64,000 nt of DNA, taken from NCBI RefSeq assembly GCF_000737535.1, contig NZ_CP006269.1:1860001-1924000 (forward strand). Reading direction: 5' to 3'. The stretch comes from Synechococcus sp. KORDI-100. Lineage in GTDB: Bacteria; Cyanobacteriota; Cyanobacteriia; PCC-6307; Cyanobiaceae. This document shows, piece by piece, positions 1 through 64,000 of this stretch. The notes under the pieces were generated by a model. The model did no database searches. It saw only the letters and a list, made by a program, of their open reading frames with translations, and was not told the DNA's origin. How positions within the stretch are numbered: the first letter of the stretch is position 1; every line of letters starts with the position of its first letter. The position numbers and the translations under genes were made by a program.

Positions 1-651
1 TGCGCTCCACTGGCACGACTCCAGAGATCGGGGAGCCACCCTGAGCGCCTGATCGTCGGATTGCAGACAATTCAAGAGAGAGACGCCTTGCACGGCAAAG
101 ACCAATGTGTTGACCGGACATCAACAGCTGAAAAGACAGGTGCTCTTGCTGTCACCCCGACGCAAGATCTGTCTTGGAGACGGGTTTGAACAAACGATGC
201 AGTGGTGTTGGGTGGGCTCTCATCTACGGCAGATGAGCTTGATCCAACCAGAACAAGCGACTTCCCATGCAACGCGAGACCCTTTGCAGTTGTCTCATTG
301 GCGATCTCAGGACAACCCAATTCAGCCAGACAGATGCCGGATGCTCAGGACCCTCGCGATCAACGGGTGACAACAACGCTTCGAGCGGGGCACGAGCACT
401 GCTCAGCGCCATTGAGGCGTGTTGTTTCACCGAGGTTGCCTGAGGAAAAACCTTTCAGCGAAAGGCATGCCGGAAACGTTCACAGTATCAATACTTGAAT
501 TAAGACTTCTCCAGTAGAACTGAAAATTTTGCATAAAACGGCTTACCTCACAATCCCGAAAGCGCGGCGTTGTATACAGAAAATTCAAGTCAACAAGCAC
601 AATAATCGATCTGATTACGTAACCCATCAAGACCCGTTTCAAGAGCTAACC
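1..651. other. left-edge region without a convincing gene
   Basis: Frame +1 is open from the window edge to about base 189 without a start codon, so it could be the tail of a gene outside the window. I recognise no family in it. The remaining open frames up to 651 overlap one another on both strands and look like chance. Confidence 0.3.
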
Positions 652-777
652 ATGAAAAACAGCTCCATCACGACAGACCAGTTGATCTGGGGAGCATTGC
701 TGATGGGATGGATCTTTGGCGTCGCAACGATGCTGCTACTTGGTTACAACCCAGACAACTGCTTCGTAGGCATGTGA
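652..777 (+). CDS. 41-aa one-helix membrane protein
   Basis: Unknown function. The ATG at 652 opens a 41-residue protein with one clear hydrophobic helix (about residues 10-30, LIWGALLMGWIFGVATMLLL) and a short Cys-containing tail. A longer in-frame start exists at 529, but the extra residues are basic, non-hydrophobic and look like leader sequence. This size and shape is common for accessory membrane peptides in picocyanobacteria. It stands alone on its strand. Confidence 0.5.
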   Translation: MKNSSITTDQLIWGALLMGWIFGVATMLLLGYNPDNCFVGM

Positions 778-918
778 TGAGTCAGCCAACTGTGGGCTCC
801 CTCCACAACTGCTAGACGAGGCTTGCCCAGACAGCTGGATTCATCAGCACTTCGCCGAGGGCATCACTGAGCAGCATCCCTTCTTGGTGAAGAAGCAACC
901 CATTCAACGTCTTTGCTC

Positions 919-1170
919 ATGAACGTGAACAACCACATCGAGTTGAAACTCGAGCTACCCAAAGAAAACTGGGATACGGTGCTTCGGGCTCTTCAGGCTG
1001 CTCGGAAAGCGACAAACGACGAGGCTGAACAGCATCAGCTGGATAGGGCACATCAGTTGATTGATAACGCACTGAACGATTCGTCAACACAACAGCTGCT
1101 CAAATCGCCGATTGAGGTGCAGTCAAAGATTCCAATCCAGGTAAAGGTTGTGACAGGCGACTGGACATAA
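919..1170 (+). CDS. hypothetical helical protein
   Basis: Unrecognised. The ATG at 919 gives 83 residues; a TTG two codons upstream is possible. The protein is charged, without signal peptide or membrane segment, and its central part (TVLRALQAARKATNDEAEQH) reads as amphipathic helix. The C-terminal end, rich in Val and Ile, could form strands. No neighbour gives a functional hint. Confidence 0.5.
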   Translation: MNVNNHIELKLELPKENWDTVLRALQAARKATNDEAEQHQLDRAHQLIDNALNDSSTQQLLKSPIEVQSKIPIQVKVVTGDWT

Positions 1171-1409
1171 GGCTGCAATCTAAGCCAAGGCTGGCTCAGA
1201 GAAAAAGCGCAAAAAGCTCAACTCTCACGCAATCGACTTGATTCCCGCGCCGATGCCTTCAAGGCAATTCAGCGGTACTCTTGAGTGGCCAAGATCTGCG
1301 GAGCAAAGACTGTCATGGTTGCTGCCGCTAGTCTTAAGTTGTTGATGACCTCAAACGGTCCGCTTCAGAGACGCTGTTTGTCACCACGCAACATCAACCA
1401 CCATCCAGC

Positions 1410-1652
1410 ATGACTGACAAGAAAAAACTGACTCCGGATAGACTGATGCAAGCCAAAGCTTTTCTGGATAATGGCGTGATATCGAAAGATCAATTTATCG
1501 AAATGACCCATGGACAATCTGACTATGAGACAAATGATGATTCACAACAATTGCTTAAAATAATTGACAAGATCGACTCGATCGAGCAGCACTTACTGAA
1601 ACTTGAATCCCTGATTTCAAAGCTCGACGAGAAAGTCAGCAACCAACGGTAG
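1410..1652 (+). CDS. small coiled-coil protein with SHOCT-like N-terminus
   Basis: 80 residues. Residues 5-32 (KKLTPDRLMQAKAFLDNGVI, then SKDQF) resemble the short SHOCT-type segment in which a Leu/Ala helix is followed by a Gly turn and 'I(S/T)xxEF/QF'. Residues 45-78 show heptad spacing of Leu and Ile typical of a coiled coil, so oligomerisation is likely. Lower GC than the metabolic genes nearby. Function unknown. Confidence 0.5.
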   Translation: MTDKKKLTPDRLMQAKAFLDNGVISKDQFIEMTHGQSDYETNDDSQQLLKIIDKIDSIEQHLLKLESLISKLDEKVSNQR

Positions 1653-1827
1653 ACGCTTCAACAAGCCAAGACTGATGCCGCAATATTTCTCCCATAAGAT
1701 CAATGCCTTGAGTCTCTAATCTCAATGAGGGTACTGCCAGAAGAAGATGTTCTGATCAGGGAAGACATTAGATCAATGAAAACCCAGACAGGTCCATCCA
1801 CGAAACCATACTACTCAAAAATGAAGG

Positions 1828-2241
1828 CTAAGAATCAGTATTATTAATCAACTCAATTGCCTCTTGGATAATCACTTTTTTGTTCCTGTCGAATAAATCC
1901 TGAACATAATTAGCAGCTGCCGCTGAACTTGCGAAAGGGAGAAACAGGTCAAGATCAGGGCTATATGCAAAACATGCATCAACCACTCTATAGTCGTTTT
2001 CTTTAGAAATCCGTTCCGCCAAAATATGAACAAGGTGAATACTGGGCAGGGGCAATGTGATGCTTACAGCGACTGTAACTTTTCCGCCCGACCACGTCCC
2101 ATCCAACAGTCCTACCGCGAACCAGTTTGAACCTGGAATGTCCGAATGAAGTCCCTTGGTATCCATCGTCGTATTAACTGGCCATTTATGGAGTTGTTTC
2201 TCTATTTTAGTGACAAGGATAGTGTTTAAGGCATGAACCAA
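1828..2241 (-). CDS. hypothetical protein
   Basis: Unrecognised 137-residue protein, without signal peptide or clear transmembrane segment. A Gly/Trp-rich middle (LLDGTWSGGKVTVAVSITLP) reads as beta structure, and the C-terminal third is helical. The AT-rich codon use and isolation suggest an accessory gene. The start could also lie at an internal Met. Confidence 0.45.
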   Translation of the reverse strand: MVHALNTILVTKIEKQLHKWPVNTTMDTKGLHSDIPGSNWFAVGLLDGTWSGGKVTVAVSITLPLPSIHLVHILAERISKENDYRVVDACFAYSPDLDLFLPFASSAAAANYVQDLFDRNKKVIIQEAIELINNTDS

Positions 2242-2374
2242 TACCTTCTCCGGCAGCCAGCATTAGGGGTCATGGAGCACGAAAAAATACCTTCTGCAAA
2301 ACAATATTTCAATCAGGTGAAACGGTTGAAGAACAATCGACAAGTGCTAAGTTCCAAGAGTCGCCAGTCATTCG

Positions 2375-3085
2375 ATGCTCGAAGCGCCAGGGAGAGATTC
2401 TGAGCCATCCCGAGAAAATTTTGAAAAAGCAGTCGTGATGATGGCGGCATCAATCATCGAGTGGGTCAATCAACACTGTCTTGGATCTGAAGAGTCCGCT
2501 AGAATTGATGAAATAAACAGCAAAGAAAAATTACTTTCTCCTGCGATAGACCACTTGTGTCAATATGGAATCATGGGCGCAAGAACATCAGGTTTCATAG
2601 CATTAACAGTTGCAAACTTATGGTCCCAGAGTCAATACAGAGTTGGAAAGTATAAAAAGGAAAACTTGAAACAGCAGATGCTTTGGGTGATGCAGTCACC
2701 CCCTGTAGAGGCTGCGATTCTCGAAACGTTCAAGCCACTAGACAAAGAGGGCAAAAAAGATGCTCAGAATTTTGCAAGGGGTTCAGAAGCAATTATCACT
2801 ACATTCGTGAACTGTGCATTGGAAAAGTTCTCCTCCCGTTTCAGCACTGAATCCAACAATTTTATTGAAAATCACCGGAAAGATTTAAGCAAACTCAAAG
2901 ATTTTTTTCACGCAATCGATGAGGGCGGCTTAAGTTACTTAGCCAAAGTTCTCGAATTAACGCTGATAACAACGATGAACAGCGCATTATTCAATTGCGA
3001 ACTGTCAGCAGAGCACTCCTTCTATTACGACTCAACCATTGAATTTCTAGTTGAAATTTTCGAGATTGAAAACACTCAGGAATAA
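2375..3085 (+). CDS. hypothetical all-helical protein
   Basis: 236 residues, predicted mostly helical, acidic and Lys/Glu-rich, without signal peptide or membrane segment. No family motif is recognised. The region 1.4-3.1 kb is more AT-rich than the window average and carries only unknown genes, which fits a small acquired segment, but no integrase or repeat boundary is visible. Confidence 0.55.
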   Translation: MLEAPGRDSEPSRENFEKAVVMMAASIIEWVNQHCLGSEESARIDEINSKEKLLSPAIDHLCQYGIMGARTSGFIALTVANLWSQSQYRVGKYKKENLKQQMLWVMQSPPVEAAILETFKPLDKEGKKDAQNFARGSEAIITTFVNCALEKFSSRFSTESNNFIENHRKDLSKLKDFFHAIDEGGLSYLAKVLELTLITTMNSALFNCELSAEHSFYYDSTIEFLVEIFEIENTQE

Positions 3086-3223
3086 ATTTTCCAGCTGAGA
3101 TCTCACGGCGCTGGGTGATGAGAGACACCTTCTCAGCGTTTGAGAAGTTTTGTGAGGCTTTCCTGCTACACAACCTATAACGGCTCCTCATCTGTTGAAG
3201 TGGCAGTCATATGAGAATCTGCT

Positions 3224-3457
3224 ATGGGAAGACGCGTCGAGTCCAAGCAACTACTCGCAAGACGTCAAACGGAGGCTGCCGTCTTCTCAAGACTTGTACA
3301 GCTCATCTATTTCAGACAAAGCATTGCAGCTGAGTATCTGACAACCATCGGCCTCGGGATCAGCGATGTGCAGGCGTTTTGCTTGTCGTTCGACGAAAGT
3401 GAAGCGAAATCTCTGCGATGTCAACAAGCAATGACAAATCAGAAGTTGATTCATTAA
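3224..3457 (+). CDS. possible small protein
   Basis: 77-residue open frame starting at ATG 3224 with moderate hydrophobic content and no recognised motif. An antisense open frame at 3287-3487 is nearly as plausible, so the coding strand is uncertain. Kept because no other gene covers the interval. Confidence 0.25.
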   Translation: MGRRVESKQLLARRQTEAAVFSRLVQLIYFRQSIAAEYLTTIGLGISDVQAFCLSFDESEAKSLRCQQAMTNQKLIH

Positions 3458-3864
3458 CCCAGCCTGACTTGAAGGCGACAACAACAAAAGGCCTCTTAAA
3501 CGTGATAAACATCAACGCTTGCAAAGGGTGATTCCCTATTCGAAGCAAATTTGGAGCTCTTCACGGAAGAGCTGATCCGTATCTCCATCCAGCCCTCTCA
3601 GCACTAATGGATTAGTCATTCGATCGGACTTGGTCGATCGATTAACGATCAAGTCATCCACATTAAAGCGTCATCAAAAGTCCGCAAAACCGTCATCAGA
3701 TCTGCCGCCATGCTGCAGTATCTGATCATTAATACCTGAGATCATTTCGAGTTTTTCATTCTCAGAGACCGATGATTTCTCGGCAACAAAGTGCACACGA
3801 TTCTGAACTCAACAACATTGCAGAAGTCATTAACAACTGCAGGCAGCCCAGAAGAGTATTTGTT
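3458..3864. other. intergenic stretch, no gene seen
   Basis: AT-richer sequence with only short overlapping open frames. A local palindromic patch (cgatcggacttggtcgatcg, about 3620-3640) is visible, but it has no U-tract and I could not assign it a role. Confidence 0.4.
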
Positions 3865-4131
3865 TCACTGAAGCCTGCGCGCATAAATGGCCGGACTGAC
3901 CTGGCTGACCACTTGTCCATCATCGGTGACGAGTCGGCACGTCACACCGCGACCCATTGATTTGCTGCGAGCCATGGCATAAGCAGGGAATTCGTTCTCG
4001 ATCTCAGCTTCGGTACACCAGATTGAATCGGTTGGACCTTGACATTGCACTTTGAACGACATGGATCCTGGTGCGTCACTGATTCTGGTTTGGCACAACA
4101 TCTTTTCGACCTGACGTACCAACAGTGACAT
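3865..4131 (-). CDS. hypothetical small protein
   Basis: Starting at the internal ATG (4131) gives 88 residues beginning MSLLVRQVEKMLCQTRISDA. Three Cys are spread through the first two thirds, followed by a beta-rich end. The longer frame upstream to 4251 has an Arg-rich, non-conserved-looking lead and is not preferred. Unrecognised family. Confidence 0.45.
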   Translation of the reverse strand: MSLLVRQVEKMLCQTRISDAPGSMSFKVQCQGPTDSIWCTEAEIENEFPAYAMARSKSMGRGVTCRLVTDDGQVVSQVSPAIYARRLQ

Positions 4132-4216
4132 TTTTCGAATGCGGCCTGCAGCTGCTTGTCTGGCGCTGGTTGTGCAGAGGCTCCGGACATTCCCTTGGCA
4201 CGGCTCTTGAGACCGG

Positions 4217-4438
4217 TCATGGTTCCGAATCGTTCGGCCTCTTCTCACCATGAATCTGCAAACAACGGGTCAACCGCTGGATTGATTCCTCCGTGCGACC
4301 ACCTGCCATCAACTGGCGCACCCGTTGCTTGCAGGTTGCGAGCTCCGCATCGCGTCTGCTGTGAATCGTTCGCTCTGAGTGGATGATCTGAATGATCGAC
4401 ATCACTCCGAGCAGAGATCCAGCCGCAAGGATCAGCAT
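4217..4438 (-). CDS. one-helix membrane-anchored small protein
   Basis: Start at ATG 4438 gives 73 residues: an N-terminal hydrophobic helix (MLILAAGSLLGVMSIIQIIH) followed by a basic, Arg-rich helical tail with two Cys. The topology suggests a membrane anchor or uncleaved signal. It lies just upstream of, and on the same strand as, the 3865-4131 gene, so the two may be cotranscribed. Function unknown. Confidence 0.45.
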   Translation of the reverse strand: MLILAAGSLLGVMSIIQIIHSERTIHSRRDAELATCKQRVRQLMAGGRTEESIQRLTRCLQIHGEKRPNDSEP

Positions 4439-4768
4439 CCATCCCCGGGAGAACGTTGGAGTTCCAGACCCCTTGATCTGACACGTCAACGATCTCAAGG
4501 GACCTGAACCAAACAGGTTTTTGAATCTGATCGGAGCCGGCATCACCTGGTCGCTAGGAAGGCAGCATCACCGAATGTTCAAGAACCTTATTGGTGATCA
4601 GGGGCTGCCGTTGCGTATGAGTGGCACATCGCCGTGACAGCCCTGAAGAAGCTGGGAAAGCCCACTGTCCTGTGATTAACGTTGGTCATTAAAACCTTTC
4701 AAAAAGACACGTCACTACTGGGGTTGCCCAGAAACTGTCGAGCAACGATGCATGACCGCGTTTTTTAG

Positions 4769-5269
4769 ATGCTGATCACTTACGTGCTGTGCCTGATCGC
4801 AGGAGGCGTTCTCATTGCCCTGGCGCTTGATAGCGACGGAGACCTGAGCGGCGACGGCAGCGGCGGCAATCTGACGATTCTGTTCAATACTCCCTTCTGG
4901 TCGTTTGGGCTGTTCGGCTTTGGCTTCAGCGGCTTGCTGCTCACCTGGCTGGCTCCAGCAGGCAGCTGGCTGCCGTCCGGTGTGGTCGCCTTGGTGATGG
5001 GTGTGGCGATGGGATGGGTTGCTGCCTGTCTGCTCAGGCTGATGGCCCGCAGAGAGGCAGACAGTCTTGTGCGCAGTGAAGACCTGATCGGCCTTGAAGG
5101 CCTTGTCACGCTGGATCTCACACAACATGAGCGCGGTTTTGTCGAACTGCAGGCGCGAGGCAGCCTGATCCGCCGCCCGGCTGTCAGCGTCGAAGGCAGC
5201 ATCACCAAAGGGGCCTCGGTCGTGGTTGTGGACAGCGACGGGCACACCCTCAGCGTTGAACCCATGTGA
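4769..5269 (+). CDS. NfeD-like / YqiJ-type membrane protein
   Basis: 166 residues. Hydrophobic segments lie near residues 1-19, 43-65 and 70-92 and are followed by a soluble C-terminal domain (about 100-166) with the OB-fold pattern of NfeD proteins (GLEGLVTLDL ... GASVVVVDSDGHTLSVEPM). NfeD proteins are membrane partners of SPFH/flotillin proteins, and two such genes follow at once, which supports the call. The first flotillin start is about 55 bp downstream, so one operon is likely. Confidence 0.75.
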   Translation: MLITYVLCLIAGGVLIALALDSDGDLSGDGSGGNLTILFNTPFWSFGLFGFGFSGLLLTWLAPAGSWLPSGVVALVMGVAMGWVAACLLRLMARREADSLVRSEDLIGLEGLVTLDLTQHERGFVELQARGSLIRRPAVSVEGSITKGASVVVVDSDGHTLSVEPM

Positions 5270-5323
5270 TGGCAGAGCAGCCTGATCTTGCTAGGGGAAG
5301 TGCACAGCATTCACGCCTCCCAT

Positions 5324-6652
5324 ATGTCGGGCCCAACGCTGCGGACGCAGCCCCCAACTCCGGCCTTTCTACCCAGTAACCGAGATCAGTCCGAGATGAT
5401 CGCCGGCGGAGCCATGGCCGTCTTCGTCGGCATCGCGATTCTCACGTTCATCTGTCGCTGGACGATTCGCATCTGCCGGCCCCAGGAGATGCTGGTCGTC
5501 ACCGGTTCAAAATCACGCCAGGGCCAACAGGGCATGAAGGGTTACCGCGTCGTTGCCAACGGCGGATGGACCTTCGTCAAACCCATCCTTGAGACGGCAC
5601 GTCGCATGGATGCCACTCTGCTTCCAGTCCTGGTGGAGGTTCGCAATGCCTACTCCAATGGCGGCACACCCCTGAACATTCAGGCGATCGCCAATGTGAA
5701 GGTGAGCACGGATCCGGCGGTCCGCAACAACGCGATCGAACGGTTCCTGGGGCGCGACCCCGCCGAGATCGTTCAGGTGGCCAAGGAGAACCTGGAGGGC
5801 AACCTCCGCAGTGTGCTGGCCCAGCTCACACCCGAACAGGTGAACGAAGACCGGCTTCGCTTCGCCGAACAGATCGCCGAGGAGGTGGGTCAGGATCTTC
5901 GACGTCTCGGTCTGCAGCTCGACACCCTCAAGATTCAGAGCGTCTCCGACGACGTGGATTATCTGAACTCGATCAGTCGCCGCCGCGTCGCACAGATTGT
6001 GAGAGATGCCGAAATCGCTGAAGCAGAAGCGATCGGACAGGCTGAACGGGTGGAAGCGGAGATGGAAGAGGTGGCGGAGGTGGTTCGCACCGAAGCCGAG
6101 ACGGTTGTGCTGGAGAAAGAGAACGAGGTGCGCACCAGCGTTGCCCTGATGGAAAAAGAGGCTCGCTCCGAGGAGGAGCGCACCGAAGCCGCTGAACTGG
6201 AAGCCCGTGCCAAGGCAGAACAGCAGCTCCAGCAAGTGAGAGCGGAATTGGAACGGCTACGCCTCCGCGCTGAGGAAGTACTGCCCGCGCAGGCCAGTCA
6301 GAAGGCCAAGGAACTGCGAGCGCGAGGCACAGCCGCCGCCACCGCTGAAGACGTCAAAGCCAGCGCCCAGGTCAATGACCTGCTGACTCAGGTGTGGGAC
6401 AGCGCCGGTAGCACGGCTGAGCTGGTGTTTCTGCTGCAACAGATCGAGATGGTGCTGGCCCAGGCGACCCGCCTGCCAAGCCAGCTGCATCTGAAGAAGG
6501 TCACGGCGCTCGATGGCAACGATGCCTCCTCCCTGGCTCACCTGATTGCGCTCAACCATGTGGTGGTGCGCCAGTTCTTTGTACAAGTGAACGAAATCCT
6601 CGGGATCGATCTGCTCGGAACCCTGACCAACACAAGCAAAGGAGATCACTGA
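5324..6652 (+). CDS. SPFH/flotillin-like protein 1
   Basis: Membrane-scaffold protein of the flotillin/YqiK type. From ATG 5324 it has 442 residues: one N-terminal membrane helix (about 25-45), an SPFH/band 7 domain (about 50-230, with VRNAYSNGGTPLNIQAIANV), then a long Glu/Ala-rich coiled coil (about 230-345) and a helical tail. An ATG at 5396 beginning just before the helix is an alternative start, and a TTG at 5288 is less likely. The stop codon is directly followed by the ATG of the paralogue at 6653. Flotillins form oligomeric membrane microdomains; the partner here is probably the NfeD-like protein. Confidence 0.85.
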   Translation: MSGPTLRTQPPTPAFLPSNRDQSEMIAGGAMAVFVGIAILTFICRWTIRICRPQEMLVVTGSKSRQGQQGMKGYRVVANGGWTFVKPILETARRMDATLLPVLVEVRNAYSNGGTPLNIQAIANVKVSTDPAVRNNAIERFLGRDPAEIVQVAKENLEGNLRSVLAQLTPEQVNEDRLRFAEQIAEEVGQDLRRLGLQLDTLKIQSVSDDVDYLNSISRRRVAQIVRDAEIAEAEAIGQAERVEAEMEEVAEVVRTEAETVVLEKENEVRTSVALMEKEARSEEERTEAAELEARAKAEQQLQQVRAELERLRLRAEEVLPAQASQKAKELRARGTAAATAEDVKASAQVNDLLTQVWDSAGSTAELVFLLQQIEMVLAQATRLPSQLHLKKVTALDGNDASSLAHLIALNHVVVRQFFVQVNEILGIDLLGTLTNTSKGDH

Positions 6653-7876
6653 ATGTTTGTCGCCATCGGACTGACGGGAGCTGCCGGAATCTGGGCCTTT
6701 GTGGTGCTCCTGCGTCAGCTGTATTACATCTGTCAGCCCAGCGAAGTGCTGATCTTCGCCGGTTTGAAACGCACAACCGGCTCCGGCCAACGCGTTGGAT
6801 ATCGAACCGTGCGTGGCGGCAGCGCCCTGCGGATTCCGCTGCTCGAAGAGGTCATGCGTCTCGACCTCAGCAACATGATCATCGACCTGCGGGTCGATAA
6901 CGCCTACTCCAAAGGGGGGATCCCGCTCAACGTCTCGGGGGTGGCCAACATCAAGATCTCGGGGGAGGAACCTGGTATTCACAACGCCATCGAGCGGCTG
7001 ATCGGCAAGTCCCAGGACGACATCCGACATATCGCCAAGGAAACACTGGAAGGCAACCTGAGAGGTGTGATGGCCAGCCTCACGCCGGAACAACTCAACG
7101 AGGACAAGCTGACCTTCGCCCGCACCTTGCTGGAGGAGGCCGAGGACGACCTGCAGAAACTGGGTTTGGTGCTCGACACCCTTCAGATTCAGAACATCTC
7201 CGATGACGTTCGCTACCTCGATTCCATTGGTCGCAAACAGCTGGTGGAGCTGAAACGGGACTCGCGCATCGCCGAAGCAGAAGCCTCCTCACAGTCTGCG
7301 GTGAAGCAGGCCGAAAACGAACGGATCACCGCCCTGCGACGCCTCGACAAGGAACTCGCCATCGCCACCGCCAATGCCGAGAAGCGCAAGAAGGATGCCC
7401 TGACCCGCCGGGAAGCACTGGTGGCGGAGGTCCAGGCCGAGGTGGGTGCGGAGCTGGCTCGTGCCGAGGCTGAGCTACCGGTTCAGCAGGAACGGATCAA
7501 ACAGGTGATGCAGCAGCTGGAGGCGGACGTGATCGCTCCGGCGGAATCCGAATGCGAAACGATGGTGGCGGACGCCAAGGGCGAGGCGGCCACCATCGTT
7601 GAGCAGGGCCGCTCCCAGGCGGAAGGTCTCCAGGAGCTGGTGGAGTCGCTCAAGCGCTCCGGGGATGACGCCAAGCGCTTGTTCCTGCTCCAGAAACTGA
7701 AGCCGTTGCTCACCATGCTCAGTGAAACGGTGCAGCCGATTGAGGTGGAGGAGGTCACCCTGATTGGTGAACGGGAGGGCCAGGTGAACCTCTCTCTGGC
7801 CACCCTGTTGCGCCAGTTGCAGGACAGCACCGGTGTCCGGTTGCTGAACAACGACTCCGACGCAGCCGCGAAGTAA
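6653..7876 (+). CDS. SPFH/flotillin-like protein 2
   Basis: 407 residues, same plan as its upstream neighbour: N-terminal membrane helix, SPFH domain and Ala/Glu-rich coiled coil. The two share clear stretches such as ETLEGNLRGVMASLTPEQLN against ENLEGNLRSVLAQLTPEQVN, so they arose by duplication and may form hetero-oligomers. The start abuts the preceding stop with no gap, which implies translational coupling. Confidence 0.85.
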   Translation: MFVAIGLTGAAGIWAFVVLLRQLYYICQPSEVLIFAGLKRTTGSGQRVGYRTVRGGSALRIPLLEEVMRLDLSNMIIDLRVDNAYSKGGIPLNVSGVANIKISGEEPGIHNAIERLIGKSQDDIRHIAKETLEGNLRGVMASLTPEQLNEDKLTFARTLLEEAEDDLQKLGLVLDTLQIQNISDDVRYLDSIGRKQLVELKRDSRIAEAEASSQSAVKQAENERITALRRLDKELAIATANAEKRKKDALTRREALVAEVQAEVGAELARAEAELPVQQERIKQVMQQLEADVIAPAESECETMVADAKGEAATIVEQGRSQAEGLQELVESLKRSGDDAKRLFLLQKLKPLLTMLSETVQPIEVEEVTLIGEREGQVNLSLATLLRQLQDSTGVRLLNNDSDAAAK

Positions 7877-7921
7877 CGAGCCCAGCCTCTGATCTGCCAT
7901 CAACACCATCTCCTTGAGACC

Positions 7922-8158
7922 ATGTCACGCGCCACGAAACTGATCAGCCGTCTCGATCGTGCCCTGAGTCGTCATGAAAGCTTCGGCGACAACCCTGATG
8001 CCTTTGTCGACGAGCTCTTTGCCGACGTGGAGGATCTTGTCAAAGGGCTGGAGCAGAAATCAAAACCGGAGCACTGGGCAGAGATCTACGTGGAGCGCGA
8101 CCGTGCCCGAATCAAACAGGGTGTGCTCAACCGTGTGATGGCACGCGGCTCAGAGTGA
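7922..8158 (+). CDS. small helical protein after the flotillin pair
   Basis: 78 residues, charged and fully helical, without membrane segment. It starts 45 bp after the second flotillin gene on the same strand, so it is likely the last member of the NfeD-flotillin operon. Its 3' end overlaps the end of the convergent ABC ATPase gene by 9 bp. No family recognised. Confidence 0.6.
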   Translation: MSRATKLISRLDRALSRHESFGDNPDAFVDELFADVEDLVKGLEQKSKPEHWAEIYVERDRARIKQGVLNRVMARGSE

Positions 8159-8977
8159 ATCCTCCGGCGTGCTGCTGCCGGTGAGCAGATCCGGAGGCAA
8201 ACCTCCGAAGGTCATCGCCAGATTCTCCGGTGTGAACACTTCGGAGGTGTCTCCGTAGGCGAGCACGGTCTTGTTGATCAGAACCACGAGATCGCAGAAC
8301 TCCCTCACATGGCTGAGGTCATGGGTGGAGATCAGGATCGTGCGGCCTTCATCACGAAACTGCAGAAACAGCTGAGCCATGAGCTTCTCGGTGCGGACAT
8401 CCACGCCGTTGAAGGGCTCATCCAGCAGCAGGACATCAGCGCGCTGGGCGATGGCCCGAGCCAGGAAGGCACGCTTGCGCTGTCCACCGGAGAGGCTGGC
8501 AAGGGGACGATCGCGCAAATCGGACAAATCCACCCGGGCCAGGGCATCGCGCACGGCCACCCGATCGGAACTGCGTGGCAGGCGCAACAGGTTCATGGAG
8601 CCATAGCGCCCCATCATCACCACATCCCACACCGACACCGGGAACTGACTGTTGATGCTCTCGCTCTGAGGCACGTAGGCCACGGCCTGCTGACGCTGGG
8701 CCTCCCGCACCTGACAGCCATTGATCCGAATGCGACCGCGGGAGGGCCTGACGAAGCCGGTGAGAGCCTTGAACAAGGTGGACTTACCGGCTCCATTCAT
8801 CCCAACGAGGCCGCAGATGCAGCCTGCCGGAAGCGTCAGCGTCGCGTCATAGAGAGCAACGGTGCCGGAGTAATCGACGCAGAGTCCTTCCGCTTCGATT
8901 CGATTGATCAGCGTCTGCGCAGAGCTTGTGGGAGCGCCGGTACGCAAAAGGCTCTTCGTTGGATGAACTTGATCCAT
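8150..8977 (-). CDS. Mn/Zn/Fe-type ABC transporter ATP-binding protein
   Basis: 275 residues. Walker A GMNGAGKST (about 59-67), Q-loop (VAYVPQSE), signature LSGGQ, Walker B DVLLLDEPF and H-loop STHDLSH are all present, so the ATPase should be active. Sequence features such as INSQFPVSVWDVVMMGRYG are typical of the metal-chelate (MntA/ZnuC/SitB) group. The matching substrate-binding lipoprotein lies at 10650-11657 on the same strand, but a different gene sits between them and no permease gene is adjacent on either side. Confidence 0.85.
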   Translation of the reverse strand: MDQVHPTKSLLRTGAPTSSAQTLINRIEAEGLCVDYSGTVALYDATLTLPAGCICGLVGMNGAGKSTLFKALTGFVRPSRGRIRINGCQVREAQRQQAVAYVPQSESINSQFPVSVWDVVMMGRYGSMNLLRLPRSSDRVAVRDALARVDLSDLRDRPLASLSGGQRKRAFLARAIAQRADVLLLDEPFNGVDVRTEKLMAQLFLQFRDEGRTILISTHDLSHVREFCDLVVLINKTVLAYGDTSEVFTPENLAMTFGGLPPDLLTGSSTPEDSL

Positions 8978-9292
8978 TCATAGCCGCCATGGCCTCCCAA
9001 ACGCGATCAGCCATCTGGGCTGATCAGCATCACAGTCAGGTGTGATCTGGATCAACAAGCTGCCGGCCCAGGTTGAGGAAGGTGTGCTCAGGGGCCAGAG
9101 CGGCCTTCTGAGATCACCTGCTTCATCCTTCCCATGGCGTTCCATCCAATGAGGCCCCACCAAAACGGCGGCCACGGTGTTCCCCATGAGGCCGATCCTT
9201 CCGTGCTGAATCCTCGGGACGATCGACACAGCCAAGGAGGTGCGGATGCCAGCGACCACGAGGGCGAGTGCTGTCCGGAGGGCAGCCGTTTC

Positions 9293-10627
9293 ATGGTGTT
9301 GTCGGCTGTTGATGAGATCTCACGCAGCCTCCCTGTTCACTCCATCGGTCCAGCGGATTACCAAAACGCTGCCGATGCGGAGACATTTTTCGGCCAGCTC
9401 CGTTCCTCAGGGGAGTTCGATGAAGAGCAGATCACCTTCGAAATCGACAACGGTTGGTTTGACGTTGACGGGTCCGACCCATCAGCGCGTTTCCAGCCCT
9501 TGTCCAGCCTGAACTCTCCCTACGCCTGGATGAGTCCTGCGGGGACGGGCGCAGACGGGAGAACAACAGGGATCCCCAGCAGCTTCAGTGGTGTTCACAA
9601 CCCGAACGCCACTGCAGAAGGCACCGTCCGTTTCATGACGGCGGGAGGTGATTTCAAGGTTGATTTCAGCCTCAGCCAGATCGGTCATTACGGCGGACCC
9701 GATGAACCGGGACTCGCCCGCGAGACATCAAGCGGAAATATCGATCGAGGCATCAATGTCACCAGTGGTGTCGATGCTGTCAGCGGAACGGCATACGACC
9801 AGTTTCTGGAAGTCATACCGAGCGAATCAGCAGAGGGAAGCCTCGACGTCCGGTTCTCTGGAACCGACTTCTCAGGTGGAAGCTGGGAGAACCCTGTCTA
9901 TGGATTTGGCTTTTACCTCATGGGCCGAGAGGACAAACGCAATGTGATCCTCGATGTCTACGACGTGAATGACAACCTGATCACGAGCGAGACAACCCAT
10001 GGGTCAGGTGTGTCCGCGTCTGACGCCGCTGTGGAGTACATCGCTTTCCACGTCTGTGAAGACGAGGAGGATGTGGGACGTTTCGTCCTACGCGAGGAAT
10101 TCGATGGAAGCCGCGATCACGGAGCCGATCGAGACATCTTCTCGATCGACAACCTGACACTGTTCACCCGGGCTGATGAGTCCGATCGTCCGTTTGAAGA
10201 GATCATCGGACCAGCTGTGATCAGAGATGAGCTGACTCACCACCACATCTCAGGTCGCCGTTCCAGCTGGACCGGCACCTCTGGACCTGATTCCTTCAAC
10301 ATCGACCCCAAAAGGGGTTTTGGCAAAAAGCAAGCTGACAGGATTCTCGATTTCGAGGGAGACGACGGAGATCTGATTCAACTGAGTTCTGAGTTGTTCG
10401 ATGGGCGAACGGATCTGGAGATCGCCCGCGTCAGCAACCGCCGCGACATGAAGGCCATGAGCCGTACTGATGTCGATCTTGTGATCTGGGATCACCAACA
10501 CAAGCCGATGTCGATGCTGATGGTGAATGGCAATGGAGACGAGAAGGGATTTGGGCATGGCAGTGGACTGGCCGCCATGCTGGAACGCCCCTCTGGCTTC
10601 GACGCGGACTCAGTGATGGTCGTGTGA
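9293..10627 (+). CDS. secreted Ca-binding/RTX-type protein
   Basis: 444 residues from ATG 9293; an upstream in-frame ATG (9134) would add a His/Pro-rich lead that does not look coding. The middle (about 60-340) is beta-rich and contains FGFYLMGREDKRNVILDVYD followed by an acidic 'FSIDNL' end, a layout I know from cyanobacterial extracellular proteins. The C-terminal 110 residues (GTSGPDSFNIDPKRGFGKKQ ... DRILDFEGDDGDLIQLSSELF) resemble the final part of RTX/serralysin-type beta rolls, used for type I secretion. No N-terminal signal peptide is visible, consistent with that route. It lies inside the metal-transporter locus on the opposite strand. Confidence 0.6.
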   Translation: MVLSAVDEISRSLPVHSIGPADYQNAADAETFFGQLRSSGEFDEEQITFEIDNGWFDVDGSDPSARFQPLSSLNSPYAWMSPAGTGADGRTTGIPSSFSGVHNPNATAEGTVRFMTAGGDFKVDFSLSQIGHYGGPDEPGLARETSSGNIDRGINVTSGVDAVSGTAYDQFLEVIPSESAEGSLDVRFSGTDFSGGSWENPVYGFGFYLMGREDKRNVILDVYDVNDNLITSETTHGSGVSASDAAVEYIAFHVCEDEEDVGRFVLREEFDGSRDHGADRDIFSIDNLTLFTRADESDRPFEEIIGPAVIRDELTHHHISGRRSSWTGTSGPDSFNIDPKRGFGKKQADRILDFEGDDGDLIQLSSELFDGRTDLEIARVSNRRDMKAMSRTDVDLVIWDHQHKPMSMLMVNGNGDEKGFGHGSGLAAMLERPSGFDADSVMVV

Positions 10628-10649
10628 GCCATCGATCGCGCCAGATTGG

Positions 10650-11657
10650 TCAGGACGGTGATCCGTCGGGGCCAAGACCCCGGCGGATCAGGTCGACGTT
10701 GTGGCGGAGCAGATCGAGCAGCGTCGGGGCCGGTCCCTCTGGGGATGAGAGGGAATCAACGTAGAAGGTGCCGCCGAACCGTGCCCCCGATGCAGCTGCG
10801 ACCTCCCTCTGGGGCTGATCATCCACGGTGCTCTCACAGAACACAGCAGGGACCTGACGCTCCTTCACGGTGCTGATCAGACGCGCCATCCGCTTTGGCG
10901 TGACCTGACTTTCAGCGTTCACAGGCCAGAGATAGGCCTCATCCAACCCGTAATCCGATGCCAGATAACTGAGCGCGCCCTCGCAACTCACGAGGAGTCG
11001 ACGTTGCGCTGGAATCATCGCGAAAGTCTCTTTCAATTCCTCGTCCAGCAGGCTCAGTTGCTCTTTGTAGGCCTGGGCATTGGCTTGAAACGTGGAAGCT
11101 CCCTCAGGATCCAGACGGGTGAACGCGTCGACCAGCCGGTCCACGTAGGCCATCGCCTGCTGGGGCGACATCCAGGCATGGGGATTGGGTTTTCCCGAAT
11201 AAGCATCCTCGGAGATCAGCAGCGGTTCAATCCCATCCGTGAGCTTGACGGTGGGCACATCACCTGCAGCCGCCGTGAACCGTTTTGCCCACAGTTCCAG
11301 ACCAAGACCGTTCTCAATGATCAGATCCGCCCCGCTGGCTCGTTCGATGTCGCTGGGGGTGGGTTGATACCCATGAATCTCAGCACCGGGGCGAACAATC
11401 GACTCAACCTGGAGACGGTCCCCTGCCACATTGCTGGCCAGATCCTTGAGGATCGTGAATGTTGTCAGAACCTTTGGCCTGGAGTCTGGTTGACGGGTCG
11501 TCGACGCACGTTGGCAGCCCGATAACGGAGCGAACAAAACCAGCGTGACGATGACAAACCTCAGAACATGTCGTTTCGACAAAGACGTGAACCGTTTCAA
11601 TCCAACAGGGAGATCCAGAGCCCCATCATCGGAGGTGGCCCTGACCAGCCGGACCAA
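10650..11657 (-). CDS. Mn/Zn ABC transporter substrate-binding lipoprotein (MntC/ZnuA type)
   Basis: 335 residues. A hydrophobic leader ends in the lipobox PLSGC, so Cys48 is the likely lipidated residue. The cluster A-I metal site is complete: His95 (HGYQ), His160 (NPHAW), Glu226 (SCEGA) and Asp301 (YVDSLS), the His-His-Glu-Asp set of MntC-like proteins, which favours manganese over zinc. Partner ATPase at 8150-8977. The start may be at an internal Met or Val closer to the leader, since the first 25 residues are unusual for a signal peptide. Confidence 0.85.
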   Translation of the reverse strand: MVRLVRATSDDGALDLPVGLKRFTSLSKRHVLRFVIVTLVLFAPLSGCQRASTTRQPDSRPKVLTTFTILKDLASNVAGDRLQVESIVRPGAEIHGYQPTPSDIERASGADLIIENGLGLELWAKRFTAAAGDVPTVKLTDGIEPLLISEDAYSGKPNPHAWMSPQQAMAYVDRLVDAFTRLDPEGASTFQANAQAYKEQLSLLDEELKETFAMIPAQRRLLVSCEGALSYLASDYGLDEAYLWPVNAESQVTPKRMARLISTVKERQVPAVFCESTVDDQPQREVAAASGARFGGTFYVDSLSSPEGPAPTLLDLLRHNVDLIRRGLGPDGSPS

Positions 11658-11714
11658 TGAGAGGGAGTAATCACTGGCACAGGCCTCATTAGCCTCGGGT
11701 AAAAATCAGCAGTC

Positions 11715-12368
11715 GTGCGCAAGCAGCAACGGGCGGAGATCATTCTTCAGCGCCTGGACGAGCAATACCCGGAGACCCCAGTCCCTCTCGACCACAACGA
11801 CCCCTTCACCTTGCTGATCGCTGTCCTGCTGAGCGCTCAGTGCACCGACAAAAAGGTGAACGAAGTCACGCCTGCCCTGTTTGCTGCAGGACCAACACCA
11901 GAGACGATGGCGGATCTTGAACAACAGGAGATCCTGGGATTCATTCGTCAGCTCGGTCTGGCCAACACCAAAGCCAAGAACGTCAAGCGGCTGGCGCAAC
12001 TGTTGATCGAGCGGCACGACGGTCAGGTCCCCAGGAGCTTCAAGGCCCTGGAAGCCCTGCCAGGTGTTGGCCACAAAACAGCCAGCGTGGTGATGTCACA
12101 GGCGTTTGGTGTGCCGGCGTTTCCCGTGGACACCCACATCCATCGGCTTGCTCAGCGTTGGGGGCTCAGCAGCGGTGCCAACGTGGAAACAACGGAACGC
12201 GATTTGAAGGCACTCTTCCCGAAAGAGGCCTGGAACCGTCTGCATCTGCAGATCATTTTCTACGGCAGGGAATTCTGCACAGCACGGGGATGCGACGGTC
12301 GAGTCTGCCCCCTTTGCCGGGAGCTTTACCCAAACCGACGCAAGCCTGTGCTCACACAGAAAGCATGA
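11715..12368 (+). CDS. nth: endonuclease III
   Basis: 217 residues, normal length. This DNA glycosylase/AP lyase removes oxidised pyrimidines. The helix-hairpin-helix LPGVGHKTASVV holds the catalytic Lys, and the catalytic Asp lies in FPVDTHIHRLAQRWGL. The C-terminal iron-sulfur region has four Cys (CTARGCDGRVCPLC), but with spacing x4, x4, x2 rather than the x6, x2, x5 of the E. coli enzyme. The first codon at 11715 is GTG. Confidence 0.92.
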   Translation: MRKQQRAEIILQRLDEQYPETPVPLDHNDPFTLLIAVLLSAQCTDKKVNEVTPALFAAGPTPETMADLEQQEILGFIRQLGLANTKAKNVKRLAQLLIERHDGQVPRSFKALEALPGVGHKTASVVMSQAFGVPAFPVDTHIHRLAQRWGLSSGANVETTERDLKALFPKEAWNRLHLQIIFYGREFCTARGCDGRVCPLCRELYPNRRKPVLTQKA

Positions 12369-12378
12369 AACCTGACGA

Positions 12379-12663
12379 TCAGGCCAGTGCCTCTTCGGCG
12401 TTGGCCTGAATGGTGCAATCAGACGTCGGATAACTCACGCAGAGCAGAGCGAAACCCTGTCCGATCTGATCGTCATCCAGGAAGCTCTGGTCAGTCTGAT
12501 CGACTGAACCACTGATCAACTTGCCCGCACAGGTGGAGCAGGCTCCAGCGCGACACGAATAAGGCAGATCGACACCAGCCTCTTCGGCGGCATCAAGGAT
12601 GTATGCGTCATCCGCACACTCGAAGGAGGATCCACCCTCAATCGTGATCGTGTAGGTCGCCAT
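12379..12663 (-). CDS. plant-type [2Fe-2S] ferredoxin
   Basis: 94 residues, close to the usual 97-99. The cluster Cys are Cys37, Cys42, Cys45 and Cys75 in [10 protein letters not shown] and LLCVSYP. It should carry electrons from photosystem I to reductases in the cytoplasm. It is acidic, as expected. It sits 24 bp downstream of the P-loop kinase on the same strand and converges with nth. A genome of this type usually has several ferredoxins, so it need not be the main PetF. Confidence 0.92.
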
Positions 12664-12687
12664 CGTGTTCTTGAATCTGCCCGTGTC

Positions 12688-13302
12688 TTAGCCAGGGTCT
12701 GATTCAAAAGCACGGTCCATCCGCACCAGCAGATTTTCAAGTCCACGTCTCTGATCACGCACCACGAGATCGGCTTGCTGTCGCAAGGGATGAATGAACG
12801 CCCGCTCACCCGGCAGCATCTCGCGCAGCATCTGGCGAATGACATAACGAGGCGGACGATTGCGGTCGCGCACATCACGACGAAGGCGGCGATACAGCCG
12901 CAACGGCAACGACTCGTCGAGATAGACAAGACTGGCCAGCGGGCAACGTCCGACCAGCATCTGAGGCCCATAGGATCCTTCCACCAGAATCAGGTCATAA
13001 GACGGTGAAATGGGACGCCGATCCACACGTCGACATCGCATGTCGTATCGCCTCAATGACGTGGCCTGTCGGCGCCTTGCCTTGAGCAGATCAAAACCAA
13101 GAGCTTCGCAGTCGACAGCGTCAACGGTGTCGTAGCCAAACAGTGGATGGGGAGTCCAATCCGCTCGGTAGTAATCGTCGCAGGCGATTCGAAGCACGCC
13201 GATGCCCCTTTCAGAGAGGCGTACGTCCAGGGCAGAGGCAAAGCTTGTCTTGCCAGCCGCCGATGGACCACAAATACAGAAGACCGGCGCATCAGGGCGC
13301 AT
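12688..13302 (-). CDS. uridine-kinase-like P-loop protein
   Basis: 204 residues. Walker A CGPSAAGKTS lies at about residues 10-19, with a DDYYR motif near 42 that in uridine kinases/phosphoribulokinases positions the substrate, and DLILVEGSYGPQ as the Walker B equivalent. The family phosphorylates hydroxyl groups of nucleosides or sugars; the actual substrate cannot be read from sequence. Many Arg residues give a basic protein. Ferredoxin follows closely and may be cotranscribed. Confidence 0.75.
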   Translation of the reverse strand: MRPDAPVFCICGPSAAGKTSFASALDVRLSERGIGVLRIACDDYYRADWTPHPLFGYDTVDAVDCEALGFDLLKARRRQATSLRRYDMRCRRVDRRPISPSYDLILVEGSYGPQMLVGRCPLASLVYLDESLPLRLYRRLRRDVRDRNRPPRYVIRQMLREMLPGERAFIHPLRQQADLVVRDQRRGLENLLVRMDRAFESDPG

Positions 13303-13375
13303 CTGGCCGGGGCGAACCTAGCGACTGGACCAGACTCAAGCTTCCAAAAAAGTAGCGGTTGATACTATTTTGTTG

Positions 13376-13381
13376 TACAAT
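13376..13381 (+). promoter_or_regulatory. -10 element TACAAT
   Basis: TACAAT lies 7 nt before the first base of the riboswitch-like element at 13389, so transcription would start almost exactly at its P1 stem. No convincing -35 at proper spacing is seen. Confidence 0.5.
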
Positions 13382-13388
13382 CTGAGAA

Positions 13389-13446
13389 CGTTGGGTCTCC
13401 CAGGGAGGCCGCAGTCAGACCCAGGCCATGCAACGGGGGCCTGGGC
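13389..13446 (+). promoter_or_regulatory. Downstream-peptide (glutamine-riboswitch-like) RNA element 1
   Basis: P1: CGTTG (13389-13393) pairs with CAACG (13431-13435). P2: a 7-bp stem 13394-13400 with 13404-13410. A linker GCAGTCAGAC follows. CCCAGG (13420-13425) pairs with CCTGGG (13440-13445) across the P1 3' strand, forming a pseudoknot. The same architecture with compensating base changes occurs twice more in the window, each time before a YRG-repeat protein. The Downstream-peptide RNA class, known in Synechococcus and Prochlorococcus, binds glutamine. Confidence 0.8.
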
Positions 13447-13463
13447 ATCAGACGGAGCGAACC

Positions 13464-13712
13464 ATGAACACCCTGCACCTGATCAAATCCAGGACCATGC
13501 GCAGTCAGGCCCTGGAGCAAGCCCGCAAGCAGATGACCAGAGCCTTCAGCGCCATGGCCCACACAGACAAAACCCACTCCAACCTGGACAGGACAGATCT
13601 CGCACGACCGCTGGTCTATCGGGGCGTCAGCTACGTCAGCCAGGGCGACAATCAAGTGGCATCCCGAGGTCGAGAGCTCCGCTATCGCGGCGTCCGCTAC
13701 GGCCTGTATTGA
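13464..13712 (+). CDS. YRG-repeat small protein (DUF4278-like) 1
   Basis: 82 residues from ATG 13464, 18 nt after the riboswitch-like element. The N-terminal half is helical and basic. The C-terminal half carries LVYRGVSYVSQ and RELRYRGVRYGLY, two copies of the YRGVxY motif that marks DUF4278-type cyanobacterial peptides. The longer frame starting at 13428 runs through the riboswitch and is rejected. Function unknown; control by glutamine level, hence nitrogen status, is inferred from the leader. Confidence 0.75.
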   Translation: MNTLHLIKSRTMRSQALEQARKQMTRAFSAMAHTDKTHSNLDRTDLARPLVYRGVSYVSQGDNQVASRGRELRYRGVRYGLY

Positions 13713-13837
13713 CGTGCCGCCGCAAGGCCTGAGCTGAACAGTCAGCAGATCAACCCGCGACCGGATTCATCACCTGAACGGTGCATGGATCCGTTTTTAT
13801 TTGCGACTCAGCCTGTGCCGTCTGACAAGGCCCTGGA

Positions 13838-14158
13838 TCACCTGGGCCGAATTCCGCAGATAAACCCATTGCTGCGTGCGATGTTGCGATTGAAATCGCC
13901 AAGCACCGGAATCGACTGGCCCACTCGAAAAACTCGAAAAGGCCAATAAGGATTGGTATCGCAACGTGGACGATCGCAGGAACAGATGAACATCTCTCCT
14001 TCAAGACCCTTGCCCCGCCATTCAAGAAAAATTTCAGACAGAGGAAGATCCCGATCGACAAAGACTTTGGTCGCTGGTGTTTGCCCCCAAACGGCAGAGG
14101 TGGTTACCAAAATCGAACCAACGGCCCATGCAGCGATGGTTCTGACTTGAGGTCTCAT
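13838..14158 (-). CDS. secreted small protein
   Basis: 106 residues from ATG 14158 (an upstream Met at 14182 adds 8 residues). The signal peptide is clear: basic start, hydrophobic core AAWAVGSILVTTSAVWG, cut likely near residue 25. The mature part has Cys in ICSCDRPRC and ICG, possibly disulfide bonded in the periplasm. No family recognised. Confidence 0.6.
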   Translation of the reverse strand: MRPQVRTIAAWAVGSILVTTSAVWGQTPATKVFVDRDLPLSEIFLEWRGKGLEGEMFICSCDRPRCDTNPYWPFRVFRVGQSIPVLGDFNRNIARSNGFICGIRPR

Positions 14159-14254
14159 CAACAAGCTGGACGCTGAGCGCAACGGTATCTGACGAACAAG
14201 ATCTAGACGCCCGCTTGATCAGGAGATCAAACCCCAGCCAATGATTGCCTGCCT

Positions 14255-14428
14255 TCAACGATGATCCTGCAATTCAGGAGGATCATCACCTCGATACACA
14301 ACGGCACGTACCTTGTCATCAAACCGCCGGCGAGCCAATTCCCAGGCCTCTTGATGGCCATGCGCCTGAATAGTCAGGGTTTGCAGATCACCATCAACAA
14401 GCAACACCAAGTCGTAGGGATCAAGCAT
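14255..14428 (-). CDS. conserved-looking small protein
   Basis: 57 residues from ATG 14428. The pattern MLDPYDLVLLVDGDLQTL ... EAWELARRRFDDKVRAVVYR suggests a small alpha/beta unit. No motif known. A Met 6 codons upstream (14446) is an alternative start. Confidence 0.5.
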   Translation of the reverse strand: MLDPYDLVLLVDGDLQTLTIQAHGHQEAWELARRRFDDKVRAVVYRGDDPPELQDHR

Positions 14429-14463
14429 TGGGTCGGTTGATACCACCCCTCTCTAAAGGATCT

Positions 14464-14592
14464 TCAAAGCTTCACCATCCCCAAAATGGGGGATTGTTCT
14501 GTGGGAGAAGCTGAAGCAGTCGGGAAGGGGACAAGCGCTTGAAGGACGGCGGCCATCAAAACGAGCTGAATAATCCAGGAGCCCTTCTTCAT
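14464..14592 (-). CDS. 42-aa signal-peptide-like or membrane peptide
   Basis: 42 residues: two Lys, then a hydrophobic stretch SWIIQLVLMAAVLQALVPF, then an Ala/Ser/Pro-rich tail with a possible ASA cleavage site. It is either a tiny secreted peptide or a one-helix membrane peptide. It is third in line on the minus strand downstream of the SOS-type promoter at 15109-15146, but 113 bp separate it from the next upstream gene. Confidence 0.45.
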   Translation of the reverse strand: MKKGSWIIQLVLMAAVLQALVPFPTASASPTEQSPILGMVKL

Positions 14593-14705
14593 GGGATTGC
14601 CTGCGGCGTTTGATCCACCGTATGAACGGGAAATCGATGCGACATGAATGCCCTCTGAGGAAGGGCTAGGCCAATCATGAAAAGAGATTGAGCAACCAAT
14701 CCAAA

Positions 14706-14831
14706 TCAATCGTTGGCGTCGTTCTTGGGAACGAACGCTTGCGAGGCCGCAATCAAAAGGCCAGTGATCAGCAGAGCCGGAAGAATCACTGCGGGGCCAC
14801 CGGGAGCCGTCTGAGACGCAAACAACAGCAT
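14706..14831 (-). CDS. 41-aa one-helix membrane peptide in a putative SOS unit
   Basis: 41 residues with one hydrophobic helix in the middle (GPAVILPALLITGLLIAAS) and a charged end KNDAND. It starts 52 bp after the stop of the 70-aa gene at 14884-15096 on the same strand, so both may be read from the promoter with tandem LexA boxes. A small SOS-controlled membrane peptide recalls TisB of E. coli in type only; no sequence relation is claimed. Confidence 0.55.
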   Translation of the reverse strand: MLLFASQTAPGGPAVILPALLITGLLIAASQAFVPKNDAND

Positions 14832-14883
14832 GGAGTGTTTTGAAGAGCCATCTCAGGTTGCCAGAACCTGTGCAGCAGGGCAC

Positions 14884-15096
14884 TCAACAACCAAGGATCA
14901 CGGGAAACAGAAACAGCTCGCCCTGAACAACCGTCGGTCGCTCCATGCAGGCCTCAGCCCTCGAAACGCTGGCGTGATGACGCTCAACCACAGATCTCCC
15001 ATGGCCTGCCTGCGAAAACGCTTTGCGAGGACGGATCATCGAAGCGCGCATCCATTCCTCAGCACGGAAAGCGGCGTAGGGAGAGCTGGAGGCCAT
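14884..15096 (-). CDS. 70-aa basic protein behind a tandem LexA-box promoter
   Basis: 70 residues starting at ATG 15096, only about 15-20 nt from the predicted transcription start. Basic, Arg-rich, with a helical first half (AAFRAEEWMRASMIRPRKAF) and a more hydrophobic end (ELFLFPVILGC). No known family. The promoter (TTGACG, 17 nt, TAGAAC) is covered by two abutting LexA-type boxes, so induction by DNA damage is inferred. The regulatory signal is the strongest argument that this open frame is a real gene. Confidence 0.6.
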   Translation of the reverse strand: MASSSPYAAFRAEEWMRASMIRPRKAFSQAGHGRSVVERHHASVSRAEACMERPTVVQGELFLFPVILGC

Positions 15097-15108
15097 GACG
15101 ACTTAACT

Positions 15109-15136
15109 AGTACGACTGTTCTAGTGCAGATGTACT
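15109..15136 (-). promoter_or_regulatory. two abutting LexA (SOS) boxes
   Basis: AGTACGACTGTTCT (15109-15122) fits the cyanobacterial LexA consensus RGTACNNNDGTWCB at every position. AGTGCAGATGTACT (15123-15136) follows without a gap and has one mismatch. The outer bases CTAGTAC and GTACTAG form a perfect 7-bp inverted repeat across the pair. The boxes cover the -10 and spacer of the promoter of the 70-aa gene. Confidence 0.75.
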
Positions 15137-15146
15137 AGCGCGTCAA
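15118..15146 (-). promoter_or_regulatory. sigma-70-type promoter of the SOS-boxed gene
   Basis: Minus strand: -35 TTGACG (15146-15141), 17-nt spacer, -10 TAGAAC (15123-15118). The expected start near 15111 leaves a short leader before ATG 15096. Confidence 0.7.
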
Positions 15147-15153
15147 GATCGGC

Positions 15154-15354
15154 TCAGATCCCGCATCCTCCCTCGAATCCATCGCCACTCTCGAACTGCT
15201 CAGCATCCGCCGAACGCAACTCAGTGAGCCGCCTGAGCAGTTCAGGATTCCCAACGATGACCCTGCGACGCCCATCAGCGCCGGTGTAGGTCAGACGTCC
15301 CTCCCAATCGACGACAAGGGCCGTATTCGGCGTGACCGGTTCGTCGGCGTCCAT
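15154..15354 (-). CDS. hypothetical acidic small protein
   Basis: 66 residues, acidic, with a beta-like start (ALVVDWEGRLTYTGADGRRR) and helical second half (ELLRRLTELRSADAEQF) ending Gly/Cys-rich. No motif recognised. Its stop is just upstream of the SOS promoter, so that promoter does not drive it. Confidence 0.5.
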   Translation of the reverse strand: MDADEPVTPNTALVVDWEGRLTYTGADGRRRVIVGNPELLRRLTELRSADAEQFESGDGFEGGCGI

Positions 15355-16235
15355 GCCGAGATCTATGGCTGAAGAAATGATGACAGCTTCCGGGCGCGAG
15401 ATGGTGTCAATTAAGTCAAATCACTCATGCCAGTCCCCAACCGAAGCGGTCCACTGGGACAAAGCGCCAATGCACCATGACCTCGTGCCCTTGGCCCCGT
15501 CGCAATGGCTGGCTGGGTCGACTCAAGGACTGGTGGACTCCACCGACCCGAACACTGATCAAACCCACGTCAAACAAGCTGAGTTCGCACGAAACCAGAT
15601 TTCTTGACACCGTGATGCACGGTGGATTCTGGCTGTCCTGAGGCGCTCAAAAGCAGTCCTGCAAAGTCTTTTACACAGCTTTTCCACAATGCTTCACGGC
15701 TGTGATCCGTCTTGGGTCGACGCAAGTGAAGGCCCTCGCGGAAAACGAGCCGCCCCTGAGGACGACCCTCTGGACCGAATCCTCATCTACCCAACGGTTG
15801 CGCCTCAAAAGCCTCGTCGAGACAAGCGACTCAGAGAAAACGGACAAAAAACTGTCCTCGACGGTCAGTCCCTTGACCTTGTTCCAAGGGCAACAAGACA
15901 TCTCGCTTGCTTGACAGAAAAAAGGCGAGTTGCGCGAGACGCCTGCTGCGATTGATCACAGCATGGGTGTGGAAAACCCAGTCATGATTAATTATTACCG
16001 ACAACACCCAGGCGCCAGCAGCCCGAAATCTCTGCCTGGGGTGAACTGCTGGTCGATCAAACGCTTGGACTGGAGAGTGTCTTCCCCCTTTGCCGGAGCC
16101 CCTTCAAGTGGTTCCAGGCCTTGCATCCGGCCAGGCGGTGAGAGTTGGCTGAGAAACCCAGAGAGCTCGTTGCTCAGCAGGCTTCAGCGGAGGTAAGTTC
16201 AAAAAACAACTTGCCGTTGATGCAATAACCAGAGG
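15355..16235. other. 880-bp stretch without a convincing gene
   Basis: Several short frames on both strands overlap, none with recognisable composition, signal peptide or family. No terminator or repeat was seen. The metalloprotease promoter must lie near the right end. Confidence 0.45.
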
Positions 16236-18125
16236 ATGGCTCTAACTCCCGATTTGATTATTGATGATGAAATTCGATATCTGATCACAAAATATGCAGC
16301 CCTTCAGGGCAACTCATTGTCGGTCTTCATCGACACTGAGGGACAATCGACGAGCTTTGGCAAGACCACTGCCGATGCATTGCCGATCAGCCGTGAAGGG
16401 GAAATATTTTTAACCACATTCATTGGCAATCTCAACCAAAAGCTAAATCTTAATCTTCAGGTTGTCAACAACGAAGCGACTGCAGATATTCGCTTCATGA
16501 ACCATGACACAAGCCTCATGGAGAGCAATTCAGCCGGCACAAATGCTAAAGCCTGGAGATATCTCGGGAATCAATCCAACCCAAGTTTTGTCAGTATTGA
16601 CTACAACGACATTTCGATCAATACGCGCTTTGGCAACGAGAGTACAAACGACTGGAAAAGCACCGCCATCCACGAACTTGGCCACGCCTTGGGGCTGGAG
16701 CATCCATTCGACGGGGGAGACGGGGATCAATACGGAACAGCCATCAGCACCTCAGTCGACCAGACATTGATGGCCTATGGCCGCCCAGCCAGCGGAGTTC
16801 AACCGACGACATACACAGCACTTGATATCGCGGCACTTCAATCACTCTGGGGAGCAGAAATCAACGACTCTCCTGTTCTCAGCGGCAGCCAAGCCCTGCT
16901 TTCAGATGGAAAGGAAGACGTCTTTTATCAAATCAGCGTCAAAGATTTACTTGAAGGATGGACCGATCCGGATGGAGATTCATTGCAACTTACAGGAATC
17001 AATCCATCTATAGGAACCTTAACCAACAGCGATGATGGTCTGAATTTCGTGTTCACGCCACCATCAAACTATCGCGGCCCTGTCGAACTGACGTACACCG
17101 TGAGCGATGGTTTCGGAGGCAATACGTCAGCCACCAACAGCTTTTCACTGGCGGATGTGAATGACGCGCCGGCCCTCACCGGAGCCAGAGCACTGCTTCC
17201 CACAGGACTCGAGGATGCCGCTTACACCATCAGCCGAGCACAACTCATCGAGGGATTCAGTGATGTGGACGGAGATCCGCTTTCTGTAGAAGAGTTCACC
17301 AGCTCCGTTGGTGAAAGCAGAAAAAATCCCGATGGAAGTTTCACAATTAATGCTCCCGAGAATTTCAACGGTCCCATCAGTGTGATTTTCATCGTTGGCG
17401 ATGGGCGTGGCGAACGGTTACCAGCCAGCAATGAATTCACCCTTCAACCTCGCAACGACCAACCAGTCCAGACTGGTTCAGTGGCTGAGCTCACTACGGG
17501 GAGGCAAGGAAGACCCTATCGACTGAAAAACCGTGATCTTGTTAGCGGGTTTAGCGATCCAGACAATGACTCCCTCATGGCCAGAGGCTTAAGGTCTCGA
17601 CAGGGAACATTCTTGAACAAAGGAGCTCGTTCCTGGAGATTCAAAGCCAAACAGGGATTTGTTGGTGATGTGGTGTTTCGCTATCTCATCGACGACGGAC
17701 AGGGAGCAACAACAAAAGTCCGTCAGCAATTCACACTTGAAGCGAAAAACGTCCCAACCATCAAGGGGACGAAAAAGAACGATCGCCTGATCGGAAGGCG
17801 ATGGAATGATCATCTTCTTGGAAAAAATGGCCGGGACACCCTCATCGGCGGGAAGGGTGACGACCGTTTGGATGCCGGCCAAGATGACGGCCAAAAACCT
17901 GATCAAGCCAAAGGAGGAAAGGGCTCGGATACCTTCGTGATCCATCCGAAGGGGCGCGTGCAAATCAAAGATTTCAAAACAAAGCACGATTCACTCGACC
18001 TCAGCTCCGTCCCTGGCTGGAGCTGGAAGATTGACGCTGGAAAGACCTCCATCTTCAACAACAACGGAGATCAGCTGGCGATCCTCTACAAAGCGCCGGA
18101 CCTTTCCAACGCCACAGTGATCTGA
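16236..18125 (+). CDS. secreted zinc metalloprotease with cadherin-like and RTX repeats
   Basis: 629 residues. Residues 1-205 form a matrixin/M10-type protease with the zinc motif HELGHALGLEH (His146, Glu147, His150, His156) and a downstream Met-turn candidate LMAYG. About 205-505 hold three similar beta domains with 'DSLQLTGI ... LTYTVSDGFGG'-type sequence, as in cadherin-like/tandem-95 repeats. About 515-575 contain RTX-like nonapeptides (GRDTLIGGKGDDRLDAG), then a serralysin-like tail (DSLDLSSVP). Absence of an N-terminal signal plus RTX repeats points to type I secretion. Likely an extracellular or surface protease, calcium dependent. Confidence 0.85.
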   Translation: MALTPDLIIDDEIRYLITKYAALQGNSLSVFIDTEGQSTSFGKTTADALPISREGEIFLTTFIGNLNQKLNLNLQVVNNEATADIRFMNHDTSLMESNSAGTNAKAWRYLGNQSNPSFVSIDYNDISINTRFGNESTNDWKSTAIHELGHALGLEHPFDGGDGDQYGTAISTSVDQTLMAYGRPASGVQPTTYTALDIAALQSLWGAEINDSPVLSGSQALLSDGKEDVFYQISVKDLLEGWTDPDGDSLQLTGINPSIGTLTNSDDGLNFVFTPPSNYRGPVELTYTVSDGFGGNTSATNSFSLADVNDAPALTGARALLPTGLEDAAYTISRAQLIEGFSDVDGDPLSVEEFTSSVGESRKNPDGSFTINAPENFNGPISVIFIVGDGRGERLPASNEFTLQPRNDQPVQTGSVAELTTGRQGRPYRLKNRDLVSGFSDPDNDSLMARGLRSRQGTFLNKGARSWRFKAKQGFVGDVVFRYLIDDGQGATTKVRQQFTLEAKNVPTIKGTKKNDRLIGRRWNDHLLGKNGRDTLIGGKGDDRLDAGQDDGQKPDQAKGGKGSDTFVIHPKGRVQIKDFKTKHDSLDLSSVPGWSWKIDAGKTSIFNNNGDQLAILYKAPDLSNATVI

Positions 18126-18497
18126 TCAGGCAACTGGCTCACAGGCGTAAACCGTGATGCCACCACGACGCTCTTTGAACTCCGGCCGATCAGGATCTTC
18201 AGCCCTCCACCACCAGCGTCCATCGGTGTAGCTCGGCGTTCCAGCATTGTTCGTGCGTGGCAACTGCAGCGTGACGCCTCGCCAATTGATCAGGATGCCG
18301 TCACCAGGCAGTGTTCCAGCAGCTGAGTTTGGAATGCCATCAGGAAGGCCGCTGATATCCACAGCACCTGATATGCGTCTGATGCTGAGCGGATCACCGT
18401 CACAGAGCCAGTCGGCCTGTACGGGAACAGCCAGGAGCAACAGCGTGAGGGCAGCGAACACCACATTGGCGATGCAATTCACGTCAAACTTGTTCAA
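18126..18497 (-). CDS. secreted hypothetical protein
   Basis: 123 residues with a signal peptide (VVFAALTLLLLAVPVQA, cut near residue 29). The mature part is Trp-rich (WRGVTLQL, GRWWWRAED) with two Cys (WLCDG, VYACEP), probably a disulfide-stabilised beta domain in the periplasm. Its start overlaps the divergent DCC gene by one base, so both share one control region. Family not recognised. Confidence 0.7.
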   Translation of the reverse strand: MNKFDVNCIANVVFAALTLLLLAVPVQADWLCDGDPLSIRRISGAVDISGLPDGIPNSAAGTLPGDGILINWRGVTLQLPRTNNAGTPSYTDGRWWWRAEDPDRPEFKERRGGITVYACEPVA

Positions 18498-18880
18498 TGA
18501 GCCTCACCCTGATCTACGACGGCGGCTGCCCGTTCTGTCGTCATTTCGCACTCCGCAGTGAACTCACCAGCGGCATTCCTGATCTGGAAATCCGCGATGG
18601 ACGTTCTGAACAGGCGTTGCGTCAGACATTGCGAAGCCGGGGAATGAATCTGGCGAACGGTGCTGTGTTGCTGGAAGGCGATCAGGCATGGCATGGCAGT
18701 GCAGCCATTGCAGAGCTCTCTCGCCGCATGGAGCCTGGAGACCCTTTGTTGCAACTGTTACAAAAGCTGTTCCAGGACGATGCTCGTACAACGCTGTTTT
18801 ACCCGGGATTGCTGCTTGCCAGGCGTGTTTCGCTCGCAATTCGCGGCCTGCCGGAAGACCCCGATTACGAGGCGACATGA
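18497..18880 (+). CDS. DCC-family thiol-disulfide oxidoreductase (DUF393)
   Basis: 127 residues. It begins with IYDGGCPFCRHF, the DxxCxxC signature of the DCC family: a thioredoxin-like fold with an active CxxC pair near residues 12-15. Length is normal. Substrate unknown; probable cytoplasmic redox role. Confidence 0.85.
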   Translation: MSLTLIYDGGCPFCRHFALRSELTSGIPDLEIRDGRSEQALRQTLRSRGMNLANGAVLLEGDQAWHGSAAIAELSRRMEPGDPLLQLLQKLFQDDARTTLFYPGLLLARRVSLAIRGLPEDPDYEAT

Positions 18881-18916
18881 CGTCCAGTGGCATAAAGGGA
18901 CCGTCAGGGCCTACGG

Positions 18917-19237
18917 TTGACCCAAGTCCTACAGATTTGCTTAAGCATCGACTTCGATCCTGCCTTTCCTGATGCCCTGAGCCAGCACCAGCTCAACGCT
19001 CTGCTCAAGGCCGCAACCGAGGGGGCCTTGGCTCGTGAAGGTCGAGTCGATGAGGACGAACTCCTGAGAGCAGCCCTGTCAGCCTGGGCGGATCAAACCA
19101 AAGAGCTCCTGATGTGGCTGGAAAGCCAGGGAGATGAGGTGTCGCGCACCCGGACACCGAAACAGGTGATGGCTCTCGGGAGCCTGCGAACGCACATGGT
19201 GATGAGCCTGAAGGCTCTCAAATACGCCGAAAGCTGA
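18917..19237 (+). CDS. helical protein, paralogue of 61101-61412
   Basis: 106 residues with a TTG start (18917); no better start lies in frame nearby. Its end (PKQVMALGSLRTHMVMSLKA) matches the C-terminus of the protein at 61101-61412 (PQQVMALGSFRTHMMLGLQA), and the middle also aligns (WADQTKELL with WSEQTQQLL). This makes a picocyanobacterial family of about 100 residues with unknown function. Confidence 0.65.
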   Translation: MTQVLQICLSIDFDPAFPDALSQHQLNALLKAATEGALAREGRVDEDELLRAALSAWADQTKELLMWLESQGDEVSRTRTPKQVMALGSLRTHMVMSLKALKYAES

Positions 19238-19238
19238 A

Positions 19239-19514
19239 TCACGTCTGGCGCCGTGAATCACACTTCTCCCTGAGCACCTGCAGAAACTGATCAGGATCCG
19301 GCTGCTGATCGATGTCAAAACGGGTTGCAGTCTGCACTGTGAAGGAGATCCAGGCCTCTGCCTCCGCCCCCCCCTCTGCCATGACGATGTCGTAACAGGC
19401 TTCGAAATCCGAGTCGGGTGCCAGATCTCTCGCAGCATTGATTGCGTCATACAAAGCCTCAAGATCAGCAACCTGAGGATCAGCAAAAACGGCCCTGATC
19501 TCCTCCAGCATCAA
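19239..19514 (-). CDS. hypothetical acidic protein
   Basis: 91 residues, strongly acidic, helical (EEIRAVFADPQVADLEALYD). Its start overlaps the stop of the upstream 55-aa gene by 4 bp (ATGA), so the two are translationally coupled. Unknown family. Confidence 0.55.
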   Translation of the reverse strand: MMLEEIRAVFADPQVADLEALYDAINAARDLAPDSDFEACYDIVMAEGGAEAEAWISFTVQTATRFDIDQQPDPDQFLQVLREKCDSRRQT

Positions 19515-19678
19515 CGAACCGCTTCCAGTGCAGAACGCTCAGTCCCCTCCTGCGCCTGATCGTGGCTGTCGATCTGAAAACAAAATTCTTCCAACTCGGC
19601 ATTGAACTCGAGCAACATCACAGCAAGAGAAGAGGCCAGCTCACAACAGAATTCGTCGGACACAAAAAGGTGTCTCAT
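19511..19678 (-). CDS. 55-aa small protein coupled to the next gene
   Basis: From ATG 19678: MRHLFVSDEFCCELASSLAV and a helical acidic rest with three Cys. It overlaps the next gene by 4 bp. A longer frame to 19723 exists, but the Met at 19678 fits better. Unrecognised. Confidence 0.5.
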   Translation of the reverse strand: MRHLFVSDEFCCELASSLAVMLLEFNAELEEFCFQIDSHDQAQEGTERSALEAVR

Positions 19679-19749
19679 AGGACTAGCGAGTTGTAGGAAA
19701 TTCCACGTGGCCAGCGTGGCCAACAGCGGCGTTGCATTTACAAATCGAG

Positions 19750-19911
19750 TTAAGCCACCAGTGGAGGGGATGGGCTGGTGTCAACCTTGAGCTCGCTCAT
19801 GCGACTACGGATGCCTTCGCAATCCCGACAACAACAGGGAGGTGCCTTGTCATCGACTGGATGAAGCAAGAGAGGAAGGATATGATCCTCATCCTCGTAG
19901 AAGAGTGTCAT
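19750..19911 (-). CDS. 53-aa Cys-rich small protein
   Basis: From ATG 19911: an acidic start (MTLFYEDEDHILPLLLHPV) followed by PPCCCRDCEG, four Cys in a short stretch that could bind metal. The longer frame upstream to 19977 looks non-coding. Unknown function. Confidence 0.4.
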   Translation of the reverse strand: MTLFYEDEDHILPLLLHPVDDKAPPCCCRDCEGIRSRMSELKVDTSPSPPLVA

Positions 19912-20041
19912 CAAAACAATTAAAACGCTGTCGGAGTTCCGATGCACCAAGGCTGCTCTGGAGGTCTCGAAGGACACGAAATGAGTCCAGGATGAGACTC
20001 TCCAGACAATGGATGGCTAATTCATCGACAAGCCACTGTCA

Positions 20042-20263
20042 TCAAGATTCAACAACGACGCCCTGCTCAACGGCCAAGCCAGCGGACCGTGCGTCCTGAA
20101 CAAGAGCGTTCAGACAATCAACACCGAAGCTCGCCTCGCCTTTGAGAAGAGCGTCCCACTCGGAATCTGCGAAATGGGTCTGCAACCAAAGCGTTCCCAG
20201 GATGCTGGATGCCGTAAAGCGGTAGAGCCCAGGGACGTCTGTGGAAGTGGCAACCAGATCCAT
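20042..20263 (-). CDS. hypothetical small protein
   Basis: 73 residues with balanced composition (LGTLWLQTHFADSEWDALLK, then GVDCLNALVQDAR), no signal peptide. The hydrophobic pattern suggests a small soluble helical domain. Unrecognised. Confidence 0.5.
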   Translation of the reverse strand: MDLVATSTDVPGLYRFTASSILGTLWLQTHFADSEWDALLKGEASFGVDCLNALVQDARSAGLAVEQGVVVES

Positions 20264-20578
20264 GCCATTTCAGAATCTGCATTTAGTAAGCCTCAGCTGG
20301 ACGCATTTCATTGTCCGAATTGATACGGAAAACAGAAATTGCTGTGAACAGCGCCTGAACAGGCATCATGTGAGGACGTCAGGGGGGGGGGTTCATTACC
20401 GATGTCACCCTTGTTTGCCTGCCACCGCTGCGGCATGCAGATTGAACGGTCAATGGCGAACTACTGGCGTTTGAAAGGCCGCGTGATCTCTCAGCCTGCC
20501 TTGATCTTCAAGATGCTCGTCAAAAGAACAGTGGCCCCGATGATCAGGACAGGGCCACCGACGTCCAAGGCCGATGAA
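20264..20578. other. intergenic region with a G10 tract
   Basis: A run of ten G (20382-20391) precedes a short frame from ATG 20402 whose first residues carry CHRCG. That frame runs into the antisense YRG gene and is not called. No terminator is clear. Confidence 0.4.
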
Positions 20579-20743
20579 TCAGCGCGAGTAGGAGACACCG
20601 CGATAGGTGAGGCGAGGTGAGCTGAACGAGACAGCCTCACGGTTGGCCTGGTAGACGCTGTGGCGGTAGGTGAGTTGAACAACGGTTTTCGCCGAAACGT
20701 CATTCTGGCGCGTGTACGTGTTGCCGAGGAAAGTGAGTTGCAT
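20579..20743 (-). CDS. YRG-repeat small protein (DUF4278-like) 2
   Basis: 54 residues from ATG 20743. It contains three related units: MQLTFLGNTYTRQ, VQLTYRHSVYQAN and PRLTYRGVSYSR, i.e. 'LTYRGxxY' in series, the same motif as the proteins at 13464 and 36601. It is preceded at 19 nt by a riboswitch-like element. Below 60 codons, so easily missed. Function unknown. Confidence 0.8.
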   Translation of the reverse strand: MQLTFLGNTYTRQNDVSAKTVVQLTYRHSVYQANREAVSFSSPRLTYRGVSYSR

Positions 20744-20761
20744 CAGTTGGTCTCGGATTCA

Positions 20762-20822
20762 GCCCAGGCCCCCGTTCCATGACCTGGGTCGTACTGCGCC
20801 TTGCCGGATAACAAGGTGAACG
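20762..20822 (-). promoter_or_regulatory. Downstream-peptide (glutamine-riboswitch-like) RNA element 2
   Basis: Minus strand: P1 CGTTC (20822-20818) with GAACG (20777-20773); P2 CCTTG (20816-20812) with CAAGG (20803-20799); linker GCGCAGTACGAC; pseudoknot CCCAGG (20788-20783) with CCTGGG (20768-20763). Base pairs differ from element 1 but pairing is kept. A short GTAG/CTAC hairpin lies just upstream (about 20828-20841), as in element 3. Confidence 0.82.
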
Positions 20823-21165
20823 TTTTAGTAGTCGTTGCTACGAAATATGGATAAACCGTGTCTGAATCCCCGGCAAGGTCTGGCCAGGAAGACGATGCAA
20901 ATTGTCAGACTGCCCGGCGATGAGAAGACAAGGGGTCTGTAAAAGCGGGTTGACAGGACGTCAAACCTCATGGGGTCCGTTCACAAATATCAAGCAACTA
21001 TCTACACAACATCTGCTGTACAGGTCAGAACGGAGGCTGGCTTATCGAAAGACCATTGAGTTGGCCATGGCTGCCGCGAAGAATCAACGCTGTGGAGCTG
21101 ACAACAATGCGGCCATCAATGATCAACAAGATTTACTGACAAGGTTTGCAAAGACATTCAATCCA
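20823..21165. other. intergenic, leader of the YRG gene on the left
   Basis: No gene recognised. On the minus strand TATCCATATTTC about 20845-20856 could hold the -10 of the riboswitch transcript. The rest shows only short chance frames. Confidence 0.35.
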
Positions 21166-22023
21166 TCAGGCAGGGACGGGATCCAGCATTGAATTGACCT
21201 TGAGACTGAAACCAAGATTTTTAAGCCGTGCGTTGCTGACGCGAGCATTGAACACCCGTGCTCCATCACGGTTGTGGTTCTCCCAGATCACAGGGGCCAG
21301 TCCCTCGGCATCACACAACTCGTTCGACAACTCCCGCCGGGACAGCTGCATATCATCCACAAGGTTGTAAATCCCCTGCAGGCGACGTTCGTACGCAAAG
21401 CTCACGCCGCGAAGAATGTCGAGGAAGTGAATCCAGGCATTGACGTTGTTGCCGTTCTTGGGGACTTGTTGCCCTGAAGCGCTGCGGATGTAACCCGGAA
21501 TATCCTTGCCTGGTCCATAAATTCCACCAAGACGTAGCACACAGGCCTGGGTAGAAGCACTGTTCAGGGACAGAACAGTAGTTTCAGCACGAACCAACAG
21601 AGCATTGGTGGCGTCGGTGAGATCCGGTGGGCTGAGTTCGTTGATGGTTTGTCCTGCCTTGTCGCCGTAGACCCCGGCACTGCTGAGGTAAGTGATATGG
21701 AGGGGAGTGCGTGAACTGCGGCGCCCTATGGCCTCAACCAAAGACTGCACACCTTCCCCAAAAACACTGCCATAGGAACTTGCTTCGTCCTCGGTCGTCG
21801 GGGCCATCGAAATCAGAAGACCATCCAGTTGATCGATGAAGCTGTAATCGGTGCCAGGGTCACCAGCGCGGCAGATCCGCGGATGATCCACAAATTCGCA
21901 GAGCTGGGCGAGTTTCGAGGGTGATGTCGTGGTGCCCGTGACCTCGAGGCCGCGGCTGCGAGCATTGATCGCAACGCCCATTCCGACGTAGCCGCAACCC
22001 ACTACTCCAAAACGGGAGGTCAT
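21166..22023 (-). CDS. NAD(P)-dependent epimerase/dehydratase-like protein
   Basis: 285 residues. The Rossmann start FGVVGCGYVGMG (about 5-16) binds the dinucleotide. Near 115-125 the segment ITYLSSAGVYGDKAG gives the Ser and Tyr of extended SDR enzymes, although the YxxxK Lys is not obvious. 'RLGGIYGPGKDIPGYI' is typical of the YeeZ-like subgroup. Substrate unknown; likely a nucleotide-sugar or related epimerase. Divergent from YccF. Confidence 0.8.
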   Translation of the reverse strand: MTSRFGVVGCGYVGMGVAINARSRGLEVTGTTTSPSKLAQLCEFVDHPRICRAGDPGTDYSFIDQLDGLLISMAPTTEDEASSYGSVFGEGVQSLVEAIGRRSSRTPLHITYLSSAGVYGDKAGQTINELSPPDLTDATNALLVRAETTVLSLNSASTQACVLRLGGIYGPGKDIPGYIRSASGQQVPKNGNNVNAWIHFLDILRGVSFAYERRLQGIYNLVDDMQLSRRELSNELCDAEGLAPVIWENHNRDGARVFNARVSNARLKNLGFSLKVNSMLDPVPA

Positions 22024-22119
22024 TTTGAATCAATATTTGTTCACGCAACGTAACGAGACGGATCGGTGCCTTGCGTATCCAATGCGGCCATCTTTGAAAG
22101 GTCTGAGGACGCTGACCGC

Positions 22120-22533
22120 ATGATTCGTTCCATCCTCAACATCGTCTGGGTCGTGCTCGGAGGCCTCGTGATGGCGTTGGGTTGGTGGGTAGCCTCTCTG
22201 CTCTGTGCGATCACGATCATTGGTTTGCCCTGGGCCAGAAGCTGCTGGGTGATCGGCAAGTTTTCTCTCTGGCCCTTCGGTTATGAAGCCATCAACCGAA
22301 AACAGCTCACCGGCCAGAGCGATCTGGGGACAGGGACGGTTGGTCTGATCGGAAATGTGCTGTGGTTCCTGGTCGCGGGCTGGTGGCTCGCGATCGGGCA
22401 TCTGAGCTCGGCTCTGGCCTGCTTCGTCACCATCATCGGAATCCCATTTGGCATTCAGCACCTCAAGCTGGCTCTGATTGCTCTGGCGCCGGTGGGAATG
22501 ACCGTGAAACCAAGCGAGCGCCCGTGGCTCTAG
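22120..22533 (+). CDS. YccF domain (DUF307) membrane protein
   Basis: 137 residues from ATG 22120; the frame to 22066 is a poor lead. Two matching halves carry the repeat 'ITIIGLPWA' and 'VTIIGIPFG', each after a hydrophobic helix, as in the YccF family with duplicated domain. Inner-membrane protein of unknown role. Confidence 0.85.
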   Translation: MIRSILNIVWVVLGGLVMALGWWVASLLCAITIIGLPWARSCWVIGKFSLWPFGYEAINRKQLTGQSDLGTGTVGLIGNVLWFLVAGWWLAIGHLSSALACFVTIIGIPFGIQHLKLALIALAPVGMTVKPSERPWL

Positions 22534-22540
22534 TCGCCGT

Positions 22541-22894
22541 TTAAAAAAGCAGAGACAACAACCAGATCGTCAGGATCGCCAGAAGCCCTGCTGATCCAAT
22601 CGCTGCAGCAACAAGAACCAGCCCTGCTGCCAATCCAAGTCGGCGGGTTGTGGAGGGGAACAACAGATAGAGGGTCAGTCCGATCGCCAATGGCCAGAGA
22701 GGCGGAATCAACAAACTGACGCCGGTCAGGACGATCAAGCGGAGGCGGACCTGATTGCGATGGTCCTGGTCTTGGATCCGTTGCCTTTGTTCTTCGTCCA
22801 GCGCTGCAAGTTCCTCGTCGCTGAGCCAGCGACCATGCAGCTGAGCTGTTCTGAAATCTCGCTCCAGTTGACCTGGAGTTGTACTGGGTGTCAT
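22541..22894 (-). CDS. small membrane protein
   Basis: 117 residues: soluble helical first 50 (DEELAALDEEQRQRIQDQDH), then two or three hydrophobic segments (LIVLTGVSLLIPPLWPLAIG, LGLAAGLVLVAAAIGSAGLL, AILTIWLLSLLF). Convergent with YccF, 7 bp apart. Unknown family. Confidence 0.65.
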   Translation of the reverse strand: MTPSTTPGQLERDFRTAQLHGRWLSDEELAALDEEQRQRIQDQDHRNQVRLRLIVLTGVSLLIPPLWPLAIGLTLYLLFPSTTRRLGLAAGLVLVAAAIGSAGLLAILTIWLLSLLF

Positions 22895-22954
22895 GCACTC
22901 AGCATATGAACGGAAGTCAACCGGGTGAACATGCAGGTGGAGGATCCAAGCGCT

Positions 22955-23170
22955 TCAGTCCTGTTCGTGATCTTGAAGTCGTTTGATGTAATCGCAGATA
23001 TCCAGATCAGGATCCAGTTGGACATCTTTGCGTGTTTTGGCATCGACAACATCTTTGGCAAGACTTAGCAAGTGTGCACTCGCAAGCTTGGTCTCCTTCA
23101 CACTCTTAAAACCAGGAGACATTGTTGTATAAAAAGACAATGAAGTAACTCTACGCAACCAACGATTCAT
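22955..23170 (-). CDS. hypothetical small protein
   Basis: 71 residues, charged; the second half (LASAHLLSLAKDVVDAKTRK then LDICDYIKRLQDHEQD) is helical. The first 16 residues may be leader, since a Met at residue 17 gives an alternative start. Unrecognised. Confidence 0.45.
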   Translation of the reverse strand: MNRWLRRVTSLSFYTTMSPGFKSVKETKLASAHLLSLAKDVVDAKTRKDVQLDPDLDICDYIKRLQDHEQD

Positions 23171-23317
23171 GTGGGTTCATCCCACTACACAGCGACGATC
23201 TGTACAAGATTCTCCACATAACATCGTCACGCAAAAATGTTCGTAGGAATACCTACTTCGCTACTATTGATGTATTTGATACAGAAAGCAGGAGATGTCG
23301 CTCGTTATTCGTTTCCT

Positions 23318-23491
23318 ATGAAACGTCATCGCCTCTCCGAGAACAGCGACCTTGAGATCAGCCGTCTCAAGATGCTTTTGGCGCGTGTTGAGGCCATCGG
23401 CAGTCGTGACGTCTTGATCAATTCGCTTCGTGAAGCCATCACAGATCTGGAGGCCAGGCAAACCGTGATTCCTGAAGACACAGCTGCTTAG
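23318..23491 (+). CDS. 57-aa helical small protein
   Basis: From ATG 23318: SDLEISRLKMLLARVEAIGS followed by LINSLREAITDLEARQ, a likely helical hairpin. A longer frame starts at 23237 but its extra residues lack coding character. Unknown. Confidence 0.45.
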   Translation: MKRHRLSENSDLEISRLKMLLARVEAIGSRDVLINSLREAITDLEARQTVIPEDTAA

Positions 23492-24175
23492 CGAGGACGT
23501 ATCAGCCGTTCACCAAGCGAGCATGAATTCTGCAAACGCGGATGGCTTGTGATGGAGGGGCCTGGCAAAGCATGCCAAGTTCATGATTGAGCTTGCGGAA
23601 TAAAGCGATATCTGCGCCTGTGAACCCAGACAGAACAGCAAACAAACCGGATGTCAGGAAGAGAACCACGCCGCAATCTCCAGAGTGATCTTGAGCAAGC
23701 GTAAACGTCTGCTGACCCAGGAATTAATCCAGCCTGAGAGAAAATTGAGCGCTTCGGATCTGTCCCGCTGATCGTTGATTCACCACTGATCGGAGCTTGG
23801 GCCACTGGACTGACCATGCCAACAATGTCTGTGTTCGTGCAGCTCCTGACCAGGCCATTCGAGATGTGATTCATAACAAACTGACTGACTGACTGATGGC
23901 GGAAGTGATCACGTCTTGCGATCCTTGTGCCTTCACGGGCGAAGACAACAGAATTCGATGTGATCCCCCACAGAGAACGTCAATCGTTTTGTTGATACCC
24001 ATGGGATCGATCCTTTGGAGATCAAGAATCTCAGCAACTCATTGCAACCTGATGCTTCCCGGGTCCATGAACCTTGATTGTTTCAAGGGTTCATCTCATC
24101 GGTTGATCGTGGGGGGAGCAACTGAGCCGGCTGGCGTTTAGCCCAGCCATTCATCAGCCATCAGATCATCAGCCA
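23492..24175. other. 684-bp stretch without a convincing gene
   Basis: Overlapping short frames only. A four-copy CTGA repeat lies at 23881-23896. At the right end a perfect 15-bp tandem duplication (24151-24165 and 24166-24180) reaches into the end of the next small gene. Confidence 0.4.
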
Positions 24176-24331
24176 TCAGATGGTCTGACTCGTGTCTCCA
24201 AATTCGAGATAGAGGCTTCTTGCATCCTCTGCACGCTCCTCATTGATCAATTCCTTCACCCGCTCCCTCCACCAGGAACTGACAACGGAACTGATTTCCT
24301 TGTTCGGAAGGCCACCAAAGGATTGGTCCAT
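24176..24331 (-). CDS. 51-aa small protein
   Basis: 51 residues: SVVSSWWRERVKELINEERA then DARSLYLEFGDTSQTI. Helical, acidic-basic mixed, with a WW pair; coding character is good. The stop lies inside the second copy of a 15-bp tandem duplication. Divergent from the ABC transporter operon. Unknown family. Confidence 0.55.
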   Translation of the reverse strand: MDQSFGGLPNKEISSVVSSWWRERVKELINEERAEDARSLYLEFGDTSQTI

Positions 24332-24525
24332 ACCTTGATCCGGGCTTCAAACGTACCGACTCAGCAAAACGATGCATGGGTGATGTTGCATCGCTTCACC
24401 GATGCGAGCCCCGGACCAAACACCAGGGAACTGTTTCGTAGTGATTCACACCACACCAGATTCAAACGCTGCAGACGATGGCGGAATTGAGCTGATGAGT
24501 CGTCTAGCTCGCCATTGCCCAAACC

Positions 24526-25530
24526 ATGACCAAACAGCTCCGAAATCTGCTCTTCGCAGGTCTGGCCATCCTCCTGGCTGTTGCCTGCTCGAAGACTCCC
24601 GATACCTCGGCTGTCAGTGGACCACCAATCGTGCTCGGCTACAGCAACTGGGCCGGTTGGTGGCCCTGGGCGATCGCTGTCGAGGAGAAGCTGTTCGAGA
24701 AAAACGGCGTGAACGTCGAGATGAAGTGGTTTGACGGGTACTTGCCATCGATGGAAACCTTTGCTGCCGGCAAAATTGATGGGAATTCCCAGACCCTCAA
24801 CGACACGATCTCCTTTCTTCCCGGAGAGAACGGTGGAGAGGTTGTGGTGTTGGTGAACGACAACTCCGCTGGCAACGACCAGATCATTGCCGATGCCTCG
24901 ATCAAGTCAGTGGAAGAGCTCAAAGGCAAAACCGTGGCCGTGGAAGAAGGGGTCGTGGACGATTACCTGCTCAGCCTGGCGCTCAAGGACGTTGGCCTCA
25001 GTCGCGACGACGTTGTGATCAAGGGCATGCCGACCGACCAGGCAGCAACGGCCTTTGCAGCTGGTCAGGTGGATGCGGTTGGCGCTTTCCCTCCTTACAC
25101 CGGAACTGCCATGCAACGTGAGGGAGCGCGGGTGATCGCGACCTCGAAGGAGTACCCCGGAGCAATCCCTGACCTCCTCACCGTGAGTGGCGATCTCATC
25201 AAGGAACGTCCCGATGACGTTCAGAAGATCGTCAAAACCTGGTGGGACGTCAGAGCATTCATGGACGAAAACCCTGAGAAGTCCGAGGAGATCATGGCGA
25301 AAAGGGCAGGGATCCCAACTGAGGAATACGAGCAGTACAAGGGTGGAACCCGCTTCTTCACTCTGGATGAAAACCTTGAAGCGTTCAGCTCTGGGGAAGG
25401 CATGCAGCACATGCCTTATGCAGCCGAATCCATGGCCGACTTCATGGTCTCCGTCGGCTTCATCGAGGAGAAACCGGACTTGAGCAGCCTGTTTGATTCC
25501 AGCTTCGTCAAGAAGGAAGCCGGCGCCTGA
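24526..25530 (+). CDS. NitT/TauT-type ABC transporter substrate-binding lipoprotein
   Basis: 334 residues. The leader ends in AVACS, so the Cys near residue 21 is the likely lipid anchor. The mature part is a type II periplasmic binding protein; 'GYSNWAGWWPWAIAVEEKLF' at about 38-57 and 'GKTVAVEEGVVDDYLL' near 145 are typical of the SsuA/TauA/NrtA-like group. Ligand unknown; the genes around it suggest an organic nitrogen or sulfonate-like compound. The stop overlaps the permease start by 1 bp (TGATG). Confidence 0.88.
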   Translation: MTKQLRNLLFAGLAILLAVACSKTPDTSAVSGPPIVLGYSNWAGWWPWAIAVEEKLFEKNGVNVEMKWFDGYLPSMETFAAGKIDGNSQTLNDTISFLPGENGGEVVVLVNDNSAGNDQIIADASIKSVEELKGKTVAVEEGVVDDYLLSLALKDVGLSRDDVVIKGMPTDQAATAFAAGQVDAVGAFPPYTGTAMQREGARVIATSKEYPGAIPDLLTVSGDLIKERPDDVQKIVKTWWDVRAFMDENPEKSEEIMAKRAGIPTEEYEQYKGGTRFFTLDENLEAFSSGEGMQHMPYAAESMADFMVSVGFIEEKPDLSSLFDSSFVKKEAGA

Positions 25531-26357
25531 TGAGCGCTTCGGCCCCTGCCGCTGCCCTTGAGAAAAAGCCTGGTGTTCTCTCCCTGCTCGCTCTTGGGGC
25601 AACGCCCTCAAGAGCTGTGAGGAGCGGACTTCAGGTTGCTTCACTGCTGCTCCCGTTGCTCGCCTGGACGGTGATCGCCGCTCTCGGCGTCGTCGATGAA
25701 AAATTCCTGCCCTCACCGGGGGCTGTTTATCGATCCCTCGCCTCGATGGCGCAAAGCGGCATCCTGTTTCAGGACATCGTTGCCAGCACAGGGCGGGTGT
25801 TCGCTGGGTTCCTGCTCGCCACCCTGGTGGCTGTGCCCATCGGCATCGGCATGGGTGTCTACCCAGCCATTTGCGCGCTCTGCGAGCCGCTCATCGCCAT
25901 GTTGCGATACATGCCGGCAGCGGCTTTTATTCCTCTTCTGATCATCTACCTGGGCATCGGTGAGGAACCGAAGATCGCTCTGATCTTTCTGGGCACGGTG
26001 TTTTTCAACATCCTGATGGTGATGGATTCAGTCAAGTTCGTTCCAAAGGAACTGATCGAAACAACCCTCACCCTGGGGGGCCGCAGCCGTCAGGTGCTCG
26101 TGCAGGTGGTGGCCCGCTACAGCATGCCGAGCATCATTGACACCCTGCGCATCAACATCGCCACGTCCTGGAATCTGGTCGTGGTCGCAGAACTTGTGGC
26201 GGCGGAGGTGGGTCTAGGGAAACGCATCCAGCTCGCTCAGCGTTTCTTCCGTACCGATCAGATCTTCGCTGAACTGATCGTGTTGGGTCTGATTGGCTTT
26301 GCGATCGATATGAGTTTCCGGCTGTTGCTTCGTCTGAGCTGCCGCTGGGCGGTGTAG
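25530..26357 (+). CDS. NitT/TauT-type ABC transporter permease
   Basis: 275 residues with about six hydrophobic segments. The EAA-like loop 'ETTLTLGGRSRQVLVQVVAR YSMP' followed by 'INIATSWNLVVVAELVAAE' is the classic signature of this permease family. Translationally coupled to the binding protein upstream, and 3 bp from the ATPase downstream. Confidence 0.9.
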   Translation: MSASAPAAALEKKPGVLSLLALGATPSRAVRSGLQVASLLLPLLAWTVIAALGVVDEKFLPSPGAVYRSLASMAQSGILFQDIVASTGRVFAGFLLATLVAVPIGIGMGVYPAICALCEPLIAMLRYMPAAAFIPLLIIYLGIGEEPKIALIFLGTVFFNILMVMDSVKFVPKELIETTLTLGGRSRQVLVQVVARYSMPSIIDTLRINIATSWNLVVVAELVAAEVGLGKRIQLAQRFFRTDQIFAELIVLGLIGFAIDMSFRLLLRLSCRWAV

Positions 26358-26360
26358 CGG

Positions 26361-27128
26361 ATGGAATTACTGGTCCAGCAGGTCGGTAAGCACTTCGGGG
26401 ACGGGCCTTCGCGCAAAACCGTCCTCGAAGGGATCAGCTTCCGGATGCAATCCGGAGATTTCACAGCCCTGGTGGGAAGCTCCGGTTCTGGCAAGAGCAC
26501 GATCCTGCGACTGATTGCCGGCCTTGATCAGCCCAGCAGCGGTCGGATCCTTGTGGACGGGAACGTGGTCGGTGGTCCAGGCCCGGACCGGGGAATGGTG
26601 TTTCAGAAATACAGCTTGTATCCCTGGCTCAATGCCGCCGACAACGTGGCCTTCGGGATGCGTCTGCAGGGGATGAAATCCAGGGAGATCCGAGAACGTA
26701 CGGCTTACTTCCTTGAGGTCGTGGGCTTGCAGGACGCCTCGTCCAAATTGCCTCGCGAACTGTCCGGCGGCATGCAGCAACGGGTCGCCATCGCACGCAC
26801 CCTGGCCACCAACCCCAGTGTGCTGCTGCTGGATGAACCATTCGGTGCCCTGGACCTGCAGATCAGAGAATCCATGCAGGATTTCCTGCTCCAGCTCTGG
26901 CAGCGCACAGGCCTGACCGTTCTCCTGATCACCCATGACGTGGAGGAAGCCCTGGTGCTTGCTCAGAACGTCCATGTGCTGGCCCCCAATCCAGGCCGGA
27001 TCATCCGTTCCCTGGACGTGAAGCTCGATAAAAGCGATCTCGATGAACTGCGGCTGAGCAGTGATTTTCAGCAGCTGCGCCGAAGCCTGTCCGCCAGCCT
27101 CAAGCAGCTGGAACCGACATTTCTGTGA
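26361..27128 (+). CDS. NitT/TauT-type ABC transporter ATPase
   Basis: 255 residues. Walker A GSSGSGKST, Q-loop MVFQKYSLYPWL, signature LSGGMQQR, Walker B SVLLLDEPFGALD and H-loop ITHDVEEA are intact. Same group as SsuB/TauB/NrtD. Overlaps the Rieske gene start by 4 bp (ATGA), so transport and oxygenase are made together. Confidence 0.92.
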   Translation: MELLVQQVGKHFGDGPSRKTVLEGISFRMQSGDFTALVGSSGSGKSTILRLIAGLDQPSSGRILVDGNVVGGPGPDRGMVFQKYSLYPWLNAADNVAFGMRLQGMKSREIRERTAYFLEVVGLQDASSKLPRELSGGMQQRVAIARTLATNPSVLLLDEPFGALDLQIRESMQDFLLQLWQRTGLTVLLITHDVEEALVLAQNVHVLAPNPGRIIRSLDVKLDKSDLDELRLSSDFQQLRRSLSASLKQLEPTFL

Positions 27129-28219
27129 TGCAGGCCCTCGAGAGTGAGAGCTTTCTTCCAGCCTGGCTTTACACCGAACCTGATGTTCATCGCTGGGACT
27201 GCAGCACCTATGCCGGGACGTACTGGCATCCCGTCACAGCCACATCTCAGCTTGCCCCTGGCCAGTGCCAGGCCATCAACCTTCTGGGACGGCCTCTCCT
27301 TCTGACAAGGCCAGGAGACGGAGAACCGCGAGCGTTCCTGAACCGTTGTCCCCACCGAGGCGTGGCCTTTCAGGACGAGAGCGACAACGGCCTGCCCTGC
27401 CGGCGTTTGATCTGCCCTTATCACGGCTGGACCTACAACCTGGAGGGAGAGTTGCTGGCGGCAGCCAGGGAACAGGACCTCCCGCAGCCGTTTCAGCGCA
27501 GGGACTGGCCCCTCACAGCGCTCCCCTGTCTCGTCGATGGCCCACTGATCTGGGTGGCGCTCAGCGACGAGCCTCGTCCTCTGACGCGACAGCTGGAACA
27601 GGTGCATCAGGAAGTGATGGCCCTGTGGACAAGCCCCATGAAGCAGGTGCATCAGATCCGACGCCGCCTGACTTGCAACTGGAAAGTCGCTCACGACAAC
27701 ACCCTCGACGACTATCACGTCGCGGTGGCCCATCCAACGACTCTGCACCGCGAGCAGGGGCCTGTGAAGGACTACGTGCACCGGTTCACGGAGTTCGGAA
27801 ATGTCCTGATCACACCCCATGCCGACGGCGGCCACTTTCATACGTTCGGCCTGCCTCCCTGGACGCACCTGATCACCTGGCCGGACGGGCGCATGGCGCT
27901 GTTGGAGTTCCTGCCGGAGAGCCACTGCACCACGGCGATGCAGTTGCGGTTGTTTGTCTCAGAGCAAAGCCGAGACGGCGGCGACGACGACCAGCGCGAC
28001 CAAGCGACGGACATCTGGCTCACCAGCCTGCTTGGCTTCCTGGAGGAAGACCGGAAACTGGTGGAATCAGCGCAGCGCGGCTACGAAAGCGGCATCATGC
28101 CAGGACCTGCCCACCGCCTGGAAGATCGGATCCTGCACTGGCAAAGAATCTACCGACAACAACTCCCGGGGTCTACAGACGCATCGTCGTCCGAAGCCAG
28201 GAGGTCATGGCAACGTTGA
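27125..28219 (+). CDS. Rieske non-heme iron oxygenase
   Basis: 364 residues. The Rieske [2Fe-2S] site is Cys75-His77 and Cys97-His100 (NRCPHRG, CPYHGWTY). The catalytic domain has VAHDNTLDDYHVAVAHP near 195-212, which supplies the Asp/His/His iron site and bridging Asp of the ring-hydroxylating/demethylating oxygenases. It resembles the choline monooxygenase and phthalate-type alpha subunits in plan. Electrons may come from a general ferredoxin and reductase, as no reductase gene is in the operon. Coupled to an ABC transporter, so it likely acts on the imported compound. Its end overlaps the convergent isomerase gene by 47 bp. Confidence 0.88.
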   Translation: MMQALESESFLPAWLYTEPDVHRWDCSTYAGTYWHPVTATSQLAPGQCQAINLLGRPLLLTRPGDGEPRAFLNRCPHRGVAFQDESDNGLPCRRLICPYHGWTYNLEGELLAAAREQDLPQPFQRRDWPLTALPCLVDGPLIWVALSDEPRPLTRQLEQVHQEVMALWTSPMKQVHQIRRRLTCNWKVAHDNTLDDYHVAVAHPTTLHREQGPVKDYVHRFTEFGNVLITPHADGGHFHTFGLPPWTHLITWPDGRMALLEFLPESHCTTAMQLRLFVSEQSRDGGDDDQRDQATDIWLTSLLGFLEEDRKLVESAQRGYESGIMPGPAHRLEDRILHWQRIYRQQLPGSTDASSSEARRSWQR

Positions 28220-29018
28220 TGGCGTCCACATCGGCGAGCGGTTCGGCGCTGAAGGGAACCGTCGGCATGTAGCCATCAGGCCCGAATTCCGGGGTGATCG
28301 TGATCGGATCAGCCTTCGAACCGCGGCGATCAAGAAACAACTGCCAACACAGACGATGGGCTTCCAGGGCTTCAGCCCATTCCGGGGCAAACGGGTGCGA
28401 AACCGAGGGACCTTGGGCATGCCCAACCCGGGCATGAATGTGATCGACATGACTTGCCATGGCCTGGATCGGCTTCAGGTCCGGCGTCATCAGGCGTTCG
28501 CTCACCGCGCACCAGTGGCTGAGATCGGCGGTGAGGCGCAGGCGGGGGTGCTGCTGGAGCCAGAAGGGCAACCGCCAGGGATTGAACAGACTGCGGCTCC
28601 GATGCGTCTCCAGCATCACCGGACAGGACACCTGCTCAAGGCGATCCAGCACCGCCTCAAGAAAATCGTTCTGTTCCGGGTCTGTCCAGCTATCGCTGCC
28701 GGTGATCAGGTTGATCTTCAGAGGCAGCAGCGGCCCTGCGCGATTCAGGGCTCGATCGAGCTGCTCGAGATGCTGGTCGGGACTGTCGCCGAGGTTGGGG
28801 GTGTAATCCCCGCCTGTGATGATTTCCAGGATCAGGGCCTGATCGAACCGACGCAGTGCCTCGAGCAGATCACTGGAGCTGACGGTTTCAAGGCAGGGAT
28901 GATCCAGGTTGATCTCGATGCCGTCAAAACCGGTTGCACCGGAACGTTGAAGGGCCTGATCGAAGGATCCGCGCCAACCCCAGAGTGTTTGGAACAGAAG
29001 AAGCTCAGTGGGACACAA
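28173..29018 (-). CDS. sugar-phosphate isomerase/epimerase-like TIM barrel
   Basis: 281 residues of the xylose isomerase-like/AP endonuclease family 2 fold. Metal-ligand candidates: Glu in GIEINLDHP, Glu-His in MLETHRSRSL, Asp-His in LTADLSHWC, His in HIHARVG, and Glu in ITPEFGP. It may process a product of the neighbouring Rieske oxygenase, but it is on the other strand, so the link is only by position. Confidence 0.82.
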   Translation of the reverse strand: MCPTELLLFQTLWGWRGSFDQALQRSGATGFDGIEINLDHPCLETVSSSDLLEALRRFDQALILEIITGGDYTPNLGDSPDQHLEQLDRALNRAGPLLPLKINLITGSDSWTDPEQNDFLEAVLDRLEQVSCPVMLETHRSRSLFNPWRLPFWLQQHPRLRLTADLSHWCAVSERLMTPDLKPIQAMASHVDHIHARVGHAQGPSVSHPFAPEWAEALEAHRLCWQLFLDRRGSKADPITITPEFGPDGYMPTVPFSAEPLADVDAINVAMTSWLRTTMRL

Positions 29019-29177
29019 AACAGACCAGCGGCAACCAATCTCAACAAGGAAAATCTGGCAGTCTCAAGCGTCGAGTGCCAAGACGCAGCAATCAATTCTG
29101 TGATCAATTCGTAACGATAAAGTTCATCAACCTGAACCTTTTTTTCAACACATTGCCCTTACGTTCTCCGGGAACAA

Positions 29178-29531
29178 GTGATCAACTCCATGATCCTTCT
29201 TCACTTCTTCGGACTCGGAGATGTACTGCGGCGTTTTGAACTTGAGCAGCTCACCGGCTTGAATCTGATGGGTTTCCGACCCGTCGCACTCGATGATCTT
29301 GTGATCTGGTCTCAGCGCGTAGCAGACCAACAACGCTGGGATGCCGATCGCATTCATCACGATGTTCTCAATCTCTGGATCGATCAGGCCGAAGAGATCA
29401 ATGTTTGGAAACAACGCCTAAAGCAATCACCTGCAAACGTTGAACTCCTGGCGGGTATCGGCGACGAACGCACCTGGCAGCAACACTGGGAGTGCATGCT
29501 GCGCCAGACCCCTCCGGGTGAGAGGGCCTGA
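29178..29531 (+). CDS. hypothetical protein
   Basis: GTG start at 29178 (117 residues) or ATG at 29190. Soluble, Trp-rich second half (LWIDQAEEINVWKQRLKQ; RTWQQHWECML). An antisense frame (29145-29414) is less convincing. Unrecognised. Confidence 0.5.
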   Translation: MINSMILLHFFGLGDVLRRFELEQLTGLNLMGFRPVALDDLVIWSQRVADQQRWDADRIHHDVLNLWIDQAEEINVWKQRLKQSPANVELLAGIGDERTWQQHWECMLRQTPPGERA

Positions 29532-29624
29532 GAGCCAGAGCCAGCGAATCAACAAGACAGATGGACCCTGAGAACTGATGAACAATCCAATGACGATCTG
29601 TTCACGTTGTCCAGATGAGTTGCT

Positions 29625-29906
29625 TCAAGGAAGCTGGCTGATCACCCTGACATTCTCTTCCGGTTTGTAGCGCGACGTCCAGCGACGCAGCTGGGATTCC
29701 TCCTCGTCAGTTCGCGTGCAAGCAAATCCGTAGCGAGCACGAACTCGATCAGATGCTGCCCTCAATGCCTTCACACCGAGGGATTCAAGTTCAGAAACGC
29801 GGAACGAGTCGCCAGGTTTCAGATACTCCAATATCACCGTTGAGGGTGAATACAAGGTGCTGAATTGACCGTCAGGCCACTCCAGTTGAAAGCGAACTTC
29901 CGGCAT
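29625..29906 (-). CDS. MSMEG_0570 family nitrogen-starvation protein
   Basis: 93 residues beginning MPEVRFQLEWPDGQFSTLYS, with the typical following 'SPSTVILEYLKPGDSF' and 'ASDRVRARYGFACTR'. This small family occurs only with the Nit1C gene cluster and is named for a nitrogen-starvation link in mycobacteria. Biochemical role unknown. It is the last gene of the minus-strand cluster 29625-34184. Confidence 0.88.
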   Translation of the reverse strand: MPEVRFQLEWPDGQFSTLYSPSTVILEYLKPGDSFRVSELESLGVKALRAASDRVRARYGFACTRTDEEESQLRRWTSRYKPEENVRVISQLP

Positions 29907-29959
29907 GAGCCTGAAAAGTGATCACGAATCCTGCAATGGGGTCGTTCAACCCTGCTGTT

Positions 29960-30937
29960 TCAACTGGCACAGCCGAAGCCTGTCAGGCCAAGAGAGCCCT
30001 GCCAGAAACATTCAGACTCGCCAGCGCGCTCCAACTGAACCTGACAGGCTCCCTTGGCGAACCGTCCGATCCGGCAGCAGATCAGATCGGGATCGTCTCG
30101 CACCGACCGTTTGAGCCTGTCCGCGTGTGACGGGTCCACTGCCAGGAGGTACCCGAAGCTGGGAAAACAGGTCAGCCATGCCGTCTCCTCAACCTGATCC
30201 GGCCGTCGGATCAAATCTAGGTCGATGCTGAGTCCATGGCCGCAGGCTTCGGCAAACATCGCCGCTGTGCCCGTGATCCCCCCCATGCTGATGTCCTTGG
30301 CCGCATGAACGATCCCTGCCGAAGCCAGAGCTGGAAGCAGGCTGAGGTGGGAGCAAAGCGATTCTGAAGACGCCTTGGTCGCCGCATCCCAGAAGGGATA
30401 GTGGCGGTATAAGGATCCCTTCTGGTTCACCAGCATCCAGAGCTCATCGCCAGGACGTGCCGACCGGGCTGAGAGCACGGGGCCTTCGGCGACCCCCAGG
30501 ACAGCCACCGACAGAGCCCGGTACGGACTGTGCTGGTTGGAGTGCCCTCCCACCATGGGAATCGCGAAGCGATCGCAGGCGAATCGCATTCCAGCCAACA
30601 GCTCAGCCTGGGATTCCGGGCCCTGGCTCCAGACACTGTTCACCAGAGCCAGGGGACGTCCACCCATGGCGGCGATATCGCTGAGGTTCACCAGAACACC
30701 ACTCCAGCCTGCGAACCATGGGTCGTCCTCCACGAGGCCGGGATGCATGCCCTCGCAGGCCAGCAACAACTGACCGTTCTGGCGAGGCAACAGGGCTGCA
30801 TCGTCGCCCAGCATTCCAGCGGCCCCCAACTGCGGGAAGGGACGATGGGAAAACGCCTCCGCTGCAGGCTGGATGTCGCGCTTGGCAAGCAGACCGCTCT
30901 GCTGACGCAGCGCAGTCACCAACGGCCTGAGATTCAT
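29960..30937 (-). CDS. AIR synthase-related protein (Sll0787 family)
   Basis: 325 residues of the PurM/SelD/ThiL-like ATP-binding fold. 'LGDDAALLP' near 40 is the N-terminal Asp-Asp metal/nucleotide motif; GWSGVLVNLSDIAAMGGRP follows near 80, and KDISMGGITGTAAMF near 230. In Nit1C clusters this protein accompanies the GNAT protein. Reaction unknown, probably ATP-dependent activation of a substrate. It overlaps the GNAT gene by 4 bp. Confidence 0.87.
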   Translation of the reverse strand: MNLRPLVTALRQQSGLLAKRDIQPAAEAFSHRPFPQLGAAGMLGDDAALLPRQNGQLLLACEGMHPGLVEDDPWFAGWSGVLVNLSDIAAMGGRPLALVNSVWSQGPESQAELLAGMRFACDRFAIPMVGGHSNQHSPYRALSVAVLGVAEGPVLSARSARPGDELWMLVNQKGSLYRHYPFWDAATKASSESLCSHLSLLPALASAGIVHAAKDISMGGITGTAAMFAEACGHGLSIDLDLIRRPDQVEETAWLTCFPSFGYLLAVDPSHADRLKRSVRDDPDLICCRIGRFAKGACQVQLERAGESECFWQGSLGLTGFGCAS

Positions 30938-31602
30938 GCCGCGATGGGTGAGGCAAAGGTCCCGGCTGGTCGCAACTCCCTTGACGGGACGTAGTAGTCG
31001 AGGTCGGCCTGCATCAGGTGATGGCGAATGCCACGAATCTCGAGTTCCTCGATAGACGTCCAGTGCAGACGACGGAAGAAGCGCACATTCTGAATTTGAA
31101 CCGTGGCCAGAAAACGATCGCAGCCCCAGCCATTGGCGCTGGTGACAGCTTTCCAGATCAGGCCTTTGCCGATCTGGTTGTGACGTCGGAAATCGCTGTG
31201 TACCCCTAAGCGGCCTCCGTACCAGAGCCGTGGTTCGGTCTCAACGATCCGCACCACACCAACCACCTGAGCCTCGCCGTCGTCGTTGTCCTGCGGCTCG
31301 GAACTGTGATGCAACGCCGCGATCGGACAGGCGATGCGATCGAGCTCATCGCGATCAGAGTGTTCAAACACATGCTGTTCACGGCAGAAGATGCTGCGCC
31401 GCAGGGACCAGTAGCCACGGATCAGGGATGAATCCGGACGCAGCAAGTGAAACGTGAAGCGATCTGAGTGAGCGGTCGGCGAGAGGCGAAAGTCATCGGC
31501 ATCGATGCCGATGCCTCCACGGACTGAAGGGGTGAACAAACTGGGGGCGGAGCTGACGCTGCGACCGATGCCTCGGCTGCTCGGATCAAGACAGGACACC
31601 AT
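30934..31602 (-). CDS. MSMEG_0567/Sll0786 family N-acetyltransferase
   Basis: 222 residues of the GNAT fold. The acetyl-CoA region reads RLGVHSDFRRHNQIGKGLIW (R-x-x-Q-x-G-K-G/A type) near 150-170. The first 35 residues are Ser/Arg-rich and may be outside the native start. Substrate unknown. Sits 3 bp after the radical SAM gene. Confidence 0.87.
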   Translation of the reverse strand: MVSCLDPSSRGIGRSVSSAPSLFTPSVRGGIGIDADDFRLSPTAHSDRFTFHLLRPDSSLIRGYWSLRRSIFCREQHVFEHSDRDELDRIACPIAALHHSSEPQDNDDGEAQVVGVVRIVETEPRLWYGGRLGVHSDFRRHNQIGKGLIWKAVTSANGWGCDRFLATVQIQNVRFFRRLHWTSIEELEIRGIRHHLMQADLDYYVPSRELRPAGTFASPIAA

Positions 31603-31605
31603 GGT

Positions 31606-32697
31606 TCAGGTGCTCTGCTCAAACAGTGAGAGGGCCGAACAGGCTCCACACTTCGCACAACCAGCAGACATGCGCTCCGACCGGAGATCTCCCTGGCGCA
31701 ACAGCTCGGCAACCCCCTGGTAGACGTCAACCATGAATGAAGTGTCCGGCGAAGGATGGTTCTCCAGTGGAGTCCCGGAAATCGGCACAAAGGGGACAAC
31801 AAAGGGGTAAACACCAAGGTCAATCAGTCGACGGCTGCAGTCGAGGAGAGCATCCCGGCTGTCGCCCAACCCCGCCAACAGGTAGGTGGACACCTCCCCG
31901 CGCCCGAAAACAGCAACGGCATCGGCGAAAGCCTCGTAGTACCGCTCCAGACTCAGCTCAGACTTCCCAGGCAGAATGCGACGTCTCACCTCCGGCGAGA
32001 CCACTTCGAGGTGCATGCCCAGACTGTCGACCCCTGCCTGCTTCATGCGTCGATACCAGATCGGATCGTCCGGTGGCTCGCACTGGCCTTGAATCGGCAG
32101 ATCCACGCGCTGCTTGACGGCGGCGGCCGTCTCGGCCATCAAGCGAGCTCCACGGTCATCACTGTTGGGGGTGCCGGTCGTCATCACCAGCTGAGTGACG
32201 CCATCGAGACGCACGGCAGCCTCAGCCACCTCCGCCACCTGATCCGGGGTTTTGCGAACGACCGTGGAACCATCCTCAAGGGACTGCTCGATGGCACAGA
32301 ACTGACAGGACTGCGTGCGGTCCCGGAAGCGGATACAGGTCTGCAGCAGCGTGGTGGCCAGGACACTGCGGCTGTGCAGCAGAGCGATGGAGCGATAGGG
32401 CACGCCATCGGCCGTGCTCAGTCCGTAGAACGTCGGCTCATCGGTGGTCGTCACCGCAGGCAACGCCTCGTTCTGAGGGCCGCTCAGGGCGACCCCATCA
32501 CCAGATGCGTCGAGGCTGTAAGGCGAGAGGCTGGACGCATCGTTGTAAATCGGCACCATCACGGTGGTGCCATCAAGCTCAAGGGCGCGGTGGTCCGACG
32601 GACCTGCACCGCCTCGCCGCCCCCGGTTCCCCTTGAGGGATCCATCGCGAAGACCCTTGACCTGAAGTTCGGTCACGACACGGCCCAGCTCAGACAT
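31606..32697 (-). CDS. MSMEG_0568 family radical SAM protein
   Basis: 363 residues. The radical SAM cluster ligands are in '[16 protein letters not shown]', with the first Cys spaced nine residues from the last pair rather than the standard three, as seen in this family. A second Cys-rich end (CAKCGACS) may bind another cluster. The gene overlaps the nitrilase start by 8 bp. Reaction not known. Confidence 0.87.
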
Positions 32698-33682
32698 GGT
32701 TCAACTCCTCGATCGCACGGCCCAACTCAACGGCTGGAGAAGGTTGCAGCTCCGATGGCATCTCCTGCATCGTCATCGCAGGCGAGCTGTTGATGCGGAG
32801 CGACAGCAACTCCGGACGGCTGTAGTGGCCGACGCTGTCCATCATTCGCTTGCGTTTGGTGATCAGGGCCAGATCCAGCTCCGCAATGGCGAGGCCCTCG
32901 CCGTCCGGAAGCGGTCCAGCCAGATAACGGCCCTCCGGACTGATCACCGCGGTGTGGCATCCGCCCTGAAAGGCCTTGTGAAGCGACGTATCCGGTGTGA
33001 TCGCCCCATAGTCCTCGGGATCCAGCCATCCTGTGGAGCAGATCACAAAACAGCCGGCCTCCAGGGCGTGGTGCCGCATGGTTACGGCCGTCTGCTCCGT
33101 GAAGATCGGTCCCACGAGGGAGCCGGGAAACTGGGCGCAGTGAAGCTGCTCCCCCTGGGCCATCAGGGCGTAGCGAGCGAGGGGGTTGTAGTGCTCCCAG
33201 CAAGCCAGGGCACCGACACGACCCAGAGGGGTGGTGACAACCTTCAGTCCGGCGCCATCTCCCTGTCCCCACACCATCCTCTCGTGGTAAGTCGGGGTGA
33301 TCTTGCGCCGTTTGAGGACGATCTCACCACAGCTGTTGAATAACAGCTGCGTGTTGTAAAGGGTGCCTCCATCGCGTTCGTTGACGCCCAGCAGAACCTG
33401 CATGCCGTGTTGGCGTGCCGCTGCTGCAACGGCGTCAGTGACAGGACCGGGAACCACCACCGCCTGCTCATAGAGAGCAAGGTGCGGACGACCCATCCGC
33501 ACAGGGGGCTCGACGAAGGAGAAATAGGGGTAATAGGGGAGAAACGTCTCGGGGAAGACGATCAACTCGACGCCTTCGGCCGCCGCATCGGCCATGGCAT
33601 CGAGCACCTTCTGAAGGGACCCGTCCAGGCTGAAAAGCACAGGACGGATCTGGGCAGCGGCAACTTTGACGGTGGTCACCAT
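32690..33682 (-). CDS. nit1: Nit1-type nitrilase (Nit6803 family)
   Basis: 330 residues. The carbon-nitrogen hydrolase triad is complete: Glu45 ([12 protein letters not shown]), Lys127 ([11 protein letters not shown]) and Cys161 ([11 protein letters not shown]). It hydrolyses nitriles to carboxylate plus ammonia. In other bacteria the Nit1C cluster is needed for growth on cyanide as nitrogen source. Central gene of the cluster here. Confidence 0.92.
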
Positions 33683-33701
33683 GGTGAGGTCCGGTGCTGA
33701 C

Positions 33702-34184
33702 TCAGAGCGTCCAGGTCTCGAGGATGAAGGCTCCTTCCTTGCGATGCATCAACACGATGTCGAGGACATCCAGAGGGTTGACCGGAGTGATGCCTGGCAT
33801 CAAAGCCTTTTCGCTGTGTCCGTAGAGGGCCTGCAGAGCGAAGCGGCAGGCGTAGACCTTGCCACCCTGATCCATGAATTTCTGCAGACGGGCATTGAAG
33901 TTCAGATGGCCGTCAAACGCCGCGTCACCAAGCTTGGGAAAACCACGCATCACACCCAGCGTCACGCCCGGGCCGTAGAGAAGAACGGAGGTCTCGAAGC
34001 CTTTGTTGATCAGACGACTGGCCTGAAGCAGGTTGACCAGACCGATCGACCCTTCAAATGCCACGGTGTGAAAGGTCACCAACGCCTTCTCACCTGGATC
34101 CGCCTTCACATCAGGAAAAACTTTCTCCTCGTAGTCGACGAGAAAATCTCCGGGCTGATTAGCGGGGCGATCGACAACTGGCAT
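33702..34184 (-). CDS. MSMEG_0572/Sll0783 family nitrogen-starvation protein
   Basis: 160 residues, DsrE/F-like alpha/beta pattern: [20 protein letters not shown], then '[20 protein letters not shown]', and Cys in [11 protein letters not shown]. In Synechocystis the homologue Sll0783 is induced by nitrogen starvation and required for polyhydroxybutyrate formation. It is first in the minus-strand operon, 20 bp before the nitrilase. I looked for a GTA-N8-TAC NtcA site in the 170-bp upstream gap and found none. Confidence 0.9.
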
Positions 34185-34358
34185 GTGAAGAAAGGCTAAG
34201 AACCCAAACCATGGCCTTGGTCACCATTCAAAAAATGTTCCTGATGCAACCGAATCAGGCATCGAAACCCACGGGTCTGCGTTGATTTTCGTGCCCATGA
34301 CTACATCACGACGGCTTGCTTTCCCTGATGGTTAAAAAGGCAAATTCTGAGCTGATTG

Positions 34359-35669
34359 ATGCTGAACAGTGCGTCGCACAGCACAACCGCCAGGTCATCA
34401 CATTCAGTTGTCGTCATCGGCGCTGGGCAGGCTGGCTTGTCTGTGACCTACGCCCTTCAGCAGCGCGGCATCCGTCCCCTGGTTCTCGAGAAACATCGCA
34501 TCGGCTACGCCTGGGACCAGCAACGATGGGATTCCTTCTGCCTGGTGACGCCCAACTGGCAGTGCCGTCTACCGGACTTCCCTTACGACGGCGACCAGCC
34601 GGAGGGGTTCATGGACAAACACTCGATCGTGAACTTCCTGCAACGGTTTGCCAGACATGTGGCGGGGGATGTGAGAGAGGGCGTTGCCGTGCAACGGCTG
34701 ACGCCGAATGGTCATGGTTACCGCCTGATTACCAGTGAAGGAGAGATCGAGGCCGAGCAGATCGTTGTGGCCACCGGTGGTTACCACCAACCACGGAGGC
34801 ATCCCCTGGCCGAAAGGCTCCCAGGCTCGATCCTTCAGCTTGATGCACGGGATTACCGCAACCCTGACGCCTTGCCGCCGGGACCGGTCCTGGTGGTGGG
34901 AAGTGGTCAGTCCGGAAGCCAGATTGCCGAGGATCTTTTTCTGGCCGGAAGAACCGTGCATCTGAGTGTGGGAAGCGCTCCACGTTCACCACGCCGATAC
35001 CGAGGCCGAGACGTCGTCGATTGGCTCGATCGCATGGGCTACTACTCGATGCCGATCAGCGAACATGCAGACCCGCGCAGCGTTCGCGCCAAAACGAATC
35101 ACTACCTCACCGGTCGCGATGGGGGGCGCGAGATCGATCTGCGACGTCGAGCTCTCGAGGGAATGCAGCTGCACGGCCGACTCGGCGAGATCACTGCAGA
35201 ACACCTTGGCTTTGCCAACGACCTTGGTGACAGCCTTGACCAGGCCGATGCGGTGTATTGCCGTATTCGCAGCAGCATTGACAGCTGGATCCAACAGGAA
35301 CAGATCGAGGCCCCACTTGAGCCGGCCTACTCACCTTGCTGGCAGCCGACACCGAAGCCGGATCCCGGACTCGATCTCCGAACGGATCCATTGGCAGCCG
35401 TGATCTGGTGCACCGGGTACCGCAGTGATTTCAGCTGGATCGATGCGCCGGTCTTCGACGGTGCCGGCCAACCCGCCCATGATCGAGGGGTGACCCAGAG
35501 CGCAGGCCTTTATTTTCTGGGACTTCCCTGGCTCAACACCTGGGGCTCAGGTCGCTTTTGCGGTGTTAAAGACGATGCGGACTACCTGGCCAGACTGATC
35601 AGCCTGCGGCTGGAACGTCGTGACGCCAGCCAGGAACGGCTGGAATGCACAGCCATTCTCGGCTCCTGA
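34359..35669 (+). CDS. MSMEG_0569 family flavin-dependent oxidoreductase
   Basis: 436 residues from ATG 34359. FAD motif VVVIGAGQAGLSVTYALQ near 20-38, NADPH-type Rossmann motif VLVVGSGQSGSQIAEDL near 180. It belongs to the flavin monooxygenase-like group found in Nit1C clusters. Divergent from the rest of the cluster across a 174-bp gap. Probably oxygenates or oxidises the substrate before nitrilase action; not proven. Confidence 0.88.
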   Translation: MLNSASHSTTARSSHSVVVIGAGQAGLSVTYALQQRGIRPLVLEKHRIGYAWDQQRWDSFCLVTPNWQCRLPDFPYDGDQPEGFMDKHSIVNFLQRFARHVAGDVREGVAVQRLTPNGHGYRLITSEGEIEAEQIVVATGGYHQPRRHPLAERLPGSILQLDARDYRNPDALPPGPVLVVGSGQSGSQIAEDLFLAGRTVHLSVGSAPRSPRRYRGRDVVDWLDRMGYYSMPISEHADPRSVRAKTNHYLTGRDGGREIDLRRRALEGMQLHGRLGEITAEHLGFANDLGDSLDQADAVYCRIRSSIDSWIQQEQIEAPLEPAYSPCWQPTPKPDPGLDLRTDPLAAVIWCTGYRSDFSWIDAPVFDGAGQPAHDRGVTQSAGLYFLGLPWLNTWGSGRFCGVKDDADYLARLISLRLERRDASQERLECTAILGS

Positions 35670-35681
35670 GAACAGGCTTCA

Positions 35682-35927
35682 TTAACGGCGCGGCTCCGCC
35701 CTGCGAACTGAAATGTTGCGACCCATCCATTCGACGTCCTGAAGATCGTCAATGGCCTTGGTTTCATCCGCTTCCTGACTGAGATCCACAAAGGCAAATC
35801 CACGCTTGCGACCGGTGTCACGATCAAGCGGCATTGAGCATTTGGTTACCTCTCCGTATTGCCCGAAAAGATGCTGCAGGTCTTCTCTCTCAGCATCCCA
35901 GGAGAGATTTCCAATGAAAATGGTCAA
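35682..35927 (-). CDS. RRM-type RNA-binding protein (Rbp)
   Basis: 81 residues, one RNA recognition motif with little else. RNP2 is IFIGNLSW (residues 3-10) and RNP1 is RKRGFAFVDL (about 40-49). The start is a TTG (35927); an upstream in-frame stop rules out a longer form and no ATG lies before RNP2. Cyanobacterial Rbp proteins of this size are cold/stress-regulated and bind mRNA or sRNA. Very short glycine-poor tail. Confidence 0.88.
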   Translation of the reverse strand: MTIFIGNLSWDAEREDLQHLFGQYGEVTKCSMPLDRDTGRKRGFAFVDLSQEADETKAIDDLQDVEWMGRNISVRRAEPRR

Positions 35928-36503
35928 AAAATTGAACGGAAAAGGTTCTCTACCACCCTCTCACATCACGGAAAGACGGCACGGCATTCCCAATCTCGAT
36001 CGAAACAGGCTCTGTTCGCAATGCGCTTTAACACCGATTGCCTTTGTGTCCGCGCGCGCCAAAACTGTGGTCATTGAGATCGGAGGAGCCCATGACGGCC
36101 GACACTCCACCTGAGCACACCTGAGAAGCAGCCTGACTCTCGGCCCCTGCTCCAACAGTTTCCACCCATGCGTGGGCCTTTCGTCTGGAACGACAACAGC
36201 GGTCCGTCCGACCAGTCGACCATCCTCTGCACCGCCCAAGATCAAGGTGCCCCGCAGGATGCCGGCCTAACCTCTGGACTCCCTGGCCCCAGGCGCCATC
36301 AGCCAGACGCTTCCAACCCTGATCATTCGCTTCATCTGCTGTTCACGGGTTGAGCCATGCACGAACGAGCGACGTTGGCCGTCTCTTCCATCCGGGAGGG
36401 GCGGCCTCCTTCATTGGGGAGTTCAACAGAACCGGCGGACCTGAAGGAGGTTTGGTATCAGAGTGAACGACAGGACGGTAGACGGCAGTCGTATAAAGGT
36501 CTT

Positions 36504-36517
36504 GTAGCGACAGCTAC
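36504..36517 (+). promoter_or_regulatory. short hairpin at the predicted 5' end of riboswitch transcript 3
   Basis: GTAGC (36504-36508) pairs with GCTAC (36513-36517), 4-nt loop. TATAAA at 36492-36497 would place the transcript start at this hairpin. Element 2 has a matching GTAG/CTAC hairpin at the same distance. Confidence 0.5.
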
Positions 36518-36521
36518 CAAA

Positions 36522-36581
36522 CGTTCACTCCGCACCTCGCGGAGCGCAGTTCGACTCAGGCCATGGAACGGGGACCTGAGC
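36522..36581 (+). promoter_or_regulatory. Downstream-peptide (glutamine-riboswitch-like) RNA element 3
   Basis: P1 CGTTC (36522-36526) with GAACG (36566-36570); P2 CTCCGC (36528-36533) with GCGGAG (36539-36544); linker GCGCAGTTCGAC; pseudoknot CTCAGG (36555-36560) with CCTGAG (36575-36580). It is 20 nt before the YRG-repeat gene. Switching may act on the ribosome site (AGGAACC) directly after the pseudoknot. Confidence 0.82.
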
Positions 36582-36600
36582 TTGCTTCGAGGAACCTCCA

Positions 36601-36702
36601 ATGACCCTGACCTACCGCGGCCAGCGCTACGTGCAAACCAAAACTGCCGTCGCCAGCAAAAAGCCTTCCCTGACCTACCGCGGCGTCTCTTACGCCAAGT
36701 GA
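36601..36702 (+). CDS. YRG-repeat small protein (DUF4278-like) 3
   Basis: 33 residues: MTLTYRGQRYVQTK ... PSLTYRGVSYAK, two 'LTYRGxxY' units joined by a short Lys-rich linker. It is the minimal form of the family seen at 13464 and 20743. Followed 21 bp later by a strong terminator, so the transcription unit is leader, this gene, stop: about 250 nt. Function unknown. Confidence 0.82.
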   Translation: MTLTYRGQRYVQTKTAVASKKPSLTYRGVSYAK

Positions 36703-36723
36703 GTTCAGTCTGAAAGCACGAAC

Positions 36724-36748
36724 GCCCCGCCCCCGCGGGGCTTTTTTA
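36724..36748 (+). terminator. intrinsic terminator of the YRG gene 3
   Basis: GCCCCGC (36724-36730), loop CCCC, GCGGGGC (36735-36741), then TTTTTT. It ends the transcript of the 33-aa gene. Confidence 0.9.
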
Positions 36749-36889
36749 ATGGAATTCTAGTCGCACTCCCGGTCGCTGATCAAACAAAACAAGACGTCCT
36801 CTCTTGGCACCAATCCGAAAGAAGGGCTTTTGTTTGGCAACCAATGACCTCAGGATTGGTCATGGTGGAAGCAGAACAACGGAAAGAAA

Positions 36890-37078
36890 ATGGCCGGGCT
36901 GAAAGGAACCAAATCAGATGATTTCATCAACGCGGCAAAAGAGCGCGGGGAAGCTGCCATGAAAGACAAACAACCGCGACTCACCAAGCTAGAACGCGCC
37001 TTTCGTCACGCCGCGATCAGACGCATAAGCCAGGAGGAACGCAGAGCAGCCAGCAGCATGAGTACAACCTCTGAGTGA
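36890..37078 (+). CDS. hypothetical basic small protein
   Basis: 62 residues, strongly charged (FINAAKERGEAAMKDKQ; LERAFRHAAIRRISQEERRA), helical. May bind nucleic acid by charge alone, but no motif is seen. Start at ATG 36890. Confidence 0.5.
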   Translation: MAGLKGTKSDDFINAAKERGEAAMKDKQPRLTKLERAFRHAAIRRISQEERRAASSMSTTSE

Positions 37079-37100
37079 CCCTGTCGCCAACCCGTTCATA

Positions 37101-37295
37101 GTGGGAGTGTCCCAAGACTCCGAGGACCCAGCGAGACAACTCATCGGCCACATTGCGGAGCTTCAATCGCGGCTAGCTCACCCGCAACACTGGACGGAAG
37201 GTGAAAACACGAAAAACGCTGAGAAGTTGCGACAACTGCAGTTTGAACTTCGCCGCCGCCAAGCCCTTGGTGACGACAACCCTATCGAGAGCTAG
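37101..37295 (+). CDS. hypothetical helical small protein
   Basis: 64 residues, GTG start at 37101. The helical core LIGHIAELQSRLAHPQHW and NAEKLRQLQFELRRRQALG looks like a short antiparallel coiled coil. It follows the previous gene by 22 bp on the same strand. Confidence 0.5.
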   Translation: MGVSQDSEDPARQLIGHIAELQSRLAHPQHWTEGENTKNAEKLRQLQFELRRRQALGDDNPIES

Positions 37296-37329
37296 GCACG
37301 TGATCACTGACAGGGTGAAGACAGACTGA

Positions 37330-37614
37330 TCAAGCAAGATCGACCCCCTTGCCTCGATAGAAAGCAAACCGTTCACGGATGGTTTCAGCCTTCGGTTTGG
37401 GATCGTCGTAGGCCCAGACGGCATTGCGGATCACCTTCTCACCGAAGACGACATCCCAATAGCGAGCGGTTCCCTTCCAACCGCAGACCGTGCTGTGCGT
37501 GGATTCGCGAAAATACTCCGTTCGCATTGCAGAGCGGGGGAAATAGGGGTTGCCATCCACCATCACAATGTCGTCGCTCTCAGCAATCACAGTGCCATTC
37601 AAAACTGCCTGCAT
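37330..37614 (-). CDS. DUF427 protein
   Basis: 94 residues from ATG 37614. The family's pattern is clear: NGTVIAESDDIVMVDGNPYF, then 'STHSTVCGWKGTARYWDV' and AVWAYDDPKPKAETIRERFA. Small cytoplasmic beta-barrel-like protein, role unknown. The longer frame to 37689 is rejected because the family starts near this Met. Confidence 0.87.
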   Translation of the reverse strand: MQAVLNGTVIAESDDIVMVDGNPYFPRSAMRTEYFRESTHSTVCGWKGTARYWDVVFGEKVIRNAVWAYDDPKPKAETIRERFAFYRGKGVDLA

Positions 37615-37904
37615 GGATGGGTGCTCGATTGATGTGCAGCGGAGCTTAATCAACATGGCAGCACGAAGAGCGCCGCGAACCACCGTCACGACGGCCAGAC
37701 ATCATTCAAACGTGGTCGTATGAATCACACGAATGTCTCAGGCATGCAGCACAGAATTGCAACGCTGCTGACAGATTGATCATCAACTTTTGATGAGCCA
37801 ATCAAGGAAACCTGGCGATCCTGATCAACCACAACAGACACGCCATTCATGATTGGTCACGTCAAAACCCATGCATGACATGGGACGCAAAAAGTTTTGT
37901 TCGC

Positions 37905-38618
37905 TCAGCCGAAACCCTTTGGATCAATCAGGCCGTAGAGCAACGCCGTCACAGCCATCTGGGTCCGATCACGGGCCCCGAGTTTGTCCATGGCATTGCC
38001 GACGTGGGTCTTCACCGTCTCCACGGACACACCGAGCCGATCGGCGATTGAATTGTTTTTGAGGCCATGGGACACGGCCGCCACCACCTCCAGCTCACGA
38101 GGTGTGAGTTCTTCAACCAGGCCCGGCAGGTTCGGCTGGGGAACTGATGCAGCGATGCGACAGATGTCCTCCGGGTAATACACGCCTCCATCTGCGATGG
38201 TTTGAAGCGCACTGATCAGATCACCGCGACCGGTGCCGAGGCTGGATTTGAACACCACACCATCGGCATACGCCCCCATCGCTTCGCACACCGCCTCCTC
38301 CGTTTCGCGGGCCAGCACAATCAGCAACTGACAGCACGGATATTCCGCTTTCACGCGTCTCAACAGATAGGGGCCGTAGCCGGTTTCCAGATCCGAGCTG
38401 CAGATCAACAGGTCGGGCTGGGTGCGTCGCACCAGCTCGAAGCCCTCGTCTTCCGTGGTGGCGGCACCCACCAGCGATGGACGAATCGGCTCGGCGACGC
38501 AAAAGGACATCAAGGTGAGTCGATCCCCGAAGACGACAACCAGCCGACGATCCTTCAGCAGCTGTTTGGCCCGGGCGACAGCATCCTGAAGCGCGCGAGT
38601 ATCAAGCCGGAGCTCCAT
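37905..38618 (-). CDS. LuxR/NarL-type transcription regulator
   Basis: 237 residues. A receiver-like N-terminal domain (about 25-150) keeps DLLICSSDLETG, where a phospho-Asp could be, but the acidic pocket is not complete, so phosphorylation is uncertain. The C-terminal GerE/LuxR helix-turn-helix is plain: LTPRELEVVAAVSHGLKNN ... LGVSVETVKTHVGNAMDKLG. No sensor kinase is next to it. Isolated gene, target unknown. Confidence 0.87.
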   Translation of the reverse strand: MELRLDTRALQDAVARAKQLLKDRRLVVVFGDRLTLMSFCVAEPIRPSLVGAATTEDEGFELVRRTQPDLLICSSDLETGYGPYLLRRVKAEYPCCQLLIVLARETEEAVCEAMGAYADGVVFKSSLGTGRGDLISALQTIADGGVYYPEDICRIAASVPQPNLPGLVEELTPRELEVVAAVSHGLKNNSIADRLGVSVETVKTHVGNAMDKLGARDRTQMAVTALLYGLIDPKGFG

Positions 38619-39191
38619 GGCCGGGGAGTTGATCCCTACGTTTTAGCGGGGAACCCAGGCGCGAAGTGCTTCCGGTGATGCAGCTGCCGGAAGGACACGC
38701 AATCCATCGCGCAGCACTCTTTACAGCCGGTTCATCCGTACATGCGGTCTCACTCAGCCAATCCTCAGCAGTTGCTTCCCCTTTTGGGGGAGGACGCAAC
38801 AGGGGGTTCAGCCAAGGATGAAACAGAGCCAAAAGAACCGTCGTGCGATGGCTGACTGCGCTTGACCTCCCCCCAGCAGCGCCCGCCATATGCCCGAAAG
38901 CCCCGCCCCTGTGGTGGGGCTTTCTCATGGGACAGTCCGAGCATCAATCCAATAAACGATCACGTGTCGGCCCGTCGTTAGCTTTGCCGAAACGTCAGCG
39001 CTGTCTTCAACGCCTTCGGCCTGGCGCTGTCAATCCATAGGAGAGGGATGGCAAGCCAACCTGATTCAGAGACAGGCCAATCCGTCCAGCAAAGTCCGCC
39101 AACAAACCGTCTTGGCTGGCCCCACAACTCAGGTGCTGGAGGTGTCGCGATATCGAGCCGACACCAATCACCAACTTGAACTGCTGCAGCA
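38619..39191. other. 573-bp intergenic region
   Basis: No convincing gene on either strand. It holds the hairpin at 38896-38925, which is repeated near 40196. The region after it has a few antisense frames with no family character. Confidence 0.4.
38896..38927. terminator. repeated GC hairpin with T-run, copy 1
   Basis: AAAGCCCC and GGGGCTTT form an inverted repeat around GCCCCTGTGGT, so it can stop transcription in both directions. Surrounding bases (GCCATATGCCCGAAAGCCCC ...) are alike in copy 2 at about 40190-40225. Confidence 0.6.
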
Positions 39192-40025
39192 ATGCCTCGA
39201 GGTCTGAGCGACATCTGTCTGGCCGATCTAGAAGCCATCGCCGTTCCGCGCCATGCGCGCTGGGACCGCCTGGGGTTGATGGCTGTGCGCTGTTACGTCC
39301 GTGATCAGCTCTCTGCTCATGGTGAGCTGGAGGAGCACCACTTCACCAGTGGGATTGATGATGGCGTCAACTTCATCCTCAGGCTCCCGAGCCGCAACCC
39401 CAGACGCAGACCCCTCCTTGTTGGCGCCCACTACGACGGACCACTGCATTCCATCGGTGCAGATGACAACGCCAGTGGAATCGTGGCGTTGCTTGAACTG
39501 GCGAGACGTTGGTCTGCCAAACCTCCCAAACGCCCGGTGTGGCTGGTCGCTTTTGATCAGGAGGAATGGGGGATGCTCGGCAGCGCTGCACTGGCCGAGG
39601 AACTCAGGACAGACCGACAGCCCCTGAAGCTGATGGTGAGCTTGGAGATGTTGGCGTTCACCAGCGACATGCAGGCTTACCCCCATCCGGCGATGCGGCA
39701 CATCTACGGCGATCGAGGGGATTTCATCGCACTGGTGGCCAATGCAGGCGCGGGATTGATGCTCCCTCGTCTCACCCATTCCATGGGTCAACACGTGACC
39801 ACCAAACTGCTTCCGGTTCTGCGTGCCGGCCATGACGTTTCCGCGGTGCGCCGTAGCGACCACAGCCCGTTCTGGGATCGCGGCTACAACGCGCTGATGG
39901 TGACCGACACCTCATTCCTGCGGAACCCGAATTACCACCGGATGAGCGACACGATCGACAGCCTGGATCTGCCGTTCTTTGCATCGGTGATTGATGGGCT
40001 AGACATTAGCTTGAGCGGCCTTTGA
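39192..40025 (+). CDS. M28-family metallopeptidase
   Basis: 277 residues. Zinc-ligand motifs of the M28 aminopeptidase group: GAHYDGPLHSIGADDNASG (His and bridging Asp, near 77-95), then DQEEWGMLGS (Glu-Glu, near 122-131), Met/Glu in MVSLEMLAF and His in YHRMSDTID near 259. No signal peptide, so it may be cytoplasmic or use another route. Substrate unknown. Confidence 0.87.
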   Translation: MPRGLSDICLADLEAIAVPRHARWDRLGLMAVRCYVRDQLSAHGELEEHHFTSGIDDGVNFILRLPSRNPRRRPLLVGAHYDGPLHSIGADDNASGIVALLELARRWSAKPPKRPVWLVAFDQEEWGMLGSAALAEELRTDRQPLKLMVSLEMLAFTSDMQAYPHPAMRHIYGDRGDFIALVANAGAGLMLPRLTHSMGQHVTTKLLPVLRAGHDVSAVRRSDHSPFWDRGYNALMVTDTSFLRNPNYHRMSDTIDSLDLPFFASVIDGLDISLSGL

Positions 40026-40365
40026 ACTAAGAGACAAAAAAAGCGGGCAAGCAAGGGCATTCCCTTCTGTGATCAACAACACGGCCCTGCCTGACCTGGC
40101 TCACAGACCCAACCCGGCGACCGGGCCATCGTGAAAGCACGGTGAAGGACAAGAACAAGACGTCATCACCGCCTCGCCAGCGATCGCCATATCCCGGAAG
40201 CCCCGCCCCAGTGGTGGGGCTTTCCCATGCCCTTCGTCAGCGATGCCAGCATTGAGAGCAGTGCTGGGTTCCCGCATTCATGAGCACTTCTCCCACGAGG
40301 GACAACTGGTAACTGACGCGACGTCGAGGACATCGGCCTCACGTTGATCAACCCCTGGGATCTGG
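40026..40365. other. intergenic region with hairpin copy 2
   Basis: No gene recognised. It carries the second copy of the terminator-like hairpin and about 140 bp before the DUF429 start that may hold its promoter. Confidence 0.4.
40196..40227. terminator. repeated GC hairpin with T-run, copy 2
   Basis: GAAGCCCC / GGGGCTTT(C) inverted repeat around GCCCCAGTGGT, nearly identical to the copy at 38896. It lies 170 bp after the M28 gene. Confidence 0.6.
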
Positions 40366-41208
40366 ATGGCCAACACAACTGATCCAACCAACGGCTCATG
40401 CGTCCTCGGCATCGACGCCGCCTGGACGGCCCACAACCCCAGTGGTGTAGCTCTGGTGCAACGAAAAGCTGAGGGTTGGCAATGCCTGGCCCTGGCCCCC
40501 AGTTACGACGCCTTCATCCGCCTAGCATCTGGGCAGCACTGGGATCCAAAGACCAAAGCCGGCGGCAGCAGGCCCGACCCTGCAGCCCTGCTTCAGGCCT
40601 CACAGCAACTGGCCGGTGCAGCCGTTAGCTGCGTCGCTGTCGACATGCCCCTGGCCACGACTCCGATTACCGGCCGACGGGCCGCCGACACGGCCATCGC
40701 CAGCCGCTTCGGGACCCGGGGCTGTGCGGTGCACAGTCCGTCGAGCGAACGCCCCGGCGCCATTGCCGATCAGCTGCGAGGCGTCCTCGCCGCTCTTGGC
40801 TACCAGCTGCACACCACCACTGTCCCCACACCCTTCCCTGCCCTCATCGAGGTCTATCCCCACGTCGCCCTGTTGGCACTGCTGGAGCGCAACTACCGGG
40901 TTCCCTACAAGGTGAGCCGCTCGCTGCAGTACTGGAAGGCCGAGTCGCCCGCACCCGCCGAACGCATCGAACGGCTGCTTGATCAATTCAGAGCGATCAA
41001 CACCGGGCTTGAGGCCCAGATCAGCGGCATCCCGAAGTTCATCCCCGAGCCATCTGAGGTGACAACCCTGGCGTCGCTCAAGCCGATCGAAGACATCCTC
41101 GATGCCCTGATCTGCGCCTGGATGGGGATCGAACACCTCGAGGGCCGCACCGCTGGGCTGGGGGATGAGAGCGCCGCGATCTGGATTCCAGTGAGCCTTT
41201 GTGAGTAG
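40366..41208 (+). CDS. DUF429 protein (predicted nuclease fold)
   Basis: 280 residues. It starts with VLGIDAAWTAHNPSGVALV, an RNase H-like first strand with acidic Asp, followed by CVAVDMPLATT near 88-98 and a late Asp (EDILDALICAWMG) near 245, which form the acidic set of the DUF429 family. A nuclease function is a fold inference only. Confidence 0.85.
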   Translation: MANTTDPTNGSCVLGIDAAWTAHNPSGVALVQRKAEGWQCLALAPSYDAFIRLASGQHWDPKTKAGGSRPDPAALLQASQQLAGAAVSCVAVDMPLATTPITGRRAADTAIASRFGTRGCAVHSPSSERPGAIADQLRGVLAALGYQLHTTTVPTPFPALIEVYPHVALLALLERNYRVPYKVSRSLQYWKAESPAPAERIERLLDQFRAINTGLEAQISGIPKFIPEPSEVTTLASLKPIEDILDALICAWMGIEHLEGRTAGLGDESAAIWIPVSLCE

Positions 41209-41485
41209 GCAGCCAGGGCGTTAAGGCACAGGAACGAACAACGGATCTGGCCGCCCGACGACCAGCTGCCCACAGGCGGCACCATCCCGATCCAGAGGTT
41301 GGTGGAGTCCTGCATGTTAGAAGTACCGATCTCCGACTACTGCCGCGATCTTCGTACCGAGCTGACTGAGGGCATGGAGCAATAGAGAGAACTGCTGCAT
41401 TGCCTGCCGTGAGCCAGCGTCTGGACAAGACCATCAGCTGCGCTGAGGATGGTTCCGAATCCATCAAACCTCCGGGAGCCCTGAG

Positions 41486-41872
41486 ATGCAGCGACGAACC
41501 AGGAGCGTTTTTGGCATGGCCTGCCTGCTGGGGATCGGTCTGAGTGGCAGCCCGGGGCTTACGCAGATGCGAGGGCCACGGATCAACGATGTGAGGAATG
41601 TGACCTGCGTTGCCAATTGGGAACGGCGCTTCCGACTGATCAGTCCGGGATTCTGGGAGATGCGAATGGGCGCGAACGACAGGAATCCATTCATCTTTCG
41701 CGAGACCGATCGCAACACCACCACAATCTTCCTTCAATCGGTTCAGAACAGTCGCTTGAAAAGCAAGCTCAATCTCAGGAAGCAACGCATCAAATACATC
41801 ATTCCGGGTCAGGAAAATGACCCTTTGTATTTTGCAATTGAGTCCTTCAACATCAACGGCGGAAGCTGTTAA
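41486..41872 (+). CDS. secreted hypothetical protein
   Basis: 128 residues. The signal peptide (SVFGMACLLGIGLSGSPGLT) leads to a basic, beta-rich mature domain with few Cys (VTCVAN, GGSC at the end). No family recognised. Likely periplasmic. Confidence 0.6.
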   Translation: MQRRTRSVFGMACLLGIGLSGSPGLTQMRGPRINDVRNVTCVANWERRFRLISPGFWEMRMGANDRNPFIFRETDRNTTTIFLQSVQNSRLKSKLNLRKQRIKYIIPGQENDPLYFAIESFNINGGSC

Positions 41873-41992
41873 AACTGAGCCAGACATCACGGCTGTGAAC
41901 GACAACAGGTCATCGCCATGGTTCAGTAACGATTGGGCAAACCGTCGAAGGTCTGCTCAACGATTCGGCGATTTTCATTTGTCAAAGCGACC

Positions 41993-42211
41993 TCACTCTT
42001 TCGCCCAGCGCTGGTTGCAGCGACCTGAACACTGCATCTCCCCCTCCGGATAGGTGTAGCCGGCTCTGCGGGCGTTCTTCTCCACCTCAGCCGGATTGGA
42101 GCCACTGAATGTTCGGGTTGTTTTCGCCTCAGCCGGAGCTGGGCTGAATGGCATGGCCGCTGCCAGGAACAGAGCAGCTGCAACAACACGCTGAAGAAGG
42201 CTGAGCTGCAT
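41993..42211 (-). CDS. secreted small Cys-containing protein
   Basis: 72 residues: signal peptide VVAAALFLAAAMPFSPAPAEA (cut near 29), then a short basic domain with two Cys in MQCSGRCNQRW. Unknown function. Confidence 0.6.
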   Translation of the reverse strand: MQLSLLQRVVAAALFLAAAMPFSPAPAEAKTTRTFSGSNPAEVEKNARRAGYTYPEGEMQCSGRCNQRWAKE

Positions 42212-42268
42212 GCAGTCGTTGAGGATCTGATTCGACGCTAAGTCCGCCGACGGCCAACCTCACTGCCG

Positions 42269-43933
42269 TCAGCCCGCCAGCCAGGGCCAGCGGATGCCCG
42301 CAGCCTCCAGCGGGTCCATCACCAACTTGTTCAACGCCCGGCCGAGCACAACCTGCGGTTCATCGGCGCGGATCGGAAGCACCGCGTGCTGGCGGCTGGC
42401 AGCAGGGTCACTGCCCTGCACAATCCCCTTCCGCAGCAAGGAATTGGCAGCCTCAAGCCCGCACACATAGGCACGTTCCTGGCAGAGGCCCTTGGCACCG
42501 AATTCACGCCTGCCCATGCGCACCCAGTCGCCGGCGCAGACCACCCTCTCCAGAGACGACTCCAACGGTGGCCGTTGGCTGAAGCTTCCCGGCGAAAACA
42601 ACGACACCGATCCCGGATAGCGGCGCACCTCCTGATCCACCACCTGCGCATCGCGGAAGGCGGGCTGCGCCTGGGGCAGCAGGTCCTGCATCAGGCAGTC
42701 GACGATCGCCTGATCACTGAGCTCGGCGATCGCCGTGGCGTTGTAGAAGTCGCTGGCGATCACCGATCCCTGCACCGGCTGGTCGCCCCAGAGCTCCTGC
42801 AGCGTGTCGGCCTGCAGTTGATCCAGCATGAAGAAGGTGCCCCCGGCGCCGCGCAGGCCCTCGAACCGGGAGAAGACATTGGCGGGATCGGCGACCTGAA
42901 CGGTGCGATCCAGCCACAACCGCACCGACACCACATCAATGGCACCAAGCGTACCTGCCTCCGCAAGCTCCGGCGCCAACGCCGCGCACTGCGGCGACGC
43001 CTGCATCAATGCCCCCATTCCCTTGGATCCCACCGCCAGCACCACAGCATCGACGTCGTCGATTACACCCGTCTCACCGGTGACAACCTCCCGCGTCTCC
43101 ACGGAATCAATCGCCCTCCCATCGGCCGAGACATTCAGGCGAGCCGCCAGGGTTCCCCCCATCAGCTGCATCTGATGCTGGCTGCACAACCGCTCACACA
43201 GGGGAGCGATCAGATGCTCGGCAATGCTCCTGGACTTGATCCAGCGCACATCAAAGGAATCCTGATGGGCCAGGGCGTAGTAGTAGAGCAGCTCCATCGT
43301 CACCGCCGCCGAGAGCTCCTCCGGCGGTTTGAACAGACCCACCAGCAACGTCGGCCGCAGGAAGTCGTCGATCATGCGTTCGCTGATCTGCAACTGCTGG
43401 AACAGGGTCAACGCGTCCATCGCGTCGTAGCGGCGATAGACCGCATCGCTGCGGTTCAGATCGAGCATGGCGACCAGCAGTCCGACGATGCTCAGTAGAT
43501 CGGCGACCGGCAGTCGCTTGAAGTTGCTGACCGTGGCAAAGGCCTGCCCCAGTGGACTGGGCAGCTGCAGCCCTTCTCCGAACACCGGTGCCGTGGCCTC
43601 CAGCCCCTGGGGAGACCAGAAGGCACTGCTGGTGAACTCAGTGAAAACGTTGCGCAGCCCGAGATCCTCGGTGAGCGCATTGATGTTCGGGTAGTCCCGC
43701 CAGAAGCCGCGGGTGCCGGCCTCAAAGGGTTTGCCGCTGGCTGTGGTGAGCGGTGTGCGGCCACCGGGATCCGCCATCCCATCCACCAGGGTGACGCGCA
43801 CGCCGGCTTCACACAGTGCCTTGGCGGCACCCCAGCCCCCCCAGCCGGCACCGATCACCACCACATGGGATGCAGCGGCGGCTGATCGATCCTTCGCCGT
43901 CATGGGTTGGTCCTGCAGCGAATCAAGGCGCAT
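42269..43933 (-). CDS. FAD-dependent desaturase/amine-oxidase-like protein
   Basis: 554 residues. VVVIGAGWGGWGAAKALCEAG near 25-45 is the FAD Rossmann motif, followed by 'DGMADPGGRTP' as in carotenoid desaturases. The C-terminal FAD contact is VVCAGDWVRMG. It is related to phytoene/zeta-carotene desaturase-like proteins of cyanobacteria, but substrate is open. Start at ATG 43900 (MTAKDRS) is an alternative to 43933. Divergent from ggt. Confidence 0.78.
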   Translation of the reverse strand: MRLDSLQDQPMTAKDRSAAAASHVVVIGAGWGGWGAAKALCEAGVRVTLVDGMADPGGRTPLTTASGKPFEAGTRGFWRDYPNINALTEDLGLRNVFTEFTSSAFWSPQGLEATAPVFGEGLQLPSPLGQAFATVSNFKRLPVADLLSIVGLLVAMLDLNRSDAVYRRYDAMDALTLFQQLQISERMIDDFLRPTLLVGLFKPPEELSAAVTMELLYYYALAHQDSFDVRWIKSRSIAEHLIAPLCERLCSQHQMQLMGGTLAARLNVSADGRAIDSVETREVVTGETGVIDDVDAVVLAVGSKGMGALMQASPQCAALAPELAEAGTLGAIDVVSVRLWLDRTVQVADPANVFSRFEGLRGAGGTFFMLDQLQADTLQELWGDQPVQGSVIASDFYNATAIAELSDQAIVDCLMQDLLPQAQPAFRDAQVVDQEVRRYPGSVSLFSPGSFSQRPPLESSLERVVCAGDWVRMGRREFGAKGLCQERAYVCGLEAANSLLRKGIVQGSDPAASRQHAVLPIRADEPQVVLGRALNKLVMDPLEAAGIRWPWLAG

Positions 43934-44002
43934 AAGTTAGGCACGGGCTGGGATCACCCCGTCAGACTCAACGACCGACACGGTTGAACCAGCCCCGGCC
44001 CG

Positions 44003-45763
44003 ATGCTCCGTGCACTGCTGCTGATTCTCAGTCTCTGCATCGGCGGCGCAGTCTCGGCGGCTGCACCGGTCAGCCGCGACGACCCGGAATCTGCCGATCC
44101 CGGCGGCCAGACCATCTCCACGGCTGCGGGATCCGGCGTCGTTGTCACCGCCAATCCGCTGGCCAGCTCCGCGGCCCTGGCCATGCTGCAAACCGGCGGT
44201 TCCGCGGTGGATGCCCTGGTCACGGCGCAGGCGGTGCTGGCTGTGGTGGAACCCCAAAGCTCAGGCCTGGCGGGTGGTGGTTTCCTTCTCCACTGGGATG
44301 AACAGGAACACTCCCTGGAGGTGCTGGATGGCCGCGAAGTCGCCCCCGAGCGCAGCCGAGCGGACGACCTGCTTGATCCCTCCGGAAAGCCACGGCCCTG
44401 GCGTGAAGCCACCAGCCTCCTCAACGCCATCGGCATCCCCGGCACCATCGCCCTGCTCTGGGAGGCCCATCAGCAGCACGGCCGTTTGCCCTGGTCCACC
44501 ACCCTGCAACCGGCCATCCGCCTGGCCCGCGATGGTTTCAAACCCAGCCCGCGCCTGCGTCGCTCGCTTGGCATGGCCAAGCGCATCGGCATCGATCACA
44601 GCCCCGCCTTCCAGGCCCTCTACCTCCCTGGTGGCCAGGCACCGCCAGCGAATCAGCTGTTTCGCAACCCTGCCCTGGCCCGAACCCTCACAACCCTGGC
44701 GAGAGAAGGAGGCCCGTCGTTCTATAAGGGAGCCCTGGCGCAACAGATCCTGAACGAGATCAGCGCCCTCCAATCCGATGAACCCGGCTTCCGCGGCTGG
44801 ACCTCGGCTGATCTGGCCACCTATGCGGTGGTGCGTCGCCAACCCCTCTGCAAGCAACAACTGAACCACCGCCTCTGCACGGTTCCACCACCCAGCAGCG
44901 GCGGGCTGGCGGTGCTGCAGACCCTGTCCCTGCTGCAGGAGCTGAACGGTCCCACCGGCGCGTCCGCGTCGGATCCCCGGTCCTGGCAGCGCCTGGCTCA
45001 GGCCCAGAGCTGGGCGGATGCCGATCGCCTCTACTGGGTGCGCGATCCGATCGATGGCGCCATCCCCAGCCGCGGTCTGCTCGATCCGGCGTACATCCGT
45101 GCCCGCGCCCGGACGATTCAGGTCAGCCCCGCTCGGCGCCCGACACCTGGCCTGCCCCCGGGGACCACGCGCTATCCCTTCGCCTTACCGAAGCAGGGCC
45201 GGGAAGAGGGCACAAGCCATCTCTCGATCGTGGATCGCCAGGGCAACATCGCCAGCTACACCAGCTCGGTTGAGACGGTGTTCGGCAGCCGCCACCTGAT
45301 CGCCGGGATGGTGATGAACAATCAGCTCACCGACTTCTCCTTCCAGCCTTCGATCGACGGCCAGCCGGTGGCGAACCGGCGCTGGCCGGGACGCCGGCCG
45401 GTGTCCTCAATGGCACCGATGATCGTGTTCAAGGCAGGGCGGCCGGTCCTCGCGATCGGCAGTCCCGGAGGGCGCAGCATCCCCCACATTCTCAGCCGCG
45501 TGCTGCTGGCCTCCCTCGTCTGGCAGGAGTCACCGCCCAGGGCTGTGGGACTGCCCCATCTCTCGGCACGATCAACCCAGTTGGTGCTGGAGAAGGATCC
45601 ACCCCTGCCCTGGCCGATCGACATCGATCGTTGGGATCCCGACGATCAACCACGTCTTATTCGACGTCTCGGCAGCGGCACCGCTCTCCTACAATGGACC
45701 GACGGTCGGTGGTATGGCGTCGCCGATCCACGCCGTGAAGGGACAGCCCTGGCGCTGCCCTGA
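44003..45763 (+). CDS. ggt: gamma-glutamyltransferase
   Basis: 586 residues, full length. Signal peptide LLLILSLCIGGAVSA. The large-subunit motif VEPQSSGLAGGGF binds the gamma-glutamyl group. Autocleavage would occur before Thr404 in GTSHLSIVD, giving the catalytic small subunit, with GSPGGRSIPHI as oxyanion loop. It cleaves glutathione and gamma-glutamyl compounds in the periplasm. Confidence 0.93.
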   Translation: MLRALLLILSLCIGGAVSAAAPVSRDDPESADPGGQTISTAAGSGVVVTANPLASSAALAMLQTGGSAVDALVTAQAVLAVVEPQSSGLAGGGFLLHWDEQEHSLEVLDGREVAPERSRADDLLDPSGKPRPWREATSLLNAIGIPGTIALLWEAHQQHGRLPWSTTLQPAIRLARDGFKPSPRLRRSLGMAKRIGIDHSPAFQALYLPGGQAPPANQLFRNPALARTLTTLAREGGPSFYKGALAQQILNEISALQSDEPGFRGWTSADLATYAVVRRQPLCKQQLNHRLCTVPPPSSGGLAVLQTLSLLQELNGPTGASASDPRSWQRLAQAQSWADADRLYWVRDPIDGAIPSRGLLDPAYIRARARTIQVSPARRPTPGLPPGTTRYPFALPKQGREEGTSHLSIVDRQGNIASYTSSVETVFGSRHLIAGMVMNNQLTDFSFQPSIDGQPVANRRWPGRRPVSSMAPMIVFKAGRPVLAIGSPGGRSIPHILSRVLLASLVWQESPPRAVGLPHLSARSTQLVLEKDPPLPWPIDIDRWDPDDQPRLIRRLGSGTALLQWTDGRWYGVADPRREGTALALP

Positions 45764-45814
45764 GCAGATTTCTTCGGCAGCCGTTAGCTTCTAGCGAGTT
45801 TCGAAACGGTTGCC

Positions 45815-45994
45815 ATGCATAGGAGTCCGTTCATAGCATTTGCAGGCGGCACCATCGTCATTGCCGTGATGGTGCTGGCCGCCTTCGCCAACCTGGCCAA
45901 CGCTGCCGAACCCACCTGCCCACGCAGCCAGACCAAGGCCACGACAGAGCAGCTCCTACCTGCAAGCGACCAACCGGAAGGGAACGAAGCCTGA
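45815..45994 (+). CDS. 59-aa small membrane or secreted protein
   Basis: One hydrophobic segment (GGTIVIAVMVLAAFANLANA) with an ANA-type cleavage site, followed by a polar tail with one Cys. The TGA overlaps the ATG of the next gene (TGATG), a coupling signal. Not long enough to be found by usual cut-offs. Unknown. Confidence 0.6.
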   Translation: MHRSPFIAFAGGTIVIAVMVLAAFANLANAAEPTCPRSQTKATTEQLLPASDQPEGNEA

Positions 45995-46101
45995 TGACTC
46001 CCGATTCCTCTGTTGGCTGGCCGGTTGTGCTGCCACTGGTTCTGTTCTTCAGCGGCATCGGCGCAGCCGCAGCGATTACCCAACTCCTCGCTGCCTTCTG
46101 A
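45994..46101 (+). CDS. 35-aa one-helix membrane peptide
   Basis: 35 residues: GWPVVLPLVLFFSGIGAAAA forms one helix, with a short end. Translationally coupled to the preceding gene and 53 bp before selO, so the three may share a transcript. Confidence 0.6.
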   Translation: MTPDSSVGWPVVLPLVLFFSGIGAAAAITQLLAAF

Positions 46102-46154
46102 TCAAAGGCGATTCGATCCGCTGAATAGCATCGCGAGGGAGACCGTTCGACCTC

Positions 46155-47834
46155 ATGTCCACCACTTCGAAGAGCTTCACGGAGTTCGCCGAGCGGGTCG
46201 ACTACTCCCTGCTGGAGAGTCTGCATCCGGATCCTGAGGCTACTGCGGATGGCATCGATCACCGTCCTCGGCCGGTCTACTCAGGTCACTGGGTTCCGGT
46301 GAAACCGACGCCGATTCCCAACCCGGAATACGTGGCCCACAGCCAGACCCTGTTCGCTGAACTGGGTCTGGACGACGCTCTTGCCCAGGACCCTGCCTTC
46401 ACCAGCCTGTTCTCCGGAGATGCCTCCGTGGCCACTCCGCCGATGCGCCCCTGGGGTTGGGCCACCGGGTATGCCCTCTCGATCTACGGCACCGAGTACA
46501 TCCAGCAGTGCCCGTTCGGGACGGGTAACGGTTACGGCGATGGACGGGCCATGTCGATCGTGGAAGGGGTGTTCAACGGCAAACGCTGGGAAATGCAACT
46601 CAAGGGTGGTGGTCCCACCCCCTATTGCCGCGGTGCCGATGGCCGTGCGGTGCTGCGCTCGAGCGTGCGCGAATTCCTGGCCCAGGAGTTCATGCACGCC
46701 CTCGGCGTTCCAACCTCCCGCTCGCTGACGCTGTACATGTCGCGCGCTGAGAGCGTGCGCCGCCCCTGGTACTCGGAGAACTCCCGCTCCTTCGATCCGG
46801 ATGTGATGGTGGACAACCCGGCAGCCATCAGCACCCGCGTCGCTCCATCGTTTCTGCGCGTCGGCCAGATCGAGCTGTTCGCCCGCCGAGCCCGCGACGA
46901 TGCTCACCCGGAGGCGCGCCTGGAGTTGCAGTTGATCGTGCAACACCTGATCGAACGCAACTACGGACCAGAGATCGACGCCAGCCTGCCGTTCAACCAG
47001 CAGGTGCTCGAGCTGGCCCGCCTGTTCCGCGAACGACTCATCTCCCTGGTCGCCAACTGGATGCGGGTTGGCTACTGCCAGGGCAATTTCAACAGCGACA
47101 ACTGCGCCGCAGGGGGCTACACCCTTGATTACGGCCCCTTCGGATTCTGTGAGCTGTTCGATCCCCGCTTCCAACCCTGGACCGGCGGTGGTGCCCACTT
47201 CTCCTTCTTCAACCAACCTGTGGCTGCGGAGGCGAACTACCGCATGTTCTGGAAATCGCTGCGCACCCTGCTGGAGGGAGACGACAACGCCCAGGAGCAG
47301 CTTGATCGGCTGCAGCAGGGCTTCGCCACAGCGATGCAGCTGCAACTCGAGACGATGTGGGCCAGCAAGCTCGGTCTGCCCGCCTACGACGAGGCGTTGG
47401 TCGGCGAGCTGCTGCAGCTGATGGTGGCCTCCAAGGCCGATTACACCAAAACCTTCCGGCTGCTCTGCGAGCGACCCGGCCATTCATCCGAGCTGCATCC
47501 GAGTTTCTACCTGCCCAGCTCCGACGCGATCGATGCCCATTGGCAAGCCTGGTTGAAGCGCTGGCACGCCTCACTCAGCAGCAACGACAACCTGAGCGAG
47601 ACGTCTGCAGCGATGCGGCGCGTCAACCCCGCCATCACCTGGCGCGAATGGCTGATTGCCCCCGCCTACCAGCAGGCCGAACAGGGCGATCATGAGCTGG
47701 TGCGGGAGCTGCAGCTGTTGTTCCGCCACCCGTACGACGACCCATCGGAAGCGCTTGCATCGCGTTACGACCAACTCAAACCACGCGAGTTCTTCAGCGC
47801 TGGGGGAATCTCTCACTACAGCTGTTCGTCATGA
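46155..47834 (+). CDS. selO: protein adenylyltransferase SelO
   Basis: 559 residues, a pseudokinase-fold enzyme that moves AMP to proteins. Recognised by GTEYIQQCPFGTGNGYGDGR, LKGGGPTPYCRGADGRAVLR and TRVAPSFLRVGQIELF, which contain the ATP-binding Lys/Gly/Asp set, and by NFNSDNC for the metal site. The C-terminus SHYSCSS keeps the Cys that is selenocysteine in animals. It overlaps the next gene by 4 bp. Confidence 0.93.
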   Translation: MSTTSKSFTEFAERVDYSLLESLHPDPEATADGIDHRPRPVYSGHWVPVKPTPIPNPEYVAHSQTLFAELGLDDALAQDPAFTSLFSGDASVATPPMRPWGWATGYALSIYGTEYIQQCPFGTGNGYGDGRAMSIVEGVFNGKRWEMQLKGGGPTPYCRGADGRAVLRSSVREFLAQEFMHALGVPTSRSLTLYMSRAESVRRPWYSENSRSFDPDVMVDNPAAISTRVAPSFLRVGQIELFARRARDDAHPEARLELQLIVQHLIERNYGPEIDASLPFNQQVLELARLFRERLISLVANWMRVGYCQGNFNSDNCAAGGYTLDYGPFGFCELFDPRFQPWTGGGAHFSFFNQPVAAEANYRMFWKSLRTLLEGDDNAQEQLDRLQQGFATAMQLQLETMWASKLGLPAYDEALVGELLQLMVASKADYTKTFRLLCERPGHSSELHPSFYLPSSDAIDAHWQAWLKRWHASLSSNDNLSETSAAMRRVNPAITWREWLIAPAYQQAEQGDHELVRELQLLFRHPYDDPSEALASRYDQLKPREFFSAGGISHYSCSS

Positions 47835-48226
47835 AACTCCTCCTCCTTGTCGGCGCCTTCGTCCTCGTCACGCATCCTGTTCACGCAGACAGCGAATTCA
47901 GAGGCGTTGATGCCTATCCGGACCTCCTGAAGCAATGCCAGGACAGCAACCCGTTGTTTGACACGTTGGAAGACTGCGTGCGATTTCAGGCCGTCATCCC
48001 TCCACCGCGTGATCTCTGGACAGACATCTGCCTTGGCGAGGATGACATGCGTGACAACTATCGACGTCAGAAAGAAAAGTATTGCGGCTGCATGCATCAA
48101 ACGATCTTTTATGACCAACCAGAGAAATCCTTCAAAAGCGCTGTCCAGCTCTGCAAGGGCAAATTCCCTCCGCTGGAGTACGGAGTCCTCTCTCATATCA
48201 GGCGACCGAGCAGGTCTGTCACTTGA
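47831..48226 (+). CDS. secreted Cys-rich protein coupled to selO
   Basis: 131 residues with a signal peptide (KLLLLVGAFVLVTHPVHA, cut near 20). The mature part has at least six Cys (QCQDS, EDCVRF, DICLGE, YCGCMH, QLCKG), so a disulfide-bonded periplasmic domain is likely. ATGA overlap with selO shows coupling. SelO is redox-related, which may matter, but no direct link is known. Confidence 0.7.
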   Translation: MKLLLLVGAFVLVTHPVHADSEFRGVDAYPDLLKQCQDSNPLFDTLEDCVRFQAVIPPPRDLWTDICLGEDDMRDNYRRQKEKYCGCMHQTIFYDQPEKSFKSAVQLCKGKFPPLEYGVLSHIRRPSRSVT

Positions 48227-48670
48227 TGTTCAGAATCATCTTGGTAATCAACAATCAGCGGCGCTGAAGGTGCCGCCGATACCAGGCAATCTCAGGCGGA
48301 ACCACTTGCAATCCTTCAGGTGGTCAATATGGGGGTTCGGGCATGTCCCAATGGTCAATCACGGATTCAATGATCCAAGCAAAAGCTTTGAGGAACGCTG
48401 CATCAGACATCAGAACCAGGACGAAGAACACGCTCTCTGATGTTCAGCCAACTCAATCTTTCAGCAACGCCATTCAGTCATCAAGCCATACATCCAACCG
48501 CAGACCGCTCGCGATGCCTGATTCGGTCAACTGAAAGGCGCCCATCGACCCATGGACGGGCATTGATCAGCCCCGCCATCAATCAACAGCTTGCACCTGA
48601 AAACCCATGCAAGAGCTGGATCAAAACAAGGCATCAATGTTCGCCATGAACAAGTTCCGTTGCCATCGCC
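48227..48670. other. 444-bp region without a convincing gene
   Basis: Short frames only, with no motif, signal or helix pattern. No terminator seen. Confidence 0.4.
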
Positions 48671-49216
48671 ATGGACATGGCAACGGCAGGACTGGCTGAT
48701 GCAACCGCAGATCCTTCAACAGCATGCTTTGGTAGCTGCATCTCCGTGAATCGGGTCTTGAACGCCTCGTCCGTCCAACCACAGGAGCGACCGACAACCA
48801 GCCAGCAGGTCCATGGCGTCTGGAGCCTGGTGACCTATCTCGTGGAGGTCAAGGAATCGGACGAGACATTTCCGCCAATGGGGAACAACCCCTCGGGCTA
48901 TGTGATCTTCACCCCTGAAGGGCGACTGGCCTTCACCCTTTCCGCCGAAGGCCGCCAGGCAGCTGAAAGCATCGAGGACAGTGCCGGTCTGCTCAGCAGC
49001 ATGATCGCCTACACCGGCACTTACACGCTGGAGGACAACCGCTGGATCACCAGGGTGGACGTGGCCTGGAATCCAGAATGGGTTGGCACCGAACAGACCC
49101 GTTATTTCCGTATTGACGATGACCGGCTCACGGTCACAACCCCCTGGCGTGTGATGCCGAACTGGCCGGAGAAGGGACTCACCCGCAGCATCGTGACCTT
49201 CCAGCGTTGTCGGTGA
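48671..49216 (+). CDS. lipocalin-like domain protein
   Basis: 181 residues. From about 47 on it follows the lipocalin-like (Lipocalin_5) pattern: VHGVWSLVTYLVEVKE, 'NPSGYVIFTPEGRLAF', AYTGTYTLEDNRWITRVDV and a final TRSIVTFQRC. Such proteins bind small hydrophobic ligands. The first 45 residues are low-complexity and could be outside the native start. Confidence 0.75.
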   Translation: MDMATAGLADATADPSTACFGSCISVNRVLNASSVQPQERPTTSQQVHGVWSLVTYLVEVKESDETFPPMGNNPSGYVIFTPEGRLAFTLSAEGRQAAESIEDSAGLLSSMIAYTGTYTLEDNRWITRVDVAWNPEWVGTEQTRYFRIDDDRLTVTTPWRVMPNWPEKGLTRSIVTFQRCR

Positions 49217-49259
49217 GTCAATCGCCGGCTGATCGCTGATTTATGGTTGTAAATCACCG

Positions 49260-49910
49260 TCAGGCGATCATCGAATCCGTCGCGTCCGCCGCCATCAGCC
49301 GCTCTCTGATCTGGACGGCTGCAGCGCAGTAGGCCGACCAACCTCCCATCCGGCGCAGGTCGGCCCGGCCGCGATCGTCAACGGCTTCCGAGACACAGAC
49401 GCCTTCAACCTCCGCCTTCTCAAAGGCCGCAAGCAAGGGGATTTCAGCGGTCAGCACGTCCACTCCGAAACCGTCCAGCGTCTGGCGAGCGTCGTTGGCC
49501 AGACGTTGCTTACGACTGTCGACCTTCACCAGAAGGGCCGCATGCAGGGTGTCCATGCTGCGCAGGATGGACGACAGCTCAATGGTGAGTTCCACCGACC
49601 GGGCCTGGGGCGTTGTTGGCAACAACACCAGATCGGCACCAGCGGAGAGGTTTTTGAGTTCCTCTTCGTGGCTGCTGGCCTGGCCATCGGTAATGATCAC
49701 TTGGGCTGCCCGGGTTGCCTTGGCAGCGGCTTCGACGGGCACAACCTCAAACGGCAACATGCCACGGGCGGCATACGCCGTGGCGGAGCGATTGCGATCG
49801 GCATCCACGACACACACCGAATGACCCTGTTGTGCCCAGACGCAGGCGAGGTGAACACTGGTGCAGGTTTTGGCAACGCCTCCTTTCTGTCCGAAAACCG
49901 TCAGGAACAT
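49260..49910 (-). CDS. ParA-family ATPase
   Basis: 216 residues from ATG 49910 (MFLTVFGQKGGVAKT). Deviant Walker A KGGVAKT, then VCVVDADRNRSA and a switch region VIITDGQASS. The family moves plasmids, chromosomes or protein clusters; no ParB gene is adjacent, so cargo is unknown. A frame extending to 49970 is a leader. Confidence 0.82.
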   Translation of the reverse strand: MFLTVFGQKGGVAKTCTSVHLACVWAQQGHSVCVVDADRNRSATAYAARGMLPFEVVPVEAAAKATRAAQVIITDGQASSHEEELKNLSAGADLVLLPTTPQARSVELTIELSSILRSMDTLHAALLVKVDSRKQRLANDARQTLDGFGVDVLTAEIPLLAAFEKAEVEGVCVSEAVDDRGRADLRRMGGWSAYCAAAVQIRERLMAADATDSMIA

Positions 49911-49983
49911 TGTTTTTGATGAGAGTAGAAACAACGCCGAAATAAGTCCTGGCGATATCGCCAAAAACACACGATCCGGCTGA

Positions 49984-50181
49984 TCAGATTCTTGGGATCA
50001 ACGCATCGTTCGGAAAAAACTCTTCAAAAAGGCAGATCCGATCGGCCCAACGCATCTCCACCTCCAGGCGCATCAAGCGATTCCGTACCCACATCAACGT
50101 ATCCAGATCGATCGGTTGATTCACCTTGCGCTGCTGAGCTCTCGCCCAACCGTCCTTGTTTTGAAAGGAGTTCACGACCAT
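49984..50181 (-). CDS. hypothetical small protein
   Basis: 65 residues, charged, with LDTLMWVRNRLMRLEVEMRW as a helical core. Upstream of the ParA gene on the same strand (74 bp apart). Unknown. Confidence 0.5.
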   Translation of the reverse strand: MVVNSFQNKDGWARAQQRKVNQPIDLDTLMWVRNRLMRLEVEMRWADRICLFEEFFPNDALIPRI

Positions 50182-50279
50182 CTTGCTGACAGCGCTCCAA
50201 CCGTAAAAGCGGTATTGCTGCTCGCAAGCAGCTCCACATTCAGTAAGCAGCGATGAACACCAAATCCGTCAAAAAAGGT

Positions 50280-50489
50280 TCATTTCCACCACGATTTAAC
50301 AAAGACTTTGAGTCCATCAGCGTCGAGGAAAGGTTCCAGGTCGCTCCAACGATGTCTGAATGAATGGTCTCCGGGATGATCCACAGGCGTCATCCACTTG
50401 CCATCAGCACAGGATCGATCACGCCTGAGACGCTGCAGGAACCGCAGCAACGGGCTCCGTTCATCCTGGACATGCAACTGAGTATCCAT
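50280..50489 (-). CDS. hypothetical small protein
   Basis: 69 residues with many charges (SPLLRFLQRLRRDRSCADGK) and aromatic end (VFVKSWWK). Unrecognised. Coding status moderate. Confidence 0.45.
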   Translation of the reverse strand: MDTQLHVQDERSPLLRFLQRLRRDRSCADGKWMTPVDHPGDHSFRHRWSDLEPFLDADGLKVFVKSWWK

Positions 50490-50524
50490 ACCTACAACCT
50501 GTTCGAGGAATCGCAGGAATCATG

Positions 50525-50593
50525 TGGATTCCCCTCCGGGAGGGGAATCAGCGTCGAGTGTTGGGAGGGTTGGGGAACCCTCCCAATTTTTTT
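50525..50593 (+). ncRNA. two-hairpin RNA ending in a strong terminator, upstream of GH57
   Basis: Hairpin 1: GATTCCCCTC / GAGGGGAATC (about 50527-50549). After an 11-nt single strand (AGCGTCGAGTG) hairpin 2: TTGGGAGGGTT (50561-50571), GGGG loop, AACCCTCCCAA (50576-50586), followed by seven T. Nearest upstream plus-strand gene ends 1.3 kb away, with minus-strand genes between, so this is either a small RNA of about 70-90 nt or an attenuator in the GH57 leader. TACAAC at 50494-50499 could be its -10. Confidence 0.6.
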
Positions 50594-50655
50594 GTCTCTG
50601 CGCTGAAACAAACCTGATTGTTGCAAACGGCGCTAGGGAAAGGAGGCTGGCTGAC

Positions 50656-52101
50656 CTGTTTCCCTTGATCTCCCTTCCTCCCATCGCCGGTCGCGAAGCG
50701 GATCTGCAAAGCCTGTTGCAATCACAAAGCCCCGTCTGGATCCAGCACAGCAATCTGAACCTTGATCGGATTCGTTCCAGCTTCGCCTGTGCGTTGCACA
50801 TGCACCAACCGACCATTCCCGCCGGTGCCGATGGGGCGTTGATCTCCCATCTCCAGTACATGATCGAGCACCAGGGAGAAGGCGACAACCACAACGCCGA
50901 ACCCTTCGCCCAGTGCTACAGGCGGCTGGCCGACCTGATGCCGCAACTGATCCGTGAGGGCTGCAACCCGCGCATCATGGTGGATTACTCGGGAAATCTG
51001 CTCTGGGGTGTTGAGCAGATGGGACGGCAGGACATCACCGGAGCACTGCGTTATCTGGCCTGTGATGCAGAGATGCAGCGCCATGTGGAGTGGCTTGGCA
51101 GCTTCTGGAGCCACGCGGTGGCTCCCTCCACACCGATCCCCGACCTGAAGCTTCAGATCACAGCCTGGCAGCATCAGTTTGCGGCCATGTTCGGGGATGA
51201 GGCACTTCAGCGGGTCAGGGGGTTCTCGCCACCGGAGATGCACCTGCCCAACCATCCCGACACCTTGTTCGAATTCATCAGCGCCCTCAGGCAATCCGGT
51301 TATCGCTGGCTGATGGTGCAGGAGCACAGCGTTGAAACCCTCGACGGTGCCGCTCTCAGTCAGGAGCAGAAGTATCTGCCGAACCGGCTGATCGCCCGCA
51401 ACAGTTCCGGCGAGACGATCAGCATCACGGCGCTGATCAAGACCCAGGGGTCCGACACCAAATTGGTGGGACAGATGCAGCCCTGCTACGAAGCGCTTGG
51501 GCTGCAAAGGCTGCCGTTGGGTGGCCGGGAGGTGCCGCCACTGGTGAGTCAGATCGCTGATGGCGAAAACGGCGGCGTGATGATGAATGAATTCCCATCG
51601 GCATTCATCCAGGCGAATCAGCGCATCCGGGAAGCGCAGAACGGCACCGTCGCCATCAACGGCACGGAGTATCTCGAGCTGCTGGATGCCGCCGGACTGA
51701 GCAGCGATCAGTTCCCGACCATCCAGGCCGTTCAGCAGCAGCGCCTCTGGCAGAGCATCGACGCAAGGCCAACCCCAGCCAAGGTGTCGCAGGCCATCGA
51801 CGACCTCACCAAAGCCGGTGAGGGCTTTTCAATGGAAGGGGCTTCATGGACCAACAACCTCAGCTGGGTTGAGGGTTACGACAACGTGCTGGAACCGATA
51901 AAACAGCTCAGTGCACGCTTTCATCAGCACTTTGACGCGGCCCTTGCTGAGGATCCGAGCCTGACCAGGCGAAGGAATTATCAGGAAGCTTTGCTGCACG
52001 TGTTGCTGCTGCAAACCAGCTGTTTTCGCTACTGGGGCCAGGGAACCTGGACCGACTATGCCCGCACGATTCACCAGCGCGGTGAAGCCCTGTTGCCATG
52101 A
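50656..52101 (+). CDS. glycoside hydrolase family 57-like protein
   Basis: About 481 residues. ALHMHQPTIP is the HxHQP region I of GH57, and RGFSPPEMHLPNHP is the GxxPxE-type region further on; these enzymes act on alpha-glucans such as glycogen. The frame is open from GTG 50524, but that start lies before an intrinsic terminator. AAAGGAGG at 50638-50646 points to a start just after it: CTG 50656 (spacing 9) or TTG 50665. Start remains uncertain. Catalytic Glu and Asp cannot be fixed by eye. Confidence 0.82.
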   Translation: MFPLISLPPIAGREADLQSLLQSQSPVWIQHSNLNLDRIRSSFACALHMHQPTIPAGADGALISHLQYMIEHQGEGDNHNAEPFAQCYRRLADLMPQLIREGCNPRIMVDYSGNLLWGVEQMGRQDITGALRYLACDAEMQRHVEWLGSFWSHAVAPSTPIPDLKLQITAWQHQFAAMFGDEALQRVRGFSPPEMHLPNHPDTLFEFISALRQSGYRWLMVQEHSVETLDGAALSQEQKYLPNRLIARNSSGETISITALIKTQGSDTKLVGQMQPCYEALGLQRLPLGGREVPPLVSQIADGENGGVMMNEFPSAFIQANQRIREAQNGTVAINGTEYLELLDAAGLSSDQFPTIQAVQQQRLWQSIDARPTPAKVSQAIDDLTKAGEGFSMEGASWTNNLSWVEGYDNVLEPIKQLSARFHQHFDAALAEDPSLTRRRNYQEALLHVLLLQTSCFRYWGQGTWTDYARTIHQRGEALLP

Positions 52102-52192
52102 ACCATGCCGTGATCATTAATGTCAGCCGACATCAATAAAAAGATGCAGGGCAGCGTGTCGAAGCCGATAAAATTTAAATTTTGCAGCCACC

Positions 52193-52606
52193 ATGGCACT
52201 GACGGGCTTTGAGATCAGCGTCGGCGGTGTTCTCTCGATCCCCGTCGTTGCAGGGCTTACTTTCATTGGCTTCAAGAGCTGGGGTGAAAAAAACCTCGAC
52301 AGCTCCAAGCTCAAACCCAAGAAACCAGCTCCTGCCGCAACTGCCGTCGCAAAAAAAGCAACACCTGCCAAAAAGACAGCCCCTGAACAGACATCAGCCA
52401 CTGTCAAGACAACAATCACTGAAAAGACGACAGACGCTGACAACAAACCGGCTACTGATAAGACAACAGCCACTGATGAATCAGCCGCCTCCAGCAAAAA
52501 AGCAGCTGCAGATTCCGATCCATCAGCTGCGCAGGTGAAATCAAGCCCCAAGGAAAAACCCGCGGCCACATCAGACGTGCCAGCCAAGCCGAGTCAGGAG
52601 GCCTGA
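52193..52606 (+). CDS. membrane-anchored protein with Lys/Thr/Ala-rich tail
   Basis: 137 residues. One N-terminal helix (ISVGGVLSIPVVAGLTFIGF), then about 100 residues of low-complexity Lys, Ala, Thr, Ser and Pro, resembling histone H1-like or linker tails. Bias is real at codon level (many ACA/ACT, AAA/AAG). Probably an unstructured extension; function unknown. Confidence 0.65.
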   Translation: MALTGFEISVGGVLSIPVVAGLTFIGFKSWGEKNLDSSKLKPKKPAPAATAVAKKATPAKKTAPEQTSATVKTTITEKTTDADNKPATDKTTATDESAASSKKAAADSDPSAAQVKSSPKEKPAATSDVPAKPSQEA

Positions 52607-52631
52607 GTCAGCGGCCCGATGGCAGGTGAGC

Positions 52632-52880
52632 TCAGCGGTGGCACGGGGCTCGGAAGCGATCCGCCTTGCTGGTCGCCTGATGTTTGGTACGACGTCCACT
52701 GACGCGCCGTCTCCACATCCGGAATGATGAAGCTTTCAACTCAAAGCGCATCAAGGCGATCACATCCTTCTCCTTGAGGCCGAACTGCATCTCAATGGCT
52801 TCAAACGGCGTGCGATCTTCCCAGGCCATTTCGATTACCCGATCCACATCCTCGATCGGCAGCTGTTGGTTTGCACTCAT
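52632..52880 (-). CDS. TIGR03643 family protein
   Basis: 82 residues from ATG 52880. The family core reads DRVIEMAWEDRTPFEAIEMQ, FGLKEKDVIALMRFELKASS, FRMWRRRVSGRRTKH. It has a homeodomain-like helix-turn-helix look. Role unknown. ATGA overlap with the upstream membrane protein gene. Confidence 0.88.
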   Translation of the reverse strand: MSANQQLPIEDVDRVIEMAWEDRTPFEAIEMQFGLKEKDVIALMRFELKASSFRMWRRRVSGRRTKHQATSKADRFRAPCHR

Positions 52881-53044
52881 TGATTGCTCTTCTGCCAGGC
52901 ACGTTCCAGCCGCTGGCGAGCCGAGGCAGGCGGTGTGCCACTCGAACGCAAGCTGCTGCGGTAAGAGGCCGTCAGCCTCCAGAACTTCCAGATCGAGGCG
53001 GCTGCCACGACACCCCAACCAAGCAGAAACCAGTTGCTGTGCAC
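52877..53044 (-). CDS. one-helix membrane protein coupled to TIGR03643 gene
   Basis: GTG start at 53044 gives 55 residues: HSNWFLLGWGVVAAASIWKF as helix, then a basic tail ending AWQKSNQ. The longer frame to 53107 adds Cys/His-rich residues that overlap another gene and is less likely. Overlaps the next gene by 4 bp. Confidence 0.5.
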   Translation of the reverse strand: MHSNWFLLGWGVVAAASIWKFWRLTASYRSSLRSSGTPPASARQRLERAWQKSNQ

Positions 53045-53079
53045 CGCCACAAAACAGTCAGGCCACCCATGATGGCGAC

Positions 53080-53172
53080 ATGCGTCCACCTGCTGCTCCC
53101 TCCACAATCTGGAATGCCGGCATCGTGCTGATGGTCACGATCGGCGTGATCCACTACCTGCTGAACCGCTGA
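53080..53172 (+). CDS. 30-aa one-helix membrane peptide
   Basis: 30 residues: short Pro-rich start, then IWNAGIVLMVTIGVIHYLLN as helix and a final Arg. It is followed 5 bp later by another small membrane gene. Too short for usual detection. Similar tiny peptides act as photosystem or cytochrome subunits in cyanobacteria, but no match is claimed. Confidence 0.5.
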   Translation: MRPPAAPSTIWNAGIVLMVTIGVIHYLLNR

Positions 53173-53177
53173 GACGC

Positions 53178-53297
53178 ATGGACCCGGAGGTGCGTCTGTT
53201 CGTGATCGCCCAGCTGCTGGTGATTGTGGTCCCCGTCGGGCTGCTGTTCTGGCTGTGGCTCGCCATGCTCAGTTGGGGCAGAAACCGGCAACGTTGA
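53178..53297 (+). CDS. 39-aa one-helix membrane peptide
   Basis: 39 residues: FVIAQLLVIVVPVGLLFWLW helix, basic end (GRNRQR). It follows the 30-aa gene by 5 bp, so the pair is likely one transcript. Convergent with the 58-aa gene at 53302. Confidence 0.55.
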   Translation: MDPEVRLFVIAQLLVIVVPVGLLFWLWLAMLSWGRNRQR

Positions 53298-53301
53298 CGG
53301 T

Positions 53302-53478
53302 TTATTTCTGACCCTTCACCACCGCCACAACGTGGTTCCAGGTTGGGTTCACGATCCGATAGGTGCGCAACGTGGCACGCGATTTGGTTCGCGCGCTCAC
53401 GAAGGCCTTGAATTCGGTTTTGAAGCAGATCTCCTTGGTCCAGTGACCGTTGGAATCCAGCCGTTCAATGCAGAACAT
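53302..53478 (-). CDS. 58-aa small protein
   Basis: 58 residues: MFCIERLDSNGHWTKEICF, KAFVSARTKSRATLRTYRIV, NPTWNHVVAVVKGQK. Compact, basic, beta-like; coding character is good. Unknown family. Confidence 0.6.
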   Translation of the reverse strand: MFCIERLDSNGHWTKEICFKTEFKAFVSARTKSRATLRTYRIVNPTWNHVVAVVKGQK

Positions 53479-53598
53479 CAGTGTGGTCTGTCCTATCGAA
53501 ATTGAAAATCAAGGCGCGATCCAGTGCTCAAAAACCACAGGCTCTCTTTGGGATCACGTCAGGAAGAATGAACGGTTTCATGTTGAAATTGCTGGGCT

Positions 53599-54000
53599 TT
53601 GATCGCAGCTTGCGCCATGGCCTTCCTTGCATCACTGGTGCTGCCGGTGCTGATGTTGTTCCACGTCGTGGGCCCCGTCCCTGCGGACCTCGGCATTCAC
53701 AACGGCCATCTCAGCCCCTGCCCGGGGCCCGCTCACTGCGCCGAAAAGCAATGGACGGCGATGGACTCCAACGCTGAATTCCTGACCCTGACCCATGCAG
53801 TGGCGTTGCTGCCTCGCACACAGATCGTCGAGCAGACCGCCCAGTACCTGCACGCGGAAGTAAGCAGTGCCCTGTTCGGATTCGTGGATGATCTTGAGCT
53901 GCTGGACACCGGAACCAGCGTCGAAGCCCGTTCCATCTCCCGCCTCGGCGACTCAGACCTCGGCGTCAATGCCAATCGCCTGGCGTCGCTCAGGCCTTGA
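53599..54000 (+). CDS. DUF1499 family protein
   Basis: 133 residues with TTG 53599, or 127 from ATG 53617. N-terminal helix (MAFLASLVLPVLMLFHVVGP), then the DUF1499 domain with 'LGIHNGHLSPCPGPAHC', TAQYLHAEVSSALFGFVDDL and a late SRLGDSDLGVNANR. Such proteins are membrane- or thylakoid-associated with unknown role. Its end overlaps the convergent 54-aa gene by 11 bp. Confidence 0.82.
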   Translation: MIAACAMAFLASLVLPVLMLFHVVGPVPADLGIHNGHLSPCPGPAHCAEKQWTAMDSNAEFLTLTHAVALLPRTQIVEQTAQYLHAEVSSALFGFVDDLELLDTGTSVEARSISRLGDSDLGVNANRLASLRP

Positions 54001-54154
54001 CTTTGCGGAGATTGCGAAGATCCCCCATCAACTGCTTCAGGCCCGTGAAGAATCCCAGCATCGCCAGGACGACGATGCCAACAATGATCACAGTTTCGAG
54101 GAGCGCATGGGGGTCTGAGAGCAGCGCGGGCCAGGCCGAGGTGAGGGTTGTCAT
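53990..54154 (-). CDS. 54-aa one-helix membrane protein
   Basis: 54 residues: soluble start, helix HALLETVIIVGIVVLAMLGF, basic tail (LRNLRKVKA). Not found by 60-codon cut-offs. Unknown. Confidence 0.6.
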   Translation of the reverse strand: MTTLTSAWPALLSDPHALLETVIIVGIVVLAMLGFFTGLKQLMGDLRNLRKVKA

Positions 54155-54242
54155 GGCGAAACACTGTGCTGCTGGATTGGTAGCAACATCCCGATAAGGT
54201 GACCATTACAAGCCGACATCTACAGGACGCAGATCACCCCAC

Positions 54243-55646
54243 ATGAATGACATCATCTGCCCCCATTGCGGCAAGGCATTCAAGGTTGATGAAACTGGCT
54301 ACGCCGATATTCTCAAACAGGTTCGTGATCGAGAATTTGAACAACAACTGCGGGAGAGGCTGTCGCTGGCGGAAAAGGATAAGCGCAGTGCCATCAATCT
54401 TGCTGTTGAAAAAATCAAGGCCGAGATGCAAACGGTTGCAGCAGGCAAGGAACTGGAAATTCAAGAACTGAAGGCATCCCTGGAGACCCGGACGATCAGC
54501 CAGCAGCTGGCGATCACGGAAGCGGTCAGTGCGGCAGAAAAGCAACGCGATCTTCTGGCTGGTGAACTCCAGCAGGTCCGCGACAGCAACACCACCGCAA
54601 CCCGTCTTGCAGAGACAAAATTCGCCAAGGAAATTCAAGCCATCACTCTTAAGAAAGATGGTGAGCTCCGCGAGCTTCGTTCCCAGCTGGAGTCCAGCGG
54701 AGTGCAGCAGAAACTTGCAATCCGGGAGGCCCTGACCTCTATTGAGAAACAGCGTGATGAGCTTCGCAGTGAATTAAGTCAGAGCGAACTGAAGCATCAG
54801 CTTGCCGAACAAAGCCTGAAGGAGCGTTACGAACTTCAGATCCATGACCGGGATCAGGCGATTGAACGACTTCGTGACATGAAGGCCCGTCTCTCAACAA
54901 AAATGGTGGGCGAAACCCTTGAACAGCACTGCGAAACGGAATTCAACCGAATCCGTGCAGCGGCCTTCCCGCGGGCTTATTTTGAAAAAGACAACGATGC
55001 CACGTCCGGCAGTAAAGGCGACTACATATTTCGTGATTTAGATGCGCTGAATACCGAAATTATCTCCATAATGTTTGAAATGAAAAACGAGTCTGATACG
55101 ACCGCAACCAAGAAGAAAAACGAAGACTTTTTAAAAGAGCTTGACAAAGATCGCCGAGAAAAAAATTGCGAATACGCGGTTCTTGTTTCTCTGCTTGAAC
55201 CCGATAGCGAACTTTACAATTCTGGAATCGTCGATGTCTCCCACAGATACGACAAAACCTATGTCATCCGTCCACAATTCTTCATCCCATTCATCACACT
55301 TTTACGCAATGCATCGTTGAAATCACTGGAAGCCAAAGCCGAACTTGCCTTGGTTAAAGCGCAGAATATCGATATCACCAATTTCGAAAATGAATTGGAA
55401 ACATTCAAGGGCAACTTCTCGCGCAATACCGATCTGGCACGACGACGCTTTCAGACCGCGATTGATGAAATTGACAAGTCCATTCTTCACCTTCAGAAAA
55501 CCAAAGATGCACTGATCGGTGCGGACAACAATCTGCGGCTCGCCAACGACAAAGCGCAGGACGTTTCAATCAAAAAACTGACGCGGCGCAATCCGACCAT
55601 GGCGGCCAAATTCGCAGAGGTGCGTGATCAACAACAGAGTTCCTGA
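54243..55646 (+). CDS. DUF2130 protein
   Basis: 467 residues. N-terminal zinc-ribbon-like CPHCGKAF, a long coiled coil (about 30-215), then the DUF2130 domain with [28 protein letters not shown] and [20 protein letters not shown]. The domain has a nuclease-like acidic set (E, D, E, K) that makes DNA processing plausible. AT-richer codons in the second half. Stand-alone gene. Confidence 0.87.
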
Positions 55647-55673
55647 TTCAGTCTGATCCGTTCTCCCAGCCCA

Positions 55674-55889
55674 TCATTCCTCCCAGTAAACCGTGCAGCG
55701 CCAGCGAACCTTGATCATCTGCAGCTGCTCCCTGCAAACGAGATCTTTCACGGTTGCCTTTCTGGGAAACAACCGTTGAACGGCATAGATCGCCAGCTCC
55801 TGGGTTGGTCCCTCTGCCATTGATGTTTCAGCTCTCGCCATGGCCGCGCTGGCCATCACGCAAAGGAGTCCACAGGCAAGACTTCGCAT
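55674..55889 (-). CDS. secreted small protein
   Basis: 71 residues with signal peptide (LACGLLCVMASAAMARA). The mature part has two Cys (LVCREQ, WRCTVYW). Unknown. Confidence 0.6.
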   Translation of the reverse strand: MRSLACGLLCVMASAAMARAETSMAEGPTQELAIYAVQRLFPRKATVKDLVCREQLQMIKVRWRCTVYWEE

Positions 55890-56182
55890 CAGCTCATCGC
55901 GAGGGTGTTCCCCTAACCAGGTCCCGGAGGGTCGTCGATGAAACAGGGCATGACATCAGCGACAGATCCACATCCACGACTGAACGCAGCTTCAACCTAC
56001 CAATGCGTGCTGCGGCGGAATATCCATGGGGTTCATGCCTCCCGACGACCCATGACGTGCTGTCAGCTGATCTCCATGGTCATCGATGACAAACAGGTGA
56101 CCAAGGCCAGCAAGCCAATTGATTCGACGAAGCCAACGACCCGACCCAGTTGATGGTTTTCAGGGACACACTTGAGGTTGTG

Positions 56183-56695
56183 ATGCCCGACGCTGCGCCT
56201 GTTCAGACCATGCCCTCCTCGCCGCGAAACCGAATCGGAGAGGTCTATGGCCAGCTCACAGTGATACGTGGTTCCGAGCGCCGTACCAAGGGGGGCAATG
56301 CCTACTGGTGGTGTCGTTGCAGCTGTGGCCGGGAGAGAGAGGTTCCGGGAGACAAGCTTTCTCACAACACCAAGCGACGAAAACCGACAGTCACTGCCTG
56401 CGAACGCTGCGCCAGAGAGCGCCAGATTGAGGCGGTCTGCAAAAAAAACGATCGGGAGGAGCGACAACGACGCATCGACGCGCAGCAGAAACGAAAGGAA
56501 CTGATCGGCGTTGTTCCCGACCGCTGGCTATCGCTGCCGCTGACGGATGCACATGCGCGCGAACTGAAACAGACCCTGTTTTTTCGAGGAGTGCGATGTT
56601 TAAGAGGACATATCGCCCCTTACAGGATCAATGGCGGATGTCTGGCCTGCTCAGGGCAGACACCTAGTGCCGAAGCATGGAGCGAAATGAGCTGA
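56183..56695 (+). CDS. zinc-binding, phage-type hypothetical protein
   Basis: 170 residues from ATG 56183 (a Met at 56150 is also possible). 'GQLTVIRGSERR ... WWCRCSCGRE', then CERCARER, gives a CxC...CxxC metal site as in small phage or mobile-element DNA-binding proteins, followed by a charged helix and a second CLACSG near the end. No mobile genes surround it. Confidence 0.6.
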   Translation: MPDAAPVQTMPSSPRNRIGEVYGQLTVIRGSERRTKGGNAYWWCRCSCGREREVPGDKLSHNTKRRKPTVTACERCARERQIEAVCKKNDREERQRRIDAQQKRKELIGVVPDRWLSLPLTDAHARELKQTLFFRGVRCLRGHIAPYRINGGCLACSGQTPSAEAWSEMS

Positions 56696-56701
56696 CAGCA
56701 A

Positions 56702-56797
56702 TCAGCGCTTTGGTTGACGAACGTTCGCCATCATCCAGGCCCATAGGGTGCTCACGGAAGCTCCAAATGCAAGTAGTGCCAAGAGTTTAGTTTCCAT
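56702..56797 (-). CDS. 31-aa one-helix membrane peptide
   Basis: 31 residues: METKLLALLAFGASVSTLWA then a basic end (VRQPKR). Its ATG overlaps the stop of the upstream 32-aa gene (TGATG). Likely a coupled pair. Confidence 0.5.
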   Translation of the reverse strand: METKLLALLAFGASVSTLWAWMMANVRQPKR

Positions 56798-56895
56798 CAG
56801 AGGAAGTCGAAATCGTCATCAGATTCACCATCGAAGGCATTCATCACCAACGCAGCGAATGGAACAAATACAGACGCAATGACAAGAATTTCCAT
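56797..56895 (-). CDS. 32-aa one-helix membrane peptide with acidic tail
   Basis: 32 residues: MEILVIASVFVPFAALVMNA followed by a strongly acidic end (DGESDDDFDFL). The opposite charge of the tails in this pair suggests that the two could interact in the membrane, which is inference. Confidence 0.5.
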   Translation of the reverse strand: MEILVIASVFVPFAALVMNAFDGESDDDFDFL

Positions 56896-57057
56896 CAGCT
56901 CGTCTGTTTTAGCGCTTAAACATAATTTACAAGCATTTACAAAGCGTTGCGATGGCTACGCCCGCACAAGCTTGAGCAAAAATGCTCAATCTGACACCTG
57001 TCAAGCGCCACAGTCTCGTCCTGAGACCATTAAGTTGCGATCCTGCGACGCCATGCG

Positions 57058-57234
57058 ATGCGCTCGGTCAACTCAGCTCGCTACGTGCAAATGGCAAGGC
57101 AACAGCGCCGAGACGCTTTCCTGTGCCGGATCGAGCGCTTCAACGGGCGCGTTGCCATGCTTGCCGTGCTGGCGGCAACGGCTGCTGAACTGACGCTTGG
57201 GCACCCACTTCTGGTCCTGCACGGGCACAACTGA
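57058..57234 (+). CDS. high-light-inducible (HLI) chlorophyll-binding protein
   Basis: 58 residues. The LHC-type chlorophyll helix is plain: ERFNGRVAMLAVLAATAAEL, with Glu and Asn as pigment ligands and the conserved Gly-Arg pair. The N-terminal part is basic (MARQQRRDAF). HLI proteins bind chlorophyll and carotenoid and protect photosystems under stress. It was missed by 60-codon thresholds. A second HLI protein is at 62496-62699. Confidence 0.8.
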   Translation: MRSVNSARYVQMARQQRRDAFLCRIERFNGRVAMLAVLAATAAELTLGHPLLVLHGHN

Positions 57235-57339
57235 TCGGAACCGTCATCAGCAGTTCAACATCATTCTACTATCACAGTCGCACCTGATACCGCGACTAGT
57301 GTTACAAGATTTTAAAAGAGTCCAGTTGCTGGTCTTTCC

Positions 57340-57531
57340 ATGCCGGAACAGGACATCGCGGCCCACATGGAGATGGATCTGAATGCTCTCCGTGTTCTCC
57401 ATCGTGTGGTTGTTGATGCTCACGACCGTTGGAGCGGAGGTGATCCAGAGGAACAGAACCTTCTTGCCGCCATGCGTCAGCAGCTCTATGCCGCTCTGAT
57501 GGAAAACCTTTTTCAAAGCGGAGAGATCTGA
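57340..57531 (+). CDS. hypothetical small helical protein
   Basis: 63 residues, acidic, helical (DLNALRVLHRVVVDAHDRWS then LAAMRQQLYAALMENLFQSG). Well formed; family not recognised. Confidence 0.55.
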   Translation: MPEQDIAAHMEMDLNALRVLHRVVVDAHDRWSGGDPEEQNLLAAMRQQLYAALMENLFQSGEI

Positions 57532-57547
57532 ACAGCACGATCGGTTG

Positions 57548-57712
57548 TCAGACCTGAATCACCTCTCCCCTGCTCACCACCTCTCCAGCGCGTGGCATGA
57601 GCTGGCTGGCCATCAGGAGATGGGCCATGAAGCGGCTTGCAGACAGCAAGGCAAGGCCAAGACAGATCGGACAGTGTGTCAATCCCATGCCAAAAGCTTC
57701 GACGCCTGCCTC
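57548..57712 (-). pseudogene. possible remnant of a cytochrome P450 C-terminus
   Basis: The minus-strand frame reads EAFGMGLTHCPICLGLALL, SASRFMAHLLMA and EVVSRGEVIQV. This fits a P450 heme loop (FGxGxxxC) followed by the L helix, but with three extra residues where the conserved Gly should follow the Cys. No P450 sequence continues upstream. The intact P450 of this window is at 59566. Chance likeness is possible. Confidence 0.3.
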
Positions 57713-57746
57713 CCACTGCAGCAGGGATTGACGAATTTCTTGATGA

Positions 57747-57944
57747 TCATCCCAACAACCAGAACAGAAGCGATGCGAGCAGCACACTCCTGAAAAATGA
57801 GATCCAAAGCATGCCGTAAACGCCTAATCCGAAGCGACGCATCAAGGCATTGAGCTGCTGCTTATGCCAGCGCACCAGACCAGAATCGCCCTCGACATTC
57901 AATTGCTGGATGCGCTTCAAATCCACACGGCCAAGTCGTGTCAT
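57747..57944 (-). CDS. small protein with one membrane helix
   Basis: 65 residues: basic first half (LGRVDLKRIQQLNVEGDSGL), then a C-terminal helix MLWISFFRSVLLASLLFWLL. Divergent from rpsU 51 bp away. Unknown. Confidence 0.55.
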   Translation of the reverse strand: MTRLGRVDLKRIQQLNVEGDSGLVRWHKQQLNALMRRFGLGVYGMLWISFFRSVLLASLLFWLLG

Positions 57945-57995
57945 CAGGGGACTCCTCGCTGATAAGCTGAGTTTTTGCTTTGTTTCGGAGAACGG

Positions 57996-58172
57996 ATGAG
58001 TCAGGTCACAGTCGGTGAAAACGAGGGGATCGAATCAGCACTGCGTCGTTTCAAGCGCTCAGTGGCAAAAGCTGGCATCTTCTCTGATCTGCGACGCATT
58101 CGTCACCACGAAACACCTGTTGAGAAGTACAAGCGCAAGCTGAAGCAACGGTCCCGCAATCGCCGTCGTTAA
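57996..58172 (+). CDS. rpsU: 30S ribosomal protein S21
   Basis: 58 residues from ATG 57996. Typical start [20 protein letters not shown] and basic end [15 protein letters not shown]. It binds the small subunit near the anti-Shine-Dalgarno region. The Met seven codons upstream (57975) is not used, as the family begins at MSQV. Confidence 0.95.
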
Positions 58173-58625
58173 ACGAGCCTTCAAGGTCCACGGGTCGATC
58201 TGAACTGAATCGATCACCGGCTCGAACCATGCAGGCAGCAGACGAATAGGTCATCCGCTTAACCACCACATCCAACGCATCCATCGCCTCAGCAGCGACT
58301 TGAACATGGACTGTGGCTCGGATCGTCCTCCCATACAGCCAAAGCCCTACTGCGCCGACTCTCAAGGCCGTTGTGCGCTCTATCGATCCGGGAGACCGTT
58401 GTCAGGCTGACGCCTGCTGTCGCTTCAGATGATGGCACCTGTTCAGGGCGGCGCGGGACTCAAGACCCGATGCGTCACACCAGACGGTCGGGTTTCGCCA
58501 GACTCCAACTCACTTGAAGCCATCGCATGCTTCTACCGATGCCGTTCTGTCCTGTCAGCGCAGCAAAGATCGCCAGCCTCAAAGCCACGGTGATGCTGCT
58601 GCTAGTGCTGTTGTTCAAGTCAAAA
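58173..58625. other. 453-bp region without a convincing gene
   Basis: Open frames on both strands overlap without recognisable features. No T-run terminator for rpsU was clear. Confidence 0.35.
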
Positions 58626-58640
58626 ATGCTGCGCCTCAAG

Positions 58641-58769
58641 ATGTCGCTGCTCGGCAGTGTCCTCGGCTTCGCCATGTTGATCGGTTTTCTGATCACCACC
58701 GGTGTGCTGACCGTCGTCGCAGGTGGTGCCGTGGCTTACGCCGCCATGCAATCCGGCAACCGCAGCTGA
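58641..58769 (+). CDS. 42-aa one- or two-helix membrane protein
   Basis: From ATG 58641: SLLGSVLGFAMLIGFLITTG and VLTVVAGGAVAYAAM, strongly hydrophobic. A Met five codons upstream (58626) and a longer frame to 58527 also exist. Ends 6 bp before the next membrane gene, so both are probably cotranscribed. Confidence 0.55.
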   Translation: MSLLGSVLGFAMLIGFLITTGVLTVVAGGAVAYAAMQSGNRS

Positions 58770-58775
58770 CTCCTC

Positions 58776-59561
58776 ATGCAACGACTCGGACTTCTCGCCG
58801 GTATCGGACTGGCCACCCTTGGAACCCTCGGCATTGCAGGCAGCGGAATTCTCTGGAATTTTCAGGGCCGCACCCTCGGTCTCAGCAGCACCATCACCTC
58901 CCTGGTCCTGATTGCCATCAGCCTGGTGCTGCTTCGTCCTCTGCCGAACGAACCCTTTGATCTCGAGCTTATCGACATCAGCGATCTGCCAGCTCCCACC
59001 ACAGCTCCATCCACGATCACGCTGAAGCGACCGCAGGCCTCACTGATCGGCATCACTCTGGCTGGGATCGGCACCTTCGGCCTGGCCGCCTCGGGCATCC
59101 TCTGGAACTTTCAGGGAGTGGCATTCGGGCTGAGTGGAACCCTCACCTCCGTGGTTGCCCTGCTGCTCAGCATCCCTTTTCTCTGGCCGATCGGCTCCCG
59201 TCGACCGAATCAGCCGATCACCATTCAGCTAAAAAGCAAACCTCAACCTGCTGAAGCATCCGAACAGACCGGAACTCCGGAACCGGTTCAGGAATCAGAC
59301 CCGCAAGCAGCGTCGGAAACAGCCGTTGCTCCGGCTGAGTTAGACGATGTACCTGCATCGCCATCCAACGGGGTGTTGACCACAGCGGAAGCCATCGCGG
59401 CTGAACTGGCTGCGGCGCAGGACCAGGCGCCCCCTGTCGAACTTGTGACCTTCGCGCCCCAGAACCTTGCACCCGGCGGCACGTTGCCGAGTCGCAACCG
59501 CAGACCAGGCGCATCGCTGAAGGGCTACCGAGGCATGGTGGAAGACCTGTTCCGAAGCTGA
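58776..59561 (+). CDS. membrane protein with internal duplication
   Basis: 261 residues. Two copies of about 60 residues: 'LAGIGLATLGTLGIAGSG ILWNFQGRTLGLSS' (near 5-38) and 'IGITLAGIGTFGLAASG ILWNFQGVAFGLSG' (near 90-123), each with two hydrophobic helices around the motif SGILWNFQG. A Pro/Ala/Glu-rich tail follows, ending in a basic segment (YRGMVEDLF). Unknown function, 4 bp before the P450 gene. Confidence 0.7.
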   Translation: MQRLGLLAGIGLATLGTLGIAGSGILWNFQGRTLGLSSTITSLVLIAISLVLLRPLPNEPFDLELIDISDLPAPTTAPSTITLKRPQASLIGITLAGIGTFGLAASGILWNFQGVAFGLSGTLTSVVALLLSIPFLWPIGSRRPNQPITIQLKSKPQPAEASEQTGTPEPVQESDPQAASETAVAPAELDDVPASPSNGVLTTAEAIAAELAAAQDQAPPVELVTFAPQNLAPGGTLPSRNRRPGASLKGYRGMVEDLFRS

Positions 59562-59565
59562 CGTC

Positions 59566-60852
59566 GTGAGCGAGAGTCTCCGATCTCTTCCATCCACTGG
59601 CGCCATCAGCGGCTTGCTTGAAGCCGTCGGTTTTTTCCGGGATCCCGAGTTCGCATCACGACGATTCGAAGCCTTCGGGGATGTTTTCGAAACAACCCTG
59701 ATCGGTCAGCGTTTGATCTTCGTCCGTGGAGATCAGGCGATTGAGGATCTGTTCCAGCAATCTGACGCCGTTCAGGGTTGGTGGCCAGGCAGTGTGCGAA
59801 CGCTGCTTGGTAGCCGATCCCTGGCCAACCGCAACGGTCCTGACCACAAGGCGCGTCGGAGGGTCGTCGGGCAGCTGTTCACGACGGCTGCCCTGCGTCG
59901 TTACAGCCCCAAGATCATGGCCATGGTCAACAGCCTGGCGGAGGAGGTCAAGGCAGCCGACACACCCATCGCTCTGGCCGAGCGGATGAGGCGCTTCGCT
60001 TTCTCGGTGATCGCCACCACCGTGCTGGGTCTCGATGGCCGTGATCGCGATGACCTGTTCAGAGACTTTGAGATCTGGACCAAGGCCCTCTTCTCGGTGC
60101 CTCTGGCCATCCCCGGCAGCCCGTTTGCGAAGGCTCTGAAGGCCCGATCCCGTTTACTCAGCAAGCTGCAGCAGGTTCTCTCGGAAGCCGATGACCGTCG
60201 TGGCGGTCTCGACCTGCTGGCCGGAGGATTGGATGAGGCGGGACTGCCCCTCAGTGATGAAGACCTCGTGGAGCAACTTCTGCTGCTGCTTTTTGCTGGT
60301 TACGAGACCACGGCATCGTCCCTGTCCTGTCTGATGAGGGAACTGCTGCTGCAACCAGAGCTTCTGATCTGGCTTCAGGAAGAGCTGGACCATCTGGTCT
60401 GGCCACACACCGATGATCCCACCAGCAGCTATGACTCTGCGCGGGCACCGCGCCTGCAGGCCGTAGTGAACGAAGTCATGCGGATGACGCCACCGGTGGG
60501 GGGCTTCTTCCGAATCACCACCCGCCCGATCGCATTGGCTGGCGTTGAGATCCCGGCGGGACGGGTGATCCAGGTGGCCCTCGCCTCATCCAACCGTCAT
60601 GGCTCAGGGGATCTCGAAAGGTTCCGTCCGCAGCGTCATCTCGACGGATCTTTCCGGAAGACCCTTTTGCCATTTGGAGGAGGCGAACGTGTCTGCCTGG
60701 GCAAAGCTCTGGCTGAACTGGAGATCCGGCTGATGACGGTTGGCCTGCTGAAACAGGTGTCGATCAGTCTCTGTACCGACCAGAACCTCGACCTTCAGTT
60801 GATCCCCAGTCCCTCCCCGAAGGACGGTTTACTGGTGAACGCCAGACATTGA
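59566..60852 (+). CDS. cytochrome P450 (CYP120-like)
   Basis: 428 residues, GTG start. I-helix AGYETTAS carries the oxygen-activating Thr; K-helix near 'VVNEVMRMTPP' replaces the usual ExxR with E-V-M-R; the heme loop is LLPFGGGERVCLGKALAELE with Cys as iron ligand. CYP120 in Synechocystis hydroxylates retinoids; the likeness here is by general pattern. Its end overlaps the convergent gene at 60764 by 89 bp. Confidence 0.88.
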   Translation: MSESLRSLPSTGAISGLLEAVGFFRDPEFASRRFEAFGDVFETTLIGQRLIFVRGDQAIEDLFQQSDAVQGWWPGSVRTLLGSRSLANRNGPDHKARRRVVGQLFTTAALRRYSPKIMAMVNSLAEEVKAADTPIALAERMRRFAFSVIATTVLGLDGRDRDDLFRDFEIWTKALFSVPLAIPGSPFAKALKARSRLLSKLQQVLSEADDRRGGLDLLAGGLDEAGLPLSDEDLVEQLLLLLFAGYETTASSLSCLMRELLLQPELLIWLQEELDHLVWPHTDDPTSSYDSARAPRLQAVVNEVMRMTPPVGGFFRITTRPIALAGVEIPAGRVIQVALASSNRHGSGDLERFRPQRHLDGSFRKTLLPFGGGERVCLGKALAELEIRLMTVGLLKQVSISLCTDQNLDLQLIPSPSPKDGLLVNARH

Positions 60853-61096
60853 TCACTTGCCGATGCCATGGCGTGACGTCGTGCGTTGGACGTGGTGGCT
60901 GAATCCCGGATGCCACCTCCTGCATGTCCCGTCGCAGCCGGTGGAGAACCGGTACCAGCAACACCGCCAGGATCAGTGCCATCAGCAACAGGAACGGCAA
61001 CAGCGCCATCATCCAGACGGTGGCCACCGCCATCCCAACGCCGGTCAGCAGCAACCGGATCCACTGGGGAGATCGACGGCCGGGCAGCTTCTTCAT
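60764..61096 (-). CDS. small membrane protein
   Basis: 110 residues from ATG 61096. Two hydrophobic stretches (LLLTGVGMAVATVWMMALLP, FLLLMALILAVLLVPVL) then a basic tail. The last 29 residues overlap the end of the P450 gene in antisense, so the real stop is unusual but no earlier one exists in frame. Family not recognised. Confidence 0.6.
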   Translation of the reverse strand: MKKLPGRRSPQWIRLLLTGVGMAVATVWMMALLPFLLLMALILAVLLVPVLHRLRRDMQEVASGIQPPRPTHDVTPWHRQVINVWRSPVNRPSGRDWGSTEGRGSGRYRD

Positions 61097-61100
61097 GCCT

Positions 61101-61412
61101 TCAGGACTGGGCGGCTCTGAGCGCTTGCAACCCAAGCATCATGTGGGTCCGGAAACTGCCGAGTGCCATCACCTGTTGAGGGGAACGGTGACGTCCTATG
61201 GCGTCGCCATGGTCGGAGATGCGCTGCAACAACTGCTGCGTTTGCTCGCTCCAGGCCTGAAGGTCGTCGGCGAGTGGGTCCGCTTCCAAGGAGGAGACGT
61301 CAATGTCAACGTCCCTGAGTGCCGACTTCAGCAATCCCGACAGATCACGGTGACTGAGAGCGTCTGGAACCATCAGGTGTTCAGCATCCTTCATCGATTT
61401 CTGCTGTGTCAT
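61101..61412 (-). CDS. helical protein, paralogue of 18917-19237
   Basis: 103 residues; C-terminus PQQVMALGSFRTHMMLGLQA matches the protein at 18917. The N-terminal half is more divergent and acidic. It ends 4 bp before the start of the membrane protein gene at 61096, so both may be cotranscribed. Role unknown. Confidence 0.7.
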   Translation of the reverse strand: MTQQKSMKDAEHLMVPDALSHRDLSGLLKSALRDVDIDVSSLEADPLADDLQAWSEQTQQLLQRISDHGDAIGRHRSPQQVMALGSFRTHMMLGLQALRAAQS

Positions 61413-61477
61413 GACCCGACCCTATGGAGGCCGGGCCAAGCCATCCAGTTCGGTTGACAGGGGGATCTCCACACCGT

Positions 61478-61654
61478 CTAGGGACTGTCACGGAAAATAC
61501 GGTCAAGTTCACGACGAAAGTCCCGGCTACTGAGCGGAGCCGATCCACGGCGTCGTCGATTGCGCTGCAACAGCGACGCGATCCACCAGATCTGGAGTGC
61601 AGAAAACAGCACTCCAGTGGTCAGCAGGCTGACCGAGGCGCTGTTCCATTCCAT
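61478..61654 (-). CDS. 58-aa one-helix membrane protein
   Basis: 58 residues: SVSLLTTGVLFSALQIWWIA helix, then a strongly basic stretch (RNRRRRG) and a helical end (RDFRRELDRIFRD). The positive-inside rule places the C-terminus in the cytoplasm. Unknown. Confidence 0.6.
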   Translation of the reverse strand: MEWNSASVSLLTTGVLFSALQIWWIASLLQRNRRRRGSAPLSSRDFRRELDRIFRDSP

Positions 61655-61663
61655 GCCGAAGCC

Positions 61664-61819
61664 TCAATAGCTGGATTGCGGCAGGGTGAAGCCCGACTGC
61701 ATGTGTCCGATATCGAGCATCACGTAGACCAGCCAGATCAGCAGGGCCGCAACACCGGCCCCGGCAGCGATCTTCGCCAGGGAGCGCCCGATCATTTCAA
61801 GCAGGCTGATCTCTTTCAT
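61664..61819 (-). CDS. 51-aa one-helix membrane protein
   Basis: From ATG 61819: KEISLLEMIGRSLAKIAAGA then VAALLIWLVYVMLDIGHM. The longer frame to 61897 has no coding look. It precedes the 58-aa gene by 9 bp, so they form a likely two-gene unit. Confidence 0.6.
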   Translation of the reverse strand: MKEISLLEMIGRSLAKIAAGAGVAALLIWLVYVMLDIGHMQSGFTLPQSSY

Positions 61820-61909
61820 AACGGCGGGGTCGATCTCAGTGATTCTGCCTGCAAGAACCCTGAAACCGCCTGATGTGGCAGCCTCAAAGGGCAACAAGGC
61901 GTCAACGCC

Positions 61910-62083
61910 ATGCCGCTTTTGCCCCGCTGGCGTTACATGACGCCGAATTCACAACGTTCTGCGCGTCGATTAGGAATCAGCGTTGGAGTGTTGTTGCTTG
62001 GTCTGCTTGTCAAGCTGCCTTTGACCTGGCTTGTGGTCGGCCTGATGGTCTGGTGGCTGTGGATTGGCTTGAAACGGCACTGA
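61910..62083 (+). CDS. 57-aa membrane protein
   Basis: 57 residues: basic start (WRYMTPNSQRSARR), then LGISVGVLLLGLLVKLPLTW and VVGLMVWWLWIGL, one long or two short helices. Divergent from the 51-aa gene. Unknown. Confidence 0.55.
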   Translation: MPLLPRWRYMTPNSQRSARRLGISVGVLLLGLLVKLPLTWLVVGLMVWWLWIGLKRH

Positions 62084-62330
62084 TCCAAAAAAAAGTCCTG
62101 CCGAAGGCAGGGCTGAATTCTCACGGGTGTGACCTTGTTTCCACGTCGTGAGATCTCCTCACCATTCAACAGTGCCAAAACCTCACGGAAGATGGAATGT
62201 CGACCATGCACCCGGTCCAACTGGCACAGATCTTGACCGCCCAGGCGACAGATTGGCCAAGAGCTGGCCTGGCACGGTCAAATCATCGATTGATGAGTAT
62301 CAAGGAGTTGAGTCCAGGCCTGACCGTTCC

Positions 62331-62495
62331 ATGACCAAACTGATCAGGAACCGCTCAATGGTGGCTGAGCAAGGCCCGCAGGAACGTTTCCTTCATTGGT
62401 GGAGAGGACTGTTCAAAAAAACCCAAACGGCCGGTGATCGCAAGGACGACAGGACGGAGAGGCCGTTCATGTTCTGGGACCTCAGCGACGGTTGA
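62331..62495 (+). CDS. possible 54-aa basic protein
   Basis: From ATG 62331: a basic, Trp-containing peptide (FLHWWRGLFKKTQ) ending FMFWDLSDG. The frame is open back to 62148, but that part is Pro/His-rich. It converges with the HLI gene at the next base. Low certainty. Confidence 0.35.
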   Translation: MTKLIRNRSMVAEQGPQERFLHWWRGLFKKTQTAGDRKDDRTERPFMFWDLSDG

Positions 62496-62699
62496 TCAGC
62501 CCTGACCGAACAATCCGAAGCTGATCTGACTGGCAATGCCGTGGCCGGTGATCACTTCAGTGAGCAGTCCGATGAGGAAACCGAGCATGGCCACGCGTCC
62601 ATTCAGCAGCTCGGCACGATTCATGCGCTCTCCCTGGATCTGGGATTTCGCAGCCTCCTGATACCAGTCTTCGCGCGCTTGGCTGGCGGAATCGGACAT
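62496..62699 (-). CDS. high-light-inducible / LHC-like protein
   Basis: 67 residues. The chlorophyll-binding helix is AELLNGRVAMLGFLIGLLTE: Glu, Asn and the GRxAMxGF signature are complete. N-terminal polar part, C-terminal Gly-rich end. It protects photosystems by binding free chlorophyll and by quenching. Stands next to the damaged hydrolase gene. Confidence 0.9.
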   Translation of the reverse strand: MSDSASQAREDWYQEAAKSQIQGERMNRAELLNGRVAMLGFLIGLLTEVITGHGIASQISFGLFGQG

Positions 62700-62725
62700 A
62701 TTGCTGCTGCAATTGTGAAATAATA

Positions 62726-63362
62726 TTACAGGAGCTTGCAGAGGAAATCGTCGACTTTCTCGACAGCGAGTTGCAGATTCGTCGAGACGCTGTGCCCTGA
62801 ACGCTGGCGCGGTTTGAAGCTGTGGTCTCCATCGGGGATCCAGGCCAGCTGAACCGCCGGCGCGAGGTCATAGTCCCTCACCTCCTCGAAACGGCCCATG
62901 GCGTCGCGTTCACCCTGCAGCGATCAACATTGGGACTGTTGATCGCTGCAGGTGCTCAATCCTGAGACGGTCCGGACGCCCCATGGGATGGAAGGGATAG
63001 CCAAGACAGAGGCAACCCCTGATGCGATCTGCCACGAACAACGGTTCCGCAATCATGCTGGCCACACTGCCTCCCATTGACTTGCCTGCAATGAACAGAG
63101 GGAGAGGCTCTGTGAGTTGATTGACCTCTGCCTGGAAGTGGCCGGTCAGCACCTCAATCCTGTCAGGAGGCCGCTCCTTGCCGAGAAGCCTCTGGCGCTG
63201 CATGTAGGGAAATTCAAATCGAATGACGCGACAGCCAAGGCTCCCAAGCGATCTGGCAGATGTTTCCATGAAGGAGGACTCCATTCCGGATCCAGCTCCA
63301 TGGGCGAAAAGCAGATTCGCCTTGGGAGAACCGCAACAATCAAACAGCCGTGTTTCCTGCAT
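62726..63362 (-). pseudogene. TEX30/KANL3-like alpha/beta hydrolase, frameshifted
   Basis: The N-terminal 150 residues (63362-62913) have LLFAHGAGSGMESSF and the nucleophile elbow AGKSMGGSVA. They stop at TGA 62910-62912. In another frame the family continues at once (GERDAMGRFEEV ... IPDGDHSFKPR, with the catalytic His) to TAA 62726. One extra C in the run 62913-62915 explains the break. A perfect 15-bp inverted repeat touches the site. Without the second part the enzyme lacks its His and should be inactive. Confidence 0.8.
62915..62951. repeat. perfect 15-bp inverted repeat at the frameshift
   Basis: CTGCAGCGATCAACA (62915-62929), 7-base loop, TGTTGATCGCTGCAG (62937-62951). It lies in the coding part of the hydrolase and ends at the extra base. 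Confidence 0.9.
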
Positions 63363-63402
63363 CGCCTGGACGGATCAGCGTCCCAGCTTGGAGGGAGAAC
63401 TG

Positions 63403-63903
63403 TCAGCGAGCTGCAGGAACGTCGCTAAGGCTTGGCGTGCGCTTAAGGAGCTGCTCGAGTGAATCTGAGGTGAACTCCAGATCCGGCTCAAGACGGCGGC
63501 TGACGAGTTCATCGATGGAGAAACAACCCGGTCCAACGGCAAGAATGGCCACCGCTGACGCGAAATAGAGACCAAGCAACTCCAGCAGGTAGATGTTGAA
63601 GCCAGCCGTGATGATGGCGTGATAGATCGCTACTGAAATCGTGCCGGCAACAGCCAGGGCACCGAAACGAGTCAGCAAACCTGTGATGAGAAGCCAACTG
63701 CCGACCACCTCTGAAAACGCTGCGACGTAGGAGAGAAGAATCGGGAAGGGGAGATGGAGGGGTCTGACGAAGGCGTCTGCGAAGTTTTCGATATTGGCAA
63801 GCTTTTCGTAGCCGTGGTGAATGAGCAGCGCTCCTGTGAACACGCGCAAAAGCAGCAGACCCAGATCGCCGACGAACGGCTTGGTGAGAATGGCGCGGAC
63901 CAT
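63403..63903 (-). CDS. DoxX-family membrane protein
   Basis: 166 residues with four hydrophobic segments. DoxX signature: GLLLLRVFTGALLIHHGYEK, then 'FSEVVGSWLLITGLLTRFGA'. A C-terminal acidic soluble tail (SRRLEPDLEFTSDSLEQLL) is added. Family members take part in membrane redox or sulfur chemistry; role here unknown. Confidence 0.87.
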   Translation of the reverse strand: MVRAILTKPFVGDLGLLLLRVFTGALLIHHGYEKLANIENFADAFVRPLHLPFPILLSYVAAFSEVVGSWLLITGLLTRFGALAVAGTISVAIYHAIITAGFNIYLLELLGLYFASAVAILAVGPGCFSIDELVSRRLEPDLEFTSDSLEQLLKRTPSLSDVPAAR

Positions 63904-64000
63904 AGACCTGTGATCGTTTACATGAATTTAAGAAGTTTTGTTGACTCGGCGCGCCTCGTCTAGGCACAAATAACCAGGTTGAGTATTTATACGCAGCAGA

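Follow-up and report, generated by a model that had tools for sequence, protein, structure and literature searches.

The transporter and Rieske oxygenase genes of a probable guanidine operon, split in Synechococcus sp. KORDI-100, and their TIM-barrel partner

A close comparison for the genes discussed here is the gdmH operon of Synechocystis PCC 6803 (sll1077-sll1082), in which a nickel guanidinase, HypA and HypB, and an ABC importer of the SsuA/TM/NrtD type are encoded under a guanidine-I riboswitch. A picocyanobacterial guanidine eCAG, which is the same locus as ours, has also been described, with the guanidinase, hypA/B, a TauABC-like importer, and a Rieske gene (CK_00002251) downstream of the cluster in Synechococcus and Cyanobium (PMC10119275). 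In the accessible part of that report, the Rieske protein is given no function beyond iron use, and neither the TIM-barrel gene nor the split described below is mentioned. In Vreelandella boliviensis, an oxygenase and a second protein, MgdH and MgdL, have been added to a riboswitch-controlled guanidine operon and carry out methylguanidine demethylation (PMC12508155). In addition, 2-OG dioxygenases are reported in the literature to free guanidine from arginine and homoarginine, and work on other bacteria has connected the Nit1C cluster with the use of cyanide.

The window, a stretch of 64,000 nucleotides from the genome of Synechococcus sp. KORDI-100, contains the features listed in Table 1. 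The ORFs of the binding protein and the permease have 1 base in common, 3 bases separate the permease from the ATPase, the ATPase and Rieske ORFs overlap by 4 bases, and the 3' end of the convergent TIM gene overlaps the Rieske gene by 47 bases. The first-pass annotation had taken the four genes as one unit that could import and oxidise an organic nitrogen compound, with the TIM gene belonging nearby and the Nit1C cluster beginning beyond it, and this reading of the layout was confirmed. Because the identical order of binding protein, permease, ATPase, and Rieske gene recurs in further genomes throughout the family, it is not a product of chance. It had also been noticed that no reductase accompanies the oxygenase; this absence is real, since a single gene in the whole genome exceeds the NAD_binding_1 cut-off, and it lies at 1.117 Mb and presumably encodes FNR.

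Table 1. Features of the ABC-Rieske locus and its surroundings (positions in the window)
Feature	Position	Strand	Remarks
51-aa ORF	24179..24331	-	Lies beside the riboswitch/gdmH side in four relatives; boundary of the missing segment
SsuA-type ABC binding protein	24526..25530	+	ORF and family match; orthologue position of sll1080
ABC permease, TauC/SaoP-type	25530..26357	+	ORF and family match
ABC ATPase, NrtCD/TauB-like	26361..27128	+	ORF and family match
Rieske oxygenase	27125..28219	+	Rieske and ring-hydroxylating catalytic domains
Xylose-isomerase-like TIM barrel	28173..29018	-	Convergent with the Rieske gene; paired with it across genomes
117-aa conserved ORF	29178..29531	+	Between the TIM gene and Nit1C
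nitG, nitF, nitE, nitD, nitC, nitB	29625..34184	-	Neighbour, outside the unit
nitH, flavin-dependent oxidoreductase	34356..35669	+	Neighbour, outside the unit

Comparison with relatives indicates that the four-gene unit almost certainly represents the 3' end of a cyanobacterial guanidine operon. The typical order in relatives is guanidine-I riboswitch, gdmH, hypA, hypB, the ABC genes, and the Rieske gene, with the TIM gene either facing the Rieske end or located at the opposite end of the operon. Where the contig is long enough, gdmH lies upstream on the same strand in all 44 family loci and all 67 named loci, and in every relative that could be judged the importer and Rieske genes directly follow gdmH-hypA-hypB. 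Of 49 genomes with the Rieske gene, 48 also encode GdmH, and the one that does not is a 4-kb contig. Among nine relatives' loci that were scanned, eight carry a guanidine-I riboswitch above the gathering score directly before gdmH, and none was found at the ninth (L074). The binding protein shares 89-91% identity with its counterparts in the closest relatives' gdm operons, and the importer probably takes up guanidine and plausibly small alkylguanidines as well. The first-pass annotation did not recognise its combination of genes as a described pathway. That holds in part: the position of the Rieske gene in the guanidine cluster is already recorded in PMC10119275, whereas the role of the Rieske protein, its TIM partner, and the split of the operon do not appear in the literature that could be searched.

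In comparison with the Synechocystis operon, the picocyanobacterial form adds the Rieske and TIM genes, and in the present genome it is split. The riboswitch and gdmH-hypA-hypB are missing from the locus in the window, and a gdmH-hypA-hypB set without a detectable riboswitch is found about 160 kb from the unit. The GdmH encoded there (genome positions 1723140-1724327) has the Synechocystis guanidinase 7ESR/7OI1 as its best PDB match (769 bits) and, by alignment, keeps the Thr and Trp to which specificity has been attributed; HypB (1722076-1722759) lies behind gdmH, and HypA was detected in L065 by tblastn. A guanidine-I riboswitch was detected neither in the window nor elsewhere in the genome, including beside the displaced gdmH, even with permissive settings. 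The 51-aa ORF, which shows 51-72% identity to its counterparts in L089, L090, L072, and L091, always lies just past the gdmH side of the operon in these loci; here it is only 195 bp from the binding protein gene, in comparison with 2.66 kb in L089, which suggests a scar left by the lost front of the operon. Apart from this ORF, no gene is recognisable in the 1.6 kb ahead of the binding protein gene, and no remnants of gdmH, hypA, or hypB were found there beyond chance. Exact NtcA boxes (GTA-N8-TAC) are absent from the short stretches upstream of the binding protein gene and around TIM/nitG, nitB/nitH, and gdmH, and a scan for promoters and terminators gave no more matches than chance. In quick trees of GdmH, HypB, and the binding protein, the HypB of this genome has a long branch that falls outside its marine kin, and the binding protein is placed among its kin; this would fit either replacement or fast change of gdmH-hypA-hypB. 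The loss of the riboswitch and front genes from the site might indicate that the unit is a decaying orphan. This is very unlikely, because all five genes are intact, the gene copies in the window are under purifying selection with pN/pS values like those between relatives, and a full gdmH-hypA-hypB set persists in the genome.

The first-pass annotation proposed that the importer brings in a nitrogen compound, the Rieske enzyme oxidises it, and Nit1 frees the nitrogen. The Nit1C cluster is complete, with all seven genes (nitB-nitH) exceeding the NCBIfam cut-offs, and begins 607 bp beyond the TIM gene. The modules also lie close together in two more genomes of the genus (G112, where they are adjacent, and G147, 12.5 kb apart), and both tend to occur in the same larger genomes. 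Yet these three close cases show three layouts, with Nit1C after the TIM gene, between the Rieske and TIM genes, or on the gdmH side. In other genomes, either hundreds of kb separate the two loci or Nit1C is missing; its genes adjoin the Rieske locus in only 1 of 128 other fetched loci and in none of the 80 named loci, a result that, by the first-pass annotation's own criterion of linkage or co-occurrence in related genomes, largely refutes the proposed coupling. nitC is present in 25 of the 49 Rieske genomes and absent from 24, ten genomes have nitC without the Rieske gene, and within GdmH genomes nitC and the Rieske gene are weakly associated (p=0.03, with no correction for kinship). The known link of Nit1C to cyanide use also speaks against the proposal. 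On the basis of synteny and co-occurrence we reject the coupling, and nitrogen release via Nit1 is highly improbable; the constant partner is GdmH with HypA/HypB under the guanidine-I riboswitch, and Nit1C is a separate module and an occasional neighbour. The 117-aa ORF also adjoins the TIM gene in L072 and L090, both of which lack Nit1C at that place.

From its distribution, the TIM gene forms with the Rieske gene a paired accessory of the guanidine operon, as it tracks the Rieske gene almost one to one from either operon end. In one third of gdmH loci, the same transporter stands without either member of the pair. Among 20 gdmH-positive loci of genomes that lack a Rieske orthologue, 19 carry the transporter and only one has a TIM gene, which is broken. 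The TIM protein itself has no Pfam match, and PF01261 is matched by 13 of its 27 aligned relatives; E137, D165, H168, H195, and E244 are invariant and form a putative metal site. Because a single-sequence PDB search gave no match, fold comparison was used, and the modelled alpha/beta barrel resembles sugar/keto-acid isomerases.

In the Rieske protein, alignment assigns C75, H77, C97, and H100 as cluster ligands, H198, H203, and D309 as the iron triad, and D195 as the bridging residue, all conserved in the picocyanobacterial set. By fold it comes closest to CntA and stachydrine demethylase (about 21-24% identity), both N-demethylating and likewise single-subunit Rieske oxygenases; these act on a carbon next to nitrogen, and our protein differs from them in this low identity and in the lack of a dedicated reductase gene nearby. 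Identity with GbcA was rejected (87 bits against a curated equivalog cut-off of 670). Elsewhere in cyanobacteria, in genomes without GdmH, Rieske homologues sit beside a guanidine-I riboswitch, UAAP1/2, and genes of the urea/guanidine-carboxylase type and for allophanate hydrolase. Since its relatives thus accompany guanidine-carboxylase genes as well, the Rieske enzyme probably acts before guanidine, converting a modified guanidine to guanidine.

Taken together, the best explanation, to which we give a probability of about 0.6, is that the unit makes up the transport-and-accessory half of the picocyanobacterial guanidine operon and that its Rieske enzyme N-dealkylates an alkylguanidine. The importer would bring in guanidine and probably small alkylguanidines, photosynthetic ferredoxin would feed electrons to the Rieske enzyme, and the latter would hydroxylate the carbon next to a guanidine nitrogen; the TIM barrel may help to break the hydroxylated intermediate or handle the aldehyde, and nickel-loaded GdmH would hydrolyse the released guanidine to urea and ammonia. 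Oxidative N-dealkylation is the best mechanism on account of the N-demethylase folds and the MgdH/MgdL precedent, by analogy with which the TIM protein is possibly a hemiaminal lyase. The analogy has limits: MgdH is a 2-OG/Fe(II) dioxygenase, so that the Rieske enzyme is analogous at most, and MgdL is described and modelled with a beta-barrel, by description different from the alpha/beta TIM barrel here. That the Rieske enzyme works upstream of guanidine on an alkylguanidine has, in our estimation, about an even chance. Methylguanidine, the first candidate, can be named as the specific substrate only tentatively, and the assignment of the TIM protein as an N-(hydroxymethyl)guanidine lyase is doubtful.

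Several observations count against this mechanism. The Rieske gene occurs without this TIM family in Prochlorococcus and G054, the bridging Asp is a Cys in wider cyanobacterial homologues, and the Gd-I riboswitch of Vreelandella reportedly does not sense methylguanidine. The genome yielded no class III alcohol dehydrogenase, which would act as a formaldehyde sink, and this weighs against a formaldehyde-releasing reaction; nor does the transporter point to a special substrate, because gdmH loci without the Rieske gene have the same one. It is conceivable, if unlikely, that the substrate of the Rieske/TIM pair is a larger guanidino compound (guanidinoacetate, guanidinobutyrate, and taurocyamine are examples), which would be cleaved to yield guanidine together with an aldehyde or oxo acid for the TIM protein to isomerise. 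The homologue contexts fit this equally, the barrel resembles the isomerases named above, no formaldehyde would be made, and 2-OG dioxygenases release guanidine in a similar way; however, nothing points directly to any such substrate, and an aldehyde-processing gene was not seen in the conserved operon. Similarly improbable is the view that the Rieske enzyme does not form guanidine at all and deals with a different compound that enters through this importer, or gives protection from a toxic analogue. The pair is dispensable, and its rate of evolution is about four times that of the binding protein (pN/pS of about 0.4 and 0.33 versus 0.09-0.10), but the Rieske gene holds its place in guanidine loci stably across the cyanobacterial class and alongside two different guanidine-degrading routes.

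With the N-dealkylation reading, it is possible, if rather less than likely, that picocyanobacteria including Prochlorococcus dealkylate or demethylate guanidines with a ferredoxin-driven Rieske enzyme, joined in many genomes by a TIM hemiaminal lyase, as a second solution unrelated to MgdH/MgdL. These observations shift the presumed substrate from nitriles to guanidino compounds, and a widespread Rieske gene, unexplained in the literature that could be searched, gains a proposed role and a TIM-barrel partner. In one genome a riboswitch operon has been split while purifying selection still acts on its parts. Should the N-dealkylation model be true, a pool of alkylguanidines would be used by abundant phototrophs of the ocean and lakes, and methylated guanidines would be a marine nitrogen source.

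The four plus-strand genes of the window unit overlap or almost abut, and the TIM-barrel gene (TIM, xylose-isomerase-like) converges on them, as the first-pass annotation had described; the complete Nit1C nitrilase cluster that it placed beyond TIM is also there, 607 bp away with a 117-aa ORF in between. In the Rieske protein, a Rieske domain is combined with a catalytic domain of the ring-hydroxylating type. Purifying selection acts on the window genes (pN/pS 0.09-0.42), at a level on par with comparisons between relatives. Across relatives, the Rieske and TIM proteins evolve about four times faster than the binding protein.

Coordinates of the features discussed (window and own genome: Synechococcus sp. 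KORDI-100; L035 and L209: loci of other genomes)
Feature	Sequence	Position	Strand
51-aa ORF	window	24179-24331	-
Binding protein, permease, ATPase and Rieske genes	window	24526-28219	+
Rieske and TIM genes together	window	27125-29018	
TIM gene	window	28173-29018	-
117-aa ORF	window	29178-29531	+
Glutamine-II riboswitch	window	13386-13445	+
Glutamine-II riboswitch	window	20763-20825	-
Glutamine-II riboswitch	window	36519-36580	+
gdmH	own genome	1723140-1724327	
Type III glutamate-ammonia ligase-like gene	L035	5526-6875	
MetX-like alpha/beta-hydrolase gene	L209	3730-4725	

According to PMC10119275, marine picocyanobacteria have a guanidine cluster that encodes a guanidinase, HypA/HypB and a TauABC-like importer; most Synechococcus and Cyanobium genomes with this cluster also carry a putative Rieske gene downstream of it. 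A protein search of 201 Cyanobiaceae genomes found the Rieske orthologue in 49, our own included, and we compared the surroundings in the other 48 together with 80 named loci, the two sets partly overlapping. Wherever the contig sufficed, a GdmH-type guanidinase gene lay upstream on the same strand (44/44 family and 67/67 named loci), the order being GdmH with the nickel chaperones HypA and HypB, then binding protein, permease, ATPase and Rieske. The gdmH gene accompanies the Rieske gene in 48 of the 49 genomes, the exception having its Rieske gene on a 4-kb contig. A guanidine-I riboswitch immediately precedes gdmH in eight of nine relatives' loci scanned; in the ninth, L074, none exceeded the gathering score. 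The window holds three glutamine-II riboswitches; L068, L071 and L089 have others, placed about 0.9-3.7 kb ahead of their guanidine riboswitch. Many freshwater genomes add a type III glutamine-synthetase-like gene before the binding protein (between hypB and the binding protein in L035 and similar loci); its top PDB match, glutamate-methylamine ligase 9QUR, might point to methylated amines. Picocyanobacterial guanidine loci also appear in L093 (a record titled Acidiferrobacteraceae) and L133 (Bifidobacterium breve), probably mis-binned MAG contigs.

Among the guanidine loci compared, the window is the exception. In KORDI-100, gdmH (396 aa) is separated from the window unit by about 160 kb; hypA and hypB follow it, and its neighbours include a 6-phosphogluconate dehydrogenase gene. 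The gdmH product has Synechocystis guanidinase as top PDB match (769 bits) and retains the Thr and Trp reported as guanidine-specificity residues. Scanning this genome found no guanidine-I riboswitch. Relatives of the 51-aa ORF upstream of the binding protein lie just past the gdmH end of the operon in all four loci that have them (L089, L090, L072, L091). The distance from this ORF to the binding protein is 195 bp in the window versus 2.66 kb in L089, and the absent length fits riboswitch-gdmH-hypA-hypB. The distant gdmH-hypA-hypB set may be the original one, moved, or a replacement: in trees of weak resolution, the HypB of KORDI-100 is a long branch outside its kin and the binding protein falls among them.

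Rieske and TIM form a pair that is accessory to the guanidine operon. Their presence matches nearly one-to-one across the 201 genomes, although the position of TIM varies: 38 family loci have it downstream of Rieske, 8 beyond gdmH. We also compared 20 gdmH loci from genomes lacking the Rieske orthologue. The importer genes are present in 19 of them, the twentieth being a short contig; the TIM gene is intact in none and present in broken form in one. In G035 (L174) Rieske is absent and TIM broken; in Aphanocapsa feldmannii (L069/L087) TIM is broken and Rieske retained. Prochlorococcus loci have Rieske at 37-39% identity, without TIM. The TIM model (pLDDT 92) matches the folds of xylose-isomerase-like epimerases, isomerases and endonuclease IV, with E137, D165, H168, H195 and E244 invariant; the top fold matches of the Rieske model (pLDDT 89) are CntA and stachydrine demethylase.

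Rieske homologues are also present in cyanobacteria outside the family. In G201, G225 and G336 the homologue is the last gene of a gdmH operon, and in G279 and G246 it lies beside the importer and a guanidine-I riboswitch, with genes for UAAP1/UAAP2, a urea-carboxylase-type enzyme and allophanate hydrolase, which constitute the guanidine carboxylase route (PMC12508155). No GdmH match was found in G279, G246 or G289. In G292, and in G358 and its kin, homologues lie near guanidine riboswitches or guanidine genes, GdmH being encoded elsewhere in G358 and kin. Five loci of genus g133 (L202-L205, L213) have consecutive glutamine-synthetase-like, ABC and Rieske genes, with gdmH elsewhere in the genome; a guanidine-I riboswitch heads the row in L202, the only one of the five scanned. 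A MetX-like hydrolase gene immediately follows Rieske in L209, and on sequence inspection similar genes adjoin Rieske in L206 and L210. The Asp three residues before the first iron His in picocyanobacterial Rieske proteins is Cys in L200, L202, L206, L207, L209, L211 and L212.

The Rieske gene accompanies two different guanidine-degrading routes, and the simplest reading is that its product would make guanidine or act on the imported precursor. In Vreelandella boliviensis, MgdH hydroxylates methylguanidine and MgdL cleaves the unexpectedly stable N-(hydroxymethyl)guanidine (PMC12508155). With this as precedent, Rieske and TIM would be analogous to MgdH/MgdL but of a different make. Against a role upstream of guanidine count the lack of TIM in some lineages, the replacement of the bridging Asp by Cys in the wider homologues, and our finding no class III alcohol dehydrogenase in KORDI-100. 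Since the single NAD_binding_1 gene over the cut-off in this genome is presumably the photosynthetic FNR, ferredoxin is the likely electron donor. The combination was unfamiliar to the first-pass annotation; the guanidine operon with Rieske within it is already published (PMC10119275). The literature searched did not yield the link of Rieske to both guanidine routes across the cyanobacterial class, its pairing with TIM, the split here or the proposed reaction.

The annotation had also proposed that the ABC-Rieske unit and Nit1C form one pathway, which the neighbourhood comparison does not bear out. The two are close in the window, G112 and G147, in differing layouts (Nit1C lies between Rieske and TIM in G112 and 12.5 kb off, on the gdmH side, in G147), and far apart in G162 (376 kb) and G141 (992 kb); nitC is present in only 25 of the 49 Rieske genomes. 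In L072 and L090 TIM adjoins the 117-aa ORF without Nit1C, as expected if Nit1C arrived later. We read the window region as a gathering place of nitrogen modules, not as a pathway.
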